Source of the DNA: Citrifermentans bremense
GTDB lineage: Bacteria > Desulfobacterota > Desulfuromonadia > Geobacterales > Geobacteraceae
DNA length: 64,000 nt
Direction of reading: 5' to 3'
Assembly (NCBI RefSeq): GCF_014218275.1
Contig: NZ_AP023213.1
Coordinates: 744,001 to 808,000, forward strand
The translations under genes were made by a program, and so were the position numbers. The notes below the pieces were generated by a model. The model saw nothing but the letters and a program-made list of their open reading frames with translations, ran no database searches and was not told where the DNA came from. Positions 1 through 64,000 of the stretch are shown in pieces (position 1 is the stretch's first letter; every line of letters begins with the position of its first letter).

Positions 1-365
1 TCCTCGGTGTGCTCTCCCGCCTGGCTCCCGCCAAGGTGGAAAGGATGCAGAGCGCCTGCATCTCATGCGGCAGCTGCAACAAGGCCTGCCCGTCCCACCT
101 CGACGTCATGAACGCGAAGCGGGTCTGCTCCGAGGAGTGCATCGGCTGCCTGCGCTGCGTGAGCTCCTGCCCGAAACCCGAGGCGCTGCAGGTGCGCGTC
201 AAGGGAGGGAAGGTGGTCCCGGGCATGGTGTTCGCGGCGCTGGTGGTAGTGATTTTCGTTGGCGGGACCCTGGTGGGGAGGGTGACCGGGCACTGGCACA
301 GCGAGATCCCCAAGGCCGACTACCAGAGGCTGATCAACAACGGCCCGCCGATAGAGCATCCCTGA
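1..365 (+). CDS. 4Fe-4S ferredoxin-type membrane protein (3' end only)
   Basis: The reading frame is open through the left edge, so this is the C-terminal part of a longer protein; the GTG at 9 is probably internal. Two adjacent 4Fe-4S motifs are visible, CISCGSCNKACP and CIGCLRCVSSCP, followed by a hydrophobic segment (VVPGMVFAALVVVIFVGG) and a short polar tail. This order resembles the end of NapH/polyferredoxin-type quinol-linked electron transfer proteins. The exact family cannot be given without the N-terminus. A strong hairpin terminator follows at 427-470. Confidence 0.75.
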   Translation, partial: LGVLSRLAPAKVERMQSACISCGSCNKACPSHLDVMNAKRVCSEECIGCLRCVSSCPKPEALQVRVKGGKVVPGMVFAALVVVIFVGGTLVGRVTGHWHSEIPKADYQRLINNGPPIEHP

Positions 366-426
366 CCCACCACTGGTGAGCCAGATGGAAATCCCCCTAG
401 ATCCCACTTTTCAAAGTTGGACTTTG

Positions 427-470
427 TAAACGAAGAGGGGACGGTATCGCTACCGTCCCCTCTTCGTTTA
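427..470. terminator. Bidirectional hairpin terminator
   Basis: A perfect 20-bp inverted repeat (427-446 with 451-470) with a TCGC loop. The outer TAAA/TTTA ends give a short U-tract in both directions. It lies between the convergent ferredoxin gene and the DksA-family gene. Confidence 0.85.
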
Positions 471-480
471 TTCAAGCTTT

Positions 481-530
481 AAAGCCTTTCCTCAGATTCT
501 CCTCTGTGTCCTCTGTGGTGAAAGCCTTTC
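481..530. repeat. Dispersed-type repeat with 10-bp direct repeats
   Basis: AAAGCCTTTC occurs at 481-490 and again at 521-530, bracketing a CTCCTCTGTGTCCTCTGTGG core. On the other strand the core reads CCACAGAGGACACAGAGGAG, a sequence I recall as a common dispersed intergenic element in several bacterial groups. It encodes no protein. Confidence 0.45.
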
Positions 531-537
531 GTCTGGT

Positions 538-957
538 TTAACCTTCTTCTTCCTCGCCCAGTGCAATCTCGCGGTAGGCGCGGTCTTCTTCGAAACGCTT
601 GGTCTGTGCCTGCTGCTTCTCGAGATCTGCCTTGCATTTGACGCAGTGGCGTGCAAAGGGGACGATCTTGAGCCTTCCGATGGGAATCTCTTCCTCGCAC
701 TCCTCGCAGATGCCGTATTCACCTTCTTCGAGCCGCAGCAGCGCCTCGTCGATGTGGCGCAGCTTTTCACGCTCCCGGTCCCCCAGCAAAAGGCCGAGCT
801 CGCGGTCGCGCTCGCTGGAAGCCTGGTCGTAGATATCGCCGCTCGGTTCGTTAACGGGGATATCGGAACCAGACTTCACAGTCTTGTTGATCTCTTTAAG
901 CGTCTCCTCTTTCATTTTGAGGAGCATCGCTTTCATTTCTTCCGGTTTTTCATTCAT
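538..957 (-). CDS. DksA/TraR-family C4 zinc-finger protein
   Basis: 139 aa from the ATG at 957, chosen over an upstream in-frame ATG because it begins the conserved MNEKPEEMK stretch and has GGAG upstream. A long charged helical N-terminal half, rich in Glu/Lys/Arg (predicted coiled coil), precedes a four-cysteine zinc finger, CEEC-N17-CVKC. Family members bind the RNA polymerase secondary channel and modulate initiation, often with ppGpp. The acidic coiled-coil tip typical of E. coli DksA is not obvious, so the family name is safer than dksA. It ends in a run of Glu residues. Confidence 0.85.
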   Translation of the reverse strand: MNEKPEEMKAMLLKMKEETLKEINKTVKSGSDIPVNEPSGDIYDQASSERDRELGLLLGDREREKLRHIDEALLRLEEGEYGICEECEEEIPIGRLKIVPFARHCVKCKADLEKQQAQTKRFEEDRAYREIALGEEEEG

Positions 958-1038
958 GTAAAAATACACTCCGTACTGTTGGTGTCCCTCAAAGCGACGC
1001 AATAATACAGCAATAGAGGTTCATGTCAAGTAGAAAGC

Positions 1039-2385
1039 CTAGTCTACGATTTCCCCTATCAGGTCGTAATCAGAGGAATCTGTGATCTTCAATCTTACTA
1101 TGTCACCGACATTGGCATTGCCTGCGGTGATATATACGAGACCGTCGACATCGGGTGCCTGTCTTGAAGATCTACCTTTGAGCAAGAGCTCGGTTTCTTC
1201 GCTGTAGCCCTCGACAAGTACATCCTCTTCGCTGTCCACGAGCGTCCTGTTGTGCTTGAAGGAAACCCGCGCCTGGGTCCGCATCAGCTTCTTGTGGCGC
1301 TCCCTCTTGACCCGCTCGGATACCTGGTCGGGCATATCGGCAGCGGGGGTCCCTTCCTCCTTGGAGTAGCAGAAGACCCCAAGGCGGTCGAAGCGGGTCT
1401 CTTCGACGAACTGCAGCAGCTTCTTGAAGTCCTCCGTGGTCTCGCCAGGGAAGCCGACGATGAGCGAGGTCCTGATGGCGATGTCCGGTATCTCCCGGCG
1501 CAGCTTGGCGATCAGGGTCCTGATGTGGTTCTCGCCGCTTCTGCGCTTCATGTTGGTGAGCACCGGGTCGCTTATGTGCTGGATGGGGAGGTCGAGGTAC
1601 TTGCAGACCTTGGGCTCGTCCTTGATCAGCTGGATCAGCGAGTCGGTCACCCCGTCAGGATAGGCGTAGAGAAGCCTGATCCACTTGAGCTTCTCCATCT
1701 TGGCCAGCTCCTTGATCAGTAGCTCCAGCGTGGGCTTGTCCTCAAGGTCGCGTCCGTAGGCGGTGATGTCCTGGGCGATCAGGTTCAGCTCCTTCACCCC
1801 TCCCTCGACCAGCGCCCTGGCCTCGGCCAGGAGCGTCGCCAGAGGGCGCGAGCGGTGGGCGCCGCGCAAGGACGGGATGACGCAGTAGGAGCAGTTGTTG
1901 GAGCACCCTTCGGCTATCTTCAGGTAGGCCGTGTAGTGCGGCGAGGACTGCAGCCGCGGGACCTCGTCGTTGTAGACGAAGTTGGGGTCGCCGGTGTAGC
2001 AGAGCTGCTCCTCGGTCTTTTTCTTCTCGGCGATGATCTCCGCGATGCGCGGGTAGTCGCCGGTGCCGATGAAGATGTCCACCTCGGGTAGCTCCTTGGC
2101 GAGCTCCTGCTGGTAGCGCTGCGGCAGGCATCCGGTGACGATGAGGAGCTTGCAGCGCGCATCGTGCTTCCTGTCGGCCAGGTCCAGGATGGTGTCGATG
2201 CTCTCCTGTTTGGCCTCTTTTATGAAGGAGCAGGTGTTGACCACGATGATGTCGGCCTGGGTCTCGTCGGTGGTCACCTCGTACTCGTCCTGCGACAGGT
2301 ACCCGAGCATCACCTCGGCGTCCACCAGGTTCTTCGGGCAGCCCAGGCTCACCAGGCTCACTTTTTCCTTAATCTTCTCGCTCAA
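1039..2385 (-). CDS. rimO: Ribosomal protein S12 methylthiotransferase RimO
   Basis: 448 aa, usual length. It is a radical SAM enzyme that adds a methylthio group to an Asp of ribosomal protein S12. The N-terminal methylthiotransferase domain starts [16 protein letters not shown] and contains the auxiliary-cluster cysteines. The radical SAM motif is CSNNCSYC (CxxxCxxC), and a TRAM-like domain lies at the C-terminus. The start is a TTG at 2385 with GAGGGG six bases upstream; no better start exists. It lies 20 bp after yajQ on the same strand, so co-transcription is likely. Confidence 0.95.
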
Positions 2386-2405
2386 AAAAAACCCCTCTTA
2401 CTTTT

Positions 2406-2891
2406 CTAGCTTCTGAAGTTCACGAACTGCATGTCGATGTCGAGGTCTTTGCCTTTCAGCACCCGGATCACCTCCTGCAGGTCGTCTATGTTCTTGCCGG
2501 TGACCCGGAGCTGGTCGTCCTGGATCTGGCTTTGCACCTTGAGCTTGGTCTCCTTGATGACCTGGCCGATCTCCTTCGCCTTCTCCTTGGAGATCCCCAC
2601 CTGCAGGGTGATGATCTGCCGCACCATGCTGCCGGAAGCCTGCTCGGCTTTTCCGTACTGCAGCGCCTTGGGGGAGATGTTGCGCTTGATGAACTTGGAC
2701 TGCAGGATGTCGATGACCGCCTTCAGCTTGAAGTCGTCGTCGGCTAGGACCTTGATGCTTTCCTTCTCCAGGGTCACTTCGCACTTCGACCCCTTGAAGT
2801 CGTAGCGCTGGGAGATCTCCTTCACGGTCTGATTGATGGCGTTGTCGACCTCCTGCATGTCGACCTTGGAAACGATGTCGAAAGACGGCAT
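2406..2891 (-). CDS. yajQ: YajQ-family nucleotide (c-di-GMP)-binding protein
   Basis: 161 aa, full length for the family. It begins [18 protein letters not shown] and has the conserved RYDFKGSK segment and the C-terminal [13 protein letters not shown]. Family members bind nucleotides; in Xanthomonas a homologue binds cyclic di-GMP and modulates transcription. GGAGGGG lies just before the ATG. rimO follows after 20 bp. Confidence 0.93.
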
Positions 2892-2909
2892 AGAACCCCT
2901 CCTTAAAAT

Positions 2910-2974
2910 CAGATTAAGATTAAGAAAACCAACCCGCTTTAAGGCTTCCCTGGTTCCTACTCAATCTTAATCTG
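2910..2974. repeat. 12-bp inverted repeat upstream of yajQ
   Basis: CAGATTAAGATT (2910-2921) pairs exactly with AATCTTAATCTG (2963-2974) across a 41-bp loop. Partial copies of the same AT-rich word (TCTCAATCTGC) follow to about 2990. It sits between lolA and yajQ. It could be an mRNA hairpin, a weak terminator or a protein site; there is no clear T-tract. Confidence 0.4.
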
Positions 2975-3000
2975 TTTCATTCTCAATCTGCTTCATCTCT

Positions 3001-3711
3001 TTATCTATTCTTCACCACTTCGACCCCCGCGGGGATCTTGAAGCTGAACTTGCCGCTGGAGATGCCGCGGTTGGTCTTCACGTCGCTGAACTCCATCCGG
3101 GTGCTGTTTCCGGCCTGGTCCACCACGGTGGAGGAGACGACGGGGAACGGGGTGCCGGGACGCCCCTTGGCCACGAAGGTTTCCACCGCCTTGCCGTCTA
3201 TGACCAGCAGGAGTTTCGCCATGGCCGGGCTCTTCCTGTTGGGGATCAGCTCCAGCTGGTAGTTGCCGTTTTTATCACGCTGCTGGTCGGCGAAGCCGAT
3301 CTTGAAGTCCCTGGAGACCTGCCCCAGGCCGGCCAGGTAGTTCATGGCGATGCCGTTTCCCGCCTCGAAGAGCTGGGAAAGGTCCATGATCATCACCTGT
3401 TTCTGGTCCGGAAGGTAGTACCACACCGTCTTGCCGTTGGAGACGATCTGCTGCTTGGGCTTCGTGTAGTTGAAGCGGAACATGGAGTCCTTGCCGCTAC
3501 CCTTCTTGATCAGGAGCTCGCCTCCCCCCTTCTCCTCGCGCCGCATCGCCCTGATGACGCTGCGCTGGCTGAATTCCGCCTGCAGGTCGTTCAGATTCGC
3601 GTAACCCTGCTCCAGGGTGCGGACCACCTGCGAAAGTTCGGCAGCAAAGGAGAGCGTGGCGGAAAGTACAACCAGCGCGAAGACTAGCATCGACACTCTG
3701 ATCGATTTCAT
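3001..3711 (-). CDS. lolA: LolA-like outer-membrane lipoprotein carrier
   Basis: 236 aa from the ATG at 3711, chosen because GAGGT lies 5 nt upstream and it begins a clear signal peptide (MKSIRVSMLVFALVVLSATL...SFA). The mature protein has LolA-like features: a QVVRTLEQGYANLNDLQAEF start, WYYLPDQKQV, and alternating beta-strand-like hydrophobicity. LolA escorts lipoproteins across the periplasm to the outer membrane. The extra N-terminal codons of the longest frame are unlikely to be translated. Confidence 0.85.
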   Translation of the reverse strand: MKSIRVSMLVFALVVLSATLSFAAELSQVVRTLEQGYANLNDLQAEFSQRSVIRAMRREEKGGGELLIKKGSGKDSMFRFNYTKPKQQIVSNGKTVWYYLPDQKQVMIMDLSQLFEAGNGIAMNYLAGLGQVSRDFKIGFADQQRDKNGNYQLELIPNRKSPAMAKLLLVIDGKAVETFVAKGRPGTPFPVVSSTVVDQAGNSTRMEFSDVKTNRGISSGKFSFKIPAGVEVVKNR

Positions 3712-3828
3712 GTTGACCTCTGAAAAGTAGTGAAGGTCTCGGGCAAGGGCTCGGGACCTCTCAGTGTGTTGCTGTGGCAGCGATTTGACCGGGCATTTTG
3801 ACACACAACCCGATGGCGCGCAACCATT

Positions 3829-4431
3829 TCATTGCTTTTCCAGCGCAGCCAGCATCGCCTCCAGCGAGGAGGTGGCCGGTACCAGGAAGATGCTCCCGCC
3901 GCAGAAGGCGTCGGAAACGGAGAACATGGTGTCGATCATGACGATGCTCTCGCTTTCACCACCCTGTTCCTTGATCCGCGCGAAGAGCGCCTCGCCGCTG
4001 CCGCTCATAAGCGTCGGGACCGAGGGGAGCAGCGTCATCTTCAGCGTGTTTCCCAAGGCGTTCAGGCAGGCGGAGGCGAGGATGTTGCCGACCTCCATCA
4101 GGGTCGCCCGCTCCAGCTCGGAGAGCGGGGCGCCCGGCTTAGGCGCGGTCCCCAGCAAAAGCTCCACGACGCGCAGCGCGTTTTTGTGGGGGAGGAGGAT
4201 CAGGATGCTGCCCCGCACGTTGCCCAGGATTTGCAGGTGCAGCGCGGTCACCTCCTGCCCCTCGATCAGGCCGGCGAACTTCGCGTTGTCCACGAACTTA
4301 AGGCGCGGGACCTCGATGGAAACCCCCTTCCCCATCAACTGCGACAGGGCGGTCGCGGCATGTTCCATCCCGATTTTGCAGACCTCGGTCAGTGCGGCCA
4401 GTTCGGCCTGTTGCAGGGCGGGGTTGGGCAT
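3829..4431 (-). CDS. cheC: CheC-family chemotaxis phosphatase
   Basis: 200 aa. It carries two CheC-type repeats, including ELAALTEVCKIGMEHAATAL near the N-terminus and ELERATLMEVGNILASACLNAL in the middle. These supply the E...N pairs that dephosphorylate CheY-P; in the first repeat Asn is replaced (EVCKIGMEH), so only the second active site looks intact. It is the last gene of the minus-strand che operon, 69 bp after cheA, with CGGAGG before the ATG. Its likely role is signal termination. Confidence 0.87.
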   Translation of the reverse strand: MPNPALQQAELAALTEVCKIGMEHAATALSQLMGKGVSIEVPRLKFVDNAKFAGLIEGQEVTALHLQILGNVRGSILILLPHKNALRVVELLLGTAPKPGAPLSELERATLMEVGNILASACLNALGNTLKMTLLPSVPTLMSGSGEALFARIKEQGGESESIVMIDTMFSVSDAFCGGSIFLVPATSSLEAMLAALEKQ

Positions 4432-4500
4432 GGTGTAAGCCTCCGGGTTAGACGTTGCCCCGGCCGAAGCCGCGGGGTGGCAGTTTTTGCGCCGCCAGGA

Positions 4501-6138
4501 TCACAAAAGGCCCGCCAGGTCGAGGATGGTGACGATCTCCCCGTCGCCGAGGGTCGCCCCGCCGGCAAGACCGGCCATCTTGCAAAGCGGCCTGCCGAAC
4601 GGTTTTACGAAAAGTTCGTGCTGTCCCAGGAACCGGTCCACCACGATGCCGACCCGCCGCCCCTTCGCCTCGGTCACGAATAGCGGCAGGATCCCGCTGG
4701 GAAAGCGCCCCAGGGGGAGTCCCAGGATCCGGTTCAGGCTCAGAAGCGGGATCGCCTCGCCCTCCAGCTGGAACATCTGCCGCTTCCCCATGGTCTCGAT
4801 CTCGTGGCGTGCGAGCTCCACGGTGCGCAGCACCGCGGTCACCGGCACCGCTGCCTTCACCCGACCGCACTGCACCACCAGCCCGTGGATGATGGCGATG
4901 ATCATGGGGAGCCTGAGGGTGAAGGTGCTCCCCTGCCCGGGCTCGCTCTCGATCACCAGGGTCCCCCCAAGCTTTTGGATCGCCGCGTTGACCGCGTCCA
5001 TGCCGACGCCGCGCCCCGAGATGTCGGTGACGACCTTGGCGGTAGAGAAGCCGGGGATGCAGGAGAGCATCAGCGCCTGGCGCGGCGACAGGAGCGCCCC
5101 CTCCTCGGGGGTGATCACCCCCTTGGCGATAGCCGCTTCGATCATCTTCTGCGGCTCCATCCCACGGCCGTCGTCGCTTACCTGGATCGAGATCCGGTCC
5201 CGGTCGCGTGAGACCGTGAGCCTCACCGTCCCGCGCGGGGGCTTGCCCTGCGTCGCCCGCTCGGCGCTCTCCTCCATGCCGTGGTCGACGGCGTTTCTGA
5301 GGATGTGGTTCAGCGGGTCGACCAGCTGCTCCAGCATGCCACGGTCCATGCCGATCTCGCGGCCGGAGAGCTCGAAGTTGATCTCCTTGCCGCTTTTCTT
5401 GGCGAGGCTTCGGACCGAGCGCTGGAAGCGGTCGCAGATCGCCTCGAAGGGCATAAGGCGCACCTTCATGACCTCGTCGTGCAGGGCGCGCAGAAGCTTT
5501 CCCGTTTCGGAGACCGCGTCGTTCAAGGCTGGGCTAGCCACTTCCTGCGCCACGTTCAAGAGCCGGTGCTTGTTGGTGATCAGCTCGCCGGTCAGGTTGA
5601 TCAGGTGGTCCAGGAGCTCGGTATGCACCCGCACCGTGCCGCTCGCCTCGCCCGCCGGCTCCTTCGCCTTCTCGGGCTCGGCCGCAGGCGCTGTCCCCGC
5701 CTGGGGCGCCGGGTGCTCCGCCGGGGGCTCTCCCGCCGGCGCTCCCTGCTGCTTCGCAGGCGCGGGCGTGTATCCCCTGAGTCTCTCGGCGAAGTCCCCC
5801 GGGGGGCGGGTGCACTCGCGGTCCGCCTCCACGTCGGAGAGCATGGCGTCGATCAGGTCCACCCCTTCAAGGAGCAGGTCGGCCACCCCCGCCTCGAAAG
5901 AGAGCGCCCCCTCACGGACCCGCGCCATCAGGTCCTCCATGCTGTGTGCGACCACCACCACGTCGCCGTACTCCATGGAGGCGGCCATCCCCTTGAGCGA
6001 ATGGGCTCCCCTGAACAGGGCGTCGACGGCGCTTCTCTCCACCGGGGACTGCTCCAGGGCGACCACCTGGTCTGCGATGGTCTTCAGGTACTCCCTGCTC
6101 TCGGAGAGGAAGAGGCTTTTGTACTGCGACATGTCCAT
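4501..6138 (-). CDS. cheA: Chemotaxis histidine kinase CheA
   Basis: 545 aa, shorter than E. coli CheA (654). An Hpt domain carries the phosphoacceptor His46 in GAHSLKGMA. An Ala/Pro/Glu-rich linker (about 115-165) replaces the P2 CheY-binding domain. Dimerisation, HATPase (NHILRNAVDHG, DDGRGM, GRGVGMD) and CheW-like P5 domains follow. It autophosphorylates and passes phosphate to CheY, whose gene ends 3 bp upstream. Loss of P2 is seen in several deltaproteobacterial CheAs. Confidence 0.95.
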   Translation of the reverse strand: MDMSQYKSLFLSESREYLKTIADQVVALEQSPVERSAVDALFRGAHSLKGMAASMEYGDVVVVAHSMEDLMARVREGALSFEAGVADLLLEGVDLIDAMLSDVEADRECTRPPGDFAERLRGYTPAPAKQQGAPAGEPPAEHPAPQAGTAPAAEPEKAKEPAGEASGTVRVHTELLDHLINLTGELITNKHRLLNVAQEVASPALNDAVSETGKLLRALHDEVMKVRLMPFEAICDRFQRSVRSLAKKSGKEINFELSGREIGMDRGMLEQLVDPLNHILRNAVDHGMEESAERATQGKPPRGTVRLTVSRDRDRISIQVSDDGRGMEPQKMIEAAIAKGVITPEEGALLSPRQALMLSCIPGFSTAKVVTDISGRGVGMDAVNAAIQKLGGTLVIESEPGQGSTFTLRLPMIIAIIHGLVVQCGRVKAAVPVTAVLRTVELARHEIETMGKRQMFQLEGEAIPLLSLNRILGLPLGRFPSGILPLFVTEAKGRRVGIVVDRFLGQHELFVKPFGRPLCKMAGLAGGATLGDGEIVTILDLAGLL

Positions 6139-6141
6139 CCG

Positions 6142-6507
6142 CTATCCCTCGGCCACTTCCTTCAGGGTGCGCGCCACGAGCTCGGGGTTGAACGGTTTCA
6201 GGATGAACGCCTTGGCCCCGGCCTTGGCGGCCGCCTCGGTCATCGATTCCTGCCCGATGGCCGAGCACATCACCACGCGCGCCTGCGGGTTGAGCGCCAT
6301 GATTATCTGCAGCGCCTCGATGCCGGTCTTATTGGGCATCACGATGTCCAGCGTGACGAGGTCTGGGCGGCATTCCCGGTACTTTGCCACCGCCTCGTCG
6401 CCGTCGGACGCCTCGGCGATCACTTCGTACCCCTCTTCGCTGAGGATGTCGCGGAGCATCTTTCTCATGAATAAAGAATCGTCAACTATCATGACCGTCG
6501 TGGCCAT
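6142..6507 (-). CDS. cheY: Response regulator CheY
   Basis: 121 aa, a single receiver domain. The acidic pair is in MIVDDSLFMRKML, the phosphoacceptor Asp in LVTLDIVMPNKTG, and the conserved Lys near the C-terminus in FILKPFNPE. AGGAGG precedes the ATG. It lies between cheW and cheA, so it is very likely the output of this pathway. Confidence 0.94.
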   Translation of the reverse strand: MATTVMIVDDSLFMRKMLRDILSEEGYEVIAEASDGDEAVAKYRECRPDLVTLDIVMPNKTGIEALQIIMALNPQARVVMCSAIGQESMTEAAAKAGAKAFILKPFNPELVARTLKEVAEG

Positions 6508-6541
6508 AGCTTTCCTCCTGGTTGCTTCGAATCTTGAGCCA

Positions 6542-6982
6542 CTACGACTGCATGCGGGGCGGGGACTGGGAAAGTCCCTCCTCCAGTCCGCTGATCAGCG
6601 CCTCCAGCTGCAAAAGGCGCACGCGCCCCCTGGGGGTCTCCAGGTACGCCTCGGTGAGCGGGCCGTCCCCGGGCTCTTCACCGGTGACGAGGTCGGAGGC
6701 GATGATGGCGCTCACCGCGTCGACCTTGAGCGCCAGGTGGGCGAGCCTCGGGTCGAGCACGAGGAGCTTGCCGGGAAGCGGCCGGCTCTTGAGGCCCAGG
6801 TAAAGCGCCAGGTCCACGAGAGCGGTGAGGTTGCCGTGGAAATTGATCAGCCCGAGGTAATGCGCCGGGGCGCCCGCGAACGGGTAGCTTCTCTGGGGCT
6901 CCATCACCTCGCCTATCTGCTGCAGGCTCAAGGCGAGCTCCTCTCCCCCCAGGGTGAAAAGGATCAGCCGCTCCGGGATCAC
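6542..6982 (-). CDS. cheW: CheW-like coupling protein
   Basis: 146 aa CheW domain ([45 protein letters not shown]). It links CheA to the receptor. The GTG start overlaps the stop of the upstream receptor gene by 4 bp (GTGA), so translation is probably coupled. Confidence 0.88.
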
Positions 6983-8253
6983 AGCCCCGGCTCCCCTTGC
7001 ACCTGGAACCTCTCCACGGAGCGGAGCAGTTCCTCGGCGAGCTTGGAGAGCTCCTGGGTCTGGAACACCATCTCCTGCATGGCGGAATGCTGCTCCTCGG
7101 TCGCGGCGGAGACCTCCTCGGTGGAGGCGGCGTTGTCCTCGGCCACCTTGGCTATCTCGTCGACCATGCTCACCATCTTTTCCGCGCCGGTGGTCTGCAT
7201 CTGCGACAGGTCGGCGATGGAGTTGGCCTTGCGCTCGGTGTCGACGACGGTGGCGAGGATCTCCCGGAACGCTTCCGCCGTGGTGTCGACGTTCTTCTTG
7301 CCGGCGATGATGCCGCGCGAGCTGTCGGTGATGGTCTCCTGGAGCTTCCGGCTTTCCATCTTCACCAGGTCGATCATCTCGACGATGTCGGTGGCGCTCT
7401 TCGCGCTGCCGTCGGCGAGCTTTCTCACCTCTTCGGCCACGACGCCGAACCCCTTGCCGTATTCGCCGGCGCGGGCCGCCTCGATGGAGGCGTTCAGGGC
7501 TAGGAGGTTCGTCTGGCGCGCCATGTCCACGATGAAGTCAGCGATCTTCCCTACCTGCTGCAGCTTGCCGTTCAAGTCCATGAACTGCATCCCGATCAGC
7601 TCGACGCTGTCGAAGAAGCTCTTCATCCGCTCCAGCGAGTCGTTGGCGAGATCGCCGCCGCGCTGCGCGGTGATGCTGGTCTCGCGCGCGGCCTTGGCTG
7701 TTTCCCTGGCCCGGCGCGCCACGAGGTCGACCGAGATGGCCATCTCGTGGATCACCTTGGAGCTGCGGGAGAGCATTTCAGCCTGGGTCTCGGCGCCGCC
7801 GGAGATCTGCTCGATCGCCTGTGCCACCTCTTCGGTGGAGGCGTTTATCTCCAGCGCCGTGGAGTTGAGGGTCCTGGAGGATTCCGACACCCTTTCCGCC
7901 GTCTCCCTGATCTGGAGCACCAGGGTTCTCAGGCTCGCCAGCATGGCGTTGATGGAGACGGCCATGCTGTGGGTCTCGTCGGGGAAGCGGGTGACCGGGA
8001 ATTCGAGGTCGCTGGAGAGGTCCCCTTCGCTGATCGACTCGGTGGCCCCGCGCAGAAGGGCGATGTTCTTTGTGAAGCTCTTGGAGAAGAAGGAGCCCAG
8101 GATGAGCCCTATGGTGAGCGCGACCACGTAGGAGAGCACGTTGGTGATTTCGGGGGAGTATTCCAAGGCAGCCACCCACGAGGGGACAAAGGCTACGGCC
8201 GCGACGACGGTCAAAAATCCGAGGATGAACTTGTACCCGATCTGAATGTACAT
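6979..8253 (-). CDS. Methyl-accepting chemotaxis protein
   Basis: 424 aa from the ATG at 8253, chosen because AAGGAG lies upstream and the protein then starts directly with a membrane segment. Two N-terminal membrane helices are separated by only a few residues, so there is no sizeable periplasmic sensor domain. A HAMP-like region and a long coiled-coil signalling domain follow, with the conserved tip [27 protein letters not shown] (given here as [11 protein letters not shown] plus [13 protein letters not shown]). The input must be cytoplasmic, within the membrane, or via a partner protein. Confidence 0.9.
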
Positions 8254-8278
8254 TGGGTCGAACTCCTTTTTCTGCTGG

Positions 8279-9112
8279 TTAGGCGATGGCCCGGTAGATG
8301 CGCTCCACGGGGCAGAAGGTCTTGAAACGGTGGCGGGGGGTGCCAAAAAGCGTCTCCGACTTCCCCAGCACCAGGTAACCGCCAGGGACCAGTGCATCGG
8401 CGAAGCCGTTCAGGACGGTCTCCTGGCGCTCTCTCTCGAAATAGATCAGCACGTTGCGGCAAAGCACCAGGTCGCAGCGCGGCCACTCCTGCGGCTGGTT
8501 CAGGTCAGCCTGGCTGAAGCTTACCAGGGAGCGGATCTCCCGGGCCAGGCGCAAGCGCCCGTCGTGCGGGGTGAACCAGCGCGACAAGAGCTCGGGCGGG
8601 ACCTCGGCCAGCCGGTCCGGGTGGTAGAGCCCTTCTCTTGCCTGCTCCAGGGTCGAGGCGTCGACGTCCACGGCGCGAAGCGAGATGCGCCCCTCTTCCA
8701 GCGCCTGGGGAAAACGCTCCCTGAGGATCAGGGCCAGCGTGTACGGCTCCTCGCCCCCCGCGCAGCCGACGCTCAGTATGTTGAGTTCCCCGCGCTCGGC
8801 CAGGAGCTGCGGCAGGATCTCGACGGCAAGCCTTTCGAAGACTGTGGGGTTCCGGAAGAAGTGGGAAACGTGGATGGTGAGCACCCGCAGCAGGCGCTCC
8901 TGCTCGGCTGGGCTCTCGGTCAAAAGCAGGCCGTACGCCTCGGGGGAGGGGGACTGGGTGGCGCGGACCCTGATGTGTATGCGCCTTTTGACGCATTTGT
9001 CCTTGTAACCGTCCAGGGTGAAGCCGGAGCGCGCCTTCAGGACGCGGCCTATGACGTCGAAGGTTTCCGGGGCGATGTCGGCTTCGGTGCCGCCTTTCAA
9101 ACCGTCTACCAT
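8279..9112 (-). CDS. cheR: Chemotaxis protein methyltransferase CheR
   Basis: 277 aa from the ATG at 9112. The longest frame would begin with a TTG at 9244 that overlaps a promoter-like element and has no homology-like sequence before residue 45. An N-terminal helical domain precedes a SAM methyltransferase fold ([31 protein letters not shown]). It methylates receptor glutamates. It is the first gene of the che operon; no cheB or cheD is present here. Confidence 0.92.
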
Positions 9113-9219
9113 CGTGGGTCGCCCTTTGCCGGGCACTGCCGCCTGCCTCGCTTGCTCGAGGACATTGGAACCTCTGCTGGGGAAATTGGTGGGACGCGAG
9201 CGCAAATGGAAAAAGGAAT

Positions 9220-9248
9220 ACCATAGTTGCGCCGCTAAAGTCAATCAA
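9220..9248 (-). promoter_or_regulatory. Sigma-70-type promoter of the che operon
   Basis: Reading the minus strand: TTGATT (9248-9243), a 17-bp spacer, then TATGGT (9225-9220). The start site would be about 9213, giving a leader of about 100 nt before cheR. Confidence 0.4.
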
Positions 9249-9303
9249 CACGCAGCCTTGTCCCCCTTCTCCAGCCGGCGCTTCCTGCACGCTCCCACCT
9301 CCT

Positions 9304-9480
9304 CTTTTCCCCCGGGGAAAAGGGGCCGATTCCTCCTTGAAAAGGTTCTTCGGTAATTGTGAGGAACGTGGATCACTTTTGCCCACGAAGCGCGCGCCAG
9401 GCCTGACGTTCCCCCTTCGCGACGGGCCTGCGCGCCGTAGCGTTTCGGTCCGCGAAGGCGGGAGGGGGGCAGGGGGGATT
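9304..9480. repeat. Intergenic palindromes, probable dispersed repeat
   Basis: This gene-free stretch between cheR and the aminotransferase terminator holds two inverted repeats. CTTTTCCCC/GGGGAAAAG at 9304-9322 has a one-base centre. CCTTCGCG at 9414-9421 pairs with CGCGAAGG at 9451-9458. The surrounding C-rich and G-rich runs look like Geobacter intergenic repeat sequence. No gene with a ribosome binding site was found. Confidence 0.4.
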
Positions 9481-9537
9481 TGTTTTTTGGCCTCTTCGCG
9501 GACGAACTAGCGGAGGGCCGTCGCTGGTCCAGCAAAG

Positions 9538-9566
9538 AAAAAGCCCCGCTTGCGGCGGGGCTTTTT
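9538..9566. terminator. Hairpin terminator after the aminotransferase gene
   Basis: AAAAAGCCCCGC (9538-9549), a 5-nt loop, then GCGGGGCTTTTT (9555-9566). It lies directly after the minus-strand stop codon and is T-rich in both directions. Confidence 0.9.
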
Positions 9567-9569
9567 CGG

Positions 9570-10880
9570 CTACTTCGACGAGGCGAGGTAGGTGGCGATG
9601 TTCTCGGTCAAGGTACGGTAGATCCTGCGGCATTCCGCCTCGTCGCGCTCCAGAAGGGTGACCCTGAACCCCAGAAGCTCCGTGTTGAAGGAGGAGAGGG
9701 GAACCACGCAGATCCCGGTGTGCGCCAGGATGTAGTAGACGAAGCGCTTGTCCGGCGCCACCCCCGGCTGGTTCACGATCCCCTCCACCAGCTCCCGGAT
9801 CTCCGGGTTCTTGATGGGGAGGGTCTGGGTGCCGTTCAGGACCCCCGGCTTGAAGGGGACCGCCATGTAGAAGGCGCCGTTGGTGCGGTTCACCGCCAGC
9901 TCCGGCACCTTCGAGAGCGCCTCGTAGGTGATGTTGCTCATTCGCTCGTAGCGGGTGATGCGCTCGTTCAGGTAGTTGTGGTACTCGGGGTGCTTCATCA
10001 CGGCCGGCAGGCAGCGCTGCGGCAGCGTGGTGGAGCAGACCTCGTTCATCTTCGAGGAGAGGATGGCGTTGACGAACTTGTTGAAACGCGCGTCGCGGTC
10101 GGCGTTGTATACCTCGATCCAGCCGCAGCGGGACCCGGGCCAGGGGAGCTCTTTCGAGATACCCTTCATGGCGATGGCGGGGACCTCTCCGATCACGTCG
10201 GAGATGGGGACCGTCTTCTCGCCGTTGTAGACGATGTTGCTGTACACCTCGTCGGCGATGATGAACAGGTCGTATTTCCTCGCGATCTCGACGATCTGCT
10301 TCAGCACCTCCACCGGGTACACCATGCCGGTCGGGTTGTCCGGGTTGATCATCATGATCCCCGCGATCTGCGGGTTGTACTTCACGTGGCACTCGAGGTC
10401 GTCCATGTCTGGGTACCAGTTGTCCTCGGGCTTCAAGCGGTAGCAGACCGGCACCGCGTTGGCGTGGGCCGCCTCGCCGATGGAGTGGGTGGTGTAGGTG
10501 GGGGAGGGCATGAGCACGCGGCTTTCGGGGCGCAGGTTGCCGTACACCTTGGCGATGGCGTCGCCCAGGCCGTTGAAGAAGATGATGTCGTCGGGGGTGA
10601 TCTGCGCGCCGCCGCGCTTGTTGGTGAGCTCGCAGATGAACTCGCGGGTTTCCAGGACGCCGCGGGTCGGGCAGTAGGCGTAACTGTCGTCGTTCATCGC
10701 CTCGGCAGCCACGATCTCCTTCATCCAGAGCGGGATGTTCTCGCCCTTGACGATGGGGTCGCCTATGTTCTCCCAGTTGATCTTCACCCCTAAGCGTTGC
10801 ACCTTCTCGGCAACTGTAACGATGTTCCTGATTTCGTAGGTCAGTTCTCCCGCGCCGGGAGCGACGATCTCGTTGCGCAT
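9570..10880 (-). CDS. Class I PLP aminotransferase, probable alanine transaminase
   Basis: 436 aa fold-type I aminotransferase. Visible motifs are NPDNPTG (substrate and PLP contacts), IIADEVYSNIVY, and the Schiff-base Lys in GISKELPWPGSRCGW. The N-terminus (LTYEIRNIV...VKINWENIGDP) resembles the AlaA/AlaT group, which make alanine from pyruvate with glutamate as amino donor. The product assignment is strengthened by the leader upstream, whose five Ala codons precede a terminator, as expected if alanine supply controls the gene. AGGGGGA lies before the ATG. Aspartate aminotransferase is the main alternative. Confidence 0.8.
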   Translation of the reverse strand: MRNEIVAPGAGELTYEIRNIVTVAEKVQRLGVKINWENIGDPIVKGENIPLWMKEIVAAEAMNDDSYAYCPTRGVLETREFICELTNKRGGAQITPDDIIFFNGLGDAIAKVYGNLRPESRVLMPSPTYTTHSIGEAAHANAVPVCYRLKPEDNWYPDMDDLECHVKYNPQIAGIMMINPDNPTGMVYPVEVLKQIVEIARKYDLFIIADEVYSNIVYNGEKTVPISDVIGEVPAIAMKGISKELPWPGSRCGWIEVYNADRDARFNKFVNAILSSKMNEVCSTTLPQRCLPAVMKHPEYHNYLNERITRYERMSNITYEALSKVPELAVNRTNGAFYMAVPFKPGVLNGTQTLPIKNPEIRELVEGIVNQPGVAPDKRFVYYILAHTGICVVPLSSFNTELLGFRVTLLERDEAECRRIYRTLTENIATYLASSK

Positions 10881-10940
10881 TCTTTTTCCCCCTAGGACGT
10901 TATGCGTTTATTACAGCCGAAGCCGGATTTTGTATAAAAA

Positions 10941-10967
10941 AAGGCCGCGGGGGTCCCCCACGGCCTT
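10941..10967 (-). terminator. Attenuator terminator upstream of the aminotransferase
   Basis: On the minus strand a GC-rich hairpin (AAGGCCG and CGGCCTT outer arms, GGGGG/CCCCC inner arms, one mismatch) is followed at once by seven U residues. It ends about 56 nt before the aminotransferase ATG and lies downstream of the leader peptide, so it is positioned to stop transcription before the structural gene. Confidence 0.75.
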
Positions 10968-11001
10968 CAGTTTCTTGTTTTCTGAATCAGCAGTGGCGGC
11001 T

Positions 11002-11067
11002 CTAGAAGGGTCTGGCCGCTGCTGCCGCGTGGACGGAGCCACGAGATGTAACGCTGTTAGTATACAT
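11002..11067 (-). CDS. Putative alanine-rich leader peptide (attenuation)
   Basis: A 21-codon frame, MYTNSVTSRGSVHAAAAARPF, with five consecutive Ala codons (GCG GCA GCA GCG GCC at 11028-11014) using three different codons. GAGG lies 4 nt before the ATG. The Ala codon region can pair with 10988-11000 (CAGCAG-CGGC against GCCG-CCA-CTGCTG), and an intrinsic terminator follows at 10967-10941. This is the classical arrangement of amino-acid attenuators such as the his, leu and ilv leaders. A TTGACA element lies at 11103-11098, but with 17-bp spacing its -10 (TATTTG) would start transcription too close to the leader ATG, so the promoter is uncertain. Confidence 0.6.
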   Translation of the reverse strand: MYTNSVTSRGSVHAAAAARPF

Positions 11068-11179
11068 GACGCCTCAAATAGCATGAGGATATCTGGATGT
11101 CAATGTTTTTCATGAATCTGGAGATCTTACTCCGGAGGACCCGAAAAAAGTCCCTCTCCGTAAGGGGGATTCAGGGTGA

Positions 11180-11749
11180 TTAGCGGGAGCTCTGCAAGGA
11201 TACGGTGAGACGCCCGTCGGGGTCGCGCCACCTGAACCAGCCGGAGGGACGCTCCAGCTTCACCCAGTCCTCCTCGACTTCCATAACCTGCACCAGCTGG
11301 TCCCGGGTAAGCGAGGCGATTTCCGCCGCATCTTCTGCGGGCGCACCCTTCAGCGAGTACCACCCCTTCTTGAGCCCAGGGAGCACGCGGACTGTGCGGC
11401 CGGGAAGGAATTCGTCCCAGCTCGCATAGTCCCAGCCGCGTTGCTGCTCCAGCCACCCCTGCCGTCCCGCGTCGTCGAGCGAGAGCCTTGTCCATCTGCC
11501 GCGCCGCTCGCTTGCGGCCAGAAGCGGCTCCAGTCCGTCGCCCGCCAACCGCGGCAGCGCAGCTGCGCTCTTTTCGGCGACACGCAAAAGCCCCGGCTCG
11601 CGGTAAAGCGCAAGGGGCTCCGGCTCCAGCGCCCCCCACTGCCTCAGCTTAAGGATGCCGCAGCCGCTATAGGGGCGCGGCGCGGGAGGGGCCGCGTAGG
11701 CCGCGCCTGCGGCAAGCGCTATCAGGAGCAGAGAGGCGGAAAGCCTCAC
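11180..11749 (-). CDS. Secreted SH3-like domain protein of unknown function
   Basis: 189 aa with a clear signal peptide (MRLSASLLLIALAAGAAYA). The mature part has short beta-strand-like blocks ending GWLEQQ and GWFRWRDPDGRL, which suggests two bacterial SH3-like repeats, as in envelope or cell-wall associated proteins. The GTG start overlaps the end of the glyoxalase-family gene by 4 bp (GTGA), so the two are probably co-translated. No specific function is recognised. Confidence 0.65.
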   Translation of the reverse strand: MRLSASLLLIALAAGAAYAAPPAPRPYSGCGILKLRQWGALEPEPLALYREPGLLRVAEKSAAALPRLAGDGLEPLLAASERRGRWTRLSLDDAGRQGWLEQQRGWDYASWDEFLPGRTVRVLPGLKKGWYSLKGAPAEDAAEIASLTRDQLVQVMEVEEDWVKLERPSGWFRWRDPDGRLTVSLQSSR

Positions 11750-12099
11750 ATCTCCACCAGAGCGAACTCGTTGCCGTCCGGGTCGGCCACTACGGCCATC
11801 TTCCCGTAGGGGGTCACCATCAGCGGCTCGGTGAAGCGGGCCCCCGCGGCGCTCAGCTTGGCGCAGAGCTCCTCGAGCCCCTTGACGTTCAAGGTGATGC
11901 CGGTGTGGCGGCCGACGAGCTTCTTCGCGTCCTCGTGCATGGCAAGTGCTACGCCGAGTGCGGTCCCCTCGGCGGGAAGGAACTCCATCATGTATTCGGT
12001 CTCCTGCCCGGGGGCGAGACCGAGCTGCTCGCGGTAAAACCTGCGCGCAGCCGGGAAGTCGTTGACGAATACCACGATATTCTTAATTTTTTCTACCAT
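11746..12099 (-). CDS. VOC/glyoxalase-family protein
   Basis: 117 aa from the ATG at 12099, which begins the family start KIKNIVVFVNDFPAARRFYREQLGL; the longer frame has no such sequence. One VOC domain: two beta-alpha-beta-beta-beta modules, with TGITLNVKGLEEL and the C-terminal VADPDGNEFALVE. Members include glyoxalase I, dioxygenases and antibiotic-binding proteins. Substrate unknown. Confidence 0.82.
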   Translation of the reverse strand: MVEKIKNIVVFVNDFPAARRFYREQLGLAPGQETEYMMEFLPAEGTALGVALAMHEDAKKLVGRHTGITLNVKGLEELCAKLSAAGARFTEPLMVTPYGKMAVVADPDGNEFALVEM

Positions 12100-12217
12100 T
12101 GGAACCGCCTTAGATGATATTGTGCGAAAGCGTTTCAATACATAGCAGAGTGGGCGGGCGCTGGCAAGCGGTATTCGGCCGTTTTGCCGGGCCGCGGGCC
12201 CGCTTAAAGGGGGGCAT

Positions 12218-13822
12218 GTGACGCAGCAATTCAAGCCTCGGGAGGTCTATGTCGCCTCCTCTTTCATGGCTCCGGTCGGGCGCTACAACGGGCGCGAGCG
12301 CGAGGGGCTGAGCTTTCTGGAGATGGCCGAAAAGGCGGGGGAGGTTTTTGCCGGCAGCAGGCTCAAGCGCTCCGATATAAATGCCGTCATAGTCGGCTGC
12401 CAGAACCCGGTCGCTTTCTCCGGGGTCGACAACACCGCGGCGAAGATCGCCGGGGTCCTCGGGATCTCCGGCGCCAAATCGGTGCTCATCGACACCGCCT
12501 CCTCTTCCGGGGCGTCGGCCCTCGAGTACGCCTACCTTCAGATCGCCTCCGGGCGCTGCGACCACGTCCTCGCCATCGGCATCCAGAAGATGAGCGACGT
12601 CCCCACCGGGCAGGCCACCCGCATCGTCGCCGGGGTGATCGACAAGGACGAGGCGGAGTTCGGGCTCTCCATGCCGGCCTGCGGCGCGCTCGTGGCGCGC
12701 TCCCTGATCGAGCGGCTGAAGCTCTCCACAGAGGAGTGGACCGCCTTCTCCGCCCTTTTGACCCAGCGGGCGCACCGCTTTGCCGCGAAAAACCCCGAGG
12801 CGCACCTCGGTTTCGAGATCCCGCTCGAGGATTACTACCGCCAGATCGTCACCGGCAAGAACTACCGCTACTGGTGGCCCCTGCGCTACCACGACTTCTG
12901 CCCCATGTCCGACGGGGTGGCGGCGGTGCTCCTCTCAGCGACCCCGCACGAGGTGATCGTCTCGGGCGTCGGAAGCGCCACAGACATCCCCACCATCGCC
13001 GACCGCCCCTACTTCCACAGCTTCCCCGCCACGGTGCGCGCCGCGGCCGAGGCCTACGCCATGGCGGGGATCAAGAAGATCACCGATTTCGCCGGGAAGA
13101 TCCACGTGAACATGCACGATCCGTTCAACGGTTTCGGGCCGATCAATATGGTCGATCTCGGCTTCGTGCACCGGCGACGGATCTTGGAAGGGCTCTTGAA
13201 CGACGAATTGACCGGCGAGAATGGGGCGTTCCCGACCAACATAACGGGGGGGCTCAAGGGGCGCGGCCATCCGCTGGGGGCGACCGGCATGATCCAGATC
13301 GTCGAGAACCACCGGCTCATCACCGGGGGGCGCTTCGACATGGGGCTCGCCCACTCCATCGGCGGACCGATCAACAACAACGTGGTGACGCTTTTGGAGC
13401 GGGCGAGCCACTACCGGCAGCGCCCCCGCCCGGCGCTCTCCCCCTGGGGGCTGCCGCCTCTCGGGCGCATGAAGCCAAAGCAGATGACCGTGGGCGAACT
13501 CCTGAAAGGCGCGGGGGAGGTGCAGGGACGCTTCGTCGCCGCCACCACCCGCTTCGACTTCAAGACCGGCGCCCCCGAGGGGATCATCATCATCGTTTCC
13601 TGCCTGGTGGACGCTGTCCGCCACTCCTTCCTCTTCGGGGTGGGCGGCGAGCATTACCGGGAGGTGGTGCAGCTGAGGTCCGGGGACCAGGTGAGCCTGG
13701 AGCAGGGCGAAGAGGGGATACTGGTGAACCGGATCCCGGTCCGGAAGTTCTACCAAAGAAGCATGAGCGGGGTACTGGAGCTTGCCGGAAACGGCTGGAA
13801 GAAGCTCACCGGAGGGTCCTAG
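12218..13822 (+). CDS. Thiolase-family protein lacking the nucleophilic Cys
   Basis: 534 aa. Residues 1-400 form a thiolase/SCP-x-like fold with the conserved His in GRGHPLGATGM and a C-terminal SIGGPINNN loop. Residues about 410-534 look like a DUF35/OB-type domain fused to it. At the catalytic position, where thiolases have [VN]xxxCxSG, this protein reads IDTASSSGAS, placing Ser95 instead of Cys. It is therefore either inactive in classical thiolysis or has altered chemistry. The start is GTG (AAGGGGGG upstream). It is divergent from the glyoxalase-family gene. Confidence 0.78.
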   Translation: MTQQFKPREVYVASSFMAPVGRYNGREREGLSFLEMAEKAGEVFAGSRLKRSDINAVIVGCQNPVAFSGVDNTAAKIAGVLGISGAKSVLIDTASSSGASALEYAYLQIASGRCDHVLAIGIQKMSDVPTGQATRIVAGVIDKDEAEFGLSMPACGALVARSLIERLKLSTEEWTAFSALLTQRAHRFAAKNPEAHLGFEIPLEDYYRQIVTGKNYRYWWPLRYHDFCPMSDGVAAVLLSATPHEVIVSGVGSATDIPTIADRPYFHSFPATVRAAAEAYAMAGIKKITDFAGKIHVNMHDPFNGFGPINMVDLGFVHRRRILEGLLNDELTGENGAFPTNITGGLKGRGHPLGATGMIQIVENHRLITGGRFDMGLAHSIGGPINNNVVTLLERASHYRQRPRPALSPWGLPPLGRMKPKQMTVGELLKGAGEVQGRFVAATTRFDFKTGAPEGIIIIVSCLVDAVRHSFLFGVGGEHYREVVQLRSGDQVSLEQGEEGILVNRIPVRKFYQRSMSGVLELAGNGWKKLTGGS

Positions 13823-13832
13823 CCGCTTTGCC

Positions 13833-13861
13833 TTGACACCGTTCCCGGGCCGGGGTATTAA
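13833..13861 (+). promoter_or_regulatory. Sigma-70-type promoter
   Basis: TTGACA (13833-13838), 17-bp spacer, TATTAA (13856-13861). It is close to consensus and lies just after the thiolase gene, so it probably serves the two small genes at 14022 and 14233 with a leader of about 150 nt. Confidence 0.6.
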
Positions 13862-14021
13862 CGTCCCTTGCTTGCGCCGGGAAAGCCGGATCACTGGCAA
13901 GGAAAAGCTCTGAGTACATCTGAGAAAACCGGTGAACCCGCAAGACATGAGCTTTTCTCTTTCTTGCTTTCCCGGATTTTCCCGGTGGCAAAAGGGTTCA
14001 TCGGAAAAGGAGTGCCGCAGT

Positions 14022-14183
14022 ATGACATTGCTGTTCAAGGTTCTCGGGGTGATCTTCGCCCTGTTCGTGGTTTTGTTCGTCGCCATCGTGATCGAGGAGT
14101 CGTTTGTCGGAGGCCGGCGCAGGCGGAAATTGGAGCAGAAGGCGCGCGAGGAGCAAAAGGCGCGTGAGGAGCAGGGACAATAG
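14022..14183 (+). CDS. Small single-helix membrane protein
   Basis: 53 aa from the ATG at 14022, preceded by AAAAGGAG; the longer frame's extra codons have no such signal. A hydrophobic helix (LLFKVLGVIFALFVVLFVAIV) is followed by a basic GGRRRRKLEQ segment and a charged repeat, KAREEQKAREEQGQ. The positive-inside rule puts the C-terminus in the cytoplasm. Function unknown. Confidence 0.6.
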   Translation: MTLLFKVLGVIFALFVVLFVAIVIEESFVGGRRRRKLEQKAREEQKAREEQGQ

Positions 14184-14232
14184 AAGGGACGCGGTCTCAA
14201 GTGAAGATCCCTTGCTTCACCCCGGAGGCGCC

Positions 14233-14838
14233 ATGGCTGGCCAGAGGAAGGTAGTCGCCATAGTCGGCAGTTACCGCAGGGGGGGCGTGGTCGACCAGGT
14301 CGTGGACGAGCTATTGGCTGCGGCCGCAAGTGAAGGGGCCCAGGTCGAGAAGCTTTACCTCCTGGACACGCAGATCGAGTTCTGCACCAACTGCCGGCTC
14401 TGCACACAGGAAAGGGAGGGGGCGCGCGGCATCTGCCCCATCGCGGACCAGATGGTGAGGGTGCTGGACCTGGTCGAAAGTGCGGACGCAGTAGTGCTCG
14501 CCTCGCCCATGAACTTCGGCACCGTCACGGCGCTCATGAAGCGCTTCATTGAGCGCCTGGTCTGCTATGCCTACTGGCCCTGGGGGATGGCCGCGCCCAA
14601 GCTGCGCAGCAAGGAGAGGCCGCGGCGCGCGGTGCTCATCGCTTCCAGCGCGGCGCCCGCCTTCATGGCGCGGTTTCTGACCCCGATCGTGAAGGTGCTG
14701 CGTCAGGCTGCGGAACTTCTGGGGGGGAGGACGGTTGGGGTAATCATGGTCGGCCTCGCGGCCCGGGAGAAACGGCAGGAGCCGGGTCCGGGTATCCGGG
14801 CCAAGGCGCGCCTTTTGGGGAAGAAGCTGGTGTCGTAA
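14233..14838 (+). CDS. Flavodoxin-fold NAD(P)H-dependent FMN reductase family
   Basis: 201 aa from the ATG at 14233 (GGAGG 6 nt upstream). The N-terminus KVVAIVGSYRRGGVVDQVVD matches the phosphate-binding loop of NADPH-dependent FMN reductases. FCTNCRLCTQ is a Cys cluster seen in iron-sulfur flavoprotein relatives, and VVLASPMNFGTVTALMKRFIER follows the family. It has only three closely spaced Cys residues plus one at GICP, so a [4Fe-4S] cluster as in iron-sulfur flavoproteins is possible. Physiological partner unknown. Confidence 0.82.
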   Translation: MAGQRKVVAIVGSYRRGGVVDQVVDELLAAAASEGAQVEKLYLLDTQIEFCTNCRLCTQEREGARGICPIADQMVRVLDLVESADAVVLASPMNFGTVTALMKRFIERLVCYAYWPWGMAAPKLRSKERPRRAVLIASSAAPAFMARFLTPIVKVLRQAAELLGGRTVGVIMVGLAAREKRQEPGPGIRAKARLLGKKLVS

Positions 14839-14857
14839 CGGGGATTCTGTGGGAGGG

Positions 14858-15055
14858 TTACCTTCTGGCCCCGGCCATGGTGAAGCCGTCTTCGCGGGTC
14901 CAGAGGTGGCGCGAGCGGGTAAGCCTGCGGTTTACGGCAGCTGAGGGTGAGTCGGCCCGCCCTGCGGCGAGGAGCCGCGGCAGCGCCGCATCGGCGTCCA
15001 AAAGGGCGCTGCTTCCAAAAGATCTCAGAGTTTCCACGGTTTCTTGCTGTTTCAC
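14858..15055 (-). CDS. Possible small hypothetical protein
   Basis: 65 codons from a GTG at 15055 with GGAGGG exactly 5 nt upstream. The product (KQQETVETLRSFGSSALLDA...) is not recognised; it looks helical and basic. The signal at the start is good, but nothing else supports it. The bases between it and the regulator gene (15056-15332) hold only short hairpins, for example GACGGC/GCCGTC and GGGCGC/GCGCCC. Confidence 0.35.
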   Translation of the reverse strand: MKQQETVETLRSFGSSALLDADAALPRLLAAGRADSPSAAVNRRLTRSRHLWTREDGFTMAGARR

Positions 15056-15332
15056 GCAAACCCTCCAGGCGGTCATGCCGGCTTTAGCGTTTCATGAGAA
15101 GCAAGATGCGTTCCTTTTGGGTAAGTTGCTGGAATTGAAGGGGTTCGGTTGGGGGTTCCCTCTTTTTCGGCGCAGGTTTTTTTGACTTTAATGGGGAGTG
15201 AGACGGGATTTTGACGCGGGAGACGGCTTCCGCCGTCCTCGCCGCCATGGTCTGGAGTGGAGTTCCGGCTCTTTGCCGGTTGAAGGCCCGGGCGCCGAAA
15301 GTGTGCGCCCGGACTCTCCTGGAGGCAATGGT

Positions 15333-15965
15333 TTAGATGATCACCTTGCGCCAGACATCCACCACGATGCCGATGGTGCGGGTGCCGTCGTCGGGGCGGA
15401 AGGGGGCGTAAGCGGGGTTGTCGGGGGCCAGGTACACCTCGTCGTCCTTGATCCGGTACCTGCGCAGGATCGGCTCTCCCCATCGGTTGTGGACGATGAT
15501 GATGTCGCCGCTTTTCTTCTGTTCGCTATAAGGCTTGAAGATCACCACGTCGCCGTCACGGATGGTCGGGGACATGAAATCTCCGTAGCAGACGATGGCG
15601 TAGCACCCTTCGGGCAGGTCGGGCACCGAGACGTAGCGGCGTATGGTGCCGGGGTCTTCGGGGAAGCTGTCCGGTATCACGTCCAGCAGCGGAGCGCGGC
15701 AGCTTTGGGGCTGGTCCGCTGCGAGATCGTTCTTGAAGCTCTCGCCGCTGCCGTCCCGCAGCCACTGGGCGTTGATGCCGAAGGTGTGCGAGAGGGCGAT
15801 CAGCAGCGTGTCCGAGGGGCGCTTCCTGCCGGTTTCGATGCCGCTCAGAAACCCCTGGACGATCCCCAGGGAGGCGGCGAACTCCTTCTGGGTGAGCCCA
15901 AGCGCGAGCCTTGCCTTCTTGATCCTCACTCCGGTTTCTGCATGGTAGTCAGTTGACGGCATCAT
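15333..15965 (-). CDS. XRE/S24-type repressor without self-cleavage residues
   Basis: 210 aa. An N-terminal XRE helix-turn-helix (RIKKARLALGLTQKEFAASLGI...ETGRKRPSDTLL, residues 13-60) is joined to a LexA/cI-like S24 domain (about 90-210). The catalytic Ser motif GDSMxPT reads GDFMSPTI, so Phe130 replaces the nucleophile, and the Lys region reads ILRRYRI, with Arg at the Lys position. It should keep the fold but not cut itself, so it is probably controlled by ligand or partner rather than by RecA. CGGAG precedes the ATG pair. Two inverted boxes upstream may be its operators. Confidence 0.85.
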   Translation of the reverse strand: MMPSTDYHAETGVRIKKARLALGLTQKEFAASLGIVQGFLSGIETGRKRPSDTLLIALSHTFGINAQWLRDGSGESFKNDLAADQPQSCRAPLLDVIPDSFPEDPGTIRRYVSVPDLPEGCYAIVCYGDFMSPTIRDGDVVIFKPYSEQKKSGDIIIVHNRWGEPILRRYRIKDDEVYLAPDNPAYAPFRPDDGTRTIGIVVDVWRKVII

Positions 15966-15975
15966 TATCTCCGAA

Positions 15976-15996
15976 GGTATTACTTCATATCACACA
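15976..15996 (+). promoter_or_regulatory. Operator-like box A
   Basis: ATTAC-N3-ATATCACA is centred at 15986, overlapping the ribosome-binding region of the regulator gene. It matches box B at 16095-16115 in inverted orientation (16 of 21 positions). The likely binder is the adjacent XRE-family regulator. Confidence 0.45.
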
Positions 15997-16094
15997 CAGA
16001 GGGTGGGGCACTCGTGACCATTTCGTACAAGCGTTGAATTGGTGCCGATTTATAGACTAACAGTTCTGCAGGCTTCCGGCAACAGGAAAATTTC

Positions 16095-16115
16095 TATGTG
16101 ATATTTCGTAATCCC
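16095..16115 (-). promoter_or_regulatory. Operator-like box B
   Basis: On the minus strand it reads ATTAC-N3-ATATCACA, as in box A. The centres of the two boxes are 119 bp apart. It lies between the regulator gene and the def promoter, so it could influence either. The rest of the 15966-16277 gap holds only the def promoter. Confidence 0.45.
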
Positions 16116-16215
16116 CTTTCCGAATCCTCTAGGCAGGGTTTTCAACGGGGCAGGGAAGGTGCCGGCGGCCTCCGTATTCCCCCCTGCTGCAGCGGCCTTG
16201 CTCATGAGTATCTCG

Positions 16216-16244
16216 TTGATTTTTTGCCGGCAAGTTTATATAGT
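16216..16244 (+). promoter_or_regulatory. Sigma-70-type promoter of def-fmt
   Basis: TTGATT (16216-16221), 17-bp spacer, TATAGT (16239-16244), 33 bp before the def ATG. Confidence 0.65.
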
Positions 16245-16277
16245 GGCGCGACAGCCTGAAGACAAAGGAAGGACAGT

Positions 16278-16796
16278 ATGATACGAAGAATACTCACCTA
16301 TCCGGACCCCGAGCTTAAAAAACGCTCACTGCCGGTTACAGTTATCACGGAAAAGACACGCGAGCTGGCACAGGACATGGCCGAGACCATGTACGACGCG
16401 CCTGGAGTGGGCTTGGCCGCCCCCCAGATAGGGGTGCACCAGCGCATCATAGTCATCGACGTATCGGGAAAGGACGAGAAGCCCGAGCTGATCGTGGCCA
16501 TCAACCCCGAGATCGTCCACGCCGAGGGGGAGGCGTTCGAGGAGGAAGGGTGCCTGTCGGTCCCGAAATTCTCGGCCAACGTGCGCCGGCACGCCCGCAT
16601 CGTGGTTAAGGCGCTCAACCTGGACGGTGAGGAAATCACCTTCCGCGCCGACGACCTCCTCTCTATCGCTTTCCAGCACGAGATCGATCACCTGGACGGC
16701 ATCCTCTTCATAGACCACCTCTCCCCGCTCAAGAAGGGGATCTTCCGCAAGCGCTACCAGCGCGCCCTGGACGAAGCAAAGGAGCTCGATCGATGA
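16278..16796 (+). CDS. def: Peptide deformylase
   Basis: 172 aa, normal length. It removes the formyl group from nascent N-terminal Met. All three motifs are present: GVGLAAPQIG, EEGCLS and HEIDHLDG (metal-binding Cys and two His, plus catalytic Glu). AAGGAAGGA precedes the ATG. Its stop overlaps the fmt start (ATGA), coupling deformylase and formyltransferase synthesis. Confidence 0.97.
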   Translation: MIRRILTYPDPELKKRSLPVTVITEKTRELAQDMAETMYDAPGVGLAAPQIGVHQRIIVIDVSGKDEKPELIVAINPEIVHAEGEAFEEEGCLSVPKFSANVRRHARIVVKALNLDGEEITFRADDLLSIAFQHEIDHLDGILFIDHLSPLKKGIFRKRYQRALDEAKELDR

Positions 16797-17749
16797 CCGG
16801 AATGCGCATCATCTTCATGGGGACCCCCGAATTCGCCTGCCCTACGCTGCGCACGCTGATCGATCGCGGCGAGCAGGTGGTGGCCGTGGTGACGCAGCCC
16901 GACCGTCCCAAGGGACGCGGGCAGCAGACCCTCCCCCCGCCGGTGAAGGTCGTGGCCGAGGAGCACGGGATCCCGGTGCTGCAGCCGGTGAAGGTGCGGC
17001 TCCCGGAGTCGATCGAAGAGATCCGGGCCCTTGAGCCCGACCTGATCGTGGTGATCGCTTTCGGGCAGATCCTGCCCAAGGCGCTGCTCGACATCCCCAA
17101 GTACGGCTGCATCAACGTGCACGCCTCGCTTCTGCCGCGCTACCGCGGCGCGGCGCCGCTCAACTGGTGCATCATCAACGGCGAGACCGAGACCGGGGTC
17201 ACCACCATGATGATGGACGTGGGTCTCGACACCGGCGACATGCTCCTGAAGCGGTTTACCCCCATCGACCCGGACGAGGACACCCAGAGCCTGCACGACC
17301 GGATGTCGCAGCTGGGCGCCGAGCTCCTGGCCGAGACGCTGGACCGGCTGGCCCGGGGCGAACTGGTCCCGGAGAAGCAGGACGACGCCCTCACCTGCTA
17401 CGCACCGATAATGAAGAAAGAGGACGGGCTGATCGACTGGAGCCGCGACGCGCAGTCCATCAAGAACCAGGTCCGCGGCATGACCCCCTGGCCCGGCGCC
17501 TACAGCTTCCTGGATGACAAGTTCTTGAAGGTCTTCCGGGTACAGACCGCTTCCGGCAGCGGCACTCCGGGCGAGATCCTCTCCTGCGGCCGCGACGGGC
17601 TGGAGGTCGCCTGTGGCAAGGGGAGCCTGGTGATAACCGAGCTGCAGCTCGAAGGGAAGAAGCGCCTGCCTGCCGGCGACTTCCTCGCCGGTTACAAACT
17701 CCAGCCGGGGGGCTTCCTCGGAAAGAAGGAAGCTGCGGTTGGGGTATAA
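16793..17749 (+). CDS. fmt: Methionyl-tRNA formyltransferase
   Basis: 318 aa, normal length. It formylates initiator Met-tRNA with 10-formyl-THF. The catalytic region contains the NVHASLLPRYRGAAPLNWC stretch and ETGVTTMMMDVGLDTGDML. The C-terminal tRNA-binding domain contains MTPWPGAYSF. It overlaps def by 4 bp and the next gene by 11 bp, consistent with one operon. Confidence 0.97.
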   Translation: MTGMRIIFMGTPEFACPTLRTLIDRGEQVVAVVTQPDRPKGRGQQTLPPPVKVVAEEHGIPVLQPVKVRLPESIEEIRALEPDLIVVIAFGQILPKALLDIPKYGCINVHASLLPRYRGAAPLNWCIINGETETGVTTMMMDVGLDTGDMLLKRFTPIDPDEDTQSLHDRMSQLGAELLAETLDRLARGELVPEKQDDALTCYAPIMKKEDGLIDWSRDAQSIKNQVRGMTPWPGAYSFLDDKFLKVFRVQTASGSGTPGEILSCGRDGLEVACGKGSLVITELQLEGKKRLPAGDFLAGYKLQPGGFLGKKEAAVGV

Positions 17750-18509
17750 GGGGCCATACCAGAGGCCTCCCCAGAAGCGCCTCTTCGTGGCGCTCATGGG
17801 GGTGACCTGCCTGCTGGTGGTGGGGCTCATCTACCTGGGGTGGTGGATCCCGACCATGGGGCTCACCAACATCCACCCCGACCTGCCGCGCATCGTCGGC
17901 ACAGTGTTCGCCGTCCTCTCGGGGACAGCGGTCCTCGGCACGCTCCTTTTGGTGCTCACCACGGCCCTTGGCAAGGACATCCTGGGCACCAGGTTCATGC
18001 GCGGGGTGGTGATCAAGTTCCTTTTGCCGCTCATCGAGCAGATCGGCAAACTCTGCGGCATATCCAAGGACACCATCCGCCAGTCCTTCGTCGCCATGAA
18101 CAACTCCCTGGTCCTCTCGCAGCGCCTCAAGGTCAAGCCGGACCGGATCCTGATCCTGCTCCCGCACTGCCTGCAGCTCTCCCAGTGCGAGATCAAGGTC
18201 ACCGGCGACATCAACAAGTGTCTGCGTTGCGGCAGGTGCGACATCACGGGGCTCGCCGGCCTGGCGCAGAAGTACCAGGTGGAGATGTCCGTCGCCACCG
18301 GCGGCACGCTGGCCCGCAAGGTCATCATCGAGAAGCGCCCCAAGCTGGTTCTGGCCGTCGCCTGCGAGCGCGACTTAACCTCCGGCATCAAGGACTGTTA
18401 CCCCCTCCCGGTGATCGGGGTCCTGAACGATCGCCCCTACGGCCCCTGCATCGACACGCGGGTCGACGTCGACAAGATAGAGGCAGCGCTACGCAGCGTT
18501 TTGGAATAA
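17739..18509 (+). CDS. DUF116 membrane protein
   Basis: 256 aa. Two N-terminal membrane segments (about 14-37 and 52-78) precede a cytoplasmic DUF116 domain with a Cys-rich core: ILLPHCLQLSQCEIKV...CLRCGRCDITGL...VACERDL...KDCYPLPV. The cysteines probably hold a metal or cluster. The TTG start lies inside the fmt 3' end, 8 nt after AAGGA. DUF116 genes often sit beside fmt in Geobacter-type genomes. Function unknown. Confidence 0.8.
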   Translation: MGYKGPYQRPPQKRLFVALMGVTCLLVVGLIYLGWWIPTMGLTNIHPDLPRIVGTVFAVLSGTAVLGTLLLVLTTALGKDILGTRFMRGVVIKFLLPLIEQIGKLCGISKDTIRQSFVAMNNSLVLSQRLKVKPDRILILLPHCLQLSQCEIKVTGDINKCLRCGRCDITGLAGLAQKYQVEMSVATGGTLARKVIIEKRPKLVLAVACERDLTSGIKDCYPLPVIGVLNDRPYGPCIDTRVDVDKIEAALRSVLE

Positions 18510-18511
18510 AA

Positions 18512-19480
18512 ATGATGAGCAGAACCCTCCTGGCGAAACTCCCCCCCCTTTGCCTTTCCCTGGCACTATTGCTTGTTTTCTGCGTCCTCCCGGCCCATGC
18601 CGCGCGCATAACCGGCTACCGCGTGATCCGGGAACCGGTTTGCGACCGCGCCGGCAAAAGGCTCCTCGCGGTCCGCAGCTTCGAACGCGACGGCGTGCCG
18701 CGCCTTCTGGTCGTCGACCCGGAAACGCTTGCAAGCTACGACCTTCCTGCAGACTCGGTGAAAAAAAGCGGCGACGCCGGCGCCGACCTCTTCCGCTCCA
18801 CGAGGCTCGCCCGGGCGCTGGAGAGGTACAACTCGCCTCCGTACCGGCTGCAAAACGGCGGGGCGGTCCGCGCCGAGACCGAGGTGGAGGGCCTTTTCCT
18901 CACCGTCGATCTCTGCCCCTCCAAGCGCCCCTTCGAGCGGGACCTCTTCGAGGCCGCGGCGGCGCTGGGCCGTGGCCGCGCCGTCCCGGTGGCGGTGATG
19001 ATCTCAGGAGTGTGGCTGTCGACCCATCCGCAGGAGCTTGCCTATCTCAAAGATGAGATTGCGGCAGGGAGGCTGGCCGTCACCTGGGTGAACCACTCTT
19101 ACCACCACCACTACGATCCCAAGGTGCCGCTGCCGGAGAACTTCCTCCTGGCGCCCGGCACCGACCCGCTGCAGGAGGTGCTTCAGACCGAAGAGCTCCT
19201 GCTCTCCCAGGGGTTAGTCCCTTCCCCGTTTTTCCGCTTCCCGGGACTAGTGTCGGACGGGGGCTTGATGCAGCGGCTCAAGGAGCTCTCGCTGATCCCG
19301 GTCGGAAGCGACGCCTGGCTTGCCAAAGGAGAGGTCCCGCGCCAGGGCAGCTTCATCCTGGTGCACGGCAACGGCAACGAGCCCAAAGGAGTGAAGCTGC
19401 TCTTGCCGATCTTGAAGGACAAGGCGCCGCGCCTTTTGCCGCTTCCGGTCGCCTTCGGGCCGAACACCGGAGCCCTATAG
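18512..19480 (+). CDS. Periplasmic polysaccharide-deacetylase-like protein
   Basis: 322 aa from the ATG at 18512 with a signal peptide (LALLLVFCVLPAHA). The second half has a NodB-like fold. Motif 2 is visible as WVNHSYHHH and motif 3 as PFFRFPGLVSDG. Motif 1 (normally TFDDGP) is degenerate, FLTVDLCPSKRPF, keeping one Asp. The His pair that binds metal appears intact. Substrate unknown; an envelope glycan is the natural guess. Confidence 0.75.
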   Translation: MMSRTLLAKLPPLCLSLALLLVFCVLPAHAARITGYRVIREPVCDRAGKRLLAVRSFERDGVPRLLVVDPETLASYDLPADSVKKSGDAGADLFRSTRLARALERYNSPPYRLQNGGAVRAETEVEGLFLTVDLCPSKRPFERDLFEAAAALGRGRAVPVAVMISGVWLSTHPQELAYLKDEIAAGRLAVTWVNHSYHHHYDPKVPLPENFLLAPGTDPLQEVLQTEELLLSQGLVPSPFFRFPGLVSDGGLMQRLKELSLIPVGSDAWLAKGEVPRQGSFILVHGNGNEPKGVKLLLPILKDKAPRLLPLPVAFGPNTGAL

Positions 19481-19489
19481 GATAAAAAG

Positions 19490-20332
19490 ATGAAGACGAT
19501 GCTCCTTGCGCTCTTGGCGCTTCCCATATTGACCCCGGCAGCCCATGCCTCAGAACTCCCCCGCTACGCCGTCGCCATTGCCGCCACCCCCGTCCTCAAC
19601 ACCCCAGAGTTCGCCAAGACCTTCAGCGGCAAGGTGAAGCTCGACCCCTGCAAGGGGGTGCGCCCGGTCGAGTTCGTGGCCTTCCCCGGCACCCTCTTCC
19701 GGATCGAGGGGGAGCAGGAAACGGACGGCGTCAAGGTGTACCGGGTCACCACCAACGACTACCCCTACCCGACGAAGACTGGCCTCTTCGTCGACGCGCG
19801 CTTCCTGGAAAAGGTGGAGGGTGCGCCCCGCGAGCGGCAACGGACCCTCCCCGAACCGGCGGAGATACGCAAAAGGCTCCTCGCCGCGGTGGGGAGGCCC
19901 TACGTCTGGGGGGGGAACTTCAAGGAGGGGGTGCCGCTTTTAAGGACGCTCTACCCCAAGGGGGATCCGCTCTACGGGGTGGACTGCACCGGGCTCCTCT
20001 ACGAGGCGACCGACGGCTACACCCCGAGGAACAGCTCCTACCTTACCCGCTACGGAAAGGGGGTGAAGGTGGCGGGGCTGACCGCGGCGGAGATCGCGAA
20101 GAAGCTGGAGCCGCTGGACCTCGTGGTCTACAGGGGGCACGTGATGATGGTGCTGGACGAGGATTCCATCATCCAGAGCGTGATGGGGTGCGGCGGCGGG
20201 AAGCGCGGCGTGGTGGTCTCCCCAAGAGAGGAGACCCTGAAGAAACTGATGCGGACCAGGGAGCCGGCGGACCGCTACCCGAAAGGGAGCGCGGGGGAGA
20301 AGAGCTTCGTGGTGCGCCGCTGGCTTCCCTAG
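19490..20332 (+). CDS. Secreted NlpC/P60-family cysteine peptidase
   Basis: 280 aa with a signal peptide (MKTMLLALLALPILTPAAHA). After an N-terminal SH3-like segment the catalytic domain begins GRPYVWGGNF; the nucleophile is in GVDCTGLLYE and the His in VVYRGHVMMVLDED. Family members cleave peptidoglycan stem peptides. It follows the deacetylase by 9 bp, which suggests a small cell-wall remodelling pair at the end of the def operon. Confidence 0.85.
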   Translation: MKTMLLALLALPILTPAAHASELPRYAVAIAATPVLNTPEFAKTFSGKVKLDPCKGVRPVEFVAFPGTLFRIEGEQETDGVKVYRVTTNDYPYPTKTGLFVDARFLEKVEGAPRERQRTLPEPAEIRKRLLAAVGRPYVWGGNFKEGVPLLRTLYPKGDPLYGVDCTGLLYEATDGYTPRNSSYLTRYGKGVKVAGLTAAEIAKKLEPLDLVVYRGHVMMVLDEDSIIQSVMGCGGGKRGVVVSPREETLKKLMRTREPADRYPKGSAGEKSFVVRRWLP

Positions 20333-20349
20333 CCTAACCGCGGCGACAG

Positions 20350-21387
20350 TCAGCAGCTCGCGGCTGGAAACAACAGGCCCAGGGCCTTCTTCCCCCTTGC
20401 CGGGAGCGCGTCGCACTCCCGCAGCTCGTCTGTTGACGGCAGCGGCCCGTCCGGGACCACCGCCAGGAACATCTCGACCACGGCCGGATCGAGCGCCGTG
20501 CCCGCCATCTCGCGCACCATTTCCCGTGCTTTCTCGCAGGGGTACCCCTTGCGGTAGGAGCGGTCCATGGTGAGCGCGTCGTAGACGTCGGCCACCGAGA
20601 CGATGCGCGCCTCGATCGGTATCTCCTCCCCCCTGAGCCCCGAAGGATAGCCACTGCCGTCGTACTTCTCGTGATGGTAGTGGATGATGTTGCGCGCCAC
20701 CTCGGAGAGGTCGGCCTTCTCCGCCACGTCGACGCCCCAGTCGGTGTGCATCTTCATGGTCTCGAACTCGTCCTCGCTCAAGCTGCCCGGTCCGTTCAGT
20801 ATGAACTCCGAAACCCCGATCTTGCCGCAGTCGTGCAGCCAGCTGCCGTACTTGATCTGCCGCTGCATCTCCTTGGCTATCCCCATGGATTCCGCTATCA
20901 GCAGCGCGTAGACGGCGACCCGGTCGCAGTGCCCCTTGGTGCTCGGGTCCTTGAGCTCTATGGTCTGCGCCAGGGAGCGGAGCACCGCCTCGTCCTCGCG
21001 CCGTATGTCGTGGATGGTGCGGTAGCGGCGCAAACCTTCCTGCACCACCTCGACGATCTCCTCGTCCTTCCACGGTTTCAGCAGGTAACGGTAGACCTCG
21101 GAGCTGTTGATGGCGGCAAGCGCCGTGGGGAGGTCGACATAGGAGGAGATGAGCACCTTCACCGTGTCCGGCGAAACGTTCCTGAGCTCGCGCAGGAACT
21201 CGAGCCCCGACATCCCCGGCATCTGGTTGTCCGAGACCACCACCGCTATCTCATGCCTTTTGAAGAGCTCCAGTGCTTCTTCCGCGCAGCTTGCGGTGAG
21301 CACCTCGATGCCGTGCGACCTGAGCAGGTCGCCGAGCACCTGGAGTACCAGCCTGTTGTCGTCCACGAAGAGTATCTCTGCCGCCAT
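20350..21387 (-). CDS. Response regulator with HD-GYP phosphodiesterase domain
   Basis: 345 aa from the ATG at 21387, the start of the receiver domain (MAAEILFVDDNRLVLQVL); the longer frame adds only low-complexity residues. The receiver has Asp in VVVSDNQMPGMSG and Lys in YLLKPWK. The HD-GYP domain has GHCDRV, SWLHDCGKIG, HHEKYDGSGYP and DVYDALTMDR. This type of output hydrolyses cyclic di-GMP. No partner kinase is adjacent. Confidence 0.93.
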   Translation of the reverse strand: MAAEILFVDDNRLVLQVLGDLLRSHGIEVLTASCAEEALELFKRHEIAVVVSDNQMPGMSGLEFLRELRNVSPDTVKVLISSYVDLPTALAAINSSEVYRYLLKPWKDEEIVEVVQEGLRRYRTIHDIRREDEAVLRSLAQTIELKDPSTKGHCDRVAVYALLIAESMGIAKEMQRQIKYGSWLHDCGKIGVSEFILNGPGSLSEDEFETMKMHTDWGVDVAEKADLSEVARNIIHYHHEKYDGSGYPSGLRGEEIPIEARIVSVADVYDALTMDRSYRKGYPCEKAREMVREMAGTALDPAVVEMFLAVVPDGPLPSTDELRECDALPARGKKALGLLFPAASC

Positions 21388-21536
21388 GTTCGTGCCCCCG
21401 CCTGCGCGACGCTGATGCGGCCGCGGCTGACGGGTAAGTCCGTTAGCCGCGGCCGATTTTGAAGCATGGTAATCTTTCATGAATTTATTGTCAATTTCAA
21501 TCTAATGGGAAACCTGGGGCGGGGAGGGGGGTGGGG

Positions 21537-22943
21537 CTATTCGGCGCAGCAGGAGAGCTGGTCCAGGTTCCTGGTGAAGGCCTGGGCGCAAAGGCGCAAA
21601 CCTTCACCCATGGAGGGGTAGACGTGCAGGGTGTCGGCAAGTTCGGCGACGGTCATGCGGCAGCGGATCGCGAGGGCGGCCTCGTTGATGATGTCGGCCC
21701 CGCGGTGCAGGCAAAGGTGCACCCCGAGAATCCTCCCGGTTCCCGCCTCGGCCACGATCTTCACGGCGCCGGCGAGCGCACCGGTGACGTGGGCCTTGGC
21801 TATGGCGGAGGCGGGGATGGTGTGGCTTTCGACCTGGAACCCTGCCTGACGCGCACCCTCTTCGGAGTGGCCGACGATGCCGACCTCGGGGTCGGTGAAG
21901 ATGGCCATGGGGAGGGCCTGGTAGTCGAGGGCGCAACTGCAGCCGGTCTCCAGCATGTTGTCGACGGCGGCGATCCCCTCGCGGGCGCCGACTGTTGCGA
22001 TCTGCATGCGGCCGGTGACGTCGCCCGCGGCCCAGATACCGGGGGCGGAGGTGCGCATCTGCTCGTCCACCACGATGAAACCCCGCTGGTCCACCTGGAC
22101 CCCGGCCTGTTCGAGCCCTAGTCCCTCGGTTGCGGGAGCGGTGCCGACCGCCAGCAGTAACTGCTGCGACTCAAGGCACTTTTTCTCCCCCCCGACCAGC
22201 GCCTCGACCCTCACCCCGTCTCGGTGCCGGCAGACGTTCAGCACCGAGGCGTTGAGGACCAGGCGCATCCCTTCGGAGACAAGCACGTCCTGCAGCGCCA
22301 GTGCTGGCTCGGCCTCGACCGCGGGGAGCACCCTTAAGCCGTGCTCCAGGACGGTCACCTCGACCCCGAGCCTTAGGAACATCTGCCCGAGTTCCAGGGC
22401 GATGACGCCGCCGCCGATGATGGTGAGCGAGGCGGGGAGCTTCTTCAGCATGAGCGCGCTCTTGCTGGTCAAGAAGGGGGTCTCGTCCAGGCCGGCTATG
22501 GGGGGGACGCGGGGGATACCGCCGGCGGCGATGAGGAACCGGCTCCCGGAGAACTTCCTCTCGCCGACCCGGACCGCGTCGGGGGCGGTGAATGAGGCCA
22601 TCCCCTTTATGAGGGTGAGGCCGGGGACATTGTTGAGCACGTCCAGGTACTTGGTTTCCCTGAGCCTTTGCACTACGTCCAGCTTGTGGGAGTCCAGAAG
22701 CGGGAAGTCGAGCGCCTGGCTCAGGGCTCCGAGCCCGAGCCGCTCGCCAAGCTTCGCCTCGTGCCGGAAAAGGGCCGCATGGATCAGGGTCTTGCTGGGG
22801 ATGCACCCCCAGTTGATGCAGGTCCCCCCCAGGGCGCTCCTCTCGATCATGATGGAGGCCGCACCCCTCTCCTGCGCCCTGAGGGCCGCGGCGAAGGCGG
22901 TGGAGCCCGAGCCTATGATGATGATTTCGGGTTGCTGGCTCAT
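21537..22943 (-). CDS. merA: Mercuric reductase-like FAD disulfide oxidoreductase
   Basis: 468 aa. The FAD domain starts EIIIIGSGSTAFAAALRAQ. The redox motif is GGTCINWGCIPSKTLI, the NAD(P)H site IIGGGVIALELGQMFLRLG, and the dimerisation domain ends LSCCAE. The vicinal C-terminal Cys pair is diagnostic of MerA, where it passes Hg(II) to the active site, and argues against lipoamide dehydrogenase. The N-terminal HMA domain of some MerAs is absent. No merR, merT or merP is nearby. Confidence 0.82.
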   Translation of the reverse strand: MSQQPEIIIIGSGSTAFAAALRAQERGAASIMIERSALGGTCINWGCIPSKTLIHAALFRHEAKLGERLGLGALSQALDFPLLDSHKLDVVQRLRETKYLDVLNNVPGLTLIKGMASFTAPDAVRVGERKFSGSRFLIAAGGIPRVPPIAGLDETPFLTSKSALMLKKLPASLTIIGGGVIALELGQMFLRLGVEVTVLEHGLRVLPAVEAEPALALQDVLVSEGMRLVLNASVLNVCRHRDGVRVEALVGGEKKCLESQQLLLAVGTAPATEGLGLEQAGVQVDQRGFIVVDEQMRTSAPGIWAAGDVTGRMQIATVGAREGIAAVDNMLETGCSCALDYQALPMAIFTDPEVGIVGHSEEGARQAGFQVESHTIPASAIAKAHVTGALAGAVKIVAEAGTGRILGVHLCLHRGADIINEAALAIRCRMTVAELADTLHVYPSMGEGLRLCAQAFTRNLDQLSCCAE

Positions 22944-23078
22944 TTGAATTTTCCCCCACCTCAGTGTACCGTGAACGCCTGTTCGGGTAAACCGGAAGAA
23001 TAAGCGAGGTTTTCACCCGTTTTGCTTTTGGGCGGGGGGGAAAGGCGTGGTTTTTGCCGGAATGACGGGCGATATTCC

Positions 23079-23106
23079 TTGACAGCCCCTTCCCAGGTAT
23101 TGTAAT
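23079..23106 (+). promoter_or_regulatory. Sigma-70-type promoter of glyQS
   Basis: TTGACA (23079-23084), 16-bp spacer, TGTAAT (23101-23106). The leader before glyQ would be about 75 nt; no T-box features were seen in it. Confidence 0.6.
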
Positions 23107-23188
23107 CTGGCGAGCCTAACTGTTTGGATACAGTAAACTTTTTTTGCCATGGCGCAGAGACTGAAATAACGAGTTCATCGGAGGCGGC

Positions 23189-24066
<878 letters not shown>

Positions 24067-24067
<1 letters not shown>

Positions 24068-26130
24068 TGGCTAAGGATCTGTTTCTGGAGATAGGATGCG
24101 AGGAGATCCCGGCCGGTTTCGTCCCCAAGGCGATGGCCGACCTGGAGCTCTTGATCAAGAAAGAATTCGACAGCGCGCGCATTGAGTACGGCGAGATCGT
24201 GACGCTCGGCACCCCGCGCCGCCTGGTGCTGGCCGTTAAGGGGGTCGCCGAGAGGCAGCCCGACGCGGAGCTGACCGCGATGGGACCGGCCAAAAGCCAC
24301 GCCTACGACGCCGACGGCAACCCCACCAAGGCAGCGCAGGGCTTCGCCCGCGGCCAGGGGATCGAGGTCTCGCAGCTGAAGCTCGTGACCACCGAGAAAG
24401 GCGAGTATCTCGCCGCCGTGAAAAGCGAGATCGGCCGCGAGACTGCCGAGCTCCTCCCCGAAATCCTGCCGCGCCTGATCGGGAACATCCCGTTCAAGAA
24501 GTCGATGCGCTGGGCCGACTTCGACGTCCGCTTCGCCCGCCCCATCCACTGGATCGTGGCGCTCTTCGACGGCAAGGTGGTCCCCTTCTCCTTCGGCAAC
24601 ATCGAAAGCGGCAGCGCCTCTCGCGGCCACCGCTTCATGGCCAACACCTCCTTCCCGGTGCGCGACCTGGCCCACTACCTAGAGGAGTGCGAGCGCCATT
24701 TCGTCATCCCCGATCCCAACAAGCGCAAGGAGATCATCCGCGCCGAGATCGACCGGGTGGCCAAGCAGGCCAAGGGGAACGTCCTTGCCGACGAGGCGCT
24801 CCTGGAGCAGGTGAGCTACCTGGTCGAGTACCCGAGCGCTGTGCACGGCACCTTCTCCCCCGACTTCCTGGTGGTGCCGCGCGAGGTGCTGATCACCTCG
24901 ATGCGCGAGCACCAGCGCTACTTCTCGCTGGTGGACGATGAGGGGAAACTCCTCCCCGGCTTCATCACCATCAACAACACCATCACCGAGGACCCGCAGG
25001 TGGTGGTCAAGGGGAACGAGAGGGTGCTCCGCGCCCGCCTCTCCGACGCCCGCTTCTTCTTCGACGAGGACCACAAGGTGAGGCTTGAGTCCCGTGTCGA
25101 GTCCCTTAAGAGCGTGGTGTACCAGGCGAAGCTCGGCACCTCCTACGAAAAGATGGAGCGCTTCCGGGAACTCGGAAAGCGCCTGGCCCAGCGGCTGAAC
25201 CCGGCCGTGACGAGCCAGGTCGAGCGCGCGGCGACGCTTTGCAAGGCTGACCTCGTCTCCGGCATGGTGGGTGAATTCCCCGAGGTGCAGGGGATCATGG
25301 GACGCGAATATGCGCTTCACGACGGCGAGGAGCCGGCCGTGGCCAACGCCATCGCCGAGCACTACCTCCCGACCCAGGCAGGCGGCGAGCTTCCCGCCTC
25401 CGACATCGGCGCCTTCGTTTCGCTCGCCGACAAGATGGACACCATCTGCGGCTGTTTCTCCGTGGGGCTCATCCCCACCGGTTCCGCCGACCCGTACGCC
25501 CTCAGGCGCTCGGCTCTGGGGATCATCAACATCATCCTGGACAAGGGGTACCGCGAGCCGCTCTCCGACTTCGTCAAGGCGTCGCTCGATCTCCTCTCCG
25601 CCAAGGCGACCCGGCCGCTTGCCGAGGTGCAAAAGGACGTCCTCGACTTCTTCCGCGGGCGCTTCGTGAACCTGATGGCGGACCGCTTCCCCGCCGATGC
25701 GGTCGAGGCGGTGGTGTCGGTCTCCTTCGACGACCTGGTCGAGGCTGCCGCGAAGATCGAGGCGCTCGCCGGGTTCAGGAACCGCGACGACTTCGGCCCG
25801 CTGGCCGTCGCCTTCAAGAGGGTCTGCAACATCGTCAAGGACGGGGTGGACGCCCCGGTCTCGGCTGAGCTTTTCCAGGAACCGGCCGAGGGGGAACTGC
25901 TCCAGGCGCTGAACCAGGTGACCGGCAAGGTCGCAGGGGCGCTGGAAAAGGCCGATTACCTCGCGGCGCTCACCGAGATAGCCACCTTGAAGCCGGCAGT
26001 CGACCTCTTCTTCGAAAAGGTCATGGTCATGGCCGAGGACGAACGGGTGCGCCAGAACCGCCTGGCGCTCCTCACAGCGATAGCGAGGCTCTTCGGACGC
26101 CTGGCGGACTTCTCGAGGTTGTCGCCCTGA
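24067..26130 (+). CDS. glyS: Glycyl-tRNA synthetase beta subunit
   Basis: 687 aa, standard length. The N-terminus is LFLEIGCEEIPAGFVPKAM; the conserved MRWADFDVRFARPIHWIV and MREHQRYFSL segments are present. The HD-like and C-terminal DALR-type tRNA-binding regions follow. It works with GlyQ to charge tRNA-Gly. A terminator follows at 26213. Confidence 0.97.
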
Positions 26131-26212
26131 TGAAGAAGCTGCAGCGGAAGCAGATGAAGGCAGAGATGACGACTACATCCGCAGCAGAGAAGACTAGCAA
26201 TAACGCTCACGT

Positions 26213-26244
26213 AAACAGCCGTAGGCGCCTGGAAAGACAGGCCT
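26213..26244 (+). terminator. Hairpin terminator after glyS
   Basis: AAACAGCCG-T-AGGC-GC-CTG pairs with CAGGCCTGCGGCTGTTT around a GAAAGA loop, with one mismatch and a two-base bulge. It is followed by GCCTTT rather than a long T-tract. Confidence 0.65.
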
Positions 26245-26271
26245 GCGGCTGTTTGCCTTTGTAAAAAATAA
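26242..26271 (+). promoter_or_regulatory. Possible ppdK promoter
   Basis: TTTGCC (26242-26247), 18-bp spacer, TATACT (26266-26271). The -10 is good and the -35 weak; the -35 overlaps the end of the glyS terminator. Confidence 0.35.
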
Positions 26272-26322
26272 TGTGTATACTCTAAGCTTCAAACTTATTA
26301 AAAACATCCAAGGAGGGTTTCA

Positions 26323-29067
26323 ATGGGAACGAAGTACGTCTACTTTTTCGGCGCTGGCAAGGCGGACGGCAACGCCAAGATGAAGGAGCTCCTGGGGGGG
26401 AAGGGCGCTAACCTGGCCGAGATGACCAGTATCGGCCTCCCGGTCCCCGCCGGGTTCACCATCAGCACCGAGGTCTGCACCGAGTACTACAAGAACGACC
26501 GGAACTACCCGGCGTCGCTGGCCGCAGAGGTGGAGCAGAACCTGGCCCAGGTCGAGGCGCTCATGGGCAAGAAGTTCGGCGACGCCAAGAACCCGCTCCT
26601 GGTCTCGGTCCGCTCCGGCGCCCGCGCCTCCATGCCGGGGATGATGGACACCATCCTGAACCTGGGTCTCAACGACACCACGGTGCAGGGGATCATCGCG
26701 CAGTCCGGCGACGAGCGCTTCGCCTACGACGCCTACCGCCGGTTCGTGCAGATGTACTCGGACGTGGTGATGGGGATGCCCAAGGACGAGATGGAGCACC
26801 TTCTGGAGCAGAAGAAGGACGCCCGCGGCGTGCACCTCGACACCGACCTCAAGGCCAGCGACTGGAAGGAGCTCGTGGGCGAGTTCAAGGCTAAGATCAA
26901 GGCGACCCTCGGGGTCGAGTTCCCCGAGGATCCGAAAGAGCAGCTCTGGGGTGCCATCGGCGCCGTGTTCGGCTCCTGGATGAACCAGCGCGCCATCACC
27001 TACAGAAGGCTCAACAGCATCCCCGCCGACTGGGGTACCGCCGTCAACGTCCAGTCCATGGTCTTCGGCAACATGGGGAACGACTGCGCCACCGGCGTCG
27101 CCTTCACCCGCGACCCCTCGACCGGAGAGGACTACTTCTACGGCGAGTACCTGGTGAACGCCCAGGGCGAGGACGTCGTGGCCGGCATCCGGACCCCGCA
27201 GCCGATCAACCGCGCCAAGTACAAGCCGGGCGACCTCCCCAGCATGGAGGAGGTGCTCCCCGACTGCTACAAGCAGCTGGCGGAGATCCGCGACATCCTG
27301 GAGCGCCACTACCAGGACATGCAGGACATCGAGTTCACCATCGAGAAGGGGATCCTCTACATGCTGCAGTGCAGAAGCGGCAAGAGGACGGCGAAAGCCG
27401 CCATCAAGATCGCGGTCGACATGGTGGCCGAGAAGCTGATCGACGAGAAGACCGCGGTGCTCCGCGTGGCTCCCAGCCAGCTGGACCAGCTGCTGCACCC
27501 CTCCCTTGACCCCAACGCCGAGAAGAAGGTGATCGCCAAGGGGCTCCCTGCCTCGCCCGGCGCCGCGTCCGGCGAGGTGGTCTTCACCGCCGACGAGGCC
27601 GAGACCCTGGCGAAGCTGGGGCACAAGGTGATCCTGGTTCGCGTCGAGACCTCCCCCGAGGACATCCACGGCATGCACGCCGCACAGGGGATCCTCACCG
27701 CCCGCGGCGGCATGACCTCGCACGCGGCGGTCGTCGCCCGCGGCATGGGCAAATGCTGCGTCGCCGGCTGCGGCGACATCAAGGTCGACTACGCCCAGGC
27801 GCAGTTCGTGGCCAAGGACGGCAGCGTGATCAAGAAGGGTGAAGTGATCACCCTGGACGGCTCCACCGGCGAGGTGATGAAAGGGGCGGTCGCGACCGTG
27901 GCTGCAGGGGTCGGCGGCGACTTCGGCACCCTGATGGGTTGGGTCGACAAGTTCCGCAGGATGAAGGTCCGCGCCAACGCCGACACCCCGCACGACGCGA
28001 AGACCGCCCGCGACTTCGGCGCCGAGGGGATCGGCCTTTGCCGCACCGAGCACATGTTCTTCGAAGCGGACCGCATCGCCGCGGTGCGCGAGATGATCCT
28101 CTCCGCGGACCTCGAAGGAAGGAAGAAGGCGCTCGCCAAGATCCTCCCGATGCAGAAGGGAGACTTCAAGGGGCTCTTCCGCGAGATGAAGGGGCTCCCG
28201 GTCACCATCCGCCTCCTCGACCCGCCGCTGCACGAGTTCCTCCCCCAGGAGGACAAGGACATCGAGGCGCTCTCCGCCACCATGGGGGTGTCGGTGCAGA
28301 CCCTGAAGCACAAGGTGGAGTTCCTGCACGAGTTCAACCCGATGCTGGGGCACCGTGGCTGCCGTCTCGGCATCACCTTCCCGGAGATCTACGACATGCA
28401 GGTCCAGGCGATCATGGAAGCCGCCTGCGAGCTGGTGAAGGAAGAGGGCTTCGAGATCGTCCCCGAGATCATGATCCCGCTGGTGGCTACCACCAAGGAA
28501 CTCGCGGTCATGCGCGCCAACGCCGTCACCGTCTGCGAGGACGTGATCAAGCGCTACGCGGTTAAGGTGCAGTACCTGATCGGTACCATGATCGAGCTGC
28601 CGCGCGCAGCCATCACCGCCGACGCCATCGCAGCCGAGGCGGACTTCTTCTCCTTCGGCACCAACGACCTGACCCAGACCACCTTCGGCCTTTCCCGCGA
28701 CGACGCCGGCAAGTTCCTCCCCTTCTACGTGGAGAACGGCCTCCTCGAGGACGACCCGTTCGTGACCCTGGACCAGCAGGGTGTAGGCGAACTGGTGCGC
28801 ATGGGGTGCCAGAAGGGGCGCCAGACCCGTCCCGGGATCAAGCTCGGCATCTGCGGCGAGCACGGCGGCGACCCGGCCTCGGTCATCTTCTGCGACTCGG
28901 TCGGTCTCGACTACGTCTCCTGCTCCCCCTTCAGGGTCCCCATCGCGCGCCTCTCGGCCGCCCATGCGACCCTGAACGCCGAGGCCAAGGCCGCTTCCGC
29001 GGGCAAGGGATGCGGCTGCGCGGGAAAGGGGAGTGACGCCTTGCAGCAGCCCGCGGCGACCGCCTGA
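26323..29067 (+). CDS. ppdK: Pyruvate, phosphate dikinase
   Basis: 914 aa. It interconverts pyruvate + ATP + Pi and PEP + AMP + PPi, important for gluconeogenesis from acetate. The N-terminal ATP-grasp part has LLGGKGANLAEM and SVRSGARASMPGMMDT, the swivelling domain the phospho-His in GGMTSHAAVVARGMGKCC, and the C-terminal TIM barrel GICGEHGGDPASV and YVSCSPFRVPIARL. A tail of about 30 residues after the usual end includes GKGCGCAGKG. AAGGAGG precedes the ATG. Confidence 0.96.
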   Translation: MGTKYVYFFGAGKADGNAKMKELLGGKGANLAEMTSIGLPVPAGFTISTEVCTEYYKNDRNYPASLAAEVEQNLAQVEALMGKKFGDAKNPLLVSVRSGARASMPGMMDTILNLGLNDTTVQGIIAQSGDERFAYDAYRRFVQMYSDVVMGMPKDEMEHLLEQKKDARGVHLDTDLKASDWKELVGEFKAKIKATLGVEFPEDPKEQLWGAIGAVFGSWMNQRAITYRRLNSIPADWGTAVNVQSMVFGNMGNDCATGVAFTRDPSTGEDYFYGEYLVNAQGEDVVAGIRTPQPINRAKYKPGDLPSMEEVLPDCYKQLAEIRDILERHYQDMQDIEFTIEKGILYMLQCRSGKRTAKAAIKIAVDMVAEKLIDEKTAVLRVAPSQLDQLLHPSLDPNAEKKVIAKGLPASPGAASGEVVFTADEAETLAKLGHKVILVRVETSPEDIHGMHAAQGILTARGGMTSHAAVVARGMGKCCVAGCGDIKVDYAQAQFVAKDGSVIKKGEVITLDGSTGEVMKGAVATVAAGVGGDFGTLMGWVDKFRRMKVRANADTPHDAKTARDFGAEGIGLCRTEHMFFEADRIAAVREMILSADLEGRKKALAKILPMQKGDFKGLFREMKGLPVTIRLLDPPLHEFLPQEDKDIEALSATMGVSVQTLKHKVEFLHEFNPMLGHRGCRLGITFPEIYDMQVQAIMEAACELVKEEGFEIVPEIMIPLVATTKELAVMRANAVTVCEDVIKRYAVKVQYLIGTMIELPRAAITADAIAAEADFFSFGTNDLTQTTFGLSRDDAGKFLPFYVENGLLEDDPFVTLDQQGVGELVRMGCQKGRQTRPGIKLGICGEHGGDPASVIFCDSVGLDYVSCSPFRVPIARLSAAHATLNAEAKAASAGKGCGCAGKGSDALQQPAATA

Positions 29068-29114
29068 CTCCGGCAGGCGGCACCCGGCAAAGGCGTCTCC
29101 TGTAGCCGGCAAAC

Positions 29115-29143
29115 TTGACACGCTTTTCATAAACGTGTAATAC
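29115..29143 (+). promoter_or_regulatory. Strong sigma-70-type promoter of the cold-shock gene
   Basis: TTGACA (29115-29120), 17-bp spacer, TAATAC (29138-29143). The predicted leader is about 85 nt, long as is usual for cold-shock genes whose mRNA is thermo-responsive. Confidence 0.7.
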
Positions 29144-29235
29144 GGCAGGCAGCAGATGCGTCCAAGACGCAAAAGGGGCGGCCGGCGCGAGCCCGCCGCC
29201 CCATATAACACGAAGCAGCAAGGGGAGAAAAAGTA

Positions 29236-29436
29236 ATGGCAAACGGTGTGGTGAAATGGTTCAACGACGCTAAGGGATTCGGCTTCATCGAGCAGGACAA
29301 CGGGGTGGACGTGTTCGTGCACTTCTCGTCGATCCAGGGAGACGGATTCAAGTCGCTCACCGAGGGGGACTCGGTCACCTTCGAGGTCGTGCAGGGCGCC
29401 AAGGGGCCGCAGGCCGCCAACGTGGTAAAGAACTAG
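29236..29436 (+). CDS. Cold-shock domain protein
   Basis: 66 aa, one OB-fold cold-shock domain. The nucleic-acid motifs are RNP1 (KGFGFIE) and RNP2 (VFVHFSSI). It binds single-stranded RNA/DNA as a chaperone. AGGGGAG lies upstream of the ATG. It is monocistronic: own promoter before, strong terminator after. Confidence 0.96.
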
Positions 29437-29456
29437 CCACCCTGTCTACCTTCCTC

Positions 29457-29483
29457 GGGCCCCGGGACCTCCGGGGCCCTTTT
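29457..29483 (+). terminator. Hairpin terminator after the cold-shock gene
   Basis: GGGCCCCGG (29457-29465), GACCT loop, CCGGGGCCC (29471-29479), then TTTT. Confidence 0.88.
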
Positions 29484-29528
29484 CATTTCCCTCCCGGCGC
29501 GGGCGCCGGGGGCGCGGAGTGCCGCCTG

Positions 29529-29978
29529 ATGCGCATCAACGAAAAATCGGAATCACGCTCCATCGCCAAGAAAGGGAAGGGGGTGCCGGCCAAAGGGGTT
29601 GCCGGTTCCTCCGGCGAGCTCTTCGCCGGCCGGCTCAGCGCCATCGCCAAGAGCAGCACCGAGTACGAAGGGGAGCTGCAGCGCCTGAAGGAGGAGATCG
29701 AAAAGGCGGGGGAGGTCCTGGAGAAAGAGCCGACCATCGCCAACTTCAAGGCCTTCCGCGAACTGTTGGGCACCATGGCCCGCAAGGTCTCGGCCGAAGC
29801 TTACCGGGTCGAACTTCTGAGCGGCGGGGTGACCGGGCGCGCCCACGAGGTTATTTCCGTCATCGACAAGGAGGCGGACCTCCTCTACCACCTGGTGATG
29901 CGGGAGCAAAAGGACCACATCCGCATCGTCGCCCAGATCATCAGGATCAAGGGGCTCGTGGTGGACTTCCTGCTATAA
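29529..29978 (+). CDS. YaaR-family (DUF327) protein
   Basis: 149 aa, mostly helical. The C-terminal two thirds (FKAFRELLGTMARKVSAEAYRVELL...DKEADLLYHLVMREQKDHIRIVAQI, shown in part) fits the DUF327/YaaR family, whose function is not established. The basic N-terminus may be flexible. It precedes the periplasmic binding proteins by 36 bp and could share their transcript. Confidence 0.72.
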   Translation: MRINEKSESRSIAKKGKGVPAKGVAGSSGELFAGRLSAIAKSSTEYEGELQRLKEEIEKAGEVLEKEPTIANFKAFRELLGTMARKVSAEAYRVELLSGGVTGRAHEVISVIDKEADLLYHLVMREQKDHIRIVAQIIRIKGLVVDFLL

Positions 29979-30014
29979 AAAGCATCCCGTGAACCAACAA
30001 AAAAGGAGCGCATC

Positions 30015-30845
30015 ATGTCTCACCCGCATCTCACCCGCAGGGTCGCTTCCGCCTTGCTCCTTCTCCTTTTGTCTTGGCAGTCAGCCTCGGCCGCCGAAAC
30101 CATCAGGATCAACGGCACCGGTTGCGGCGTGACCCTGATGAAGCCCTTGATCGCTGCCTTCCAGAAGAGCCACCCGGACGTGACTTTCGAGGCTCAGAAA
30201 AGCGTCGGCTCCGCAGCTTCGCTGAAGGCGATCGCCAAGGGCGCCCTGGACATCGCCGTCCCGGGGCGGGACCTCAAGCCGCAAGAAAAGCTCCCCACCC
30301 TGGCCTGGTACGAGTACGGCAGGACTCCCTATGCGGTCGTCACCCACCGCGACACCAAGCTCGACAACGTGACGACGGGACAGCTCGCCGCCATGTTCGC
30401 CGGGACCCTGGGCAAATGGGGGAACGGCGACTTCGTGCGCGTGGTTCTGCGTCCGAACGACGACATAGACACAACGGTGCTGCGTTCGCTTTCCCCGGAG
30501 ATGGACCGGGCGGTGACCGCCGCGCACGCGCGACCGGACATGCTGATGGGCATCACCGACCAGGAGACCTTCGAACACCTCAAGAAGACCGCAGGAACCG
30601 TCTCCTTCATCCCCCTCATCATGCCCCTCTCCGAGCCCGGCACGGTCAACGTCGCACGCCTGAACGGGGTGCCGGCGACCCTGCCCAAACTCGCCGCCGG
30701 GAAGTACAGCTACGCCAAAAGGATCTTCCTGGTGACCAGGAAGGACCCCTCCCCTGGAGTGAAGGCGTTCCTGCAGTTCCTCGAGTCGAAGAAGGCGCGG
30801 GCTCTGGCGCAGAAGCACGGGTTGCTTACCTCAGCCGCCAGGTAG
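30015..30845 (+). CDS. PstS-like periplasmic binding protein 1
   Basis: 276 aa with a signal peptide (ALLLLLLSWQSASAA). It has the type-2 periplasmic binding fold of the phosphate/PstS group: IRINGTGCGVTLMKPLI...SVGSAASLKAIAKGALDIAVPGR, with the GT and S-A-A-S elements in the anion-binding loops. No ABC permease or ATPase is nearby. A paralogue follows at 31001, then a GGDEF/EAL gene, so a sensory role is more likely than uptake. Confidence 0.8.
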   Translation: MSHPHLTRRVASALLLLLLSWQSASAAETIRINGTGCGVTLMKPLIAAFQKSHPDVTFEAQKSVGSAASLKAIAKGALDIAVPGRDLKPQEKLPTLAWYEYGRTPYAVVTHRDTKLDNVTTGQLAAMFAGTLGKWGNGDFVRVVLRPNDDIDTTVLRSLSPEMDRAVTAAHARPDMLMGITDQETFEHLKKTAGTVSFIPLIMPLSEPGTVNVARLNGVPATLPKLAAGKYSYAKRIFLVTRKDPSPGVKAFLQFLESKKARALAQKHGLLTSAAR

Positions 30846-30875
30846 GGGAGGGGGGCAGTTTCGTGCAGTTCGCCC

Positions 30876-30967
30876 GCTCATGAATGTCGGCCTTGAGGCT
30901 TTTCATGAGCAAAAAAACTCAAGCGCGGAGGCCTTAAGGCCGATAAGTTGAGCGGCGGTTTATCGCC
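30876..30967 (+). promoter_or_regulatory. Structured leader before binding protein 2
   Basis: Three hairpins are nested here. GCTCATGAA/TTCATGAGC (30876-30884 with 30902-30910) is followed by seven A. CTCAA/TTGAG (30918-30922 with 30948-30952) encloses GGCC-TTAA-GGCC. GGCG/CGCC closes at 30954-30967. CGGCCTT at 30888-30894, in the first loop, can instead pair with AAGGCCG at 30936-30942, so alternative folds are possible. The sequence does not match the GEMM-I core as I remember it. Confidence 0.4.
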
Positions 30968-31000
30968 TGTTCATAAAAGGATAATTGCGGAGGAAGTTGC

Positions 31001-31834
31001 ATGAGCATTTTCGAGAAGCGGTTTGTCCCCATCGCTTTGGCGCTCTGTCTGTCGCTTTTGGGGGGGCGGGCAGCGTCGGCCCAGGAGATCGTCAGGGTCA
31101 GCGGCACCGGAGCAGGAGTGGCCCTGATGGGGCCGATCATCGAGGCCTTCGAGAAAGAAAACAGGGGGGTCCGGGTTCATCTGGAGAAAAGCCTCGGGAG
31201 TTCGGCGTCGATCAAGGCGGTCGCCAAAAACGCCCTGGACCTCGCCATAACAAGCCGTCAGCTGAAGCCGGCGGAGAGCGCCGAGGGGCTGTTAGTGTCC
31301 GAATACGGAAAGAGTCCCTTCGTGGTGGTCACCAACCTGCGCACCAAGGAAAGCAACGTTTCGCTGAACGAGGTGGCAGGCATGTTCTCCGGGAAGATCC
31401 CCAAGTGGTCCAACGGCGACTACGTCCGCGTGGTGCTGCGGCCCAACGAGGATTCCGACACCAAGATCCTGCGCGCCATTTCGCCGGAGATGGATCTTGC
31501 CGTGACCGCAGCTCAGGCGCGCAAGGACATGCTGCTCGGTATCACCGACAACGACGCCTTCGAGTCGGTGAAAAAGACCCCGGGGACCATTGCCTTCATG
31601 GCGCTCACCCTTCCCCTCTCCCAGCCCGGCGGCATCAAGATCATGCAACTGGACGGCAGGCAGGGGAGCGTTACCGCCATGGCCAGAGGGAAGTACCCCT
31701 TCGTGAAGCCCTTGTACCTGGTGACCAGGAAGGGGGCTGCGCCGGCGGTGGACAAATTCGTAAGTTTTCTCAATTCGAAGAAAGGAAAGTCGATTGCAGC
31801 GAGGCACGGACTGCTGACGGCCGGGAATAAATGA
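31001..31834 (+). CDS. PstS-like periplasmic binding protein 2
   Basis: 277 aa, signal peptide (PIALALCLSLLGGRAASA). It is a clear paralogue of the preceding protein: VRVSGTGAGVALMGPIIEAF, KSLGSSASIKAVAKNALDLAI, and the shared block NGDYVRVVLRPNEDSDT versus NGDFVRVVLRPNDDIDT. GGAGGAAG precedes the ATG. Its stop overlaps the start of the GGDEF/EAL gene (ATGA), which suggests that the two proteins form a periplasmic-sensor/effector pair. Confidence 0.82.
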   Translation: MSIFEKRFVPIALALCLSLLGGRAASAQEIVRVSGTGAGVALMGPIIEAFEKENRGVRVHLEKSLGSSASIKAVAKNALDLAITSRQLKPAESAEGLLVSEYGKSPFVVVTNLRTKESNVSLNEVAGMFSGKIPKWSNGDYVRVVLRPNEDSDTKILRAISPEMDLAVTAAQARKDMLLGITDNDAFESVKKTPGTIAFMALTLPLSQPGGIKIMQLDGRQGSVTAMARGKYPFVKPLYLVTRKGAAPAVDKFVSFLNSKKGKSIAARHGLLTAGNK

Positions 31835-34059
31835 CCCAGGAGAGCCAAAACATCAGGCGCAGGACCACGTTCATCGCCTTAATCGTTTCGGCGATGCTGA
31901 CGGTGGTCCCGCCAGCCATCTATTTCGTCATGTCCTTCTCGCATATGAGGGGCGTCATCGAGGCCGAAGGGGAGATCAACGCGCGCGTCGTCGGCGCCCT
32001 CGTGGTGGAGAACCCACGGATGTGGGAGTTCGAGGAGCTGCGCCTTAAGGAACTGCTGGGGCGCCGCTCCAAGCCGGACGTGAAGGAAGTAAGAAGGCTC
32101 TTCAACCTGAAGCACGAGGTGATCGCGGAGAGCGGGGAGCCGTTGCAGCGTCCGGTTTTTTCCCTCTCCTTCCCCGTTCACGACGCCGGGCACGAGGTGG
32201 CCTTCCTCGAGGTCTCCCGCTCCCTTTTCCCGATCCTGCTCAGGACCCTGCTCTTCCTTCTGGGGGGCGCCCTGGTGGGGGGCTACGCCTTCTTCCGGCT
32301 GAGGACCGTGCCGCTGCGCGCCCTCGACGAGGCGTACAAGGTTCTGAAGCAGAGCGAGGAGAAGTACCGCGCGGTCTACGAGTCGCTCAACGAGGGGCTC
32401 GCGCTTTACCGCGCCTCAAGGCGCGAGGACGGCTCCGCCGATCTGGTGCTTACCGACGTGAACCCCGCGGCCATCACTGTGTTCGGCTTCCGCAGGGACG
32501 ACATCGGCAGCTGGATCACGGAGCTTTTGGACGGGCTCTTCGTGGAGAGCGCGGAGCTGATCTTTTCGGCGCTGCAGGCCCGGGGCGAGGTGACCCTGGA
32601 GCTTGAGCAAAACACCACCGGGCGCATCTTCGCGCTCACCGCCTTCCCCATGGGTTACGGCATGGTGGCGACGCTGCTCGAGGACGTCACGGAGAAGAAG
32701 AGGACCGCCGAGCAGTTGGAGCGGCTCGCCTATTACGACAGCCTGACGGGGCTCTTGAACCGCAGCATGCTTTTGGACCGCATGGAGCAGACCATCGGGA
32801 TGGCGCATCGGGAGGGGTTGAAAGTGGCGACCCTGTTCATGGACCTGAACGGCTTCAAGGTGATCAACGACACCCTGGGGCACAAGGCGGGGGACCAGAT
32901 CCTGATCGAGGTGGCAAAACGCCTGCAGAAGTCGGTGCGAAAGAGGGACACGCTGGCGAGGCTTGGCGGGGACGAGTTCGTGGTGGTGGCGACCTTCGAG
33001 AAGGACGACAACGCGAGCAGCATCGCCAAGAACCTGATCGGCTGCATCACTCCCGCCTACGAGGTCTGCGACCGGGAGGTTTACGTGGGGGCGAGCGTGG
33101 GGATCTCCGTTTTCCCCGATGACGGCGACGTCCCGGAGACCCTGCTGAAAAACGCCGACATCGCCATGTACAACGCGAAGAGCAAGGGGAGTGGCGACTT
33201 CTGCTTCTACAGTGCGCAGCTGAACGAGAGGCTGCACGAGCGGATGCAGCTGGAGTTCAGGCTCAGGCGCGCCCTGGATAGGGAGGAGTTCTTCCTGGAG
33301 TACCAGCCCATACTGGACGGGAAAACCGGGCGCATCAACGCGGTGGAGGCGCTTTTGCGCTGGAACGATCCGGAAAAGGGGAGGGTGATGCCCGACTCCT
33401 TCATACCGCTCGCCGAGGAAACCGGCGTTATCCTCCCCCTGGGCGAATGGGTGCTCCGCACCGCCTGCGCCAAGGTCAGGCAGTGGCAGGACGCAGGGGT
33501 CATGCCGGTGCGGATGGCGGTGAACATCTCCGGGAAGCAGTTCACCCAGGGGGACCTCTCGAAGACGGTGGAGGAGGCCCTGCAGCAAAGCGGGGTCCAC
33601 CCCTCGTGGCTCGAGCTGGAGCTCACCGAGACCTGCCTGATCCACAACGTCGAGGATACGGTGAAAAAGCTCTTCCGCCTCAAGGGACTGAACGTCTCGC
33701 TAGCCATCGATGACTTCGGAACCGGCTACTCGTCGCTGCAGTACCTGAAGAACTTCCCCATCGACCACCTGAAGATCGACCGGGGGTTCATCAATAAACT
33801 CTGCGACCTCCCGGATGACCGGGCCATAGTCGACGCGATCATCGGCATAGCGAAGGCGATGGACCTCCATGTGATAGCCGAAGGGGTCGAGACGAGGCAG
33901 CAGGCGGAGTACCTGGCAGGACGCGGCTGCGACGAGTTCCAGGGGTACTACTTCTACCGCCCGCTCTCAGAGGAGAAGCTCCTGGAGGTCCTTTCCAGCG
34001 AGGCTGCTGCCGGCGCTCCTCCCGGCGAAGAGGCATCGTGGCTTGAGCTTCAGGCCTAG
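31831..34059 (+). CDS. Membrane PAS-GGDEF-EAL cyclic di-GMP enzyme
   Basis: 742 aa. Two membrane helices (about 12-36 and 130-150) flank a periplasmic region of about 95 residues. A PAS domain (about 165-290) leads to a GGDEF domain with an intact RLGGDEF site and an EAL domain with AVEALLRW, DDFGTGYSS and VIAEGVET. Both catalytic signatures look complete, so it could make or degrade cyclic di-GMP. It is translationally coupled to binding protein 2, whose ligand state may be the input. Confidence 0.92.
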   Translation: MTQESQNIRRRTTFIALIVSAMLTVVPPAIYFVMSFSHMRGVIEAEGEINARVVGALVVENPRMWEFEELRLKELLGRRSKPDVKEVRRLFNLKHEVIAESGEPLQRPVFSLSFPVHDAGHEVAFLEVSRSLFPILLRTLLFLLGGALVGGYAFFRLRTVPLRALDEAYKVLKQSEEKYRAVYESLNEGLALYRASRREDGSADLVLTDVNPAAITVFGFRRDDIGSWITELLDGLFVESAELIFSALQARGEVTLELEQNTTGRIFALTAFPMGYGMVATLLEDVTEKKRTAEQLERLAYYDSLTGLLNRSMLLDRMEQTIGMAHREGLKVATLFMDLNGFKVINDTLGHKAGDQILIEVAKRLQKSVRKRDTLARLGGDEFVVVATFEKDDNASSIAKNLIGCITPAYEVCDREVYVGASVGISVFPDDGDVPETLLKNADIAMYNAKSKGSGDFCFYSAQLNERLHERMQLEFRLRRALDREEFFLEYQPILDGKTGRINAVEALLRWNDPEKGRVMPDSFIPLAEETGVILPLGEWVLRTACAKVRQWQDAGVMPVRMAVNISGKQFTQGDLSKTVEEALQQSGVHPSWLELELTETCLIHNVEDTVKKLFRLKGLNVSLAIDDFGTGYSSLQYLKNFPIDHLKIDRGFINKLCDLPDDRAIVDAIIGIAKAMDLHVIAEGVETRQQAEYLAGRGCDEFQGYYFYRPLSEEKLLEVLSSEAAAGAPPGEEASWLELQA

Positions 34060-34123
34060 AGACAAGGTGAAGGGCGCCGCACGCGGATGCGACGGATGGC
34101 GCGTATAGAGGCAGATAAAACGG

Positions 34124-34158
34124 AAAAAGGGGGGCTCTTCAGAGCCCCCCTTTTTTTT
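34124..34158. terminator. Bidirectional hairpin terminator
   Basis: A-run, GGGGGGCTCT, short loop, AGAGCCCCCC and eight T. It ends the GGDEF/EAL transcript and, on the other strand, overlaps the stop codon of the zinc-ribbon gene. Confidence 0.9.
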
Positions 34159-34300
34159 ATTCACCGCAGCCGCATCCTTTGGATTTGGGATCCAGGGGGG
34201 CCTTCTTGCCGCACTTCTGGCACCGCCAGAAGAGGCCGCCTCAACCGGGTATCAGCACCATGAGCCCCTGGCAGTCGGGGCATTGCTGTTCGTTTTTCAT
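34157..34300 (-). pseudogene. Small zinc-ribbon gene interrupted by in-frame TGA
   Basis: From the ATG at 34300 (GAGG adjacent and AAGGAG 9 nt further upstream) the frame reads MKNEQQCPDCQGLMVLIPG, then TGA at 34243-34241, then GGLFWRCQKCGKKAPLDPKSK and GCGCGE to a TAA at 34157 (tail split here for length). The two CxxC pairs of a zinc ribbon lie on either side of the TGA, so the whole 47-codon frame makes sense as one protein. CGA (Arg) changed to TGA is the simplest explanation. A hairpin, CTTCTGG-CGGTG-CCAGAAG, lies a few bases after the TGA, so recoding cannot be excluded. Confidence 0.6.
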
Positions 34301-34321
34301 CCTCTTTTTCTCCTTTAATTG

Positions 34322-34978
34322 TTATTTTACAGACACCTCAAGTCTCCCCACCCCGGTGATCTCCGCAACCACCCGGTCCCCGCTCTTGATGGGGCCTACG
34401 CCGGCCGGGGTGCCGGTCAGCACCAGGTCCCCCGGCTCCAGGGTGAAGATGGAGGAGAGGTAGGAGACAAGTTCGGGGATGCGGTGGATCATGAGCCCGG
34501 TGGAGCCGTCCTGCCTTTTGACCCCGTTGACGCTCAAGGTGATGTTGAGCGCCTGCGGGTCGGGCACCTGGTCCCTGGGGACGAAGTCGGAGAGGGGGCA
34601 GGCGGTGTCGAAACCCTTGGCGATCTCCCAGGGAAGCCCCTTTTTCTTCTGCTCCGCCTGCACGTCCCTCAAGGTGAGGTCGATGGCGACGCCGTAACCC
34701 GCCAGATGCCCGAGCGCCTCGGCGGCCGGGATATTGCTCCCGCCGGTGCCGATCAGAAGCGCCAGCTCCGCCTCGTGGTGGCAGTCGCTGGAGTAGGGGG
34801 GGATGACGATCTCCTCCCCCTCGCCGATGACGCTGGAGGCAGGTTTCATGAAGATCACCGGGCGCTCCGGGGTCTCGTTGCCCAGCTCCTTGATGTGGTC
34901 GGCGTAGTTCCTCCCGATGCAGAGGATCTTGCCGATCCGGTATTCCTTCGCCTCTCCCTTTAGCCTTGCCGTCTTCAT
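34322..34978 (-). CDS. Fumarylacetoacetate hydrolase-family protein
   Basis: 218 aa. The family core is clear: KILCIGRNYADHIKELGNE, PVIFMKPASSVIGEG, HHEAELALLIG (metal-binding Glu residues) and GDLVLTGTPAGVGPI. The short form resembles acylpyruvase/oxaloacetate decarboxylase-type enzymes such as YcgM. Substrate cannot be read from sequence. It lies 17 bp downstream of the radical SAM gene on the same strand. Confidence 0.9.
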   Translation of the reverse strand: MKTARLKGEAKEYRIGKILCIGRNYADHIKELGNETPERPVIFMKPASSVIGEGEEIVIPPYSSDCHHEAELALLIGTGGSNIPAAEALGHLAGYGVAIDLTLRDVQAEQKKKGLPWEIAKGFDTACPLSDFVPRDQVPDPQALNITLSVNGVKRQDGSTGLMIHRIPELVSYLSSIFTLEPGDLVLTGTPAGVGPIKSGDRVVAEITGVGRLEVSVK

Positions 34979-34995
34979 GGTCCTCCTCGCTTTGG

Positions 34996-35952
34996 CTAGC
35001 CGTTCGCCGCTCGCATCTCGCGCTCAAGCCGGCAACCCTGCCAGCTGCCGCGCCTCTTCAGCTCGTTCACGACGGCGTACCACATCTGGTTGTTCTTCAG
35101 GTTCCAGTTGGGGGCGACCCGGATGGAGAGGGGCGCGGAACCGTAGAGCCTCTGGATGGAGATCCTGGGGGAAAGTTCCTCCAGGAAGTCGCAGGCCCCC
35201 CCGAGGTACTCGGCAAGGGAGATGGGGACGTAGCTCCCGTCGCGGTACATGCTGGCGAGCCTGGTACCTTCCACCGCGTGCAACTGGTGCAGTTTCACCG
35301 AGGTCACCGGGAGCGACGACAGGAGCCGCGCCCCCTTGACGAAGCCGCTCCTCTTCTCGCCGGGGAAGCCGTAGATCAGGTGGGTGCAGATGTCCATGCC
35401 GCGGCCGGCGAGCCGCTCCACCGTGGCGAGGTACTCGGCGAAGCTGTGGCCGCGGTTGATCCCGGCGAGGATGGCGTCGTCGATGGACTGAAGCCCCAGC
35501 TCGACGCAGACGTAGCGGTCGCGGGCCAGCTCGGTCAAAAGATCTATGGCGTCGTCGTCGATGGAGTCGGGCCTGGTCCCGACCGAGATCCCCACCACGT
35601 CCGGATGCGAAAGCGCGCGCCGGTACAGCTCGGAGAGCCTCTCCACCGGGGCGTAGGTGTTGGTGAACTTCTGGAAGTAGACGATGAACTTCCGGCTCCC
35701 CAGCCGGTCGCGGTGGTAGGCCATCCCCGCCGCCATCTGCTCCTCGATGGGGATGACGGCCAGCGTGTCCTTGGGGGAGAAGGAGCTGTTGTCGCAGTAG
35801 ATGCAGCCGCCGGTGCCGCGGCTGCCGTCGCGGTTGGGGCAGGTGAAGCCGCCGTCCACGTTCACCTTGGAGACACGGCAGGAAAAGCGCCTTCTCAGGT
35901 AGGAGCCGTAGGAGTTGATGCGGAGTTCGCTATGGATCTGGGAATCGGTCAT
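34996..35952 (-). CDS. TIGR01212-family radical SAM protein
   Basis: 318 aa. It starts RINSYGSYLRRRFSCRVSKV, with the extended cluster motif CPNRDGSRGTGGCIYC characteristic of the YhcC/TIGR01212 family, followed by the TIM-barrel segments VGISVGTRPDSI and CVELGLQSIDD. The biochemical role of the family is unclear to me; tRNA or cofactor chemistry is possible. It immediately follows thiE. Confidence 0.9.
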   Translation of the reverse strand: MTDSQIHSELRINSYGSYLRRRFSCRVSKVNVDGGFTCPNRDGSRGTGGCIYCDNSSFSPKDTLAVIPIEEQMAAGMAYHRDRLGSRKFIVYFQKFTNTYAPVERLSELYRRALSHPDVVGISVGTRPDSIDDDAIDLLTELARDRYVCVELGLQSIDDAILAGINRGHSFAEYLATVERLAGRGMDICTHLIYGFPGEKRSGFVKGARLLSSLPVTSVKLHQLHAVEGTRLASMYRDGSYVPISLAEYLGGACDFLEELSPRISIQRLYGSAPLSIRVAPNWNLKNNQMWYAVVNELKRRGSWQGCRLEREMRAANG

Positions 35953-36609
35953 TTACTCGGCATGCTCCAGGGGAGGGAGAAGGGCGATGAGCCTCTTCGC
36001 CGCCTCGCGCGGGTCGGGGGCCGAGAGGACGGCCGAGATGAGCGCCACGCCGCGCACCCCGCACCCTGCGGCCTCGACGCAGTTTTCCAGCTTGATCCCT
36101 CCGAGGGCGAAGACCGGGATCTGCAGCGTCCTGGCCACGGCCGCGAGCTTCGCGGTCCCCACCGGGTCGCCGTAGGGGGCCTTGGAGGGGGTGTAGTAGA
36201 CCGGGCCGAAGGTGATGAAGTCCGCCCCCATCTCCTGCGCGGTGATGGCCTGCGCCTGGTTGTGGCAGGAGACCCCGATCAGCTTGCGCTCCCCGAGGAT
36301 GCGCCGCACCTTGTAGATGGGGAGGCTCGCGCTTCCTATGTGGACGCCGTCCGCCTCGACTGCGAGCGCTATGTCGGCGCGGTCGTTGATGATGAGTTTG
36401 GCGCCGTAGCGCGAGGTCAGGCGGCGCAGTTCGTGGGCCGTCTCGTAGAGCTCCTTGCTGGAGGCATCCTTGTCGCGGTACTGTACTGCGCGCACTCCCC
36501 CCTTGAGCGCTTCCTCGACCACCAGCTCGAGGGGGCGCCCCTTGGTCTCCTCCCTCCCGGTGATCAGGTAGAGGTTGAAGTCTATCCAGGGGGATTCCAG
36601 CTCTTTCAC
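35953..36609 (-). CDS. thiE: Thiamine-phosphate synthase
   Basis: 218 aa from a GTG at 36609 that overlaps the thiG stop (GTGA). It joins HMP-PP and the thiazole phosphate to make thiamine phosphate. Motifs: [47 protein letters not shown] and FALGGI. It is the last gene of thiSGE; the following radical SAM gene abuts it. Confidence 0.95.
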
Positions 36610-37388
36610 CCGATGAGCCCCGCCAGTGGCGACGAGGCGCTGGCGTAGAGCTTCCTGGGGATGCGTCCGGCGAGGTAGGCGAGTCTTCCCGCGCGCACGG
36701 CGCAGTTCATCGCCTCGGCCATGGCGACCGGGTCCTTCGCCCCGGCGATGGCGGTGTTCATGAGCACCCCGTCGCAGCCAAGCTCCATGGCGATGGCCGC
36801 GTCGGAGGCGGTCCCGACGCCGGCGTCCACGATGACCGGTACCTTGACGGTCTCCAGGATGATCTGGATGTTGTAGGGGTTGCGGATGCCGAGTCCGCTG
36901 CCGATCGGGGCCCCCAGAGGCATCACGGCGGCGCACCCCATGTCCTCGAGCTTTTTGCAGATGATCGGGTCGTCGCTGGTGTAGGGGAGGACGGTGAAAC
37001 CTTCGGCCAGAAGCACCTTGGCCGCCTTCAGGAGCTCCTCGTTGTTGGGGTAGAGCGTCTTCTCGTCCCCGAGCACCTCGAGCTTCACGAAATCGGAAAG
37101 CCCCGCCTCGCGGGCCAGCCGGCAGGTGCGGATGGCGTCCTCGGCGGTGTAGCAGCCGGCGGTGTTGGGAAGCAGCGTGTACTTCTTCAGGTCGATGTGG
37201 TCGAGCAGCGACTCCTTGCTGCGGTCGGAGATGTTGACCCTTCTCACAGCGACGGTGATGATCTGCGCCCCGGAGACCTCGATGGCGCGCACCATCTGCT
37301 GGAAGTCGGCGTACTTTCCGGTGCCGACCATGAGGCGGGAGTCGAATTCGCGTCCTGCTATGACGAGCTTGTCGTTTGTCTGGGTCAT
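36606..37388 (-). CDS. thiG: Thiazole synthase
   Basis: 260 aa from the ATG at 37388 (GGAGAA upstream), exactly the usual length. TIM barrel; the Lys forming the Schiff base is in [16 protein letters not shown], and [20 protein letters not shown] binds phosphate. It makes the thiazole ring from DXP, ThiS thiocarboxylate and dehydroglycine. Confidence 0.96.
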
Positions 37389-37459
37389 CTCGATTCTCCA
37401 ATCTGGTATGTACGGAAAGCTCCGGGGAGACCCCCAGGGCCGGGTGCGGCGGGCGCTCG

Positions 37460-37687
37460 TTATCCTGCCTTGGGCAGGGAAGCCGGCAGGCTTCCCCCTC
37501 CCACGAACTGGACGATCTCCAGTGTGTCTCCCTCTTTGAGGTGCGTGGTCGGGTACTGTGCCTTGGGGAGGATCTCCAGGTTCAGCTCGACGGCGACCCG
37601 GCGCGGGTCGATGCCCAGGGAGAGGAGGTACTCTTGAACGGTAAGGGGATCGATGGATACGGCTTCGCCGTTGGTGGTGATGTTCAC
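37460..37687 (-). CDS. thiS: Sulfur carrier ThiS with a C-terminal tail
   Basis: 75 aa from a GTG at 37687 (GGAG 7 nt upstream). A ubiquitin-like fold ends IVQFVGGG, matching the functional end of other ThiS proteins, where the terminal Gly is adenylated and thiocarboxylated. Here the frame continues for ten residues, [10 protein letters not shown]. Unless the tail is removed, the carrier could not be activated. The extra bases contain a hairpin (GGAAGCC/GGCTTCC). It is first in thiSGE. Confidence 0.88.
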
Positions 37688-37774
37688 TGCTGCTCCGGTG
37701 TTGCGCGCTGCGGTTGGCGGTTCTCCCTCCCCGGGGCCTTCTCAGGGCCCGCAGGCCGAGGGGGCGAATGCCGT

Positions 37775-37803
37775 AAACTATCAATATGCCTTGCCGCTGT
37801 CAA
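37775..37803 (-). promoter_or_regulatory. Sigma-70-type promoter of thiSGE
   Basis: Minus strand: TTGACA (37803-37798), 17-bp spacer, TAGTTT (37780-37775). The leader before thiS is about 80 nt, too short and lacking the conserved core for a TPP riboswitch. Confidence 0.55.
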
Positions 37804-37873
37804 TCGTTTTCTTCCGCGCAGTTGCGCTGTCACGGGGTGGGGAAGAGGGGGGTGTCCTCCACTGTATACGCGG

Positions 37874-39502
37874 TCAGGCGCAGGGGGGGGAGGAGCTTTC
37901 CTCGAGCGAAGCTTGCCGGGAAGTATGGGCTGGGGAAGTAGCTGCTTGCTCAGGGAGAGGGAGCGTCACCGTGAACGACGTTCCCACCCCGACCTCGCTT
38001 ACGACGTCGATGTGGCCGCCGTGCTCCTGGACTATGCCATAGGAGACCGAGAGTCCGAGGCCGGTCCCCTTGTTCGCCTTGGTGGAGAAGAAGGGGTCGA
38101 AGATCTTGGTGAGGTTTTCCTGCGGGATGCCGCAGCCGTTGTCGTGAATGGCGATGTACGCCTGCCGCTGGTCCGGGTCCGCGCCGGTGGCTATGTGCAG
38201 CACCCCCTCGCCCAGCATGGCGTGGCCGGCGTTGACGAACATGTTGACCAGCACCTGCTCGATCTGGTTCGCGTCGATTAAAAGCAGGGGGAGCCCCTCG
38301 TCGTACTCCCTGATGATGGTTATGTCCTGGAACAGTATCTGGTGCTGGATCAGGGTGAGGGCGGCCTCCGAAATCTCGTTCAGGCAGTGGAGCTCCTTTT
38401 GCGGCGTGGAGCAGCGGGCAAATTCCAGGAGCCCCTTCACGATCCCCGCGCAGCGCTTGGTCTCGCGGATCACCGTCTCGATGTCGTTTTTGAGCGTCTC
38501 GTCCAGCTTCTGGTTGCTCTGGATCAGCGAGGAGAAGACCAGGATCCCGGTGAGCGGGTTGTTGATCTCGTGGGCGATCCCCGCAACGAGCTCCCCCAGG
38601 GAGGCGAGCTTTTCGCTCCGGATCAGCTGCGCCTGCATCTGGGTCACCTCGTAGGTCCTTTGCTGAACCATCTCCTCGAGGTCCCGCCCCCATCCCTCCA
38701 GGTCCTCTCGTGCCCTCTTCAGGTTCAGGGTCATCGCGTTGAAGGATTCGGCCAACTCCCCCATCTCGTCGTTGGCGAAGCTGTGCACCAGGCCGTCCAG
38801 CTCGCCGCGCGAGAGCATCTGGGTGTGTTCCAAAAGCTCGCGCACCGGCCGGTTCACCAGCTTCTGGGTCAGTAGGGTGATGCAGAGGGCGGTGAGCGTG
38901 AGAACCAGCAGGGTGAGGGCGATGCTGCGGTTGCGATAGGCGTCCAAAACGGAGTACATCCGGTCCAGCGGGACCACCACGTCCAGGATCCCCAGCACCT
39001 TGAAGCTCTCCGGGTGGAAGTGGCAGCTCGCCGTGTAGCAGCTCTCCTCGTTGTAAATGGCGTTGGTGATACCCAGAAGTTCGCCGCCGCCGGCCCTGAA
39101 AAAGCGCCGGCTCCTGTGCTTGGATGAGGCGGTGAGAAGGAGATGCGCCCCCCCGTGGCAGACGGAGCAGACCTTCGCGTCCTTTTGGAGCAGCGTCCCG
39201 GTTTCGGCCCCGTCGGTGGAAAAGATGATGCGGCCGGTCTTGTTGATCAGCCTGATCCGCTCGACCCCCTGCTGGCTCCCCATCTCCTCGATGGTCTTGT
39301 AGAACAGGGGGCGGTCGTCCCTGAGCATCTGGTTGTGCGTGGCGCGGAGGATGGTTTCGCTGATGCGGTCCGCCTCGGAGATGGCCTCCTGCAAAAGCAG
39401 GCCCTGGAGGCTGCGGAAATTCAGATAGGCGTACAGGGCCATGGTGCTCAGGAGCACCAGGCTGGTGGCGATGGCGAGTTTGGAAATCAGGTTGAGACGC
39501 AC
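37874..39502 (-). CDS. Heme-sensor histidine kinase
   Basis: 542 aa. Helix 1 (about 9-28) and helix 2 (about 194-212) bracket a periplasmic domain with a c-type heme motif CSVCH (112-116) and a C-x4-CH motif, CYTASCHFHP (155-164). HAMP, coiled coil, HisKA with H311 (AGIAHEINNPLTG) and HATPase (FVNAGHAML, DNGCGIP, GTGLGL) follow. The GTG start has GGAGAG upstream. The heme domain probably senses redox state or a gaseous ligand. No response regulator is adjacent, so its partner is elsewhere. Its sensor domain matches the protein at 48869. Confidence 0.9.
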   Translation of the reverse strand: MRLNLISKLAIATSLVLLSTMALYAYLNFRSLQGLLLQEAISEADRISETILRATHNQMLRDDRPLFYKTIEEMGSQQGVERIRLINKTGRIIFSTDGAETGTLLQKDAKVCSVCHGGAHLLLTASSKHRSRRFFRAGGGELLGITNAIYNEESCYTASCHFHPESFKVLGILDVVVPLDRMYSVLDAYRNRSIALTLLVLTLTALCITLLTQKLVNRPVRELLEHTQMLSRGELDGLVHSFANDEMGELAESFNAMTLNLKRAREDLEGWGRDLEEMVQQRTYEVTQMQAQLIRSEKLASLGELVAGIAHEINNPLTGILVFSSLIQSNQKLDETLKNDIETVIRETKRCAGIVKGLLEFARCSTPQKELHCLNEISEAALTLIQHQILFQDITIIREYDEGLPLLLIDANQIEQVLVNMFVNAGHAMLGEGVLHIATGADPDQRQAYIAIHDNGCGIPQENLTKIFDPFFSTKANKGTGLGLSVSYGIVQEHGGHIDVVSEVGVGTSFTVTLPLPEQAATSPAHTSRQASLEESSSPPCA

Positions 39503-39757
39503 AGGGCTCTCCGTATATGGGAAGCTGCCGCAGTCGTATTGGTCCTGGATAAAATCGCAATGCTACATGCTTTTTTGCTGCTTGACTTATTTAGAACATT
39601 ATTCTACATTTTCACTGCGTCCGGATTTTCCCCCGTTTCCTCCCGCCGGGACAGCGGCCTGCACTGTTTTGACGGCGGCTGGGGAGGGGGGGCTGGTGGT
39701 GTAACGGCTAGCGCGAGTTTAATCACATTAAAACCGATTATCAAGCTATTTATTTTC

Positions 39758-39786
39758 TTGACACCTTTTGTTAAATGGCCTAGTTA
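39758..39786 (+). promoter_or_regulatory. Sigma-70-type promoter of the IclR gene
   Basis: TTGACA (39758-39763), 17-bp spacer, TAGTTA (39781-39786), 41 bp before the ATG. A second candidate, TTGACT at 39582 with TACATT at 39605, lies upstream. The AT-rich 39503-39827 gap holds nothing else clear. Confidence 0.55.
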
Positions 39787-39827
39787 ATACTGTTTGAAAT
39801 TTTTCCACAACAGAATAGGTGCAGCCA

Positions 39828-40610
39828 ATGGCGAAAAAAGAGAAATCCGAGTATATCATCCAGGCCGTTTCGCACGCGCTCGACCTGCTGGAGCAGTTTC
39901 ACGACGAGGTGGACGAGCTTGGCGTGACTGAGTTGAGCAAGAGGCTCAAGCTCCATAAAAACAACGTTTTCAGGCTTCTCGCCACCCTTGAGTCGAGAAA
40001 CTACATCGAGCAGAACAAGGTTACCGAGAACTACCGGCTGGGGCTGAAGACCCTGGAGCTGGGCCAGACCTTCATCAAGCAGATGGGTCTTTTGAGGCAG
40101 TCCCGCCCGGTGCTCGAAGCGCTGGTGAAGGAGTGCAACGAGACCACCTACGTCGCGATCCTCAAGGAGTTCCACATCGTCTATCTTGACGTGGTGGAGA
40201 CCGACCTGACCGTGAGGGTTGTCCCCAGGGTCGGCGCCCGCCTCCCCGCCTACTGCACTGCGGCCGGCAAGGTCCAGATCGCCTACATGACCGACGAGGA
40301 GCTGGAGAACTACCTCCCGACCAAGGAGATGAAGCGCTACACCCCGAAGACGGTCACCGACCGCGAGGAGCTGAAGAAGCACCTCAAGGTGATCGCTGAG
40401 CAGGGGTACGCCATAGACGACGAGGAGATGGATGTGGGGGTGAAATGCGTCGGCGCCCCGATCCGCGACTACACCCGCAGGATCATCGGCGCGGTGAGCA
40501 TCTCCGGCCCCTCGATGCGCTTCACCGACGAGCGCCTGGAGAAGGAGCTGATCCCGCTGGTGATCCGCTCCGGCGAAGAGATCTCCCAGAAGCTCGGTTA
40601 CCACAAATAA
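39828..40610 (+). CDS. IclR-family transcriptional regulator
   Basis: 260 aa from the ATG at 39828 (AGGT upstream); an in-frame GTG 9 bp earlier is possible. An N-terminal winged HTH (AVSHALDLLEQF...VTELSKRLKLHKNNVFRLLATLESRNYIEQ) is joined to a GAF-like effector domain (LPAYCTAAGKVQIAYM, VGVKCVGAPIRDYTRRIIGAVSISGP). IclR proteins usually sense small organic acids and regulate catabolic genes. No target is obvious next to it. Confidence 0.92.
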   Translation: MAKKEKSEYIIQAVSHALDLLEQFHDEVDELGVTELSKRLKLHKNNVFRLLATLESRNYIEQNKVTENYRLGLKTLELGQTFIKQMGLLRQSRPVLEALVKECNETTYVAILKEFHIVYLDVVETDLTVRVVPRVGARLPAYCTAAGKVQIAYMTDEELENYLPTKEMKRYTPKTVTDREELKKHLKVIAEQGYAIDDEEMDVGVKCVGAPIRDYTRRIIGAVSISGPSMRFTDERLEKELIPLVIRSGEEISQKLGYHK

Positions 40611-40613
40611 AGA

Positions 40614-40639
40614 AAAAGGCCCCGTCCGCGGGGCCTTTT
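40614..40639. terminator. Bidirectional hairpin terminator
   Basis: AAAAGGCCCC (40614-40623), six-base loop, GGGGCCTTTT (40630-40639). It separates the convergent iclR-type gene and coaE. Confidence 0.9.
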
Positions 40640-40645
40640 CTTGTT

Positions 40646-41275
40646 TTAGCTCTTGGGCTCGTCGGAGTGGGATCCCTCCGCGGCCAATATCTCCTCGCGC
40701 CAAAGCCTCAGCACCTCAGCCTCCAGCTCCTCCCTGCTCCCCCGGTTGTCGATTACGACCCTTCCCAGCCGCCTTTTCTCCTCCATAGGCATCTGCGACG
40801 CTATGCGCGCCAGCGCCCCTTCGCGCGAGAGCCCGTCACGTGCCATGAGCCGGGCCAGCTGTGTCTCGTGGTCGAGGTAGACCACCCAGACCTCATGCAC
40901 CCGCGAGGTGATTCCCGCCTCGATCAGAAGCGGCGCCACGTAGAAGGCGGTCTTCACCCCCGCCCTTTTCAGCCGCGCCAGCTTCTCCTCGGCACGCTTC
41001 CTGATGGCGGGGTGGGTGATCGACTCCAAAAGGCGTCTTTTCGCCGGGTCCGCGAATACCACCTCCCCCAGCGCCGCGCGGTTCAGGCTCCCGTCCGGGT
41101 TCAAGACCCCCCGCCCGAAGCTCTCCGCTATCTGAGCCAGTGCGCTCTCTCCGGGTTCCACCACCTCCCTGGCCAGCTGGTCCGCGTCGATCACCTGTGC
41201 GCCGAGCCGCTCGAAGATGGCGGCCACGCTGCTTTTCCCCGAGGCTATCCCCCCGGTGAGCCCTATGACGCGCAT
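40646..41275 (-). CDS. coaE: Dephospho-CoA kinase
   Basis: 209 aa, normal length. It performs the last step of coenzyme A synthesis. The P-loop is LTGGIASGKSSVA; VIDADQLAREVVEPG and the VAPLLIEAG lid region are conserved. It follows the FapA-type gene on the same strand after 43 bp. Confidence 0.95.
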   Translation of the reverse strand: MRVIGLTGGIASGKSSVAAIFERLGAQVIDADQLAREVVEPGESALAQIAESFGRGVLNPDGSLNRAALGEVVFADPAKRRLLESITHPAIRKRAEEKLARLKRAGVKTAFYVAPLLIEAGITSRVHEVWVVYLDHETQLARLMARDGLSREGALARIASQMPMEEKRRLGRVVIDNRGSREELEAEVLRLWREEILAAEGSHSDEPKS

Positions 41276-41318
41276 GGCGCAGGACCGGGAAACGTACCCG
41301 GTTTGGTTGAAACGATTT

Positions 41319-42956
41319 TCATGAGTAGATTATCCCTTCTTCTCCCAGGGCGAAGGTCGGGTTCATCAGGTCCTCCTCGATCTGCAGCGCCGTCGAGCCG
41401 ATCCTGATCTGTGCGCCCAGGAACACGTCGCGCTCCACCACCACCTTTGCCTGGGCGTTGATCTCCATCCTCTTTTGCAGCCTTTTCTCCTCGCTCACCA
41501 GTTCGGCTATGTCGCCCTCGTACTTGACGTAGATCCGCTGCTTCAAGGCCAGAAGGCCCGGCTCCATGCTCCCGGGGTTGTCCCGCACGTAGGCTAGGGT
41601 CTTCGCCAGTTCCTCGATGAGGCGCCCCTTCTCGGCGAGCGCGTCCTGCACGATCTCGAGCTTTTTGTTCAGCGCCGGGTCGACCCCGACCTCGATGACG
41701 GTGGGGACCCCCGCGTGGGAGCCGATCACCTGGGCATGCACCAGCGACACGGCACGGCAGATCCCGCCGATGATGTGCCCCTTGCGCGCCCCTTTTTCGC
41801 CGACCGTGATGCTGGTCCCGGAGGTGAGCTCGCTCTGCATCGCCAGTTCCTTGACCACGATCTCGCCGCCGGCGTTGATGATGGTGTTCTCGGCGAACTG
41901 CACCCAGACCGACCCTTCAGCGTCGAGCTGCGCCATATCCTTGAGGTTTTCCACCTTTCCCTGCGCCGCCTTGCCGTGGCCGATCACCCCGCCGTTGACG
42001 ACGATGTTCCCTCCGGCCTTGATCCGCGCCGCTTCCACGATCCCCCCGACCGTGATGTCGTGGGTGGCGCTCACCTCCATCCCTTCCAGCACGTCCCCTT
42101 CGATCTCGAGGGATCCCTTGAAATGGAGGTTGCCGGTGGATAGGTCCACCCGCTTCACCTTGTAAACCGGATCGACGATAACCCCGCGCGTGACGAGCAT
42201 GGGATGGCCGGAGATGGCGGCGATCAGCAGGTCGCAGTCGGTGAGATCGCAGGCGATCCCGGTGAGGTTTTCGGCGAAGGGGTAGTCGACCCCGTCTGTG
42301 GTGGGGATCTCTGTGCCGTGCAGGTCCATCCCCGGGATTCCCATGGTGGGGTGGGTGCGGCGCAAAAGCGGATCCCCAAGGCTCACGCTCACGATGTTCC
42401 CAACGTTGCGGTAGTCGGCTGTGTCGTTTTCGGAGAGCTGCGGCGCCTGGACGGTCGACTCGGGTATCAGCGAGATGAACTGGGTGTCCTCGCCCGGCAC
42501 AGGTTGGGTTCCCGCCGCGACGACGAGGTTCGATGCCTCCCCGGCCTCCAAGGCGTGCTTGATCTCGTCGTAGAGGACGCCGTAGACCACCCCTTGGGCA
42601 GCCAGTTCCGCCTCCACCTCCTCTAGCGTGATCCGGCGGCCGCCGTAGGCGGGCTTGATGGTCATGGTTGCCTGCATCAGGTCATCGGAAACCTTGACGG
42701 TGAAGGAGGCGTCGCGCCGCTCGCCTATCTGCAGGGAGAACGGCATGGGCGCCACCTCCCACTTCTTCAGGAACTGCCCGAGCGCCTCCTGAGAGACAAA
42801 GAGTTCCCCGTACCCTTCCAGGACCAGCGCTTCGCGCAGTTGCTCCTCGGTGAGGCTCCCCTTGTTCGGTACGAGTGCGAACGACGCGATGAGCGCTTTT
42901 TGCTCGGCGTTCAACTTGAGTGTGATACCCGTCCCTTCTAGATGGTTGCTCTGCAT
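41319..42956 (-). CDS. FapA-family (DUF342) polymer-forming protein
   Basis: 545 aa from the ATG at 42956 with GGAGGAGTT adjacent; this decides the start over upstream in-frame ATGs. The centre (about 210-440) is a parallel beta-helix-like DUF342 domain with repeated Gly-rich turns (ITVGGIVEAARIKAGGNIVVNGGVIG), followed by a coiled-coil region. Family members include FapA, linked to flagellar or chemoreceptor regulation. No flagellar gene lies nearby. Confidence 0.85.
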   Translation of the reverse strand: MQSNHLEGTGITLKLNAEQKALIASFALVPNKGSLTEEQLREALVLEGYGELFVSQEALGQFLKKWEVAPMPFSLQIGERRDASFTVKVSDDLMQATMTIKPAYGGRRITLEEVEAELAAQGVVYGVLYDEIKHALEAGEASNLVVAAGTQPVPGEDTQFISLIPESTVQAPQLSENDTADYRNVGNIVSVSLGDPLLRRTHPTMGIPGMDLHGTEIPTTDGVDYPFAENLTGIACDLTDCDLLIAAISGHPMLVTRGVIVDPVYKVKRVDLSTGNLHFKGSLEIEGDVLEGMEVSATHDITVGGIVEAARIKAGGNIVVNGGVIGHGKAAQGKVENLKDMAQLDAEGSVWVQFAENTIINAGGEIVVKELAMQSELTSGTSITVGEKGARKGHIIGGICRAVSLVHAQVIGSHAGVPTVIEVGVDPALNKKLEIVQDALAEKGRLIEELAKTLAYVRDNPGSMEPGLLALKQRIYVKYEGDIAELVSEEKRLQKRMEINAQAKVVVERDVFLGAQIRIGSTALQIEEDLMNPTFALGEEGIIYS

Positions 42957-43361
42957 AACTCCTCCGCCCATGCTCGCGTTTTTCTTATACGCGCTGTCGC
43001 AATATATTATCGGCATTGCGCGGGAAATGTTTAATCTCTGCTCAAACAGGAGGGTGTTTTTTTGCCGGAGAGGGGGGGCGCTTCCGGCCGAAGCCTTAGC
43101 GTGGGTGGATGTTAGGTCGGAATCAGGTTAAAAACAACCATTAAATTCGGCGGGGGGAAAGTGGCCGCGCGCGGGGCTCGCCCCCTGGTGCCGTATACGT
43201 GCTACACAGGCGATAATCCGAGCGATTTTTCGCTTGATTAGAGGGGAGTGATGTGGTAAAAACTGGATACTGTATACAATCTGACCCGTACGATTTGCTT
43301 AATAAATGTAAACATTTAGCCGTTAAAAAGGTGAAATCTAACAGCTATTTCGGAGGCCTAA
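42957..43361. other. Gene-free stretch with regulatory-type palindromes
   Basis: No supported gene. Toward the sfrB side there is a 14-bp perfect palindrome, AAATGT-AA-ACATTT (43304-43317), a TGTATACA word near 43271, and AGCGA/TCGCT hairpin arms near 43222. TTGATT at about 43234 with TAAAAA 17 bp later is a possible sfr promoter. These fit a regulated respiratory or biosynthetic operon, but the binder is unknown. Confidence 0.4.
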
Positions 43362-45374
43362 GTGGCAGAGGTTGTTTTTTCCAGCTGGGGCAGAAACATA
43401 GTTGATAACCGCAAGGGGGGCGAGGCCAAAGAGGTCAGCTTCAAGCTCCCGGTCAGCTACGACGGAGAGCGTCCGCTTTCGGCCTTCATCGGCTGGGACG
43501 GGATCATCCTGTACAACAAGGACGTCGACGTCCCCGCCATGGTCGCCGAGTACATGAAGCGGGTGCAGACCAAGTACGTCTGCGGCAAGTGCACCCCCGG
43601 GAAGAAGGGGACGCGGGTCATGATGGACGCCCTGGCGGCGGTCGTCGATGGGCGCGGCAGCGAGAAGGACCTGGACACCATCCTCGACCTGGGCGAGGTG
43701 CTCAAGCACTGCAAGTGCACCCTCTGCCCGAGCTCGTCGGTGCCGGTGATCGACGCCGTCACCCACTTCCGCGACGCCTTCGTCAACTACATCCGCGGCG
43801 CCAAGAGCCTCTCCAAGGAGTTCAGCTACATCGAGAAGTACACGGCGCCCTGCATGGACAAGTGCCCGGCCCACATCGACATCCCCGCCTACATCGAGGC
43901 GGTGAAGGATTACCGCTTCGGCGACTCTTTGTCCACCATCCGCGACTCCATGCCGCTTCCGTCCGTCTGCGGGCGCGTCTGCCCGCATCCCTGCGAGACT
44001 GCCTGCCGCAGGAAGAACGTCGACGAGTCGATCAACATCATGGTGCTTAAGCGCAGCGCCTCCGACTACGAATGGCAGCACGGCCACCTCCCCCCCATGG
44101 TCCCCAAGGCGAAGAAGTCCAAGAAGGTGGCCGTCGTGGGCGCCGGGCCTGCGGGCCTTGCCGCAGCCTACTACCTGGCGCTGGAAGGGTACCCGGTAAC
44201 CATCTACGAGGCGCTTCCTATCGGCGGCGGCATGGTGGCGGTCGGCATTCCCCCCTACCGCCAGCCGCGCCACCTCTTGCAGCGCGACATCGACATCATC
44301 TCTTCGCTCGGCGTCGAGATCATCTACAACACCAGGATCGGCAAGGACATCACCCTCGACGAGCTGAGAAAGAAGTTCGACGCGGTCTTCCTCGCCCCGG
44401 GCGCGCACCGCTCGAAGCCGATGGGGGTCGAGGGGGAGGACAAGGGTTACAAGGGCTTCCTCACCGGCGGCATCGATTTCCTGAGAAACGTCTACCTGGG
44501 CCTTCCAACCGGCATGGGGAAGAAGGTCTTCGTGGTCGGCGGCGGCAACACGGCCATCGACTGCGTCAGGGTGGCGCTCAGGGAAGGGGCCGAGGAATCG
44601 GTCCTGGTCTACCGCCGCTCCAGGAAAGAGATGCCGGCGGACGTCTGGGAGGTCGACGGGGCGGACGAGGAAGGGGTGCGCTTCGAGTTCCAGGTGCTTC
44701 CGACCCGCGTGGTCGCCAACGACAAGAACGAGGTCACCGGGGTCGAGCTGATCAGGATGGCCATGGGCGAGCCTGACGCCTCCGGGCGCCGCCGTCCCGA
44801 GCCGGTACCGGGCTCCGAGTTCATCATCGAGTGTGACACCATCATCCCGGCCATCGGCCAGGATGCTGATCTCTCCTTCATCCCGGCCGAGGCGGGGATC
44901 GACACCACCAAGTGGAGCACCATAGTCACCAAGCACATCCCGCTGGCGGGGGCGGACGGCAAGCCCTTGAAGGACGGGATGGGGAACGACCTCTCCAGGA
45001 CGCTGATCACCAACTGCGACGGCGTCTTCGCCGGGGGGGACGCCGAGATCGGCCCGCTCACCGTCGTCGCCTGCATCGGAAGCGGCCACCGCGCCGCCAA
45101 CGTGATCGCCCGCTACCTCGAAGGAAAGGGGGTCTCACTCACCGACCAGGAGCGGATGGAGGACATCCTCACCTACTTCGGCGTCTACGACAAAAACGAG
45201 GACGTCCAGTGGCTGGACAGCGCCTCCCGCGAGCACCAGGCAGAGGTGCACGGCAAGGAGCGGGCGAGCTACAAGAACTACTGCGAAGTGGAGCTCGGCT
45301 ACGCCAACAGCCAGGCGGTGCGCGAGGCGGAGCGCTGCCTGCGCTGCTACCGCGTCGCCATGGTGGCGGTCTGA
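43362..45374 (+). CDS. sfrB: SfrB-like NADPH oxidoreductase subunit
   Basis: 670 aa from a GTG with CGGAGG upstream. An N-terminal NuoF-like Fe-S segment (CGKCTPGKKGTRVMM...CKCTLCPSSSVPVIDA) is fused to a GltD-like oxidoreductase: Fer4_20 cysteines (CPAHIDIPAYIEAV, CGRVCPHPCETACRR), FAD site VAVVGAGPAGLAAAYYLALEG, NADPH site VFVVGGGNTAIDCVRVALREG. This composition and the partner gene match the cytoplasmic SfrAB complex of Geobacter, described as an NADPH-dependent Fe(III) reductase or NADPH:acceptor oxidoreductase. Confidence 0.88.
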   Translation: MAEVVFSSWGRNIVDNRKGGEAKEVSFKLPVSYDGERPLSAFIGWDGIILYNKDVDVPAMVAEYMKRVQTKYVCGKCTPGKKGTRVMMDALAAVVDGRGSEKDLDTILDLGEVLKHCKCTLCPSSSVPVIDAVTHFRDAFVNYIRGAKSLSKEFSYIEKYTAPCMDKCPAHIDIPAYIEAVKDYRFGDSLSTIRDSMPLPSVCGRVCPHPCETACRRKNVDESINIMVLKRSASDYEWQHGHLPPMVPKAKKSKKVAVVGAGPAGLAAAYYLALEGYPVTIYEALPIGGGMVAVGIPPYRQPRHLLQRDIDIISSLGVEIIYNTRIGKDITLDELRKKFDAVFLAPGAHRSKPMGVEGEDKGYKGFLTGGIDFLRNVYLGLPTGMGKKVFVVGGGNTAIDCVRVALREGAEESVLVYRRSRKEMPADVWEVDGADEEGVRFEFQVLPTRVVANDKNEVTGVELIRMAMGEPDASGRRRPEPVPGSEFIIECDTIIPAIGQDADLSFIPAEAGIDTTKWSTIVTKHIPLAGADGKPLKDGMGNDLSRTLITNCDGVFAGGDAEIGPLTVVACIGSGHRAANVIARYLEGKGVSLTDQERMEDILTYFGVYDKNEDVQWLDSASREHQAEVHGKERASYKNYCEVELGYANSQAVREAERCLRCYRVAMVAV

Positions 45375-45431
45375 GGGACGCCCGGCAGGACCTGTTAAAT
45401 TCTATTTCACGGAAATATTGAGGTTTCTTAT

Positions 45432-47900
45432 ATGGTCAGCTTAACCATCGATGGCAAAAGCGTGCAGGTCGAAAAAGGTACCACCATACTGGAGGCCGCG
45501 GCCACAGTCGGGATCAAGATCCCGACCCTGTGCTGGCTGCAGAAGGTCTCCCCGACCGGCGCCTGCCGCGTCTGTGCCGTGGAGGTCGCCGGCGTGGAGC
45601 GCACCATGACCGCCTGCAACACGCCGGTCAAGGAAGGGATAGCGGTAACCACCGACACCCCGGCGCTCAGGGAAGCGCGCAAGAAGATCATGGAGCTCAT
45701 GCTGGTGAACCACCCGCTGGACTGTCCGGTCTGCGACGCCGGCGGCGAATGCGACCTGCAGGATTCCTGCTACGCCCTCGACGCGACCAAGCAGGAGTAC
45801 TCGGCGGTCCTCGAGCGCCGACCGATCCGCTACGACTGGCCGCTCATCGAAAGCGACCCCAACCGCTGCATCCTGTGCGAGAAGTGCGTGAAGGTGGACC
45901 ACGAGATCGTCGGCTGCGACGCCATCGAGGTGGTCAACAAGGGGGAGGCGGCCATCATCGACACGGTGGACGGCAAGCCCCTCAACTGCGAGTTCTGCGG
46001 CAACTGCGTCGCCGCCTGCCCGACCGGCGCGCTCATCACCAAGCCCTTCAAGTTCAAAGGGCGCCCCTGGTCCTTCAGCACGGTCCCCAGCGTCTGCGCC
46101 TTCTGCGGCGCCGGCTGCCAGATCGACTACCACGCGAAGAACGGCCGCGTCGAGCGAGTGACCAGCGACGACGGCAGCTACAACAACGGCAACCTCTGCA
46201 TCAACGGCCGCTTCGGCTACCGCTACCTCCACTCGCTGGAGCGGATCGCGGACCCGATGCTGCGTGACGGCTCCGGCCGCTTGGCGAAAGCCGACTGGGA
46301 GACCGCCCTCAACACCGCGGCAGAGAAGCTCAAGCAGATCGTCTCCAAAGACGGCGGCAAGGCCGTGGCGGGTCTGGGCTCCCCCAGGGTCACCAACGAG
46401 GAGAGCTTCCTGTTCAAGAAGTTCCTCACCGAGGCAATCGGCAGCGCGAACCTCGACTCCGAGGCGCGCCTTGGCTTCGCCCAGGCTCAGGCCCAGATGA
46501 CCCGCCGCTTCGGTTTCACCGGCGCCAGCACCACCATCGACGCACTCGATAACGCCCAGGCCATACTGGTCTTCGGCTGCGACCTGAACGCCGAGGCTAC
46601 CGGCCTCGAGTACCGCGTGATCAAGGCCGCCACCAAGAAGGACGCGCGGCTTGTCCTCGTCAACATGCGCGACGTGAAGCTCAGGAAGTTCTCCAACGCG
46701 CACCTCAAACACCTTCCGGGGAGCGAGCTCTCCGTGATCTACGCCCTGATGAAGGGGATCCTCGCCGCAGGCGGCGCGCTCCCGGCGGGCTCCGAGGCGA
46801 TCCAGGAAGCATTGGCCCAGCTTTCGATGGCGGACCTCTGCCAGCAGGCCGGTATCACCGAAAAGGCCGTGGCCGACGCCGCCGCTCTCATAGCCGGCAA
46901 AACGAGGGTCTCCGTCATCTTCGGCGCGGACCTGATCAGAAGCGCAGACGCCGCCGCGAAGATCTCCGCGCTCTCCGACCTCGCCATCCTCACCGGTTCG
47001 GCCTCCCAGGGAGGCGGCGGGCTCTTCCCGATCGACGCGAAGAACAACACCGTCGGGCTTTTGGACATGGGTGTCGTCCCGGGAGCAGACGGGAAGGACC
47101 TCTGGGGGATCGTGGATGGGATCGAGCAGGGTTCGATCAAGGCGCTCTACCTCCTTGGGTGCGATCTGGCCTCCTTCCCGGACAACCAGAGGATCAGGAA
47201 GGCGCTTGCGAAGCTGGAGCTCCTCATCGTTCAGGACGTGTTCCAGGGGGATTCCCTTGAGTACGCCCACGTGGTCTTCCCCGCCTCCGCCGCCGCGGAG
47301 AAAAGCGGAAGCTTCACCTCGCTCGACAACCGGGTGCAGCCGATCTTCAAGTCGACCGCGGCCCCAGGCGCCGCCCGTGAGGACTGGGCGATACTCGCCG
47401 AACTCTACGGCAAGGTCACCGGGACCGTCCCGTCCTTCACACCGGCAACCATAATGGCGCAGATCAAGAGCGAGGTCCCGGCCTACCAGCCGTTTGACGG
47501 CTCCAGGAACGGCTTCGTGAAGTCGACCAGCGGCAAGGCAGCTCCGGCTCTCGCCCCCGTAGGCAAGCCGGCCGCCCCCGCGCAGCCGAAGTTCCAGCTC
47601 CTGGTCGGCCCGATTGGGTTCCACAACGGCACCTCCACCACCCGCTCCGACGCCAACCTGAGCGTCGCACCGGCAGGGTTCGTGGAACTGCACCCGGCAG
47701 ACGCCGCGCAGTTGGGCGTAGCCGAAGGGGGGAGCGTCAAGGTGGTCTCGGCGAGCGCCTCCTTCACCGCGCCGGCCAAGATCAGCGACAAGCTGCAGCC
47801 GGGCCTGCTCTTCGCCCCCTCGCACTTCAGGGAGCTTAACGCCAACGCGCTTCTGTCCGGCGGCTGCAACCTGGCCGAGGTCAGGGTGGAGAAGGGATAA
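45432..47900 (+). CDS. sfrA: SfrA-like NuoG/formate-dehydrogenase-type subunit
   Basis: 822 aa. An N-terminal [2Fe-2S] domain (CWLQKVSPTGACRVCAVEV), a His/Cys cluster segment (HPLDCPVCDAGGECDLQD), two 4Fe-4S motifs (CILCEKCVKV, CEFCGNCVAACPTGAL) and a molybdopterin-oxidoreductase-type domain from CAFCGAGCQIDYH onward. No catalytic Cys/Sec is evident after the cluster domain, as in NuoG, so it is probably an electron-transfer subunit rather than a formate dehydrogenase. It lies 57 bp after sfrB. Confidence 0.88.
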   Translation: MVSLTIDGKSVQVEKGTTILEAAATVGIKIPTLCWLQKVSPTGACRVCAVEVAGVERTMTACNTPVKEGIAVTTDTPALREARKKIMELMLVNHPLDCPVCDAGGECDLQDSCYALDATKQEYSAVLERRPIRYDWPLIESDPNRCILCEKCVKVDHEIVGCDAIEVVNKGEAAIIDTVDGKPLNCEFCGNCVAACPTGALITKPFKFKGRPWSFSTVPSVCAFCGAGCQIDYHAKNGRVERVTSDDGSYNNGNLCINGRFGYRYLHSLERIADPMLRDGSGRLAKADWETALNTAAEKLKQIVSKDGGKAVAGLGSPRVTNEESFLFKKFLTEAIGSANLDSEARLGFAQAQAQMTRRFGFTGASTTIDALDNAQAILVFGCDLNAEATGLEYRVIKAATKKDARLVLVNMRDVKLRKFSNAHLKHLPGSELSVIYALMKGILAAGGALPAGSEAIQEALAQLSMADLCQQAGITEKAVADAAALIAGKTRVSVIFGADLIRSADAAAKISALSDLAILTGSASQGGGGLFPIDAKNNTVGLLDMGVVPGADGKDLWGIVDGIEQGSIKALYLLGCDLASFPDNQRIRKALAKLELLIVQDVFQGDSLEYAHVVFPASAAAEKSGSFTSLDNRVQPIFKSTAAPGAAREDWAILAELYGKVTGTVPSFTPATIMAQIKSEVPAYQPFDGSRNGFVKSTSGKAAPALAPVGKPAAPAQPKFQLLVGPIGFHNGTSTTRSDANLSVAPAGFVELHPADAAQLGVAEGGSVKVVSASASFTAPAKISDKLQPGLLFAPSHFRELNANALLSGGCNLAEVRVEKG

Positions 47901-47929
47901 CCCCTGCACGCGCATCCGCACACACAACC

Positions 47930-47962
47930 AAAAAGGCCCCGGTTTTCGACCGGGGCCTTTTT
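47930..47962 (+). terminator. Hairpin terminator after sfrA
   Basis: AAAAAGGCCCCGGT (47930-47943), TTTCG loop, ACCGGGGCCTTTTT (47949-47962). Confidence 0.92.
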
Positions 47963-48044
47963 GCTGGCAAGCGACGACGGCAAATGATAGGCTGGCTTGG
48001 GTTTGCCGGCGCAGCACCAAGCCGCATCTAACGGGAGGTGTACC

Positions 48045-48281
48045 ATGGACGAGAAACTGGCACGCGTGGCGGCCCTGGCCGGTACCAACGGCGAGGTCGC
48101 CGAAACTCTGGACAAGGTCCTCACCGGTCCCAACGATCGCGCCTACCTGGTCTGCAACTACCTGGATTGCAAGCTCAATATCAATGGGCACTGCACCATC
48201 TACACGGTGCTGGACGTGCCGCGCATGAAGACCGGTGAGCCCTGCAAGAGCTACGAGAAGCGGCAAGCGACGGGGAACTGA
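48045..48281 (+). CDS. Small four-cysteine hypothetical protein
   Basis: 78 aa from the ATG at 48045 (GGGAGGT upstream). After a helical N-terminus the protein has CNYLDC-N7-C, then a last Cys in EPCKSYEKR, which suggests a metal site. The ribosome-binding site and codon use support expression. It converges on the minus-strand cbc-type operon. No function is recognised. Confidence 0.7.
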   Translation: MDEKLARVAALAGTNGEVAETLDKVLTGPNDRAYLVCNYLDCKLNINGHCTIYTVLDVPRMKTGEPCKSYEKRQATGN

Positions 48282-48291
48282 GGCGAGGTAG

Positions 48292-48846
48292 TTACATCTC
48301 GGGAGGTTCTTCCTCGGGGGGGAGTCGGCCGTTTCGGTCCAGGAAAGCGAGCTGTTCGGTCCTTTTCCCGACTTGGTCGCTGCAGAAGGTCCAGATGCGG
48401 TAGCTCTCCAGACAGAGGATGGTGAACCCGGCGCCGAAGACCGCCCAGTAGTTGTCAGCCAGCGCATCGGCGAAATAGTAGAAGAGGTAGAAGCCGGCCA
48501 GGTAGCCTACGTGGCAGAAGCTGCTCGGGTGCCTGAGCCCCGCCATCATCCGGGAGAGGCTCAGGATGATGGCTGAAAAGGTGTAGAGCACCAGCACCAG
48601 GCTGATCATCAGCGGCGTTGGGGGCGCTCCCAGCGCCTGGATCACCGTCTGGGGCGAGGGGAGGAACCAGAACTCGCGCCAGGCCAGCATGCTCAGCACC
48701 AGAAACAGGGAAAGCGCCCAGAGTCCCCGGTTCGAGAACCTCTTCAGGCGCGTTATCTCGTCGAGCAGCCCCTGGCGCAGCGCGGCCTGCGAGTCGCACG
48801 GCGCCTGTTCCATAACCCCTGTCTTATCGTTCTCCGCCTGCTCCAT
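48292..48846 (-). CDS. Integral membrane protein at the operon end, family A
   Basis: 184 aa. A polar N-terminus (EITRLKRFSNRGLWALSLFL) leads into four predicted helices and a charged C-terminus. It is a paralogue of the protein at 63200: both have [DE]-x5-L-x3-S-x-RGLW-x-L-x-LFL, a PP-rich loop after the first helix, and a comparable last helix. Both are the last gene of a quinol-oxidoreductase operon, which suggests an accessory or assembly role. GGAG lies 8 nt before the ATG. Confidence 0.75.
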   Translation of the reverse strand: MEQAENDKTGVMEQAPCDSQAALRQGLLDEITRLKRFSNRGLWALSLFLVLSMLAWREFWFLPSPQTVIQALGAPPTPLMISLVLVLYTFSAIILSLSRMMAGLRHPSSFCHVGYLAGFYLFYYFADALADNYWAVFGAGFTILCLESYRIWTFCSDQVGKRTEQLAFLDRNGRLPPEEEPPEM

Positions 48847-48868
48847 CTACACACTCCACTGGCCGCAG

Positions 48869-49717
48869 TTACAGCTGCTTATTCTGGCAGACGGTCCCAC
48901 TGTTGACTGGCTTGAACGATTCCTGTTCGATCTCATTTAATTTTACTCTAATAAAGTAGTAAGACTGGGCGATCTTGTCAAGCTCATAGGGCAGATTCTT
49001 AGGACGCGTAGCCTCCGAGTTCTTCGCGCTTCTCTCTGTGTATTCCTGTAACTTCTTCATCGGCACCAGCACGATCATCTTTAACAGAGTTATCACTCCG
49101 GCTACTGTCAGCACCAGGGTCAAAAGTGAGAAGATCAGCATCTGGATCCTGATCGAGGCCAGCGCCCCTTGCGTCGCCTCCTGGGAGAGCCCGATATCCA
49201 GGGTCCCCAGGACCTTTTGCGATGCGGGGTGGAAGTGGCAGGCGGCGTTGGCGCATTCGGGGTCGTTGTAGATCGGGGCCGTTATCGCCAGTACCCCGAG
49301 CCCATCGGCGGTCTTGAACTGCCGCGCCTTCTGCATGCTCCCCAAGGTGGTGACCGGCGCCTCCTTCTCGTGGCACATGACGCACCCTTCGGCCTTCTTG
49401 TCCACCTGGCGGTTCACCTCCTCGGGCTTGGAGGAGAAGGCGACCACACCCTTCTTGTTGAAGATCCTGACGTGCTGCACGCCGCTTTGCGCACTGATGT
49501 TCTGGATGATGGCCCGGTTCAGTTCGGCGTCCGACTTCATCATGGCGTAGCGGGTGGATTTGAGCACGATCCCGGCCAGGTTGTTCGCCTGCAGTATCGA
49601 GTCGCGGATCACCACCTGCTTTATGGCGGCGTAGAGGAGCACGAAGCAGACCACCAGAAATCCGGTAACCACTATGCCAACGGGGACCAGGGCCCTTCCT
49701 GCGATCTTGTCGAACAT
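48869..49717 (-). CDS. Kinase-less membrane heme-sensor protein
   Basis: 282 aa from the ATG at 49717 (GGGAG 9 nt upstream). Helix 1 (about 10-32), periplasmic heme domain with CVMCH (112-116) and CANAACHFHP (155-164), helix 2 (about 192-215), then a HAMP-like stretch and stop. The motif positions are identical to those in the histidine kinase at 37874, but no HisKA or ATPase domain follows. It may donate or sense electrons for the adjacent NrfD/Fe-S complex. Confidence 0.82.
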   Translation of the reverse strand: MFDKIAGRALVPVGIVVTGFLVVCFVLLYAAIKQVVIRDSILQANNLAGIVLKSTRYAMMKSDAELNRAIIQNISAQSGVQHVRIFNKKGVVAFSSKPEEVNRQVDKKAEGCVMCHEKEAPVTTLGSMQKARQFKTADGLGVLAITAPIYNDPECANAACHFHPASQKVLGTLDIGLSQEATQGALASIRIQMLIFSLLTLVLTVAGVITLLKMIVLVPMKKLQEYTERSAKNSEATRPKNLPYELDKIAQSYYFIRVKLNEIEQESFKPVNSGTVCQNKQL

Positions 49718-49811
49718 GGCGCCATCTCCCATCTTTGCGCTCGTCGCGCGCCTTTCCCTGGCGGCCCGCCGGACCTTCGTGTCCAGCGGGCCGCCGCTCG
49801 TATCACGAGGT

Positions 49812-51167
49812 TCAATCCAGTTTGGTCATGTTGCTGTAGGAGGCAACGGCCACGGGGCTCGCCTCGCGGCGGCCTGCGGCGGGAACAGTCACCGTCTCGG
49901 TTACCGGGACCTCTTCCTCCTGCTGCCTCCACTTGTAGAGGATGGGGAGGCGGTACAGGATGAAGCGGTACACCACGATGTAGATGGCGAAGATGGTCAG
50001 GCTGATGACGACCTCGCGCCAGGGGGGGATCTCCCTTTCCGGCAGCTTCCAGTTGAAGGTGATGATGGCGGTGTTGACCCGGTTCAGCACCACGCCGAAG
50101 ACTGTGGCGAAGGCGCCAAGGCGGACGATGTTCACCTTGCGGGTGTGCACGCCGTAGGTCATCAGCACCAGGGGGAGCATGAAGCCCAGGATGATCTCCA
50201 GCATGAACCACTGCCCCCAGCCGCTGTCCAGGTAGCTCCACTTGTTGTCATGCGCGATGCCGATGAGCTTGATGGTGATGTAGGTGGCGATCCCCATGCA
50301 GGCCCCCTTGGCGAGGCTCACGGTGCAGCGGTCGAGCTTTTCGCGGAACCTTCTGTCGGCGCGCCATCCCATGAACTTGGAGGCGATGGTGCTGACCGTG
50401 ATCACCATGCAGAGGCCGCCCGGAAGCGACGACACGAAGAAGTGCAGCCACTGGAAGGACGAGGAGTACCAAAGCGGGTGCACCTTGCCGGGCGCGTAGG
50501 TGAAGAGCGCGCCGAGCGCCCCCTGGTGCAGGGTGGAGAGGATGATCCCCGAGACGGTGAGCCCCAGGGTGATCCTGCGCACCCCGCGCTTGCCCGCGGG
50601 GAACCCTATCCACTCGAAGAACGCGGTCGACACCTCGGCGACCTGCACCGAGAGGTAGGTGGCGACGTGCCAGGCGACCAGGAACAGGACCGCGGCCGGG
50701 CCGAAGGAGACCACCATGGGGTAGGGGAGCCTCCAGGGCTGCCCCAGGTCCGCCAGGAGGTAGACCACGGCGAAGAAGTACCCCAAGAGCCCGTTCAAAA
50801 GGGCGAGCCGCTCGATCGGCTCCAGGTCGTGGCGGCCGAAGATCTCGCAGGCGGTTCCCAGCTGGAACCCCGAGGAGGAGAGCGGCACCATGGCGAAGAG
50901 GCCGAAGCCGAGGAAAAGCCCCCAGGGGTAGTCGTTGGAGCCGCTGGTGGCCCAGGCGAGCCCGAAGACGAAGCGTCCCAAAAGGATCGGGATGCCGATG
51001 GCGAAGATGGCGGCGAGGATCCAGTTGAAGGGGTTCCTGAACGCCTGCAGCAGGTACTGGCTCGGGGTGAGCCCCAGAAGGAGCTTCTCGACCACGGTCC
51101 GCTTCCTGCCGGACTCGTCATAGGGTGAATCGACGACTGCCAAACCGTGCTTGATCATGTTTTTCAT
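49812..51167 (-). CDS. NrfD-like quinol oxidoreductase membrane subunit
   Basis: 451 aa with about ten hydrophobic helices. It fits the NrfD/PsrC/HybB family, which exchanges electrons with quinone in the cytoplasmic membrane without heme. Recognisable stretches include FNWILAAIFAIGIPILLGRFVFGLAW (in part) and the C-terminal IAIYIVVYRFILYRLPILYKW. It starts 2 bp after the Fe-S subunit stop. In Geobacter, Fe-S + NrfD + cytochrome sets are annotated as Cbc menaquinol oxidoreductases. Confidence 0.88.
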   Translation of the reverse strand: MKNMIKHGLAVVDSPYDESGRKRTVVEKLLLGLTPSQYLLQAFRNPFNWILAAIFAIGIPILLGRFVFGLAWATSGSNDYPWGLFLGFGLFAMVPLSSSGFQLGTACEIFGRHDLEPIERLALLNGLLGYFFAVVYLLADLGQPWRLPYPMVVSFGPAAVLFLVAWHVATYLSVQVAEVSTAFFEWIGFPAGKRGVRRITLGLTVSGIILSTLHQGALGALFTYAPGKVHPLWYSSSFQWLHFFVSSLPGGLCMVITVSTIASKFMGWRADRRFREKLDRCTVSLAKGACMGIATYITIKLIGIAHDNKWSYLDSGWGQWFMLEIILGFMLPLVLMTYGVHTRKVNIVRLGAFATVFGVVLNRVNTAIITFNWKLPEREIPPWREVVISLTIFAIYIVVYRFILYRLPILYKWRQQEEEVPVTETVTVPAAGRREASPVAVASYSNMTKLD

Positions 51168-51169
51168 GG

Positions 51170-52078
51170 TTAGCGGTCCTCCTCTTTGGATTCGGTGTCA
51201 TGCCCCTCGCTCCCGGCGTCGTGCTTGGAGAGGAGGTGTATCCCGGAAAAGAGCGCCGGCCAGATGGAAAGCACCATGGGCACCATGCCGAGGAAGTCCT
51301 TCACGTTGGAGATGATCGGGTCGTTGCTGAGCGAAGGGTCGAAGCCGATCTTGTCGAACTCGGTTCCGGAGAGGTAGAGCCAGCTGGTCCCCCCCACCTC
51401 CTTCTCGCCGTAGACGTGGTCCACGTAGCGGTCGGGGTTGGAGCGGATCCGCTCGTGGGCTACCTTGATCAGGTCGGCCCGGTGCCCGAAGGTGAGCGCC
51501 TCCTGGGGGCAGATCTCGACGCAGGCGGGGGGCTTGCCTACCTTGAGCCGGGTGTCGTAGCAGAGGATGCATTTCTTGATCACCGGGTTGGTCACGCTCT
51601 CGTAGTCGTACCCGGGGACGTTGAAGGGGCAGGCGATCATGCAGTTGCGGCAGCCGACGCAGACCTTGGAGTTGTAGATGACCGCACCCTCCTTGGTCTT
51701 CGTGTAGGCGTTGACGAAGCACGAGGTGAGACAGGCCGGCTCGTTGCAGTGGTTGCACTGCACCTTGCGGTACACGGGGCCGCCGGGCTTTTGTTTCTCG
51801 TACTGGTTCACCACCGTGTAAGCCTTGGCCGTCGGGCGGCGGGGTTCCTCGAACACCGACTTGTCGTCGAACGAGGTGTCGGGCTCAGGCAGGTTCTGTT
51901 CCTTGTTGCAGGCAGCCTCGCAGCTGCGGCAGCCGATGCAGCGGGTGGTATCCACCAGGACCCCCATGGACTCCGGGTATCCTTCGAAGGAACCGCTTGC
52001 CCACCCCTTGTTGGTCTTCCCCATCGCTATGGTGGTCCCGCCTATCAGGCACGCCTTCAGGAAATTTCTTCGTTTCAT
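51170..52078 (-). CDS. Tat-type 4Fe-4S electron-transfer subunit
   Basis: 302 aa from the ATG at 52078, fixed by GAGGAGG 6 nt upstream and the Tat-like start MKRRNFLKA. It carries the four 4Fe-4S motifs of the NrfC/HybA/DmsB group: CIGCRSCEAACNKEQ, CNHCNEPACLTSCF, CVGCRNCMIACPF, and CILCYDTRL...PACVEICP. A C-terminal hydrophobic segment (FLGMVPMVLSIWPALFSGIHL) may anchor it. It should pass electrons between NrfD and the cytochrome. Confidence 0.92.
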   Translation of the reverse strand: MKRRNFLKACLIGGTTIAMGKTNKGWASGSFEGYPESMGVLVDTTRCIGCRSCEAACNKEQNLPEPDTSFDDKSVFEEPRRPTAKAYTVVNQYEKQKPGGPVYRKVQCNHCNEPACLTSCFVNAYTKTKEGAVIYNSKVCVGCRNCMIACPFNVPGYDYESVTNPVIKKCILCYDTRLKVGKPPACVEICPQEALTFGHRADLIKVAHERIRSNPDRYVDHVYGEKEVGGTSWLYLSGTEFDKIGFDPSLSNDPIISNVKDFLGMVPMVLSIWPALFSGIHLLSKHDAGSEGHDTESKEEDR

Positions 52079-52123
52079 CAGCGTCCTCCTCAAATCATGA
52101 ATGAGCTGCTATCGATGTCGCGT

Positions 52124-52648
52124 CTAGTGCTCCTTGGCATGGGCGGGTTTGGCCCCCAGTCGCGAAGAGCTGTAAAAGGCCTCGCCCGCGGCCGTGCGGG
52201 GATGGCACTCCTGGCAGCCGACCGGACCGGCTCCTTCCTTCTGGTGGCAGCCGATGCAGCTTTGATGCATGGCGCCTTTGAGCCCCATCTTGTCCTTGTG
52301 GTAGCGCTGCTTGTCGGCGTGCTTTTCGGCCAGCGTTTCCGGGGAGAAAGGCTTGGACGAGTGGCACCCCTTGCAGGAGACCACGGCCGTGGGGCTCGAG
52401 TTCTGGTGGCACCTGGCGCACTCGGGATCGAGGACCAGGGTGCCGGTCGTGTGGTGATGGCAGCCGGCGCATTCCTTCAACTGCTGGATGTGCTTTGCAT
52501 GGTTGAAGGAGAAGGGCTTGTACAGCGTGCCTTTTTCATTGAGGGTGACGGAGTCGGGAACCGCCGCGCAGAAAGCCGCGGGAGGGTTCGAAACCGAGAT
52601 CGCGCCCAGGGAAAGCGCAGCAACTATGAGCTGTTTATAAGAGGACAT
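52124..52648 (-). CDS. Pentaheme periplasmic c-type cytochrome
   Basis: 174 aa with a signal peptide. Five CxxCH motifs: CAGCH, CARCH, CKGCH, CIGCH and CQECH, in a class III (c3/c7-like) arrangement with HAKHI supplying a distal His. It precedes the Fe-S subunit by 45 bp and is the likely electron exit from the complex to other periplasmic cytochromes. Confidence 0.92.
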   Translation of the reverse strand: MSSYKQLIVAALSLGAISVSNPPAAFCAAVPDSVTLNEKGTLYKPFSFNHAKHIQQLKECAGCHHHTTGTLVLDPECARCHQNSSPTAVVSCKGCHSSKPFSPETLAEKHADKQRYHKDKMGLKGAMHQSCIGCHQKEGAGPVGCQECHPRTAAGEAFYSSSRLGAKPAHAKEH

Positions 52649-52713
52649 GTCATGTTCTCCTGGCTGGTAGAGTTGGGGAGGCGGACTCCCTTGAACCGTG
52701 CAGCTTTTGGCGT

Positions 52714-52899
52714 CTAGTGATGCGACTGCTGCGCCTTCGTTTCCTGTCCCTTGTGGTGCAGGTAGCGGTAGAAAATGGGGAAGCCTATGAAGAAGGCCAC
52801 GCAGATCAGGTATTCGACACCCTTGATGTACTGGTAGAAGTCGACCAGCGTGAAGACCTCCTTGACCTGTCCAATTGACCCCAGTGATTGCTCGACCAT
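52714..52899 (-). CDS. Small single-helix membrane protein
   Basis: 61 aa with AAGGAG 8 nt before the ATG. One helix (VEYLICVAFFIGFPIFYRYL) is followed by a His/Gln-rich tail (HHKGQETKAQQSHH). It lies between the QLIP-type protein and the pentaheme cytochrome. Too small to assign; probably a structural subunit. Confidence 0.68.
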   Translation of the reverse strand: MVEQSLGSIGQVKEVFTLVDFYQYIKGVEYLICVAFFIGFPIFYRYLHHKGQETKAQQSHH

Positions 52900-52938
52900 G
52901 GTAGTGGCTCCTTTAGAAAAGTAGTGAAAGCCTGGCGG

Positions 52939-53187
52939 CTAGTTCGACTTGACGCGCGACGGCGATTTCTCCCGCTCCTTGCCAAGCCCCTTCAGCATCC
53001 CGTAAAGGGTCATCATGGCCGGGATCAGCTGCACCACGAGCACCAGCGCGCAAAAGCCCAGGAAGATGAAGATGCCCAGCTTGCTGACGAAGACCTTGCT
53101 GGTTGAGGCGGCGAAAGCGTTAGCTGTCGTCATGAGAAAAACTATGGCAGTGTTGACTGCCGCCGGTATGCGCATTCTCGTTTTCAT
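52939..53187 (-). CDS. Small membrane protein with Q-L-I-P motif
   Basis: 82 aa with AAGGAGG before the ATG. A signal-like first helix ending in AFAAS is followed by FLGFCALVLVVQLIPAMMTL and a basic tail (KGLGKEREKSPSR). The second helix shares the [FI]-x2-[FL]-x-A-x5-Q-[LV]-[IL]-P pattern with 53745, 60347 and the C-terminus of 60643. It directly follows the pseudo-receiver gene. Confidence 0.7.
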   Translation of the reverse strand: MKTRMRIPAAVNTAIVFLMTTANAFAASTSKVFVSKLGIFIFLGFCALVLVVQLIPAMMTLYGMLKGLGKEREKSPSRVKSN

Positions 53188-53262
53188 GGTGTTCCTCCTT
53201 TTTTCGTTGATGTTGAAAAGGACGTGCCGGGCGCTATGCCCGGTTTGTTCCTGCCTCAGGGG

Positions 53263-53649
53263 TCATGCGAGCTGCGGCCTCAGGCTTTCGAAGGCGCAGC
53301 GCACCGCCTGCCGGATCTCCTCCCGGTCCTCGGCGTTCACCGGTTTCAGCGCGTGGTAGAAGATCCCTTCGCTTCTGAGCTTTCTGGAAAGCGGCAGCGA
53401 CGCGCCGGCGGCGATCAGTATGATGGTCAGCCTGCGGTTGCACTGCTTTAAGAGCGGTATCAGTTCCGCCGCGGTGAACTCGTCGAATTTGGTCCCTAAA
53501 AGCACTACCTGGGCCGTCTTCTTCAGTATTCCGGAGAGCGCGCTCTCCACGGAATTGGTCACGATCACGTTGTAACCGGACTCGATGAACATCTCAGCCA
53601 TCTGCTTTCTGCAATCCATATCTTCATCCACTATGAGAAGTCCTTGCAT
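53263..53649 (-). CDS. Pseudo-receiver domain protein (Asp replaced by Gly)
   Basis: 128 aa from the ATG at 53649 (GAGGG upstream). It has the CheY-like fold pattern LLIVDEDMDCRKQMAEMF ... VVLLGTKFDEF ... FYHALKP, with the acidic pair and Lys102 kept, but the phosphoacceptor position is Gly52. It is closely similar to residues 1-125 of the protein at 60643 (shared GIFYHALKP and AV-x-CAF). It therefore cannot be phosphorylated in the usual way. Confidence 0.78.
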   Translation of the reverse strand: MQGLLIVDEDMDCRKQMAEMFIESGYNVIVTNSVESALSGILKKTAQVVLLGTKFDEFTAAELIPLLKQCNRRLTIILIAAGASLPLSRKLRSEGIFYHALKPVNAEDREEIRQAVRCAFESLRPQLA

Positions 53650-53744
53650 GGCTTTACCCTCACATGGCTTGGAACGTTGCAAGCGGGCAGGCCCGGTACC
53701 CGGAGCCGGCCGCCAGTACCGGTTGCGCCCGGCGGTTTAAAAGG

Positions 53745-53996
53745 TCAAAGGCCGGTCTTGTTCTCCTTGACGGCGTCCTGGGCGCGTTTTTCGGCCTCAG
53801 AGGAGAAGATGCCTTTAACGATGTCAAGGAACATGTGCAGGCCGGGGAGCAGCTGGAACAGGATCACGACGGCTATGAAGGCTATGAAGACGATACCGGC
53901 AAGGCCGAGCCCGGAGGAGTCACTTGCTCCGGAGGCTGCCAGAGCCTTGGTTCCGGTAACCAATAGTGACGCTGTTGCTGCGGATAGAAGTTTCAT
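53745..53996 (-). CDS. Small membrane protein with Q-L-L-P motif
   Basis: 83 aa, first gene of the minus-strand operon, with AAGGAG before the ATG. A signal-like N-terminus (MKLLSAATASLLVTGTKALA) precedes FIAFIAVVILFQLLPGLHMF and an amphipathic charged tail. Same helix signature as 52939 and 60347. The sigma-54 promoter at 54064-54080 lies 68 bp upstream. Confidence 0.7.
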   Translation of the reverse strand: MKLLSAATASLLVTGTKALAASGASDSSGLGLAGIVFIAFIAVVILFQLLPGLHMFLDIVKGIFSSEAEKRAQDAVKENKTGL

Positions 53997-54063
53997 GATA
54001 ATTCTCCTTTCCTTTCAGGTTTCCAGACAGCGAATAACAGCTTTACCGGCTTGACCACCTGAA

Positions 54064-54080
54064 TAGCATCGACCGTGCCA
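54064..54080 (-). promoter_or_regulatory. Sigma-54 promoter of the minus-strand operon
   Basis: Minus strand: TGGCACG-GTCG-ATGCTA. GG (-24) and GC (-12) are exactly 10 bp apart as required. It almost matches the element at 60284 (TGGCACC-CTCT-ATGCTA). Confidence 0.75.
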
Positions 54081-54164
54081 TGAGGATTTTAATTTTAAAA
54101 ATGCTGTGATATTAGTAGGTTATGACGGTGGGGATCCGGCAGGGCGGGTCTTTGCAGGGCTGAT

Positions 54165-54183
54165 TGTATAGGAGGGATATACA
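54165..54183. promoter_or_regulatory. Enhancer-like palindrome 1
   Basis: TGTATA-N7-TATACA, perfect 6-bp arms. It lies about 120 bp upstream of the predicted start of the minus-strand operon and matches the arms and spacing of palindrome 2. Confidence 0.5.
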
Positions 54184-54264
54184 CGGGATTTGCCGCCTTC
54201 GGAGCCGAAAATGGAGCTTCGAGATAAAAAATGTGTGATTTCAGGCAGTAAGGTTGGCCCTGTT

Positions 54265-54287
54265 GGTGTATGCTTGTGCCATACACC
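54265..54287. promoter_or_regulatory. Enhancer-like palindrome 2
   Basis: GGTGTATG-N7-CATACACC, perfect 8-bp arms. Centre-to-centre distance to palindrome 1 is 102 bp. The probable binder is one of the NtrC-family regulators. The rest of the 53997-54559 gap holds the two promoters and a tandem ATGTCTTTT repeat at 54362-54380. Confidence 0.55.
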
Positions 54288-54382
54288 CGTTTAAATCCCC
54301 CCCGGTCAGGCTCACGAGAGGGTTGGTCCGGGGGCGGCACAGAAGAGAATGCTGGAGGTGAATGTCTTTTCATGTCTTTTTG

Positions 54383-54411
54383 TTGACATCCAATTTATTG
54401 TGGGCTATTCA
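54383..54411 (+). promoter_or_regulatory. Sigma-70-type promoter of the regulator gene
   Basis: TTGACA (54383-54388), 17-bp spacer, TATTCA (54406-54411), about 150 bp before the ATG at 54560. Confidence 0.45.
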
Positions 54412-54559
54412 TAGCAGCACGATGGACTGGGTCTGTGCCAGCGGCTTCCTCACAGCGGCAAGGCCTGCGACACAAAGACCTCACCCGGCTTGAGAGCACC
54501 CTCAATAACCGCATGACAACGTGGCGCATCTATAACTGAAGCAGGTAACGGTGGGTCGT

Positions 54560-55966
54560 ATGAATATTCTCGTGGTTGATGATGAGTCTGTGATCAGGGA
54601 TGGACTTGCCAGGATCCTTGAAGGAGACTCCTTTACGGTGGAGACGGCAAAGAGCGGCCATGTCGCCATTGAGCATCTCCAGCAAAAAGAGTTCGACCTG
54701 ATCATAACGGACTTGAAGATGCCGGGGATGAGCGGGTTCGAGGTCCTGGGCGCGGTGAAGACCCTGCAGCCGGACACTCCGGTGATCATGATCACCGGCT
54801 TCGCCACGGTGGAAACCGCGGTCGAGGCGATGAAAAACGGCACGGTCGATTACATCGTAAAGCCTTTCACCCCCGATCAGATCCTGGAAAAGGTGCATCT
54901 GGCACTGGAGCAGAGGAAGAGCTCGGTGGAAGATCTCTACGTGAAAAAGGAGATCGACTGCCATCACGGCTTCGACCAGTTCATCGGCGAAAGCCGAGAG
55001 ATGCAGAAGGTGTACCGCCGGATCATGCAGGTTGCAGCCACCGACAGCACGGTGCTCATCACCGGCGAAAGCGGGACCGGAAAGGAGCTGGCGGCCCGGG
55101 CGATCCACAAGAACAGCTCCAGAAGGGACTTCCCCTTCGTCGCCGTAGACTGTACCGCCCTCGCCGAAAACCTTTTGGAGAGCGAGCTCTTCGGACACGT
55201 GAAGGGTTCCTTCACCGGAGCGATGCAGACCAAGATGGGGCTTTTCATGGTCGCCGACGGCGGCACCCTCTTCCTTGACGAGGTCTCCAACATCAGCCTC
55301 GCCACCCAGGCTAAGCTCCTGCGGGCGTTGCAGGAGCGGCAGGTGACCCCCATCGGCGGGACCCAGCCGGTCTCCTTCAACATCCACCTCGTCGCCGCCA
55401 CCAACCGGAACCTGAAGACCATGGTGGCGGAGGGTACCTTCCGCGAAGACCTTTATTTCCGGCTCAACATCATCCCCCTGGACCTCCCACCCTTAAGGGA
55501 GCGCAAGGGCGACATCCCGCTTTTGGTCCGCCACTTCATGAACAAGTTCATGGAGGAGGTGGGGAAGGACCTGCGCGGCATTTCGCCTGAGGCGATGCAG
55601 TTTCTGGAAAACTACTCCTACCCCGGCAACGTGAGGGAGCTGGTGAACACCCTGGAGCGCGCCGTGGTTCTGGCGGAGGGGGACGTGATCCAGAAGGAGA
55701 ACCTGGAGCTTGGGGATTCCGCCGAGCTTTGCAGCACCGGGTTCGACGGCTTCGTCCCCACCAGCGCCGAGGCTTTGAAGGAGATGAAGCGCCACATCCG
55801 CGACCGCTCCGTGGAGAGCGTCGAGAAGGCGTTCGTCATCAACGCGCTCAAAAGGAGCAACTGGAACATCTCGCGCGCCGCCGAGGAGACCGGGATGCTG
55901 CGCCCCAACTTCCAGACCATGCTGAAGCGGCTGGGGATCTCGGTGAAGGATTACTTCGGCAAATAG
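54560..55966 (+). CDS. NtrC-family sigma-54 response regulator 1
   Basis: 468 aa from the ATG at 54560, the exact start of the receiver (MNILVVDDESVIRDGL); an in-frame GTG 9 bp earlier is less likely. Phosphoacceptor Asp51 in IITDLKMPGMSG. AAA+ domain: Walker A GESGTGKELAARAI, sigma-54 contact loop GSFTGA (usual GAFTGA), Walker B GGTLFLDEV. FIS-type HTH near the C-terminus (NWNISRAAEETGMLRPNFQTML). Divergent from the minus-strand operon, so a likely activator of it. Confidence 0.94.
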   Translation: MNILVVDDESVIRDGLARILEGDSFTVETAKSGHVAIEHLQQKEFDLIITDLKMPGMSGFEVLGAVKTLQPDTPVIMITGFATVETAVEAMKNGTVDYIVKPFTPDQILEKVHLALEQRKSSVEDLYVKKEIDCHHGFDQFIGESREMQKVYRRIMQVAATDSTVLITGESGTGKELAARAIHKNSSRRDFPFVAVDCTALAENLLESELFGHVKGSFTGAMQTKMGLFMVADGGTLFLDEVSNISLATQAKLLRALQERQVTPIGGTQPVSFNIHLVAATNRNLKTMVAEGTFREDLYFRLNIIPLDLPPLRERKGDIPLLVRHFMNKFMEEVGKDLRGISPEAMQFLENYSYPGNVRELVNTLERAVVLAEGDVIQKENLELGDSAELCSTGFDGFVPTSAEALKEMKRHIRDRSVESVEKAFVINALKRSNWNISRAAEETGMLRPNFQTMLKRLGISVKDYFGK

Positions 55967-56226
55967 CCGGAGCCGGATCTATGATTGGCAATCAGCGGCC
56001 CCGATTGCACACTCATCTCTTCCCTTTTCTGCAGCCTGCTGCCGCTCTCACTGGACCTGCCGCCGCCTTCGCAGGAATAATACGTGGCATGAACCTCCCT
56101 GCTACTGCCCCCCTCTTTCCTCATTCTTGACAGAAAAACCCGCTGCAATAGCAAGATTCGATCTCTGTGTTACACTGGGTCCCATTGTTCTTCTCTAACG
56201 GTTGTTGCCCAGACAGAGGTCAACCC

Positions 56227-58539
56227 ATGAGTCATCTAGAGAACAGAAGAAGATTGACCCCTTTGAACATCACCATGGCCTATGCCATCATCGGCGTGGC
56301 CTGGGGTGCCGCGTCCTGTCTGTTTCCCGCCGTCCTCGCACATCAATCCTTCATGTACGACGCAGTCGAAACGGTGAACCATGCCCTGTTCGTACTCGGC
56401 ACGGCAGGCCTTTTGTACCTGTTGATCAGCCGCAGCACCGGCGAGGCCTCCCGCGGCCGGGAGTCTCTCTCCAGGGTGAACCGGGCGCTCAAGACCTTCA
56501 GCGGCTGCAACCAGGCCCTGGTGCGCGCAAGCGACGAGCTCCAGCTGATGCAGGAGATCTGCCGCACCATCGTAGAGGTCGGGGGGTACCGGCTCGCCTG
56601 GGTGGGGGTGGCCGAGCACGACACCTTCAAGACGGTCCGTCCTGTGGCCCAGTGGGGGGACCGGGACGGCTACCTGACCGACCTGGACCTGAGCTGGGCG
56701 GACATCGACCACGGCCGGGGGCCCACCGGGACCGCGATCAGGACCTGCACCACGCAAATCGTGCAGAACATCAAGTACGACCCCTCCTGGGCCTTGTGGC
56801 GGGAGGCCGGGGTGCAGCATGGCTTCGCCTCCTCCATTTCGCTCCCCCTGGTGGGGAGGGACCGCGCCATGGGGGCGCTGGTGATTTTCGCCGCGGAGAA
56901 AAGGGCATTCGGCAAGGAGGAGGTGAAGCTTCTAGAGGAACTGTCGGCGGACCTTTCTTACGGGATCGAGGCGCTTCGCATGGACGCCGAGCGCAAGAAG
57001 GCGGAAAAGGAGATCCTCCTGCTCGCTTCCGTGATCGAGCAGTCGATGGAGGGGCTGCTCCTTTTGGACAGCGACGGCACCGTGAAGTACGTGAACCCCG
57101 CCATCGAGATCATCACAGGACTCGATGCGGTCGACATCGTGGGGCACGACCTGGCTACGCTCGGCGCTGACGAGGAGAACGGCAGTTTTTACCGCTACCT
57201 GCTCGACGCGCTAGACAAGGGGGAGTGCAGGACCGGCCACTTCATCCACATCGGCGACGATGGCGACTTCTACGAGATAGACGCGACGCTTTGGTCCATC
57301 TCGGACAACACGGGTGCGGTGAGCAACTACGCGGTGCTGATCCGGGACGTTACCCATGAGGTGAAGCTGGAGCGGCAGCTGCGCCAGGCGCAGCGGATGG
57401 AGGCGATCGCCACGCTCGCGGGGGGAATCGCCCACGACTTCAACAACAACCTGGCCTCGATCATCACCTGCACCGAGATGGCGCGGGACGACATCCCCCC
57501 GGAGAGCCCGCTGCGCGAACTGCTGGACGTGGTGCTCAAATCGAGCTACCGCGGCCGAAAGCTGGTGAAGCAGATCCTCACCTTCTGCTGCCAGGGAGAG
57601 CAGGAGAGGCAGCCGGTGCAGATCGAGCCGATCGTGACCGAGTGCCTGAACCTGATGCACGCCTCCCTATCCTCCTCGATCAGTGTCAGGACCGAGATGG
57701 GTGAGAACCTCGGCCTGATCATGGCGGACCCGACCCAGATCCACCAGATCATCATGAACTTGGTCACCAATGCAAGCCATGCCATGCGACACAAGGGGGG
57801 GATGCTCGACGTGGCCGTCGAGAACGTGGGGCTCGACACCGCGGCGGTCTCCGGCTCGCCGGACCTCCCCTCCGGTCGTTACCTGAAGCTCTCCGTGAAG
57901 GACACCGGGCACGGCATGGACCAAAAGACCATGGAGCGGATCTTCGATCCCTTCTTCACCACCAAGGGGCATTCGGAGGGGACCGGGCTGGGCCTTTCCG
58001 TGGTGCACGGGATCGTGAGAAATCACGGCGGCGCCATCTCGGTGAGCAGCAAGCCCGGGGGGGGCGCGACCTTCGAGGTCTACCTCCCCCGCATCGACCA
58101 GGCGGGGACCACAGCGGGGACGGTGGGGGAACGGGTGGATCTGTCCGGGAGCGGGAACATCCTCTTCGTCGACGATGAGGAGGACGTGGTCTTTGGCTGC
58201 AAGAAGATGCTGGAGCGGCTGGGTTACCAGGTCACTACCGGCGCCGACGGTGTGCAGGCGCTGGAGCTTTTCCGGGACAACCCCGAGGGGTTCGACCTGG
58301 TGGTCACCGACCAGACCATGCCACGCATGACCGGGACGGAGCTCTCACGGGAACTTTTGCAGATACGCCCCGACATCCCGGTCATCCTCTGCACCGGGCT
58401 TGGGGCCGCGGCGGAGAAAGCGCTCCTGAAGGAGGAAGCCGAACAGGCGGGGGTACGGGAACTGGCGCTGAAGCCGCTGGACCGGGAAGAGTTCGCCTCG
58501 ACCATACGGCGGGTGCTGGCGCAAAGGGCGCAGGGATGA
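56227..58539 (+). CDS. Hybrid sensor histidine kinase (GAF-PAS-HK-REC)
   Basis: 770 aa from the ATG at 56227 (GAGGT 8 nt upstream). Two N-terminal membrane helices (about 15-35 and 45-70), a GAF-like domain (about 90-250), PAS (about 262-375), HisKA with GGIAHDFNNNLASI, HATPase (NLVTNASHAM, DTGHGMD, GTGLGLSV) and a C-terminal receiver (ILFVDDEEDVV, VVTDQTMPRMTG). The next gene starts 4 bp later, so it very probably controls that regulator. The 55967-56226 gap has no gene or clear promoter. Confidence 0.93.
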   Translation: MSHLENRRRLTPLNITMAYAIIGVAWGAASCLFPAVLAHQSFMYDAVETVNHALFVLGTAGLLYLLISRSTGEASRGRESLSRVNRALKTFSGCNQALVRASDELQLMQEICRTIVEVGGYRLAWVGVAEHDTFKTVRPVAQWGDRDGYLTDLDLSWADIDHGRGPTGTAIRTCTTQIVQNIKYDPSWALWREAGVQHGFASSISLPLVGRDRAMGALVIFAAEKRAFGKEEVKLLEELSADLSYGIEALRMDAERKKAEKEILLLASVIEQSMEGLLLLDSDGTVKYVNPAIEIITGLDAVDIVGHDLATLGADEENGSFYRYLLDALDKGECRTGHFIHIGDDGDFYEIDATLWSISDNTGAVSNYAVLIRDVTHEVKLERQLRQAQRMEAIATLAGGIAHDFNNNLASIITCTEMARDDIPPESPLRELLDVVLKSSYRGRKLVKQILTFCCQGEQERQPVQIEPIVTECLNLMHASLSSSISVRTEMGENLGLIMADPTQIHQIIMNLVTNASHAMRHKGGMLDVAVENVGLDTAAVSGSPDLPSGRYLKLSVKDTGHGMDQKTMERIFDPFFTTKGHSEGTGLGLSVVHGIVRNHGGAISVSSKPGGGATFEVYLPRIDQAGTTAGTVGERVDLSGSGNILFVDDEEDVVFGCKKMLERLGYQVTTGADGVQALELFRDNPEGFDLVVTDQTMPRMTGTELSRELLQIRPDIPVILCTGLGAAAEKALLKEEAEQAGVRELALKPLDREEFASTIRRVLAQRAQG

Positions 58540-58543
58540 GGCC

Positions 58544-59965
58544 ATGGCGAAGATCCTGATCATCGACGATGAAGAGACCGTCTGCGATTCGATGGCGCTG
58601 ATAGGAAGGCGCAGCGGCCATGAGACGAGCTGCGCCCGAACCCTCGCGGCGGGGCTGGAGCTTGCCAACAGCGAGGAGTTCGACCTCGTCTTCCTCGACG
58701 TGAGGATGCCGGACGGAAACGGCCTGGAGCTCCTTCCCCGCCTGACGCAGGCCCCGTCCAGGCCGGACATCATCATCATGACCGGGTACGGCGATCCGCG
58801 CGGCGCGGAACTCGCCATCAACAGCGGCGCCTGGGACTACATCGAGAAGGGGTGCTCCGCCAAGGACATCACCCTGACCCTGGTCCGCGCCCTGGAGTAT
58901 CGCAAGCAGAAGCTCACCCTCACCGGGGCCAGGGGGGTGGTGGCCCTGAAGCGGGAGAGCATCATCGGGAACAGTCCGAGCCTTACCACCTGCCTCGACC
59001 TCGTCGCCTGCGCCGCCGGGAGCGAGGCAGGGGTCCTCATCATGGGTGAGACCGGGACCGGCAAGGAGCTCTTCGCCCGGGCCGTGCACCAGAACAGCAA
59101 GCGGGCGGAGAAGCAGTTCGTGGTGGTCGACTGCGCTAGCCTGCCGGAAACGCTGGTGGAGAGTATCCTCTTCGGCCACGACAAGGGGGCCTTCACCGGC
59201 GCGGAACGCGCACGCGAGGGACTCGTCGCCGAGGCCCACGGCGGGACGCTCTTTCTCGACGAGGTGGGGGAGCTCCCCCTTGCCGCGCAGAAGGCGTTTC
59301 TGAGGGTGCTCCAGGAAAGGCGCTTCCGCCCGGTGGGGAGCCCGCGCGAGATCGAGAGCGACTTCAGGCTGGTGGCGGCGACCAACAGGGACTTGAACGC
59401 CATGGCGCAATCCGGGGAATTCAGAAGCGACCTCCTGTTCCGGCTCAGTTCGGTAGTCATCAACCTCCCTCCGCTGCGGGAGCGCAGCGACGATATAAAG
59501 GAGCTGGCGCGATACTACATGGACAAGTTCTGCGAGCGTAACGGCCTATCCCCCAAGGGGAGCTGCCCCGAGTTCATGGCGACGCTCATGGCGTACATCT
59601 GGCCCGGCAACATCCGGGAGTTCATCAACACCATCGAGCGCACCGTCATCTCCGCGCGCGAGGAGCCGGTGCTCTTCGCGCAGCACCTCCCCACCGGCAT
59701 CCGGGCGCAGGTCGTCCAGAGCGTGGTCGGACACCGGACGATGCCGGCACCAGAGGCGCAGTACGCACCGGTGGGAGCAGGCGGGGAGCTTCCCAGGCTG
59801 AACGACTTCCGCGAAACCGTCTACGCCAAGGCAGAGAAGCAGTACCTTGCCGACCTCATGTCGGTTTCCCGCAACGACATCTCCACCGCCTGCAGGCTCT
59901 CGGGGTTGTCGCAGTCGCGCCTGTACGCGCTTTTGAAGACCCACGAGCTGCACCGCTCCCAGTAG
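58544..59965 (+). CDS. NtrC-family sigma-54 response regulator 2 (BccR-like)
   Basis: 473 aa. Receiver with Asp52 (VFLDVRMPDGNG), AAA+ domain with GETGTGKELFARAVH, canonical GAFTGA, and GGTLFLDEVGELPL; a FIS-like HTH ends the protein (NDISTACRLSGLSQSRLYALL). It sits directly upstream of a cbcBA-like operon with a -24/-12 promoter. In G. sulfurreducens the sigma-54 regulator BccR is needed for cbcBA expression, so this is the natural counterpart; orthology is inferred from position only. Confidence 0.92.
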   Translation: MAKILIIDDEETVCDSMALIGRRSGHETSCARTLAAGLELANSEEFDLVFLDVRMPDGNGLELLPRLTQAPSRPDIIIMTGYGDPRGAELAINSGAWDYIEKGCSAKDITLTLVRALEYRKQKLTLTGARGVVALKRESIIGNSPSLTTCLDLVACAAGSEAGVLIMGETGTGKELFARAVHQNSKRAEKQFVVVDCASLPETLVESILFGHDKGAFTGAERAREGLVAEAHGGTLFLDEVGELPLAAQKAFLRVLQERRFRPVGSPREIESDFRLVAATNRDLNAMAQSGEFRSDLLFRLSSVVINLPPLRERSDDIKELARYYMDKFCERNGLSPKGSCPEFMATLMAYIWPGNIREFINTIERTVISAREEPVLFAQHLPTGIRAQVVQSVVGHRTMPAPEAQYAPVGAGGELPRLNDFRETVYAKAEKQYLADLMSVSRNDISTACRLSGLSQSRLYALLKTHELHRSQ

Positions 59966-60078
59966 CGCCCCGCCATTACCCCGGTCATACCCGCCGCCCC
60001 CTTTCCCCTGCCATTCCCTGACCCCTCTGCTCGTCCGCCGCCTATCCTTAGCCGCCTTTTCCTCTCGGGCCGCACTTC

Positions 60079-60114
60079 TTTCTTGCGGCGCAAGAAATTC
60101 CTGTGCGGCAGGAA
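60079..60114. promoter_or_regulatory. Tandem enhancer-like palindromes
   Basis: TTTCTTGCG-G-CGCAAGAAA (60079-60097) and TTCCTG-N5-CAGGAA (60098-60114), centres 18 bp apart; both fit TTCYTG-N5-7-CARGAA. They lie about 200-225 bp before the expected cbcBA-type start. Direct repeats of AAACCTGC follow at 60113 and 60132. The rest of the 59966-60346 gap contains only the sigma-54 promoter. Confidence 0.55.
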
Positions 60115-60283
60115 ACCTGCGTTGGCTGCTGAAACCTGCTCTCCTCCTAGCCAAATCTCTGGAATGACGTCGGTTTTTCTGGTGCTCCCCCCGTGGTCGC
60201 TCTTTGGGCTCAATATCGGTGTTCGTTTTGCCTGTTGAGGCTAAATGACTGAAATTCAAAGGAAAAACTATGAAATGCAGTTC

Positions 60284-60300
60284 TGGCACCCTCTATGCTA
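60284..60300 (+). promoter_or_regulatory. Sigma-54 promoter of the cbcBA-type operon
   Basis: TGGCACC-CTCT-ATGCTA, GG and GC 10 bp apart. Transcription would start near 60310, about 37 nt before the first ATG. Confidence 0.75.
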
Positions 60301-60346
60301 ATACCTGGGTAACCCCACGGGGAATCAGGTGGAAAAGGAGGAAGCC

Positions 60347-60613
60347 ATGAAAAAGGAAACCGAAAAATCACTGGCAGGGAAAGTGACAAGTTGGTCGATC
60401 ATAGGCGTCGTGTTGGCCGGTACCCTTCTCATCTCCGGCATAGCTGATGTCTCCGAGGGGAGCGGGATCATGGCGAAACTCTTCCTGTTCTTCATAGGCG
60501 CCATCATCGTGGTCCAGGTGATCCCGGGCGTGATGCTCTTCAGCGCCATGATCAAAGGGATCTACGGCCTTGTCGGCAAGAAGGCGAAAGCGACTGTGGA
60601 AGAGAAGAAGTAG
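60347..60613 (+). CDS. Small membrane protein with Q-V-I-P motif
   Basis: 88 aa from the ATG at 60347, preceded by AAGGAGG; the in-frame GTG 18 bp upstream contains that site and is not the start. Two helices, WSIIGVVLAGTLLISGIA and LFLFFIGAIIVVQVIPGVML, and a basic tail. Same second-helix signature as 52939 and 53745. First gene of the plus-strand operon. Confidence 0.75.
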   Translation: MKKETEKSLAGKVTSWSIIGVVLAGTLLISGIADVSEGSGIMAKLFLFFIGAIIVVQVIPGVMLFSAMIKGIYGLVGKKAKATVEEKK

Positions 60614-60642
60614 GTGCGGCGCTAGGGCGCGCGAGGTGAGTT

Positions 60643-61311
60643 ATGGACGAGCGGGGAATCATGATAGCTGACCGTGACGCCGAGTTCCGCAGCCAGGTGG
60701 CTGAGCACTTCCGGAAGGCGGGGTACCGGGTGGAAACGACCGATTCGGCAGTCCATGTACTTTGCAGCATTCTCGAGAAACAGACGCCGGTCCTACTTTT
60801 GGGAAACGATTTCGACCAGAAAATCTCGTCAGCGGACCTGATCCACCTTTTGAAAAAGTGCAACCGCCACCTGCATGTCATCCTGGTCTCCGACGAGATG
60901 CCGCTGGCCCAGGCCCGACAGGTGCGCCAGGAAGGGATTTTCTATCACGCCTTGAAACCGGCCGATGCGGCCGACAACGAAGAGCTGGGACTGGCCGTGC
61001 AGTGTGCTTTCGACAAGAAGCGAGCGGGATACCAAGCCGCCCCGACAGATCCGCGCGCAAAAGAAGCTGGTTACCTTTCCTGGCTGGCCCCCCTCTCGGT
61101 TCTCATCTGCGGCACGAGCCTGGTCGCACTGGCGACGGCAGCAAGCATGGAGCAGGGAAGCAGCATGGCGATCTGGTTGTTCCTCGCTTTCTGTGCGCTG
61201 CTTCTCGTGACGCAGTTGCTGCCGGTTTTCCGGGTCAAGCTGCCGGCGCGGATGCGCCAGCAAGGATCGGTGCAAAAACAGCAAGTGAAGGGCGAAAAAG
61301 ACAACCCATAG
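60643..61311 (+). CDS. Membrane-anchored pseudo-receiver protein
   Basis: 222 aa. Residues 1-125 are a receiver-like domain (IMIADRDAEFRSQVAEHF ... VLLLGNDFDQK ... FYHALKP) in which Gly54 replaces the phosphoacceptor and Lys105 is kept. Two helices follow (about 147-166 and 175-196), the second being MAIWLFLAFCALLLVTQLLP, the QLLP-type helix found as separate proteins in the minus-strand operon. It is thus a fusion of two proteins that are separate at 53263 and 52939. GAGGTGA precedes the ATG. Confidence 0.8.
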   Translation: MDERGIMIADRDAEFRSQVAEHFRKAGYRVETTDSAVHVLCSILEKQTPVLLLGNDFDQKISSADLIHLLKKCNRHLHVILVSDEMPLAQARQVRQEGIFYHALKPADAADNEELGLAVQCAFDKKRAGYQAAPTDPRAKEAGYLSWLAPLSVLICGTSLVALATAASMEQGSSMAIWLFLAFCALLLVTQLLPVFRVKLPARMRQQGSVQKQQVKGEKDNP

Positions 61312-61347
61312 CCACCGGGGGCAAGCCCAGTGGCAAAGGAGGGATAC

Positions 61348-62427
61348 GTGAGATACAGGGAACCCATATGTTTCATTACGCTGTCGATAGCCGCATGGCT
61401 CTGCCTGAGCGTCTCAGGAGAACCCGGCGCATCGGCTTTTTCCTACGGGACCGAGGCCGGCAAGAACGACGCCTGCCTTGCCTGCCATGGCGACCCTGCC
61501 CAGGTCTCCAAAGCAGTGTTCATCGACACCGAGCACTTCAACCAGACCACCCACGCCCGGATCGGGTGCGAAGCCTGCCACGGCAAGGTCCCGGCCGCCC
61601 ATCCCGATGGCGGGAAGGTGTCGCGCGCCGGGTGTGGCGAGTGCCACGCAGACGTGGACCAGGAGTACGCGACCGGGCTGCACGTTAAAAAGACCAGCTG
61701 CAACGGCTGCCATAACCCGCATCTGGTGCATAGCCCCAAGGAGGTCTCCGGACAGGAGATCAACGCCATGTGCTCCAACTGCCACAACGCCCTGGAGATG
61801 ACGGCCAAGCACGGGGAATGGCTCCCCCAGTCTGAGCTGCACCTGCGGATGCTGCCGTGCATAACCTGCCATACCGGGGCCAAGGAATACTACATCAGCA
61901 TGTACATAGTGAAGAGCAAGAACGACTCGCTTTTCGGCAAGCAGGAGGTGGCGGGGTACGGCGAGTTGAAGCGGATCTCGGGGGGAAACGAGATCGTCTC
62001 CCTGATCGACAAGAACCGCGACAACTACGTTTCGCTCGAGGAGTTGCGCCTATTCAACCGCAGCCAGAGCTCGCTGCGCCTGCATGGCATGATGACGCCG
62101 GTTGCCGTCTCGCACAAGTTCGAGATCCTGGATGATCGCCGCAACTGCACCTTCTGCCACACCTCGGGCCCCGCGCTGATGCAGACCAGTTTCATAGCTG
62201 TGCCGGAAGCAGACGGCAGCTACAGCCGGGTGCCGGTGGAAAAGGGAGCGGTGCTGGACGCCCTGTACGGTACCCCGGACTTCTACATGATGGGGTCGAC
62301 CAAGAACAACGCCCTGAACAAGATCGGCCTCGCCATCATCTGCGGCGGCCTGATCATGCCGGTAGGCCACGGCTTCGTGCGCTTCTTGACGCGCAAAAAC
62401 AGGAACACAAAGGAGCATAAGTCATGA
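61348..62427 (+). CDS. cbcA: Seven-heme membrane-anchored cytochrome c, CbcA-like
   Basis: 359 aa from a GTG at 61348, chosen because AAAGGAGG lies 5 nt upstream; a GTG 18 bp earlier lacks such a site. A signal peptide is followed by seven CxxCH motifs (CLACH, CEACH, CGECH, CNGCH, CSNCH, CITCH, CTFCH) and a C-terminal helix (IGLAIICGGLIMPVGHGF) with a basic cytoplasmic end. This matches CbcA, the cytochrome c of the CbcBA menaquinol oxidoreductase used by Geobacter for acceptors near the thermodynamic limit. It overlaps the cytochrome b gene (ATGA). Confidence 0.85.
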   Translation: MRYREPICFITLSIAAWLCLSVSGEPGASAFSYGTEAGKNDACLACHGDPAQVSKAVFIDTEHFNQTTHARIGCEACHGKVPAAHPDGGKVSRAGCGECHADVDQEYATGLHVKKTSCNGCHNPHLVHSPKEVSGQEINAMCSNCHNALEMTAKHGEWLPQSELHLRMLPCITCHTGAKEYYISMYIVKSKNDSLFGKQEVAGYGELKRISGGNEIVSLIDKNRDNYVSLEELRLFNRSQSSLRLHGMMTPVAVSHKFEILDDRRNCTFCHTSGPALMQTSFIAVPEADGSYSRVPVEKGAVLDALYGTPDFYMMGSTKNNALNKIGLAIICGGLIMPVGHGFVRFLTRKNRNTKEHKS

Positions 62428-63158
62428 GCGAAAACTCAAGCGAGAAAAATAGGATCTACCTGCAGCCCTGGCCGGTCCGCATCTGGCACTGGATCAACGC
62501 CTGCGGCATCATCGCCCTCATAGTAACCGGCGCCCAGATCCGCTTCCCGGAAAGCGTCGCCCTCTTGCCGAACTACAAGAGCGCCATCGACATCCACAAC
62601 GTCACCGGGCTCGTCGTCTCCATCTCGTTCTCTTTCTGGTTCTTCTACTACAAGATGGTGAAGAACACGCTCGACAAGCTGTACATACCCGACGAGGAGG
62701 ACCTGAAGCACGGCCTGGTGCGCCAGTTGCTCTACTATTGCTTCTGGTACTTCCTGGGGAGACCGAGCCCGTACCACGCGACACCCGATCACAAGTTCAA
62801 CCCGATGCAGAAATCCGCCTACCTCGCCGTGATGTTCGTGCTGATGCCGCTGGTGGGGCTGACCGGGATCCTGCTTTTGAACGTAACCCCGCTGCGCGTC
62901 CTGGTGCTCATGTGGGGCGGTATCAAGTTCATCGTCGCGCTGCACTTCCTGCTGGCCTGCTCGCTGCTCGCCTTCCTCTGCACCCATGTCTACCTCGCCA
63001 CCCTGGGCAACTACATAAAGCCCATGCTGGTCGGGTGGGAGGATGTGGAAGAGCACGAGGAGAAGCCAGTCGCAGCGCCGGCCGCCATACCGGGATACCG
63101 CCCGGTGCGCCACTACCCGGAGTACGAGGTGATGCAGCATGAGCAGCGACAGGGATAG
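62424..63158 (+). CDS. cbcB: b-type cytochrome membrane subunit, CbcB-like
   Basis: 244 aa of the cytochrome b561/Ni-Fe-hydrogenase b-subunit type. RIWHWINACGIIALIVTG, IDIHNVTGLVVSI and the late ALHFLLACSLLAFLCTHVYL supply the His residues for two hemes within four helices. It should oxidise menaquinol and pass electrons to the seven-heme cytochrome. Start coupled to the preceding gene. Confidence 0.87.
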   Translation: MSENSSEKNRIYLQPWPVRIWHWINACGIIALIVTGAQIRFPESVALLPNYKSAIDIHNVTGLVVSISFSFWFFYYKMVKNTLDKLYIPDEEDLKHGLVRQLLYYCFWYFLGRPSPYHATPDHKFNPMQKSAYLAVMFVLMPLVGLTGILLLNVTPLRVLVLMWGGIKFIVALHFLLACSLLAFLCTHVYLATLGNYIKPMLVGWEDVEEHEEKPVAAPAAIPGYRPVRHYPEYEVMQHEQRQG

Positions 63159-63199
63159 CTGATCCTTCAGGCCGCTGCCTTAGGGAAAGGAGAAACGCC

Positions 63200-63745
63200 A
63201 TGTCAGGCCATGTGATAGAACAGATAAAGACCAAGCCGGCGACCGCTTTGGACCGGGGCGTGCAGGATTCGTTTGCTTCCAACCGCTGCCGCGAAGAGCT
63301 GGCCAGAAACATCGACGAACTGCACGCGCTTTCCCGCAGGGGGCTCTGGGGACTGCTTCTGTTCCTCATGGTGAGCGCAGCCGCCCTTTACCTGAGCCAG
63401 ATGGAGACCTTGAGCCTGATTCATCTCCAGTTGAAGGAGATCTTCGGGCCTCCTCCCCCGAGCGACCTGCTGCACGTGGCGCTGGCCGTTTCCTGGCTCT
63501 CGGGTTTCGTGCTGATCCTGGGGCGCAGGGGGGCGGACGGCAAGCCTGGCTACAACTGGTGCAACATCGCGCTTCCCACCGCATTCTACCCGCTCTACGT
63601 TTTCTCCGATGCCACCGGCGGCTACTTTCCAGCGGTCTTTTGCGCGGGGCTCGTCCTTTTGCTTTTGGAACACGGCTTTGCCGTTTGCTACGCCAACAAG
63701 GTGATTCGCGAGGCCACCGAAAGGCTCAAGCGCCTTCCCCAGTGA
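63200..63745 (+). CDS. Integral membrane protein at the operon end, family B
   Basis: 181 aa, AAAGGAG before the ATG. It is a paralogue of the protein at 48292 (LARNIDELHALSRRGLWGLLLFL, then FGPPPPSDLL) with four predicted helices. It is last in the cbcBA-type operon, before a strong terminator. Probable accessory subunit of the quinol oxidoreductase. Confidence 0.75.
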   Translation: MSGHVIEQIKTKPATALDRGVQDSFASNRCREELARNIDELHALSRRGLWGLLLFLMVSAAALYLSQMETLSLIHLQLKEIFGPPPPSDLLHVALAVSWLSGFVLILGRRGADGKPGYNWCNIALPTAFYPLYVFSDATGGYFPAVFCAGLVLLLLEHGFAVCYANKVIREATERLKRLPQ

Positions 63746-63773
63746 AGAAACCCTGGAAACAAAGCGACAGATA

Positions 63774-63814
63774 CGAAACCGGCCACTCCTCATCGAGCGG
63801 CCGGTTTCGTTTTT
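63774..63814. terminator. Hairpin terminator between convergent cytochrome genes
   Basis: CGAAACCGGCC (63774-63784) pairs exactly with GGCCGGTTTCG (63799-63809), followed by five T. Confidence 0.88.
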
Positions 63815-63819
63815 GCCGA

Positions 63820-64000
63820 CTAGCCGCGAGTGTGGCAGGAGTCACAATTGCCGGTGACCGAGAAAGCGCTCTTGCCGTCATGGCAGGCGCCGCATGACTT
63901 AGCCTTCTTCATCTCCGCCATGGAGACGGGCTTCCCGCCGCTTTTCGTGGGGAAGGTCCGGGTATGGCACTCGCCGCACTTGTACATCCCCAGGTGCGCA
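63820..64000 (-). CDS. Multiheme c-type cytochrome (C-terminal part)
   Basis: The frame runs off the right edge. The visible 60 codons end at a TAG (63822-63820) and read YKCGECHTRTFPTK ... KSCGACHDGKSAFS ... NCDSCHTRG: three CxxCH motifs in 60 residues. This MAEMKK-x-KSCGACH-type ending is common in small Geobacter periplasmic cytochromes. It converges on the cbcBA-type operon. Confidence 0.88.
   Translation of the reverse strand, partial: AHLGMYKCGECHTRTFPTKSGGKPVSMAEMKKAKSCGACHDGKSAFSVTGNCDSCHTRG

Follow-up and report, generated by a model that had tools for sequence, protein, structure and literature searches.

The window, by which we mean the whole analysed stretch of 64,000 nt from Citrifermentans bremense, carries on its minus strand a PLP aminotransferase gene that is preceded by a predicted promoter, a short leader open reading frame (ORF) and an intrinsic terminator (Table 1). 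The aminotransferase scored 766.7 bits against the PRK06855/NF005334 family, above the curated cut-off of 443, and its gene is present in a single copy in this genome, where the next match was 26% identical over part of its length. Directly 3′ of the gene there is a hairpin followed by a T tract. The upstream neighbour on the same strand (11180-11749, 189 aa) was without a Pfam or NCBIfam match; many related genomes have, 5′ of the leader, a relative of its GWLRWRD-like C-terminal end, so the gene pair looks conserved.

Table 1. Positions of the leader features and the aminotransferase gene in the window
Feature	Position	Strand	Remarks
−35 box, TTGACA	11098..11103	−	TTGAC-N17-TATTYG type promoter in 44/45 family leaders
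Extended −10 box, TG-C-TATTTG	11075..11083	−	TGnTATnnn conserved, n variable
Predicted +1	~11068	−	Coincides with the leader ATG or lies 1 nt ahead of it
Leader ORF, MYTNSVTSRGSVHAAAAARPF, 21 codons	11002..11067	−	Stop codon TAG, 11004-11002
Control codons GCG GCA GCA GCG GCC (five Ala), switch segment 1	11014..11028	−	0/5000 shuffles; third position varies in relatives
1:2 hairpin, Ala codons with segment 2	10988..11027	−	MFE folds; without covariation of its own
Segment 2 (CCGCCACUGCU), 5′ strand of the antiterminator	10989..10999	−	Equivalent of ACCCGCUGCC of other genera, covarying with segment 3
Antiterminator hairpin (2:3)	10956..10999	−	Inner helix UUCAG 10986-10982 / CUGAA 10970-10966
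Intrinsic terminator stem-loop (3:4)	10941..10967	−	Stem 10967-10956 / 10952-10941
U7 tract, where the attenuated transcript is predicted to end	10936..10942	−	Sequence
Aminotransferase gene, PRK06855/NF005334, 436 aa	9570..10880	−	Regulated gene in the proposed switch; alanine-aminotransferase-like

The initial annotation had described a 21-codon frame with five consecutive Ala codons ahead of the aminotransferase gene, and this frame is indeed present (11067-11002); when the window leader was dinucleotide-shuffled 5000 times, no five-Ala ORF arose before the terminator. The intrinsic terminator with seven U that had been placed before the aminotransferase ATG was likewise recovered (stem 10967-10941), and we counted 55 nt between its last U and the ATG (10880). 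The Ala codons had also been proposed to pair with a segment just downstream, in line with the MFE fold of the leader (−64.5 kcal/mol, z = −2.87), in which nucleotides 11027-11022 and 11019-11015 are paired with a downstream stretch ending at 10988.

Conservation of the leader was analysed in 107 regions upstream of aminotransferase orthologs, 47 belonging to the window's family and 60 to a further 21 families of the class. A terminator-like hairpin was detected in 99 of these 107 regions and a terminator together with a leader ORF in 95, and 90 of the 95 leaders contained at least three consecutive Ala codons, compared to 1.6% of shuffles. The share of Ala among leader residues was 31%, versus 11% in shuffles. 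Within the window's family, a run of at least three Ala codons was present in each of the 45 leaders that could be scored, and the Ala-run leader was conserved in 19/21 families of the class. The check suggested in the initial annotation, an alignment of relatives, was passed: across most of the class, Ala run, stem and terminator are retained and covary.

The leader peptide itself exists in two forms. Type A peptides, present in the window's genus and two relatives, end soon after the Ala run, with a stop codon that either precedes segment 2 or coincides with its end. Type B peptides, found elsewhere, contain a core of ARA-xx-AAA followed by further Ala, with the stop codon shortly after segment 2. 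The Arg codon of the ARA core of type B leaders was CGA in 35/35 sequences, third base included (alignment A2 columns 4-6, e.g. L053). At the codon level, the two central Ala codons of the class-wide alignment had GC at positions 1-2 in 35/35 rows and three to four different bases at position 3. Of the Ala codons in leaders, GCA accounted for 40% within the family and 32% in the other families, versus 6% in the aminotransferase genes of the family, a preference that fits control codons since a rare synonymous codon is expected there. Furthermore, a one-base loss in each of two leaders (L020 and L029) rewrites the peptide past the first Ala run and leaves the run and the RNA segments intact; this favours codon reading and RNA pairing over the peptide sequence.

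The predicted promoter lies close to the leader ORF. In 52/52 Geobacterales leaders with a recognised promoter, the ATG follows the end of the −10 box by 6-9 nt, and the Geobacterales leader is therefore predicted to be leaderless. A Shine–Dalgarno sequence downstream of the −10 box was present in none (0/52) of them. For the other families, this distance is 11-43 nt, mostly >20, and a Shine–Dalgarno sequence occurs there in 31/40. The initial annotation had assigned a Shine–Dalgarno sequence to the window's ORF as well. A GAGG (11075-11072) is indeed found immediately before the leader ATG. Since this motif overlaps the predicted −10 box, it is probably absent from the transcript; outside the genus it is not conserved. 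The window's leader mRNA is thus best described as a predicted leaderless mRNA, and we infer that a short 5′ UTR was lost in Geobacterales. A transcript starting further upstream would restore the GAGG to the RNA.

Both folding and covariation revealed an antiterminator (10999-10956) that shares the 5′ arm of the terminator, the two helices being mutually exclusive. It was missing from the initial annotation. The shared arm, segment 3, has two alternative partners: segment 4, which gives the terminator, and segment 2, located near the ORF end, which gives the antiterminator. Class-wide, 92% of the antiterminator cells in alignment A2 were paired and 27 changes were two-sided, and the covariation score was 0.319 versus 0.239 for shuffled alignments (0 of 500); slid registers scored ≤0.107. 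The corresponding values for the terminator were 96% of cells paired, 28 two-sided changes and a score of 0.320 versus 0.226. One position triple changes jointly in the two helices, from C-G-C to U-A-U. When terminator arms were swapped between families, the 2:3 duplex weakened from −17.0 kcal/mol with the own arm to −14.8 kcal/mol, and 0/100 swaps did as well as the own arm. Family leaders folded with segments 2-3 free have a common outer antiterminator helix, and the inner helix of type A leaders is retained with changed bases, as exemplified by UUCAG:CUGAA, UAGAAA:UUUCUA and UCAAAA:UUUUGA.

With a simulated ribosome mask on any of the five Ala codons, the antiterminator formed with −13.8 kcal/mol up to segment 3, whereas a mask at the stop codon left −4.5 kcal/mol and the terminator formed. 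The terminator is more stable than the antiterminator, so antitermination would have to be kinetic, as in other attenuators. Some of the structural results count against an attenuator. No significant signal was obtained for antiterminator pairing that continues into the loop of the terminator (34 of 200), and in the window's genus segment 3 has an alternative partner around the first Ala codons. RNAalifold applied to the Ala region alone found almost no covariation, which means that the 1:2 hairpin rests on energy. At the sequence level, the leader has what characterises his/leu/ilv attenuators, namely an ORF with cognate codons, a terminator before the gene and an exclusive antiterminator.

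Orthologs of the aminotransferase are encoded in 253 of the 277 genomes of the class, and a covariance model built from the type B leader matched at E ≤ 0.01 in 240/277, the weakest of which may be chance matches. Gene positions were compared for 63 strong matches; 60 of these were located 18-194 nt 5′ of the aminotransferase gene on the same strand, and two of the remaining three were ahead of a second paralog. Other lineages of the phylum likewise carry the element ahead of this gene (e.g. G297, G447 and G551); weak matches elsewhere in the phylum that covered mainly the terminator half were left out of the count. The window's match was the only convincing one in its own genome, as a second match to the RNA model (26 bits) was the terminator behind an apparent phosphoglycerate dehydrogenase gene and thus a false positive. 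Some members of the order lack the leader here, which counts against the attenuator. The aminotransferase orthologs of L059, L060, L062, L063 and L068 have no Ala leader at all, and sister genera retain it; these are lineage-specific losses. In another genome (L057 / L209), a leader-model match (G184:C101:44844-44965) lies 1.1 kb 5′ of the aminotransferase gene rather than adjoining it, and repeated sequence is visible directly 5′ of the gene.

Could the conserved leader be something other than an attenuator that reads Ala codons? High G+C content and GCN repeats ease the formation of Ala runs, and there is weak, sub-threshold Rfam similarity to alphaproteobacterial sRNAs, so one might suspect a constitutive or unrelated terminator, belonging for example to the upstream gene or to a small RNA gene, next to a frame that is Ala-rich by chance. 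This is highly improbable given the 1.6% expected from shuffling against the 90/95 leaders observed, the conserved promoter between the upstream gene and the terminator, and the covarying antiterminator that excludes the terminator. We rejected the low-scoring sRNA matches as similarity between G+C-rich hairpins. Strong conservation of a leader 5′ of a metabolic gene would also be expected of a metabolite-binding riboswitch or a T-box that uses the same terminator. We give this equally little credence, since neither the window nor seven related loci matched an Rfam family above threshold and the conservation of the leader is coding-like.

Nascent-peptide arrest, in which the Ala/Arg-rich peptide would stall the ribosome on another signal and the RNA switch would read the stall, deserves slightly more weight and is still very unlikely. 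The ARA--AAA core is kept outside the window's genus and its Arg codon is always CGA in the 35 aligned sequences, but precisely this core is missing from the window's genus and two relatives, which keep the Ala run alone. The one-base losses in L020 and L029, which rewrite the peptide and spare the Ala run and the RNA segments, also argue against a role of the peptide sequence, and the varying third positions and the enrichment of rare GCA are as expected for tRNA sensing.

We therefore interpret the leader, with a probability of roughly 90%, as a ribosome-mediated transcription attenuator for which charged tRNA-Ala is the signal. Judging from the sequence, it very probably turns the aminotransferase gene on only when the cell is short of alanine. 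RNA polymerase would start at ~11068, and a ribosome would begin on the AUG at or beside the 5′ end. When alanyl-tRNA is plentiful, this ribosome would pass the Ala codons, reach the stop codon (11004-11002) and cover segment 2; with segment 2 covered, the 3:4 terminator would form and transcription would end near 10936. When alanyl-tRNA is scarce, the ribosome would stall on the Ala codons and cover segment 1, leaving segment 2 free to pair with segment 3 while segment 4 is still to be transcribed. This would block the terminator, so that the aminotransferase gene would be transcribed and alanine made from pyruvate.

For the enzyme itself, the nearest named curated family is the alanine aminotransferase PRK08363. 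Among PDB entries, it best matched 1xi9, a putative transaminase of archaeal origin, and 4cvq, the glutamate-pyruvate aminotransferase AlaA of E. coli. Family placement and PDB matches are consistent with an alanine-making enzyme, although they fall short of proof. The same genome also encodes an alanine dehydrogenase outside the window (G000:C1:3395749-3396858, TIGR00518 over the cut-off), which could provide another route to or from alanine. The aminotransferase may accordingly not be the sole source of alanine, which counts against the attenuator reading.

We lean towards a broader interpretation, in which an undescribed alanine-specific attenuator is found class-wide and is older than the class, and in which its leader mRNA in Geobacterales has lost the 5′ UTR and Shine–Dalgarno sequence, making the sensing ribosome load on a 5′-terminal AUG. 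The terminated transcript of ~133 nt might also have a role in trans, like that of rnTrpL in Sinorhizobium. If the attenuator operates as proposed, the alanine supply of Geobacter and its relatives would be set by tRNA-Ala charging, and the uncharacterised PRK06855 enzymes would be alanine aminotransferases open to assay. Leaderless and Shine–Dalgarno leaders of one attenuator would further provide a natural test of how ribosome loading affects attenuation.

Alanine is an amino acid one step from pyruvate, and we found no attenuator described for it. Leader-peptide attenuators of the classical kind are known for His, Trp, Leu, Ile/Val, Thr and Phe. The initial annotation knew of no alanine leader of this type, and our searches of Rfam and the open-access literature agree. 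No family, including T-box and other cis-regulatory families, scored above its gathering score in the window and the seven related loci, and the Trp_leader model had no match over the cut-off in 58 genomes of the class. None of the 5.39 million open papers searched yielded a description of an alanine attenuator, although priority is not certain beyond this set; the main text of one survey of attenuators names neither Geobacter nor alanine (PMC2965389).

The closest parallel in design is provided by hisL, leuL, ilvL, thrL and pheL of enterobacteria, which have the same succession of a cognate-codon ORF, a 1:2 hairpin, a 2:3 antiterminator and a 3:4 terminator with a U tract before a gene for the same amino acid (PMC1183508). 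The leader analysed here differs from them in that the amino acid is alanine, the sequences are unrelated and the Geobacterales leader is predicted to be leaderless. For the trpL leader of Sinorhizobium meliloti (peTrpL / rnTrpL), mapping showed that the attenuator transcript begins with the ATG of the leader peptide (PMC7298713). A similar position is predicted for the ATG of the ORF described here; trpL differs in responding to tryptophan, in belonging to another phylum and in its unrelated sequence. T-box leaders of alaS genes in Firmicutes likewise report tRNA-Ala charging, but they bind the tRNA directly and without a leader ORF, and a T-box match is absent here. Compared with these systems, the mechanism is known, whereas the amino acid is apparently new and the mode of starting leader translation apparently unusual.
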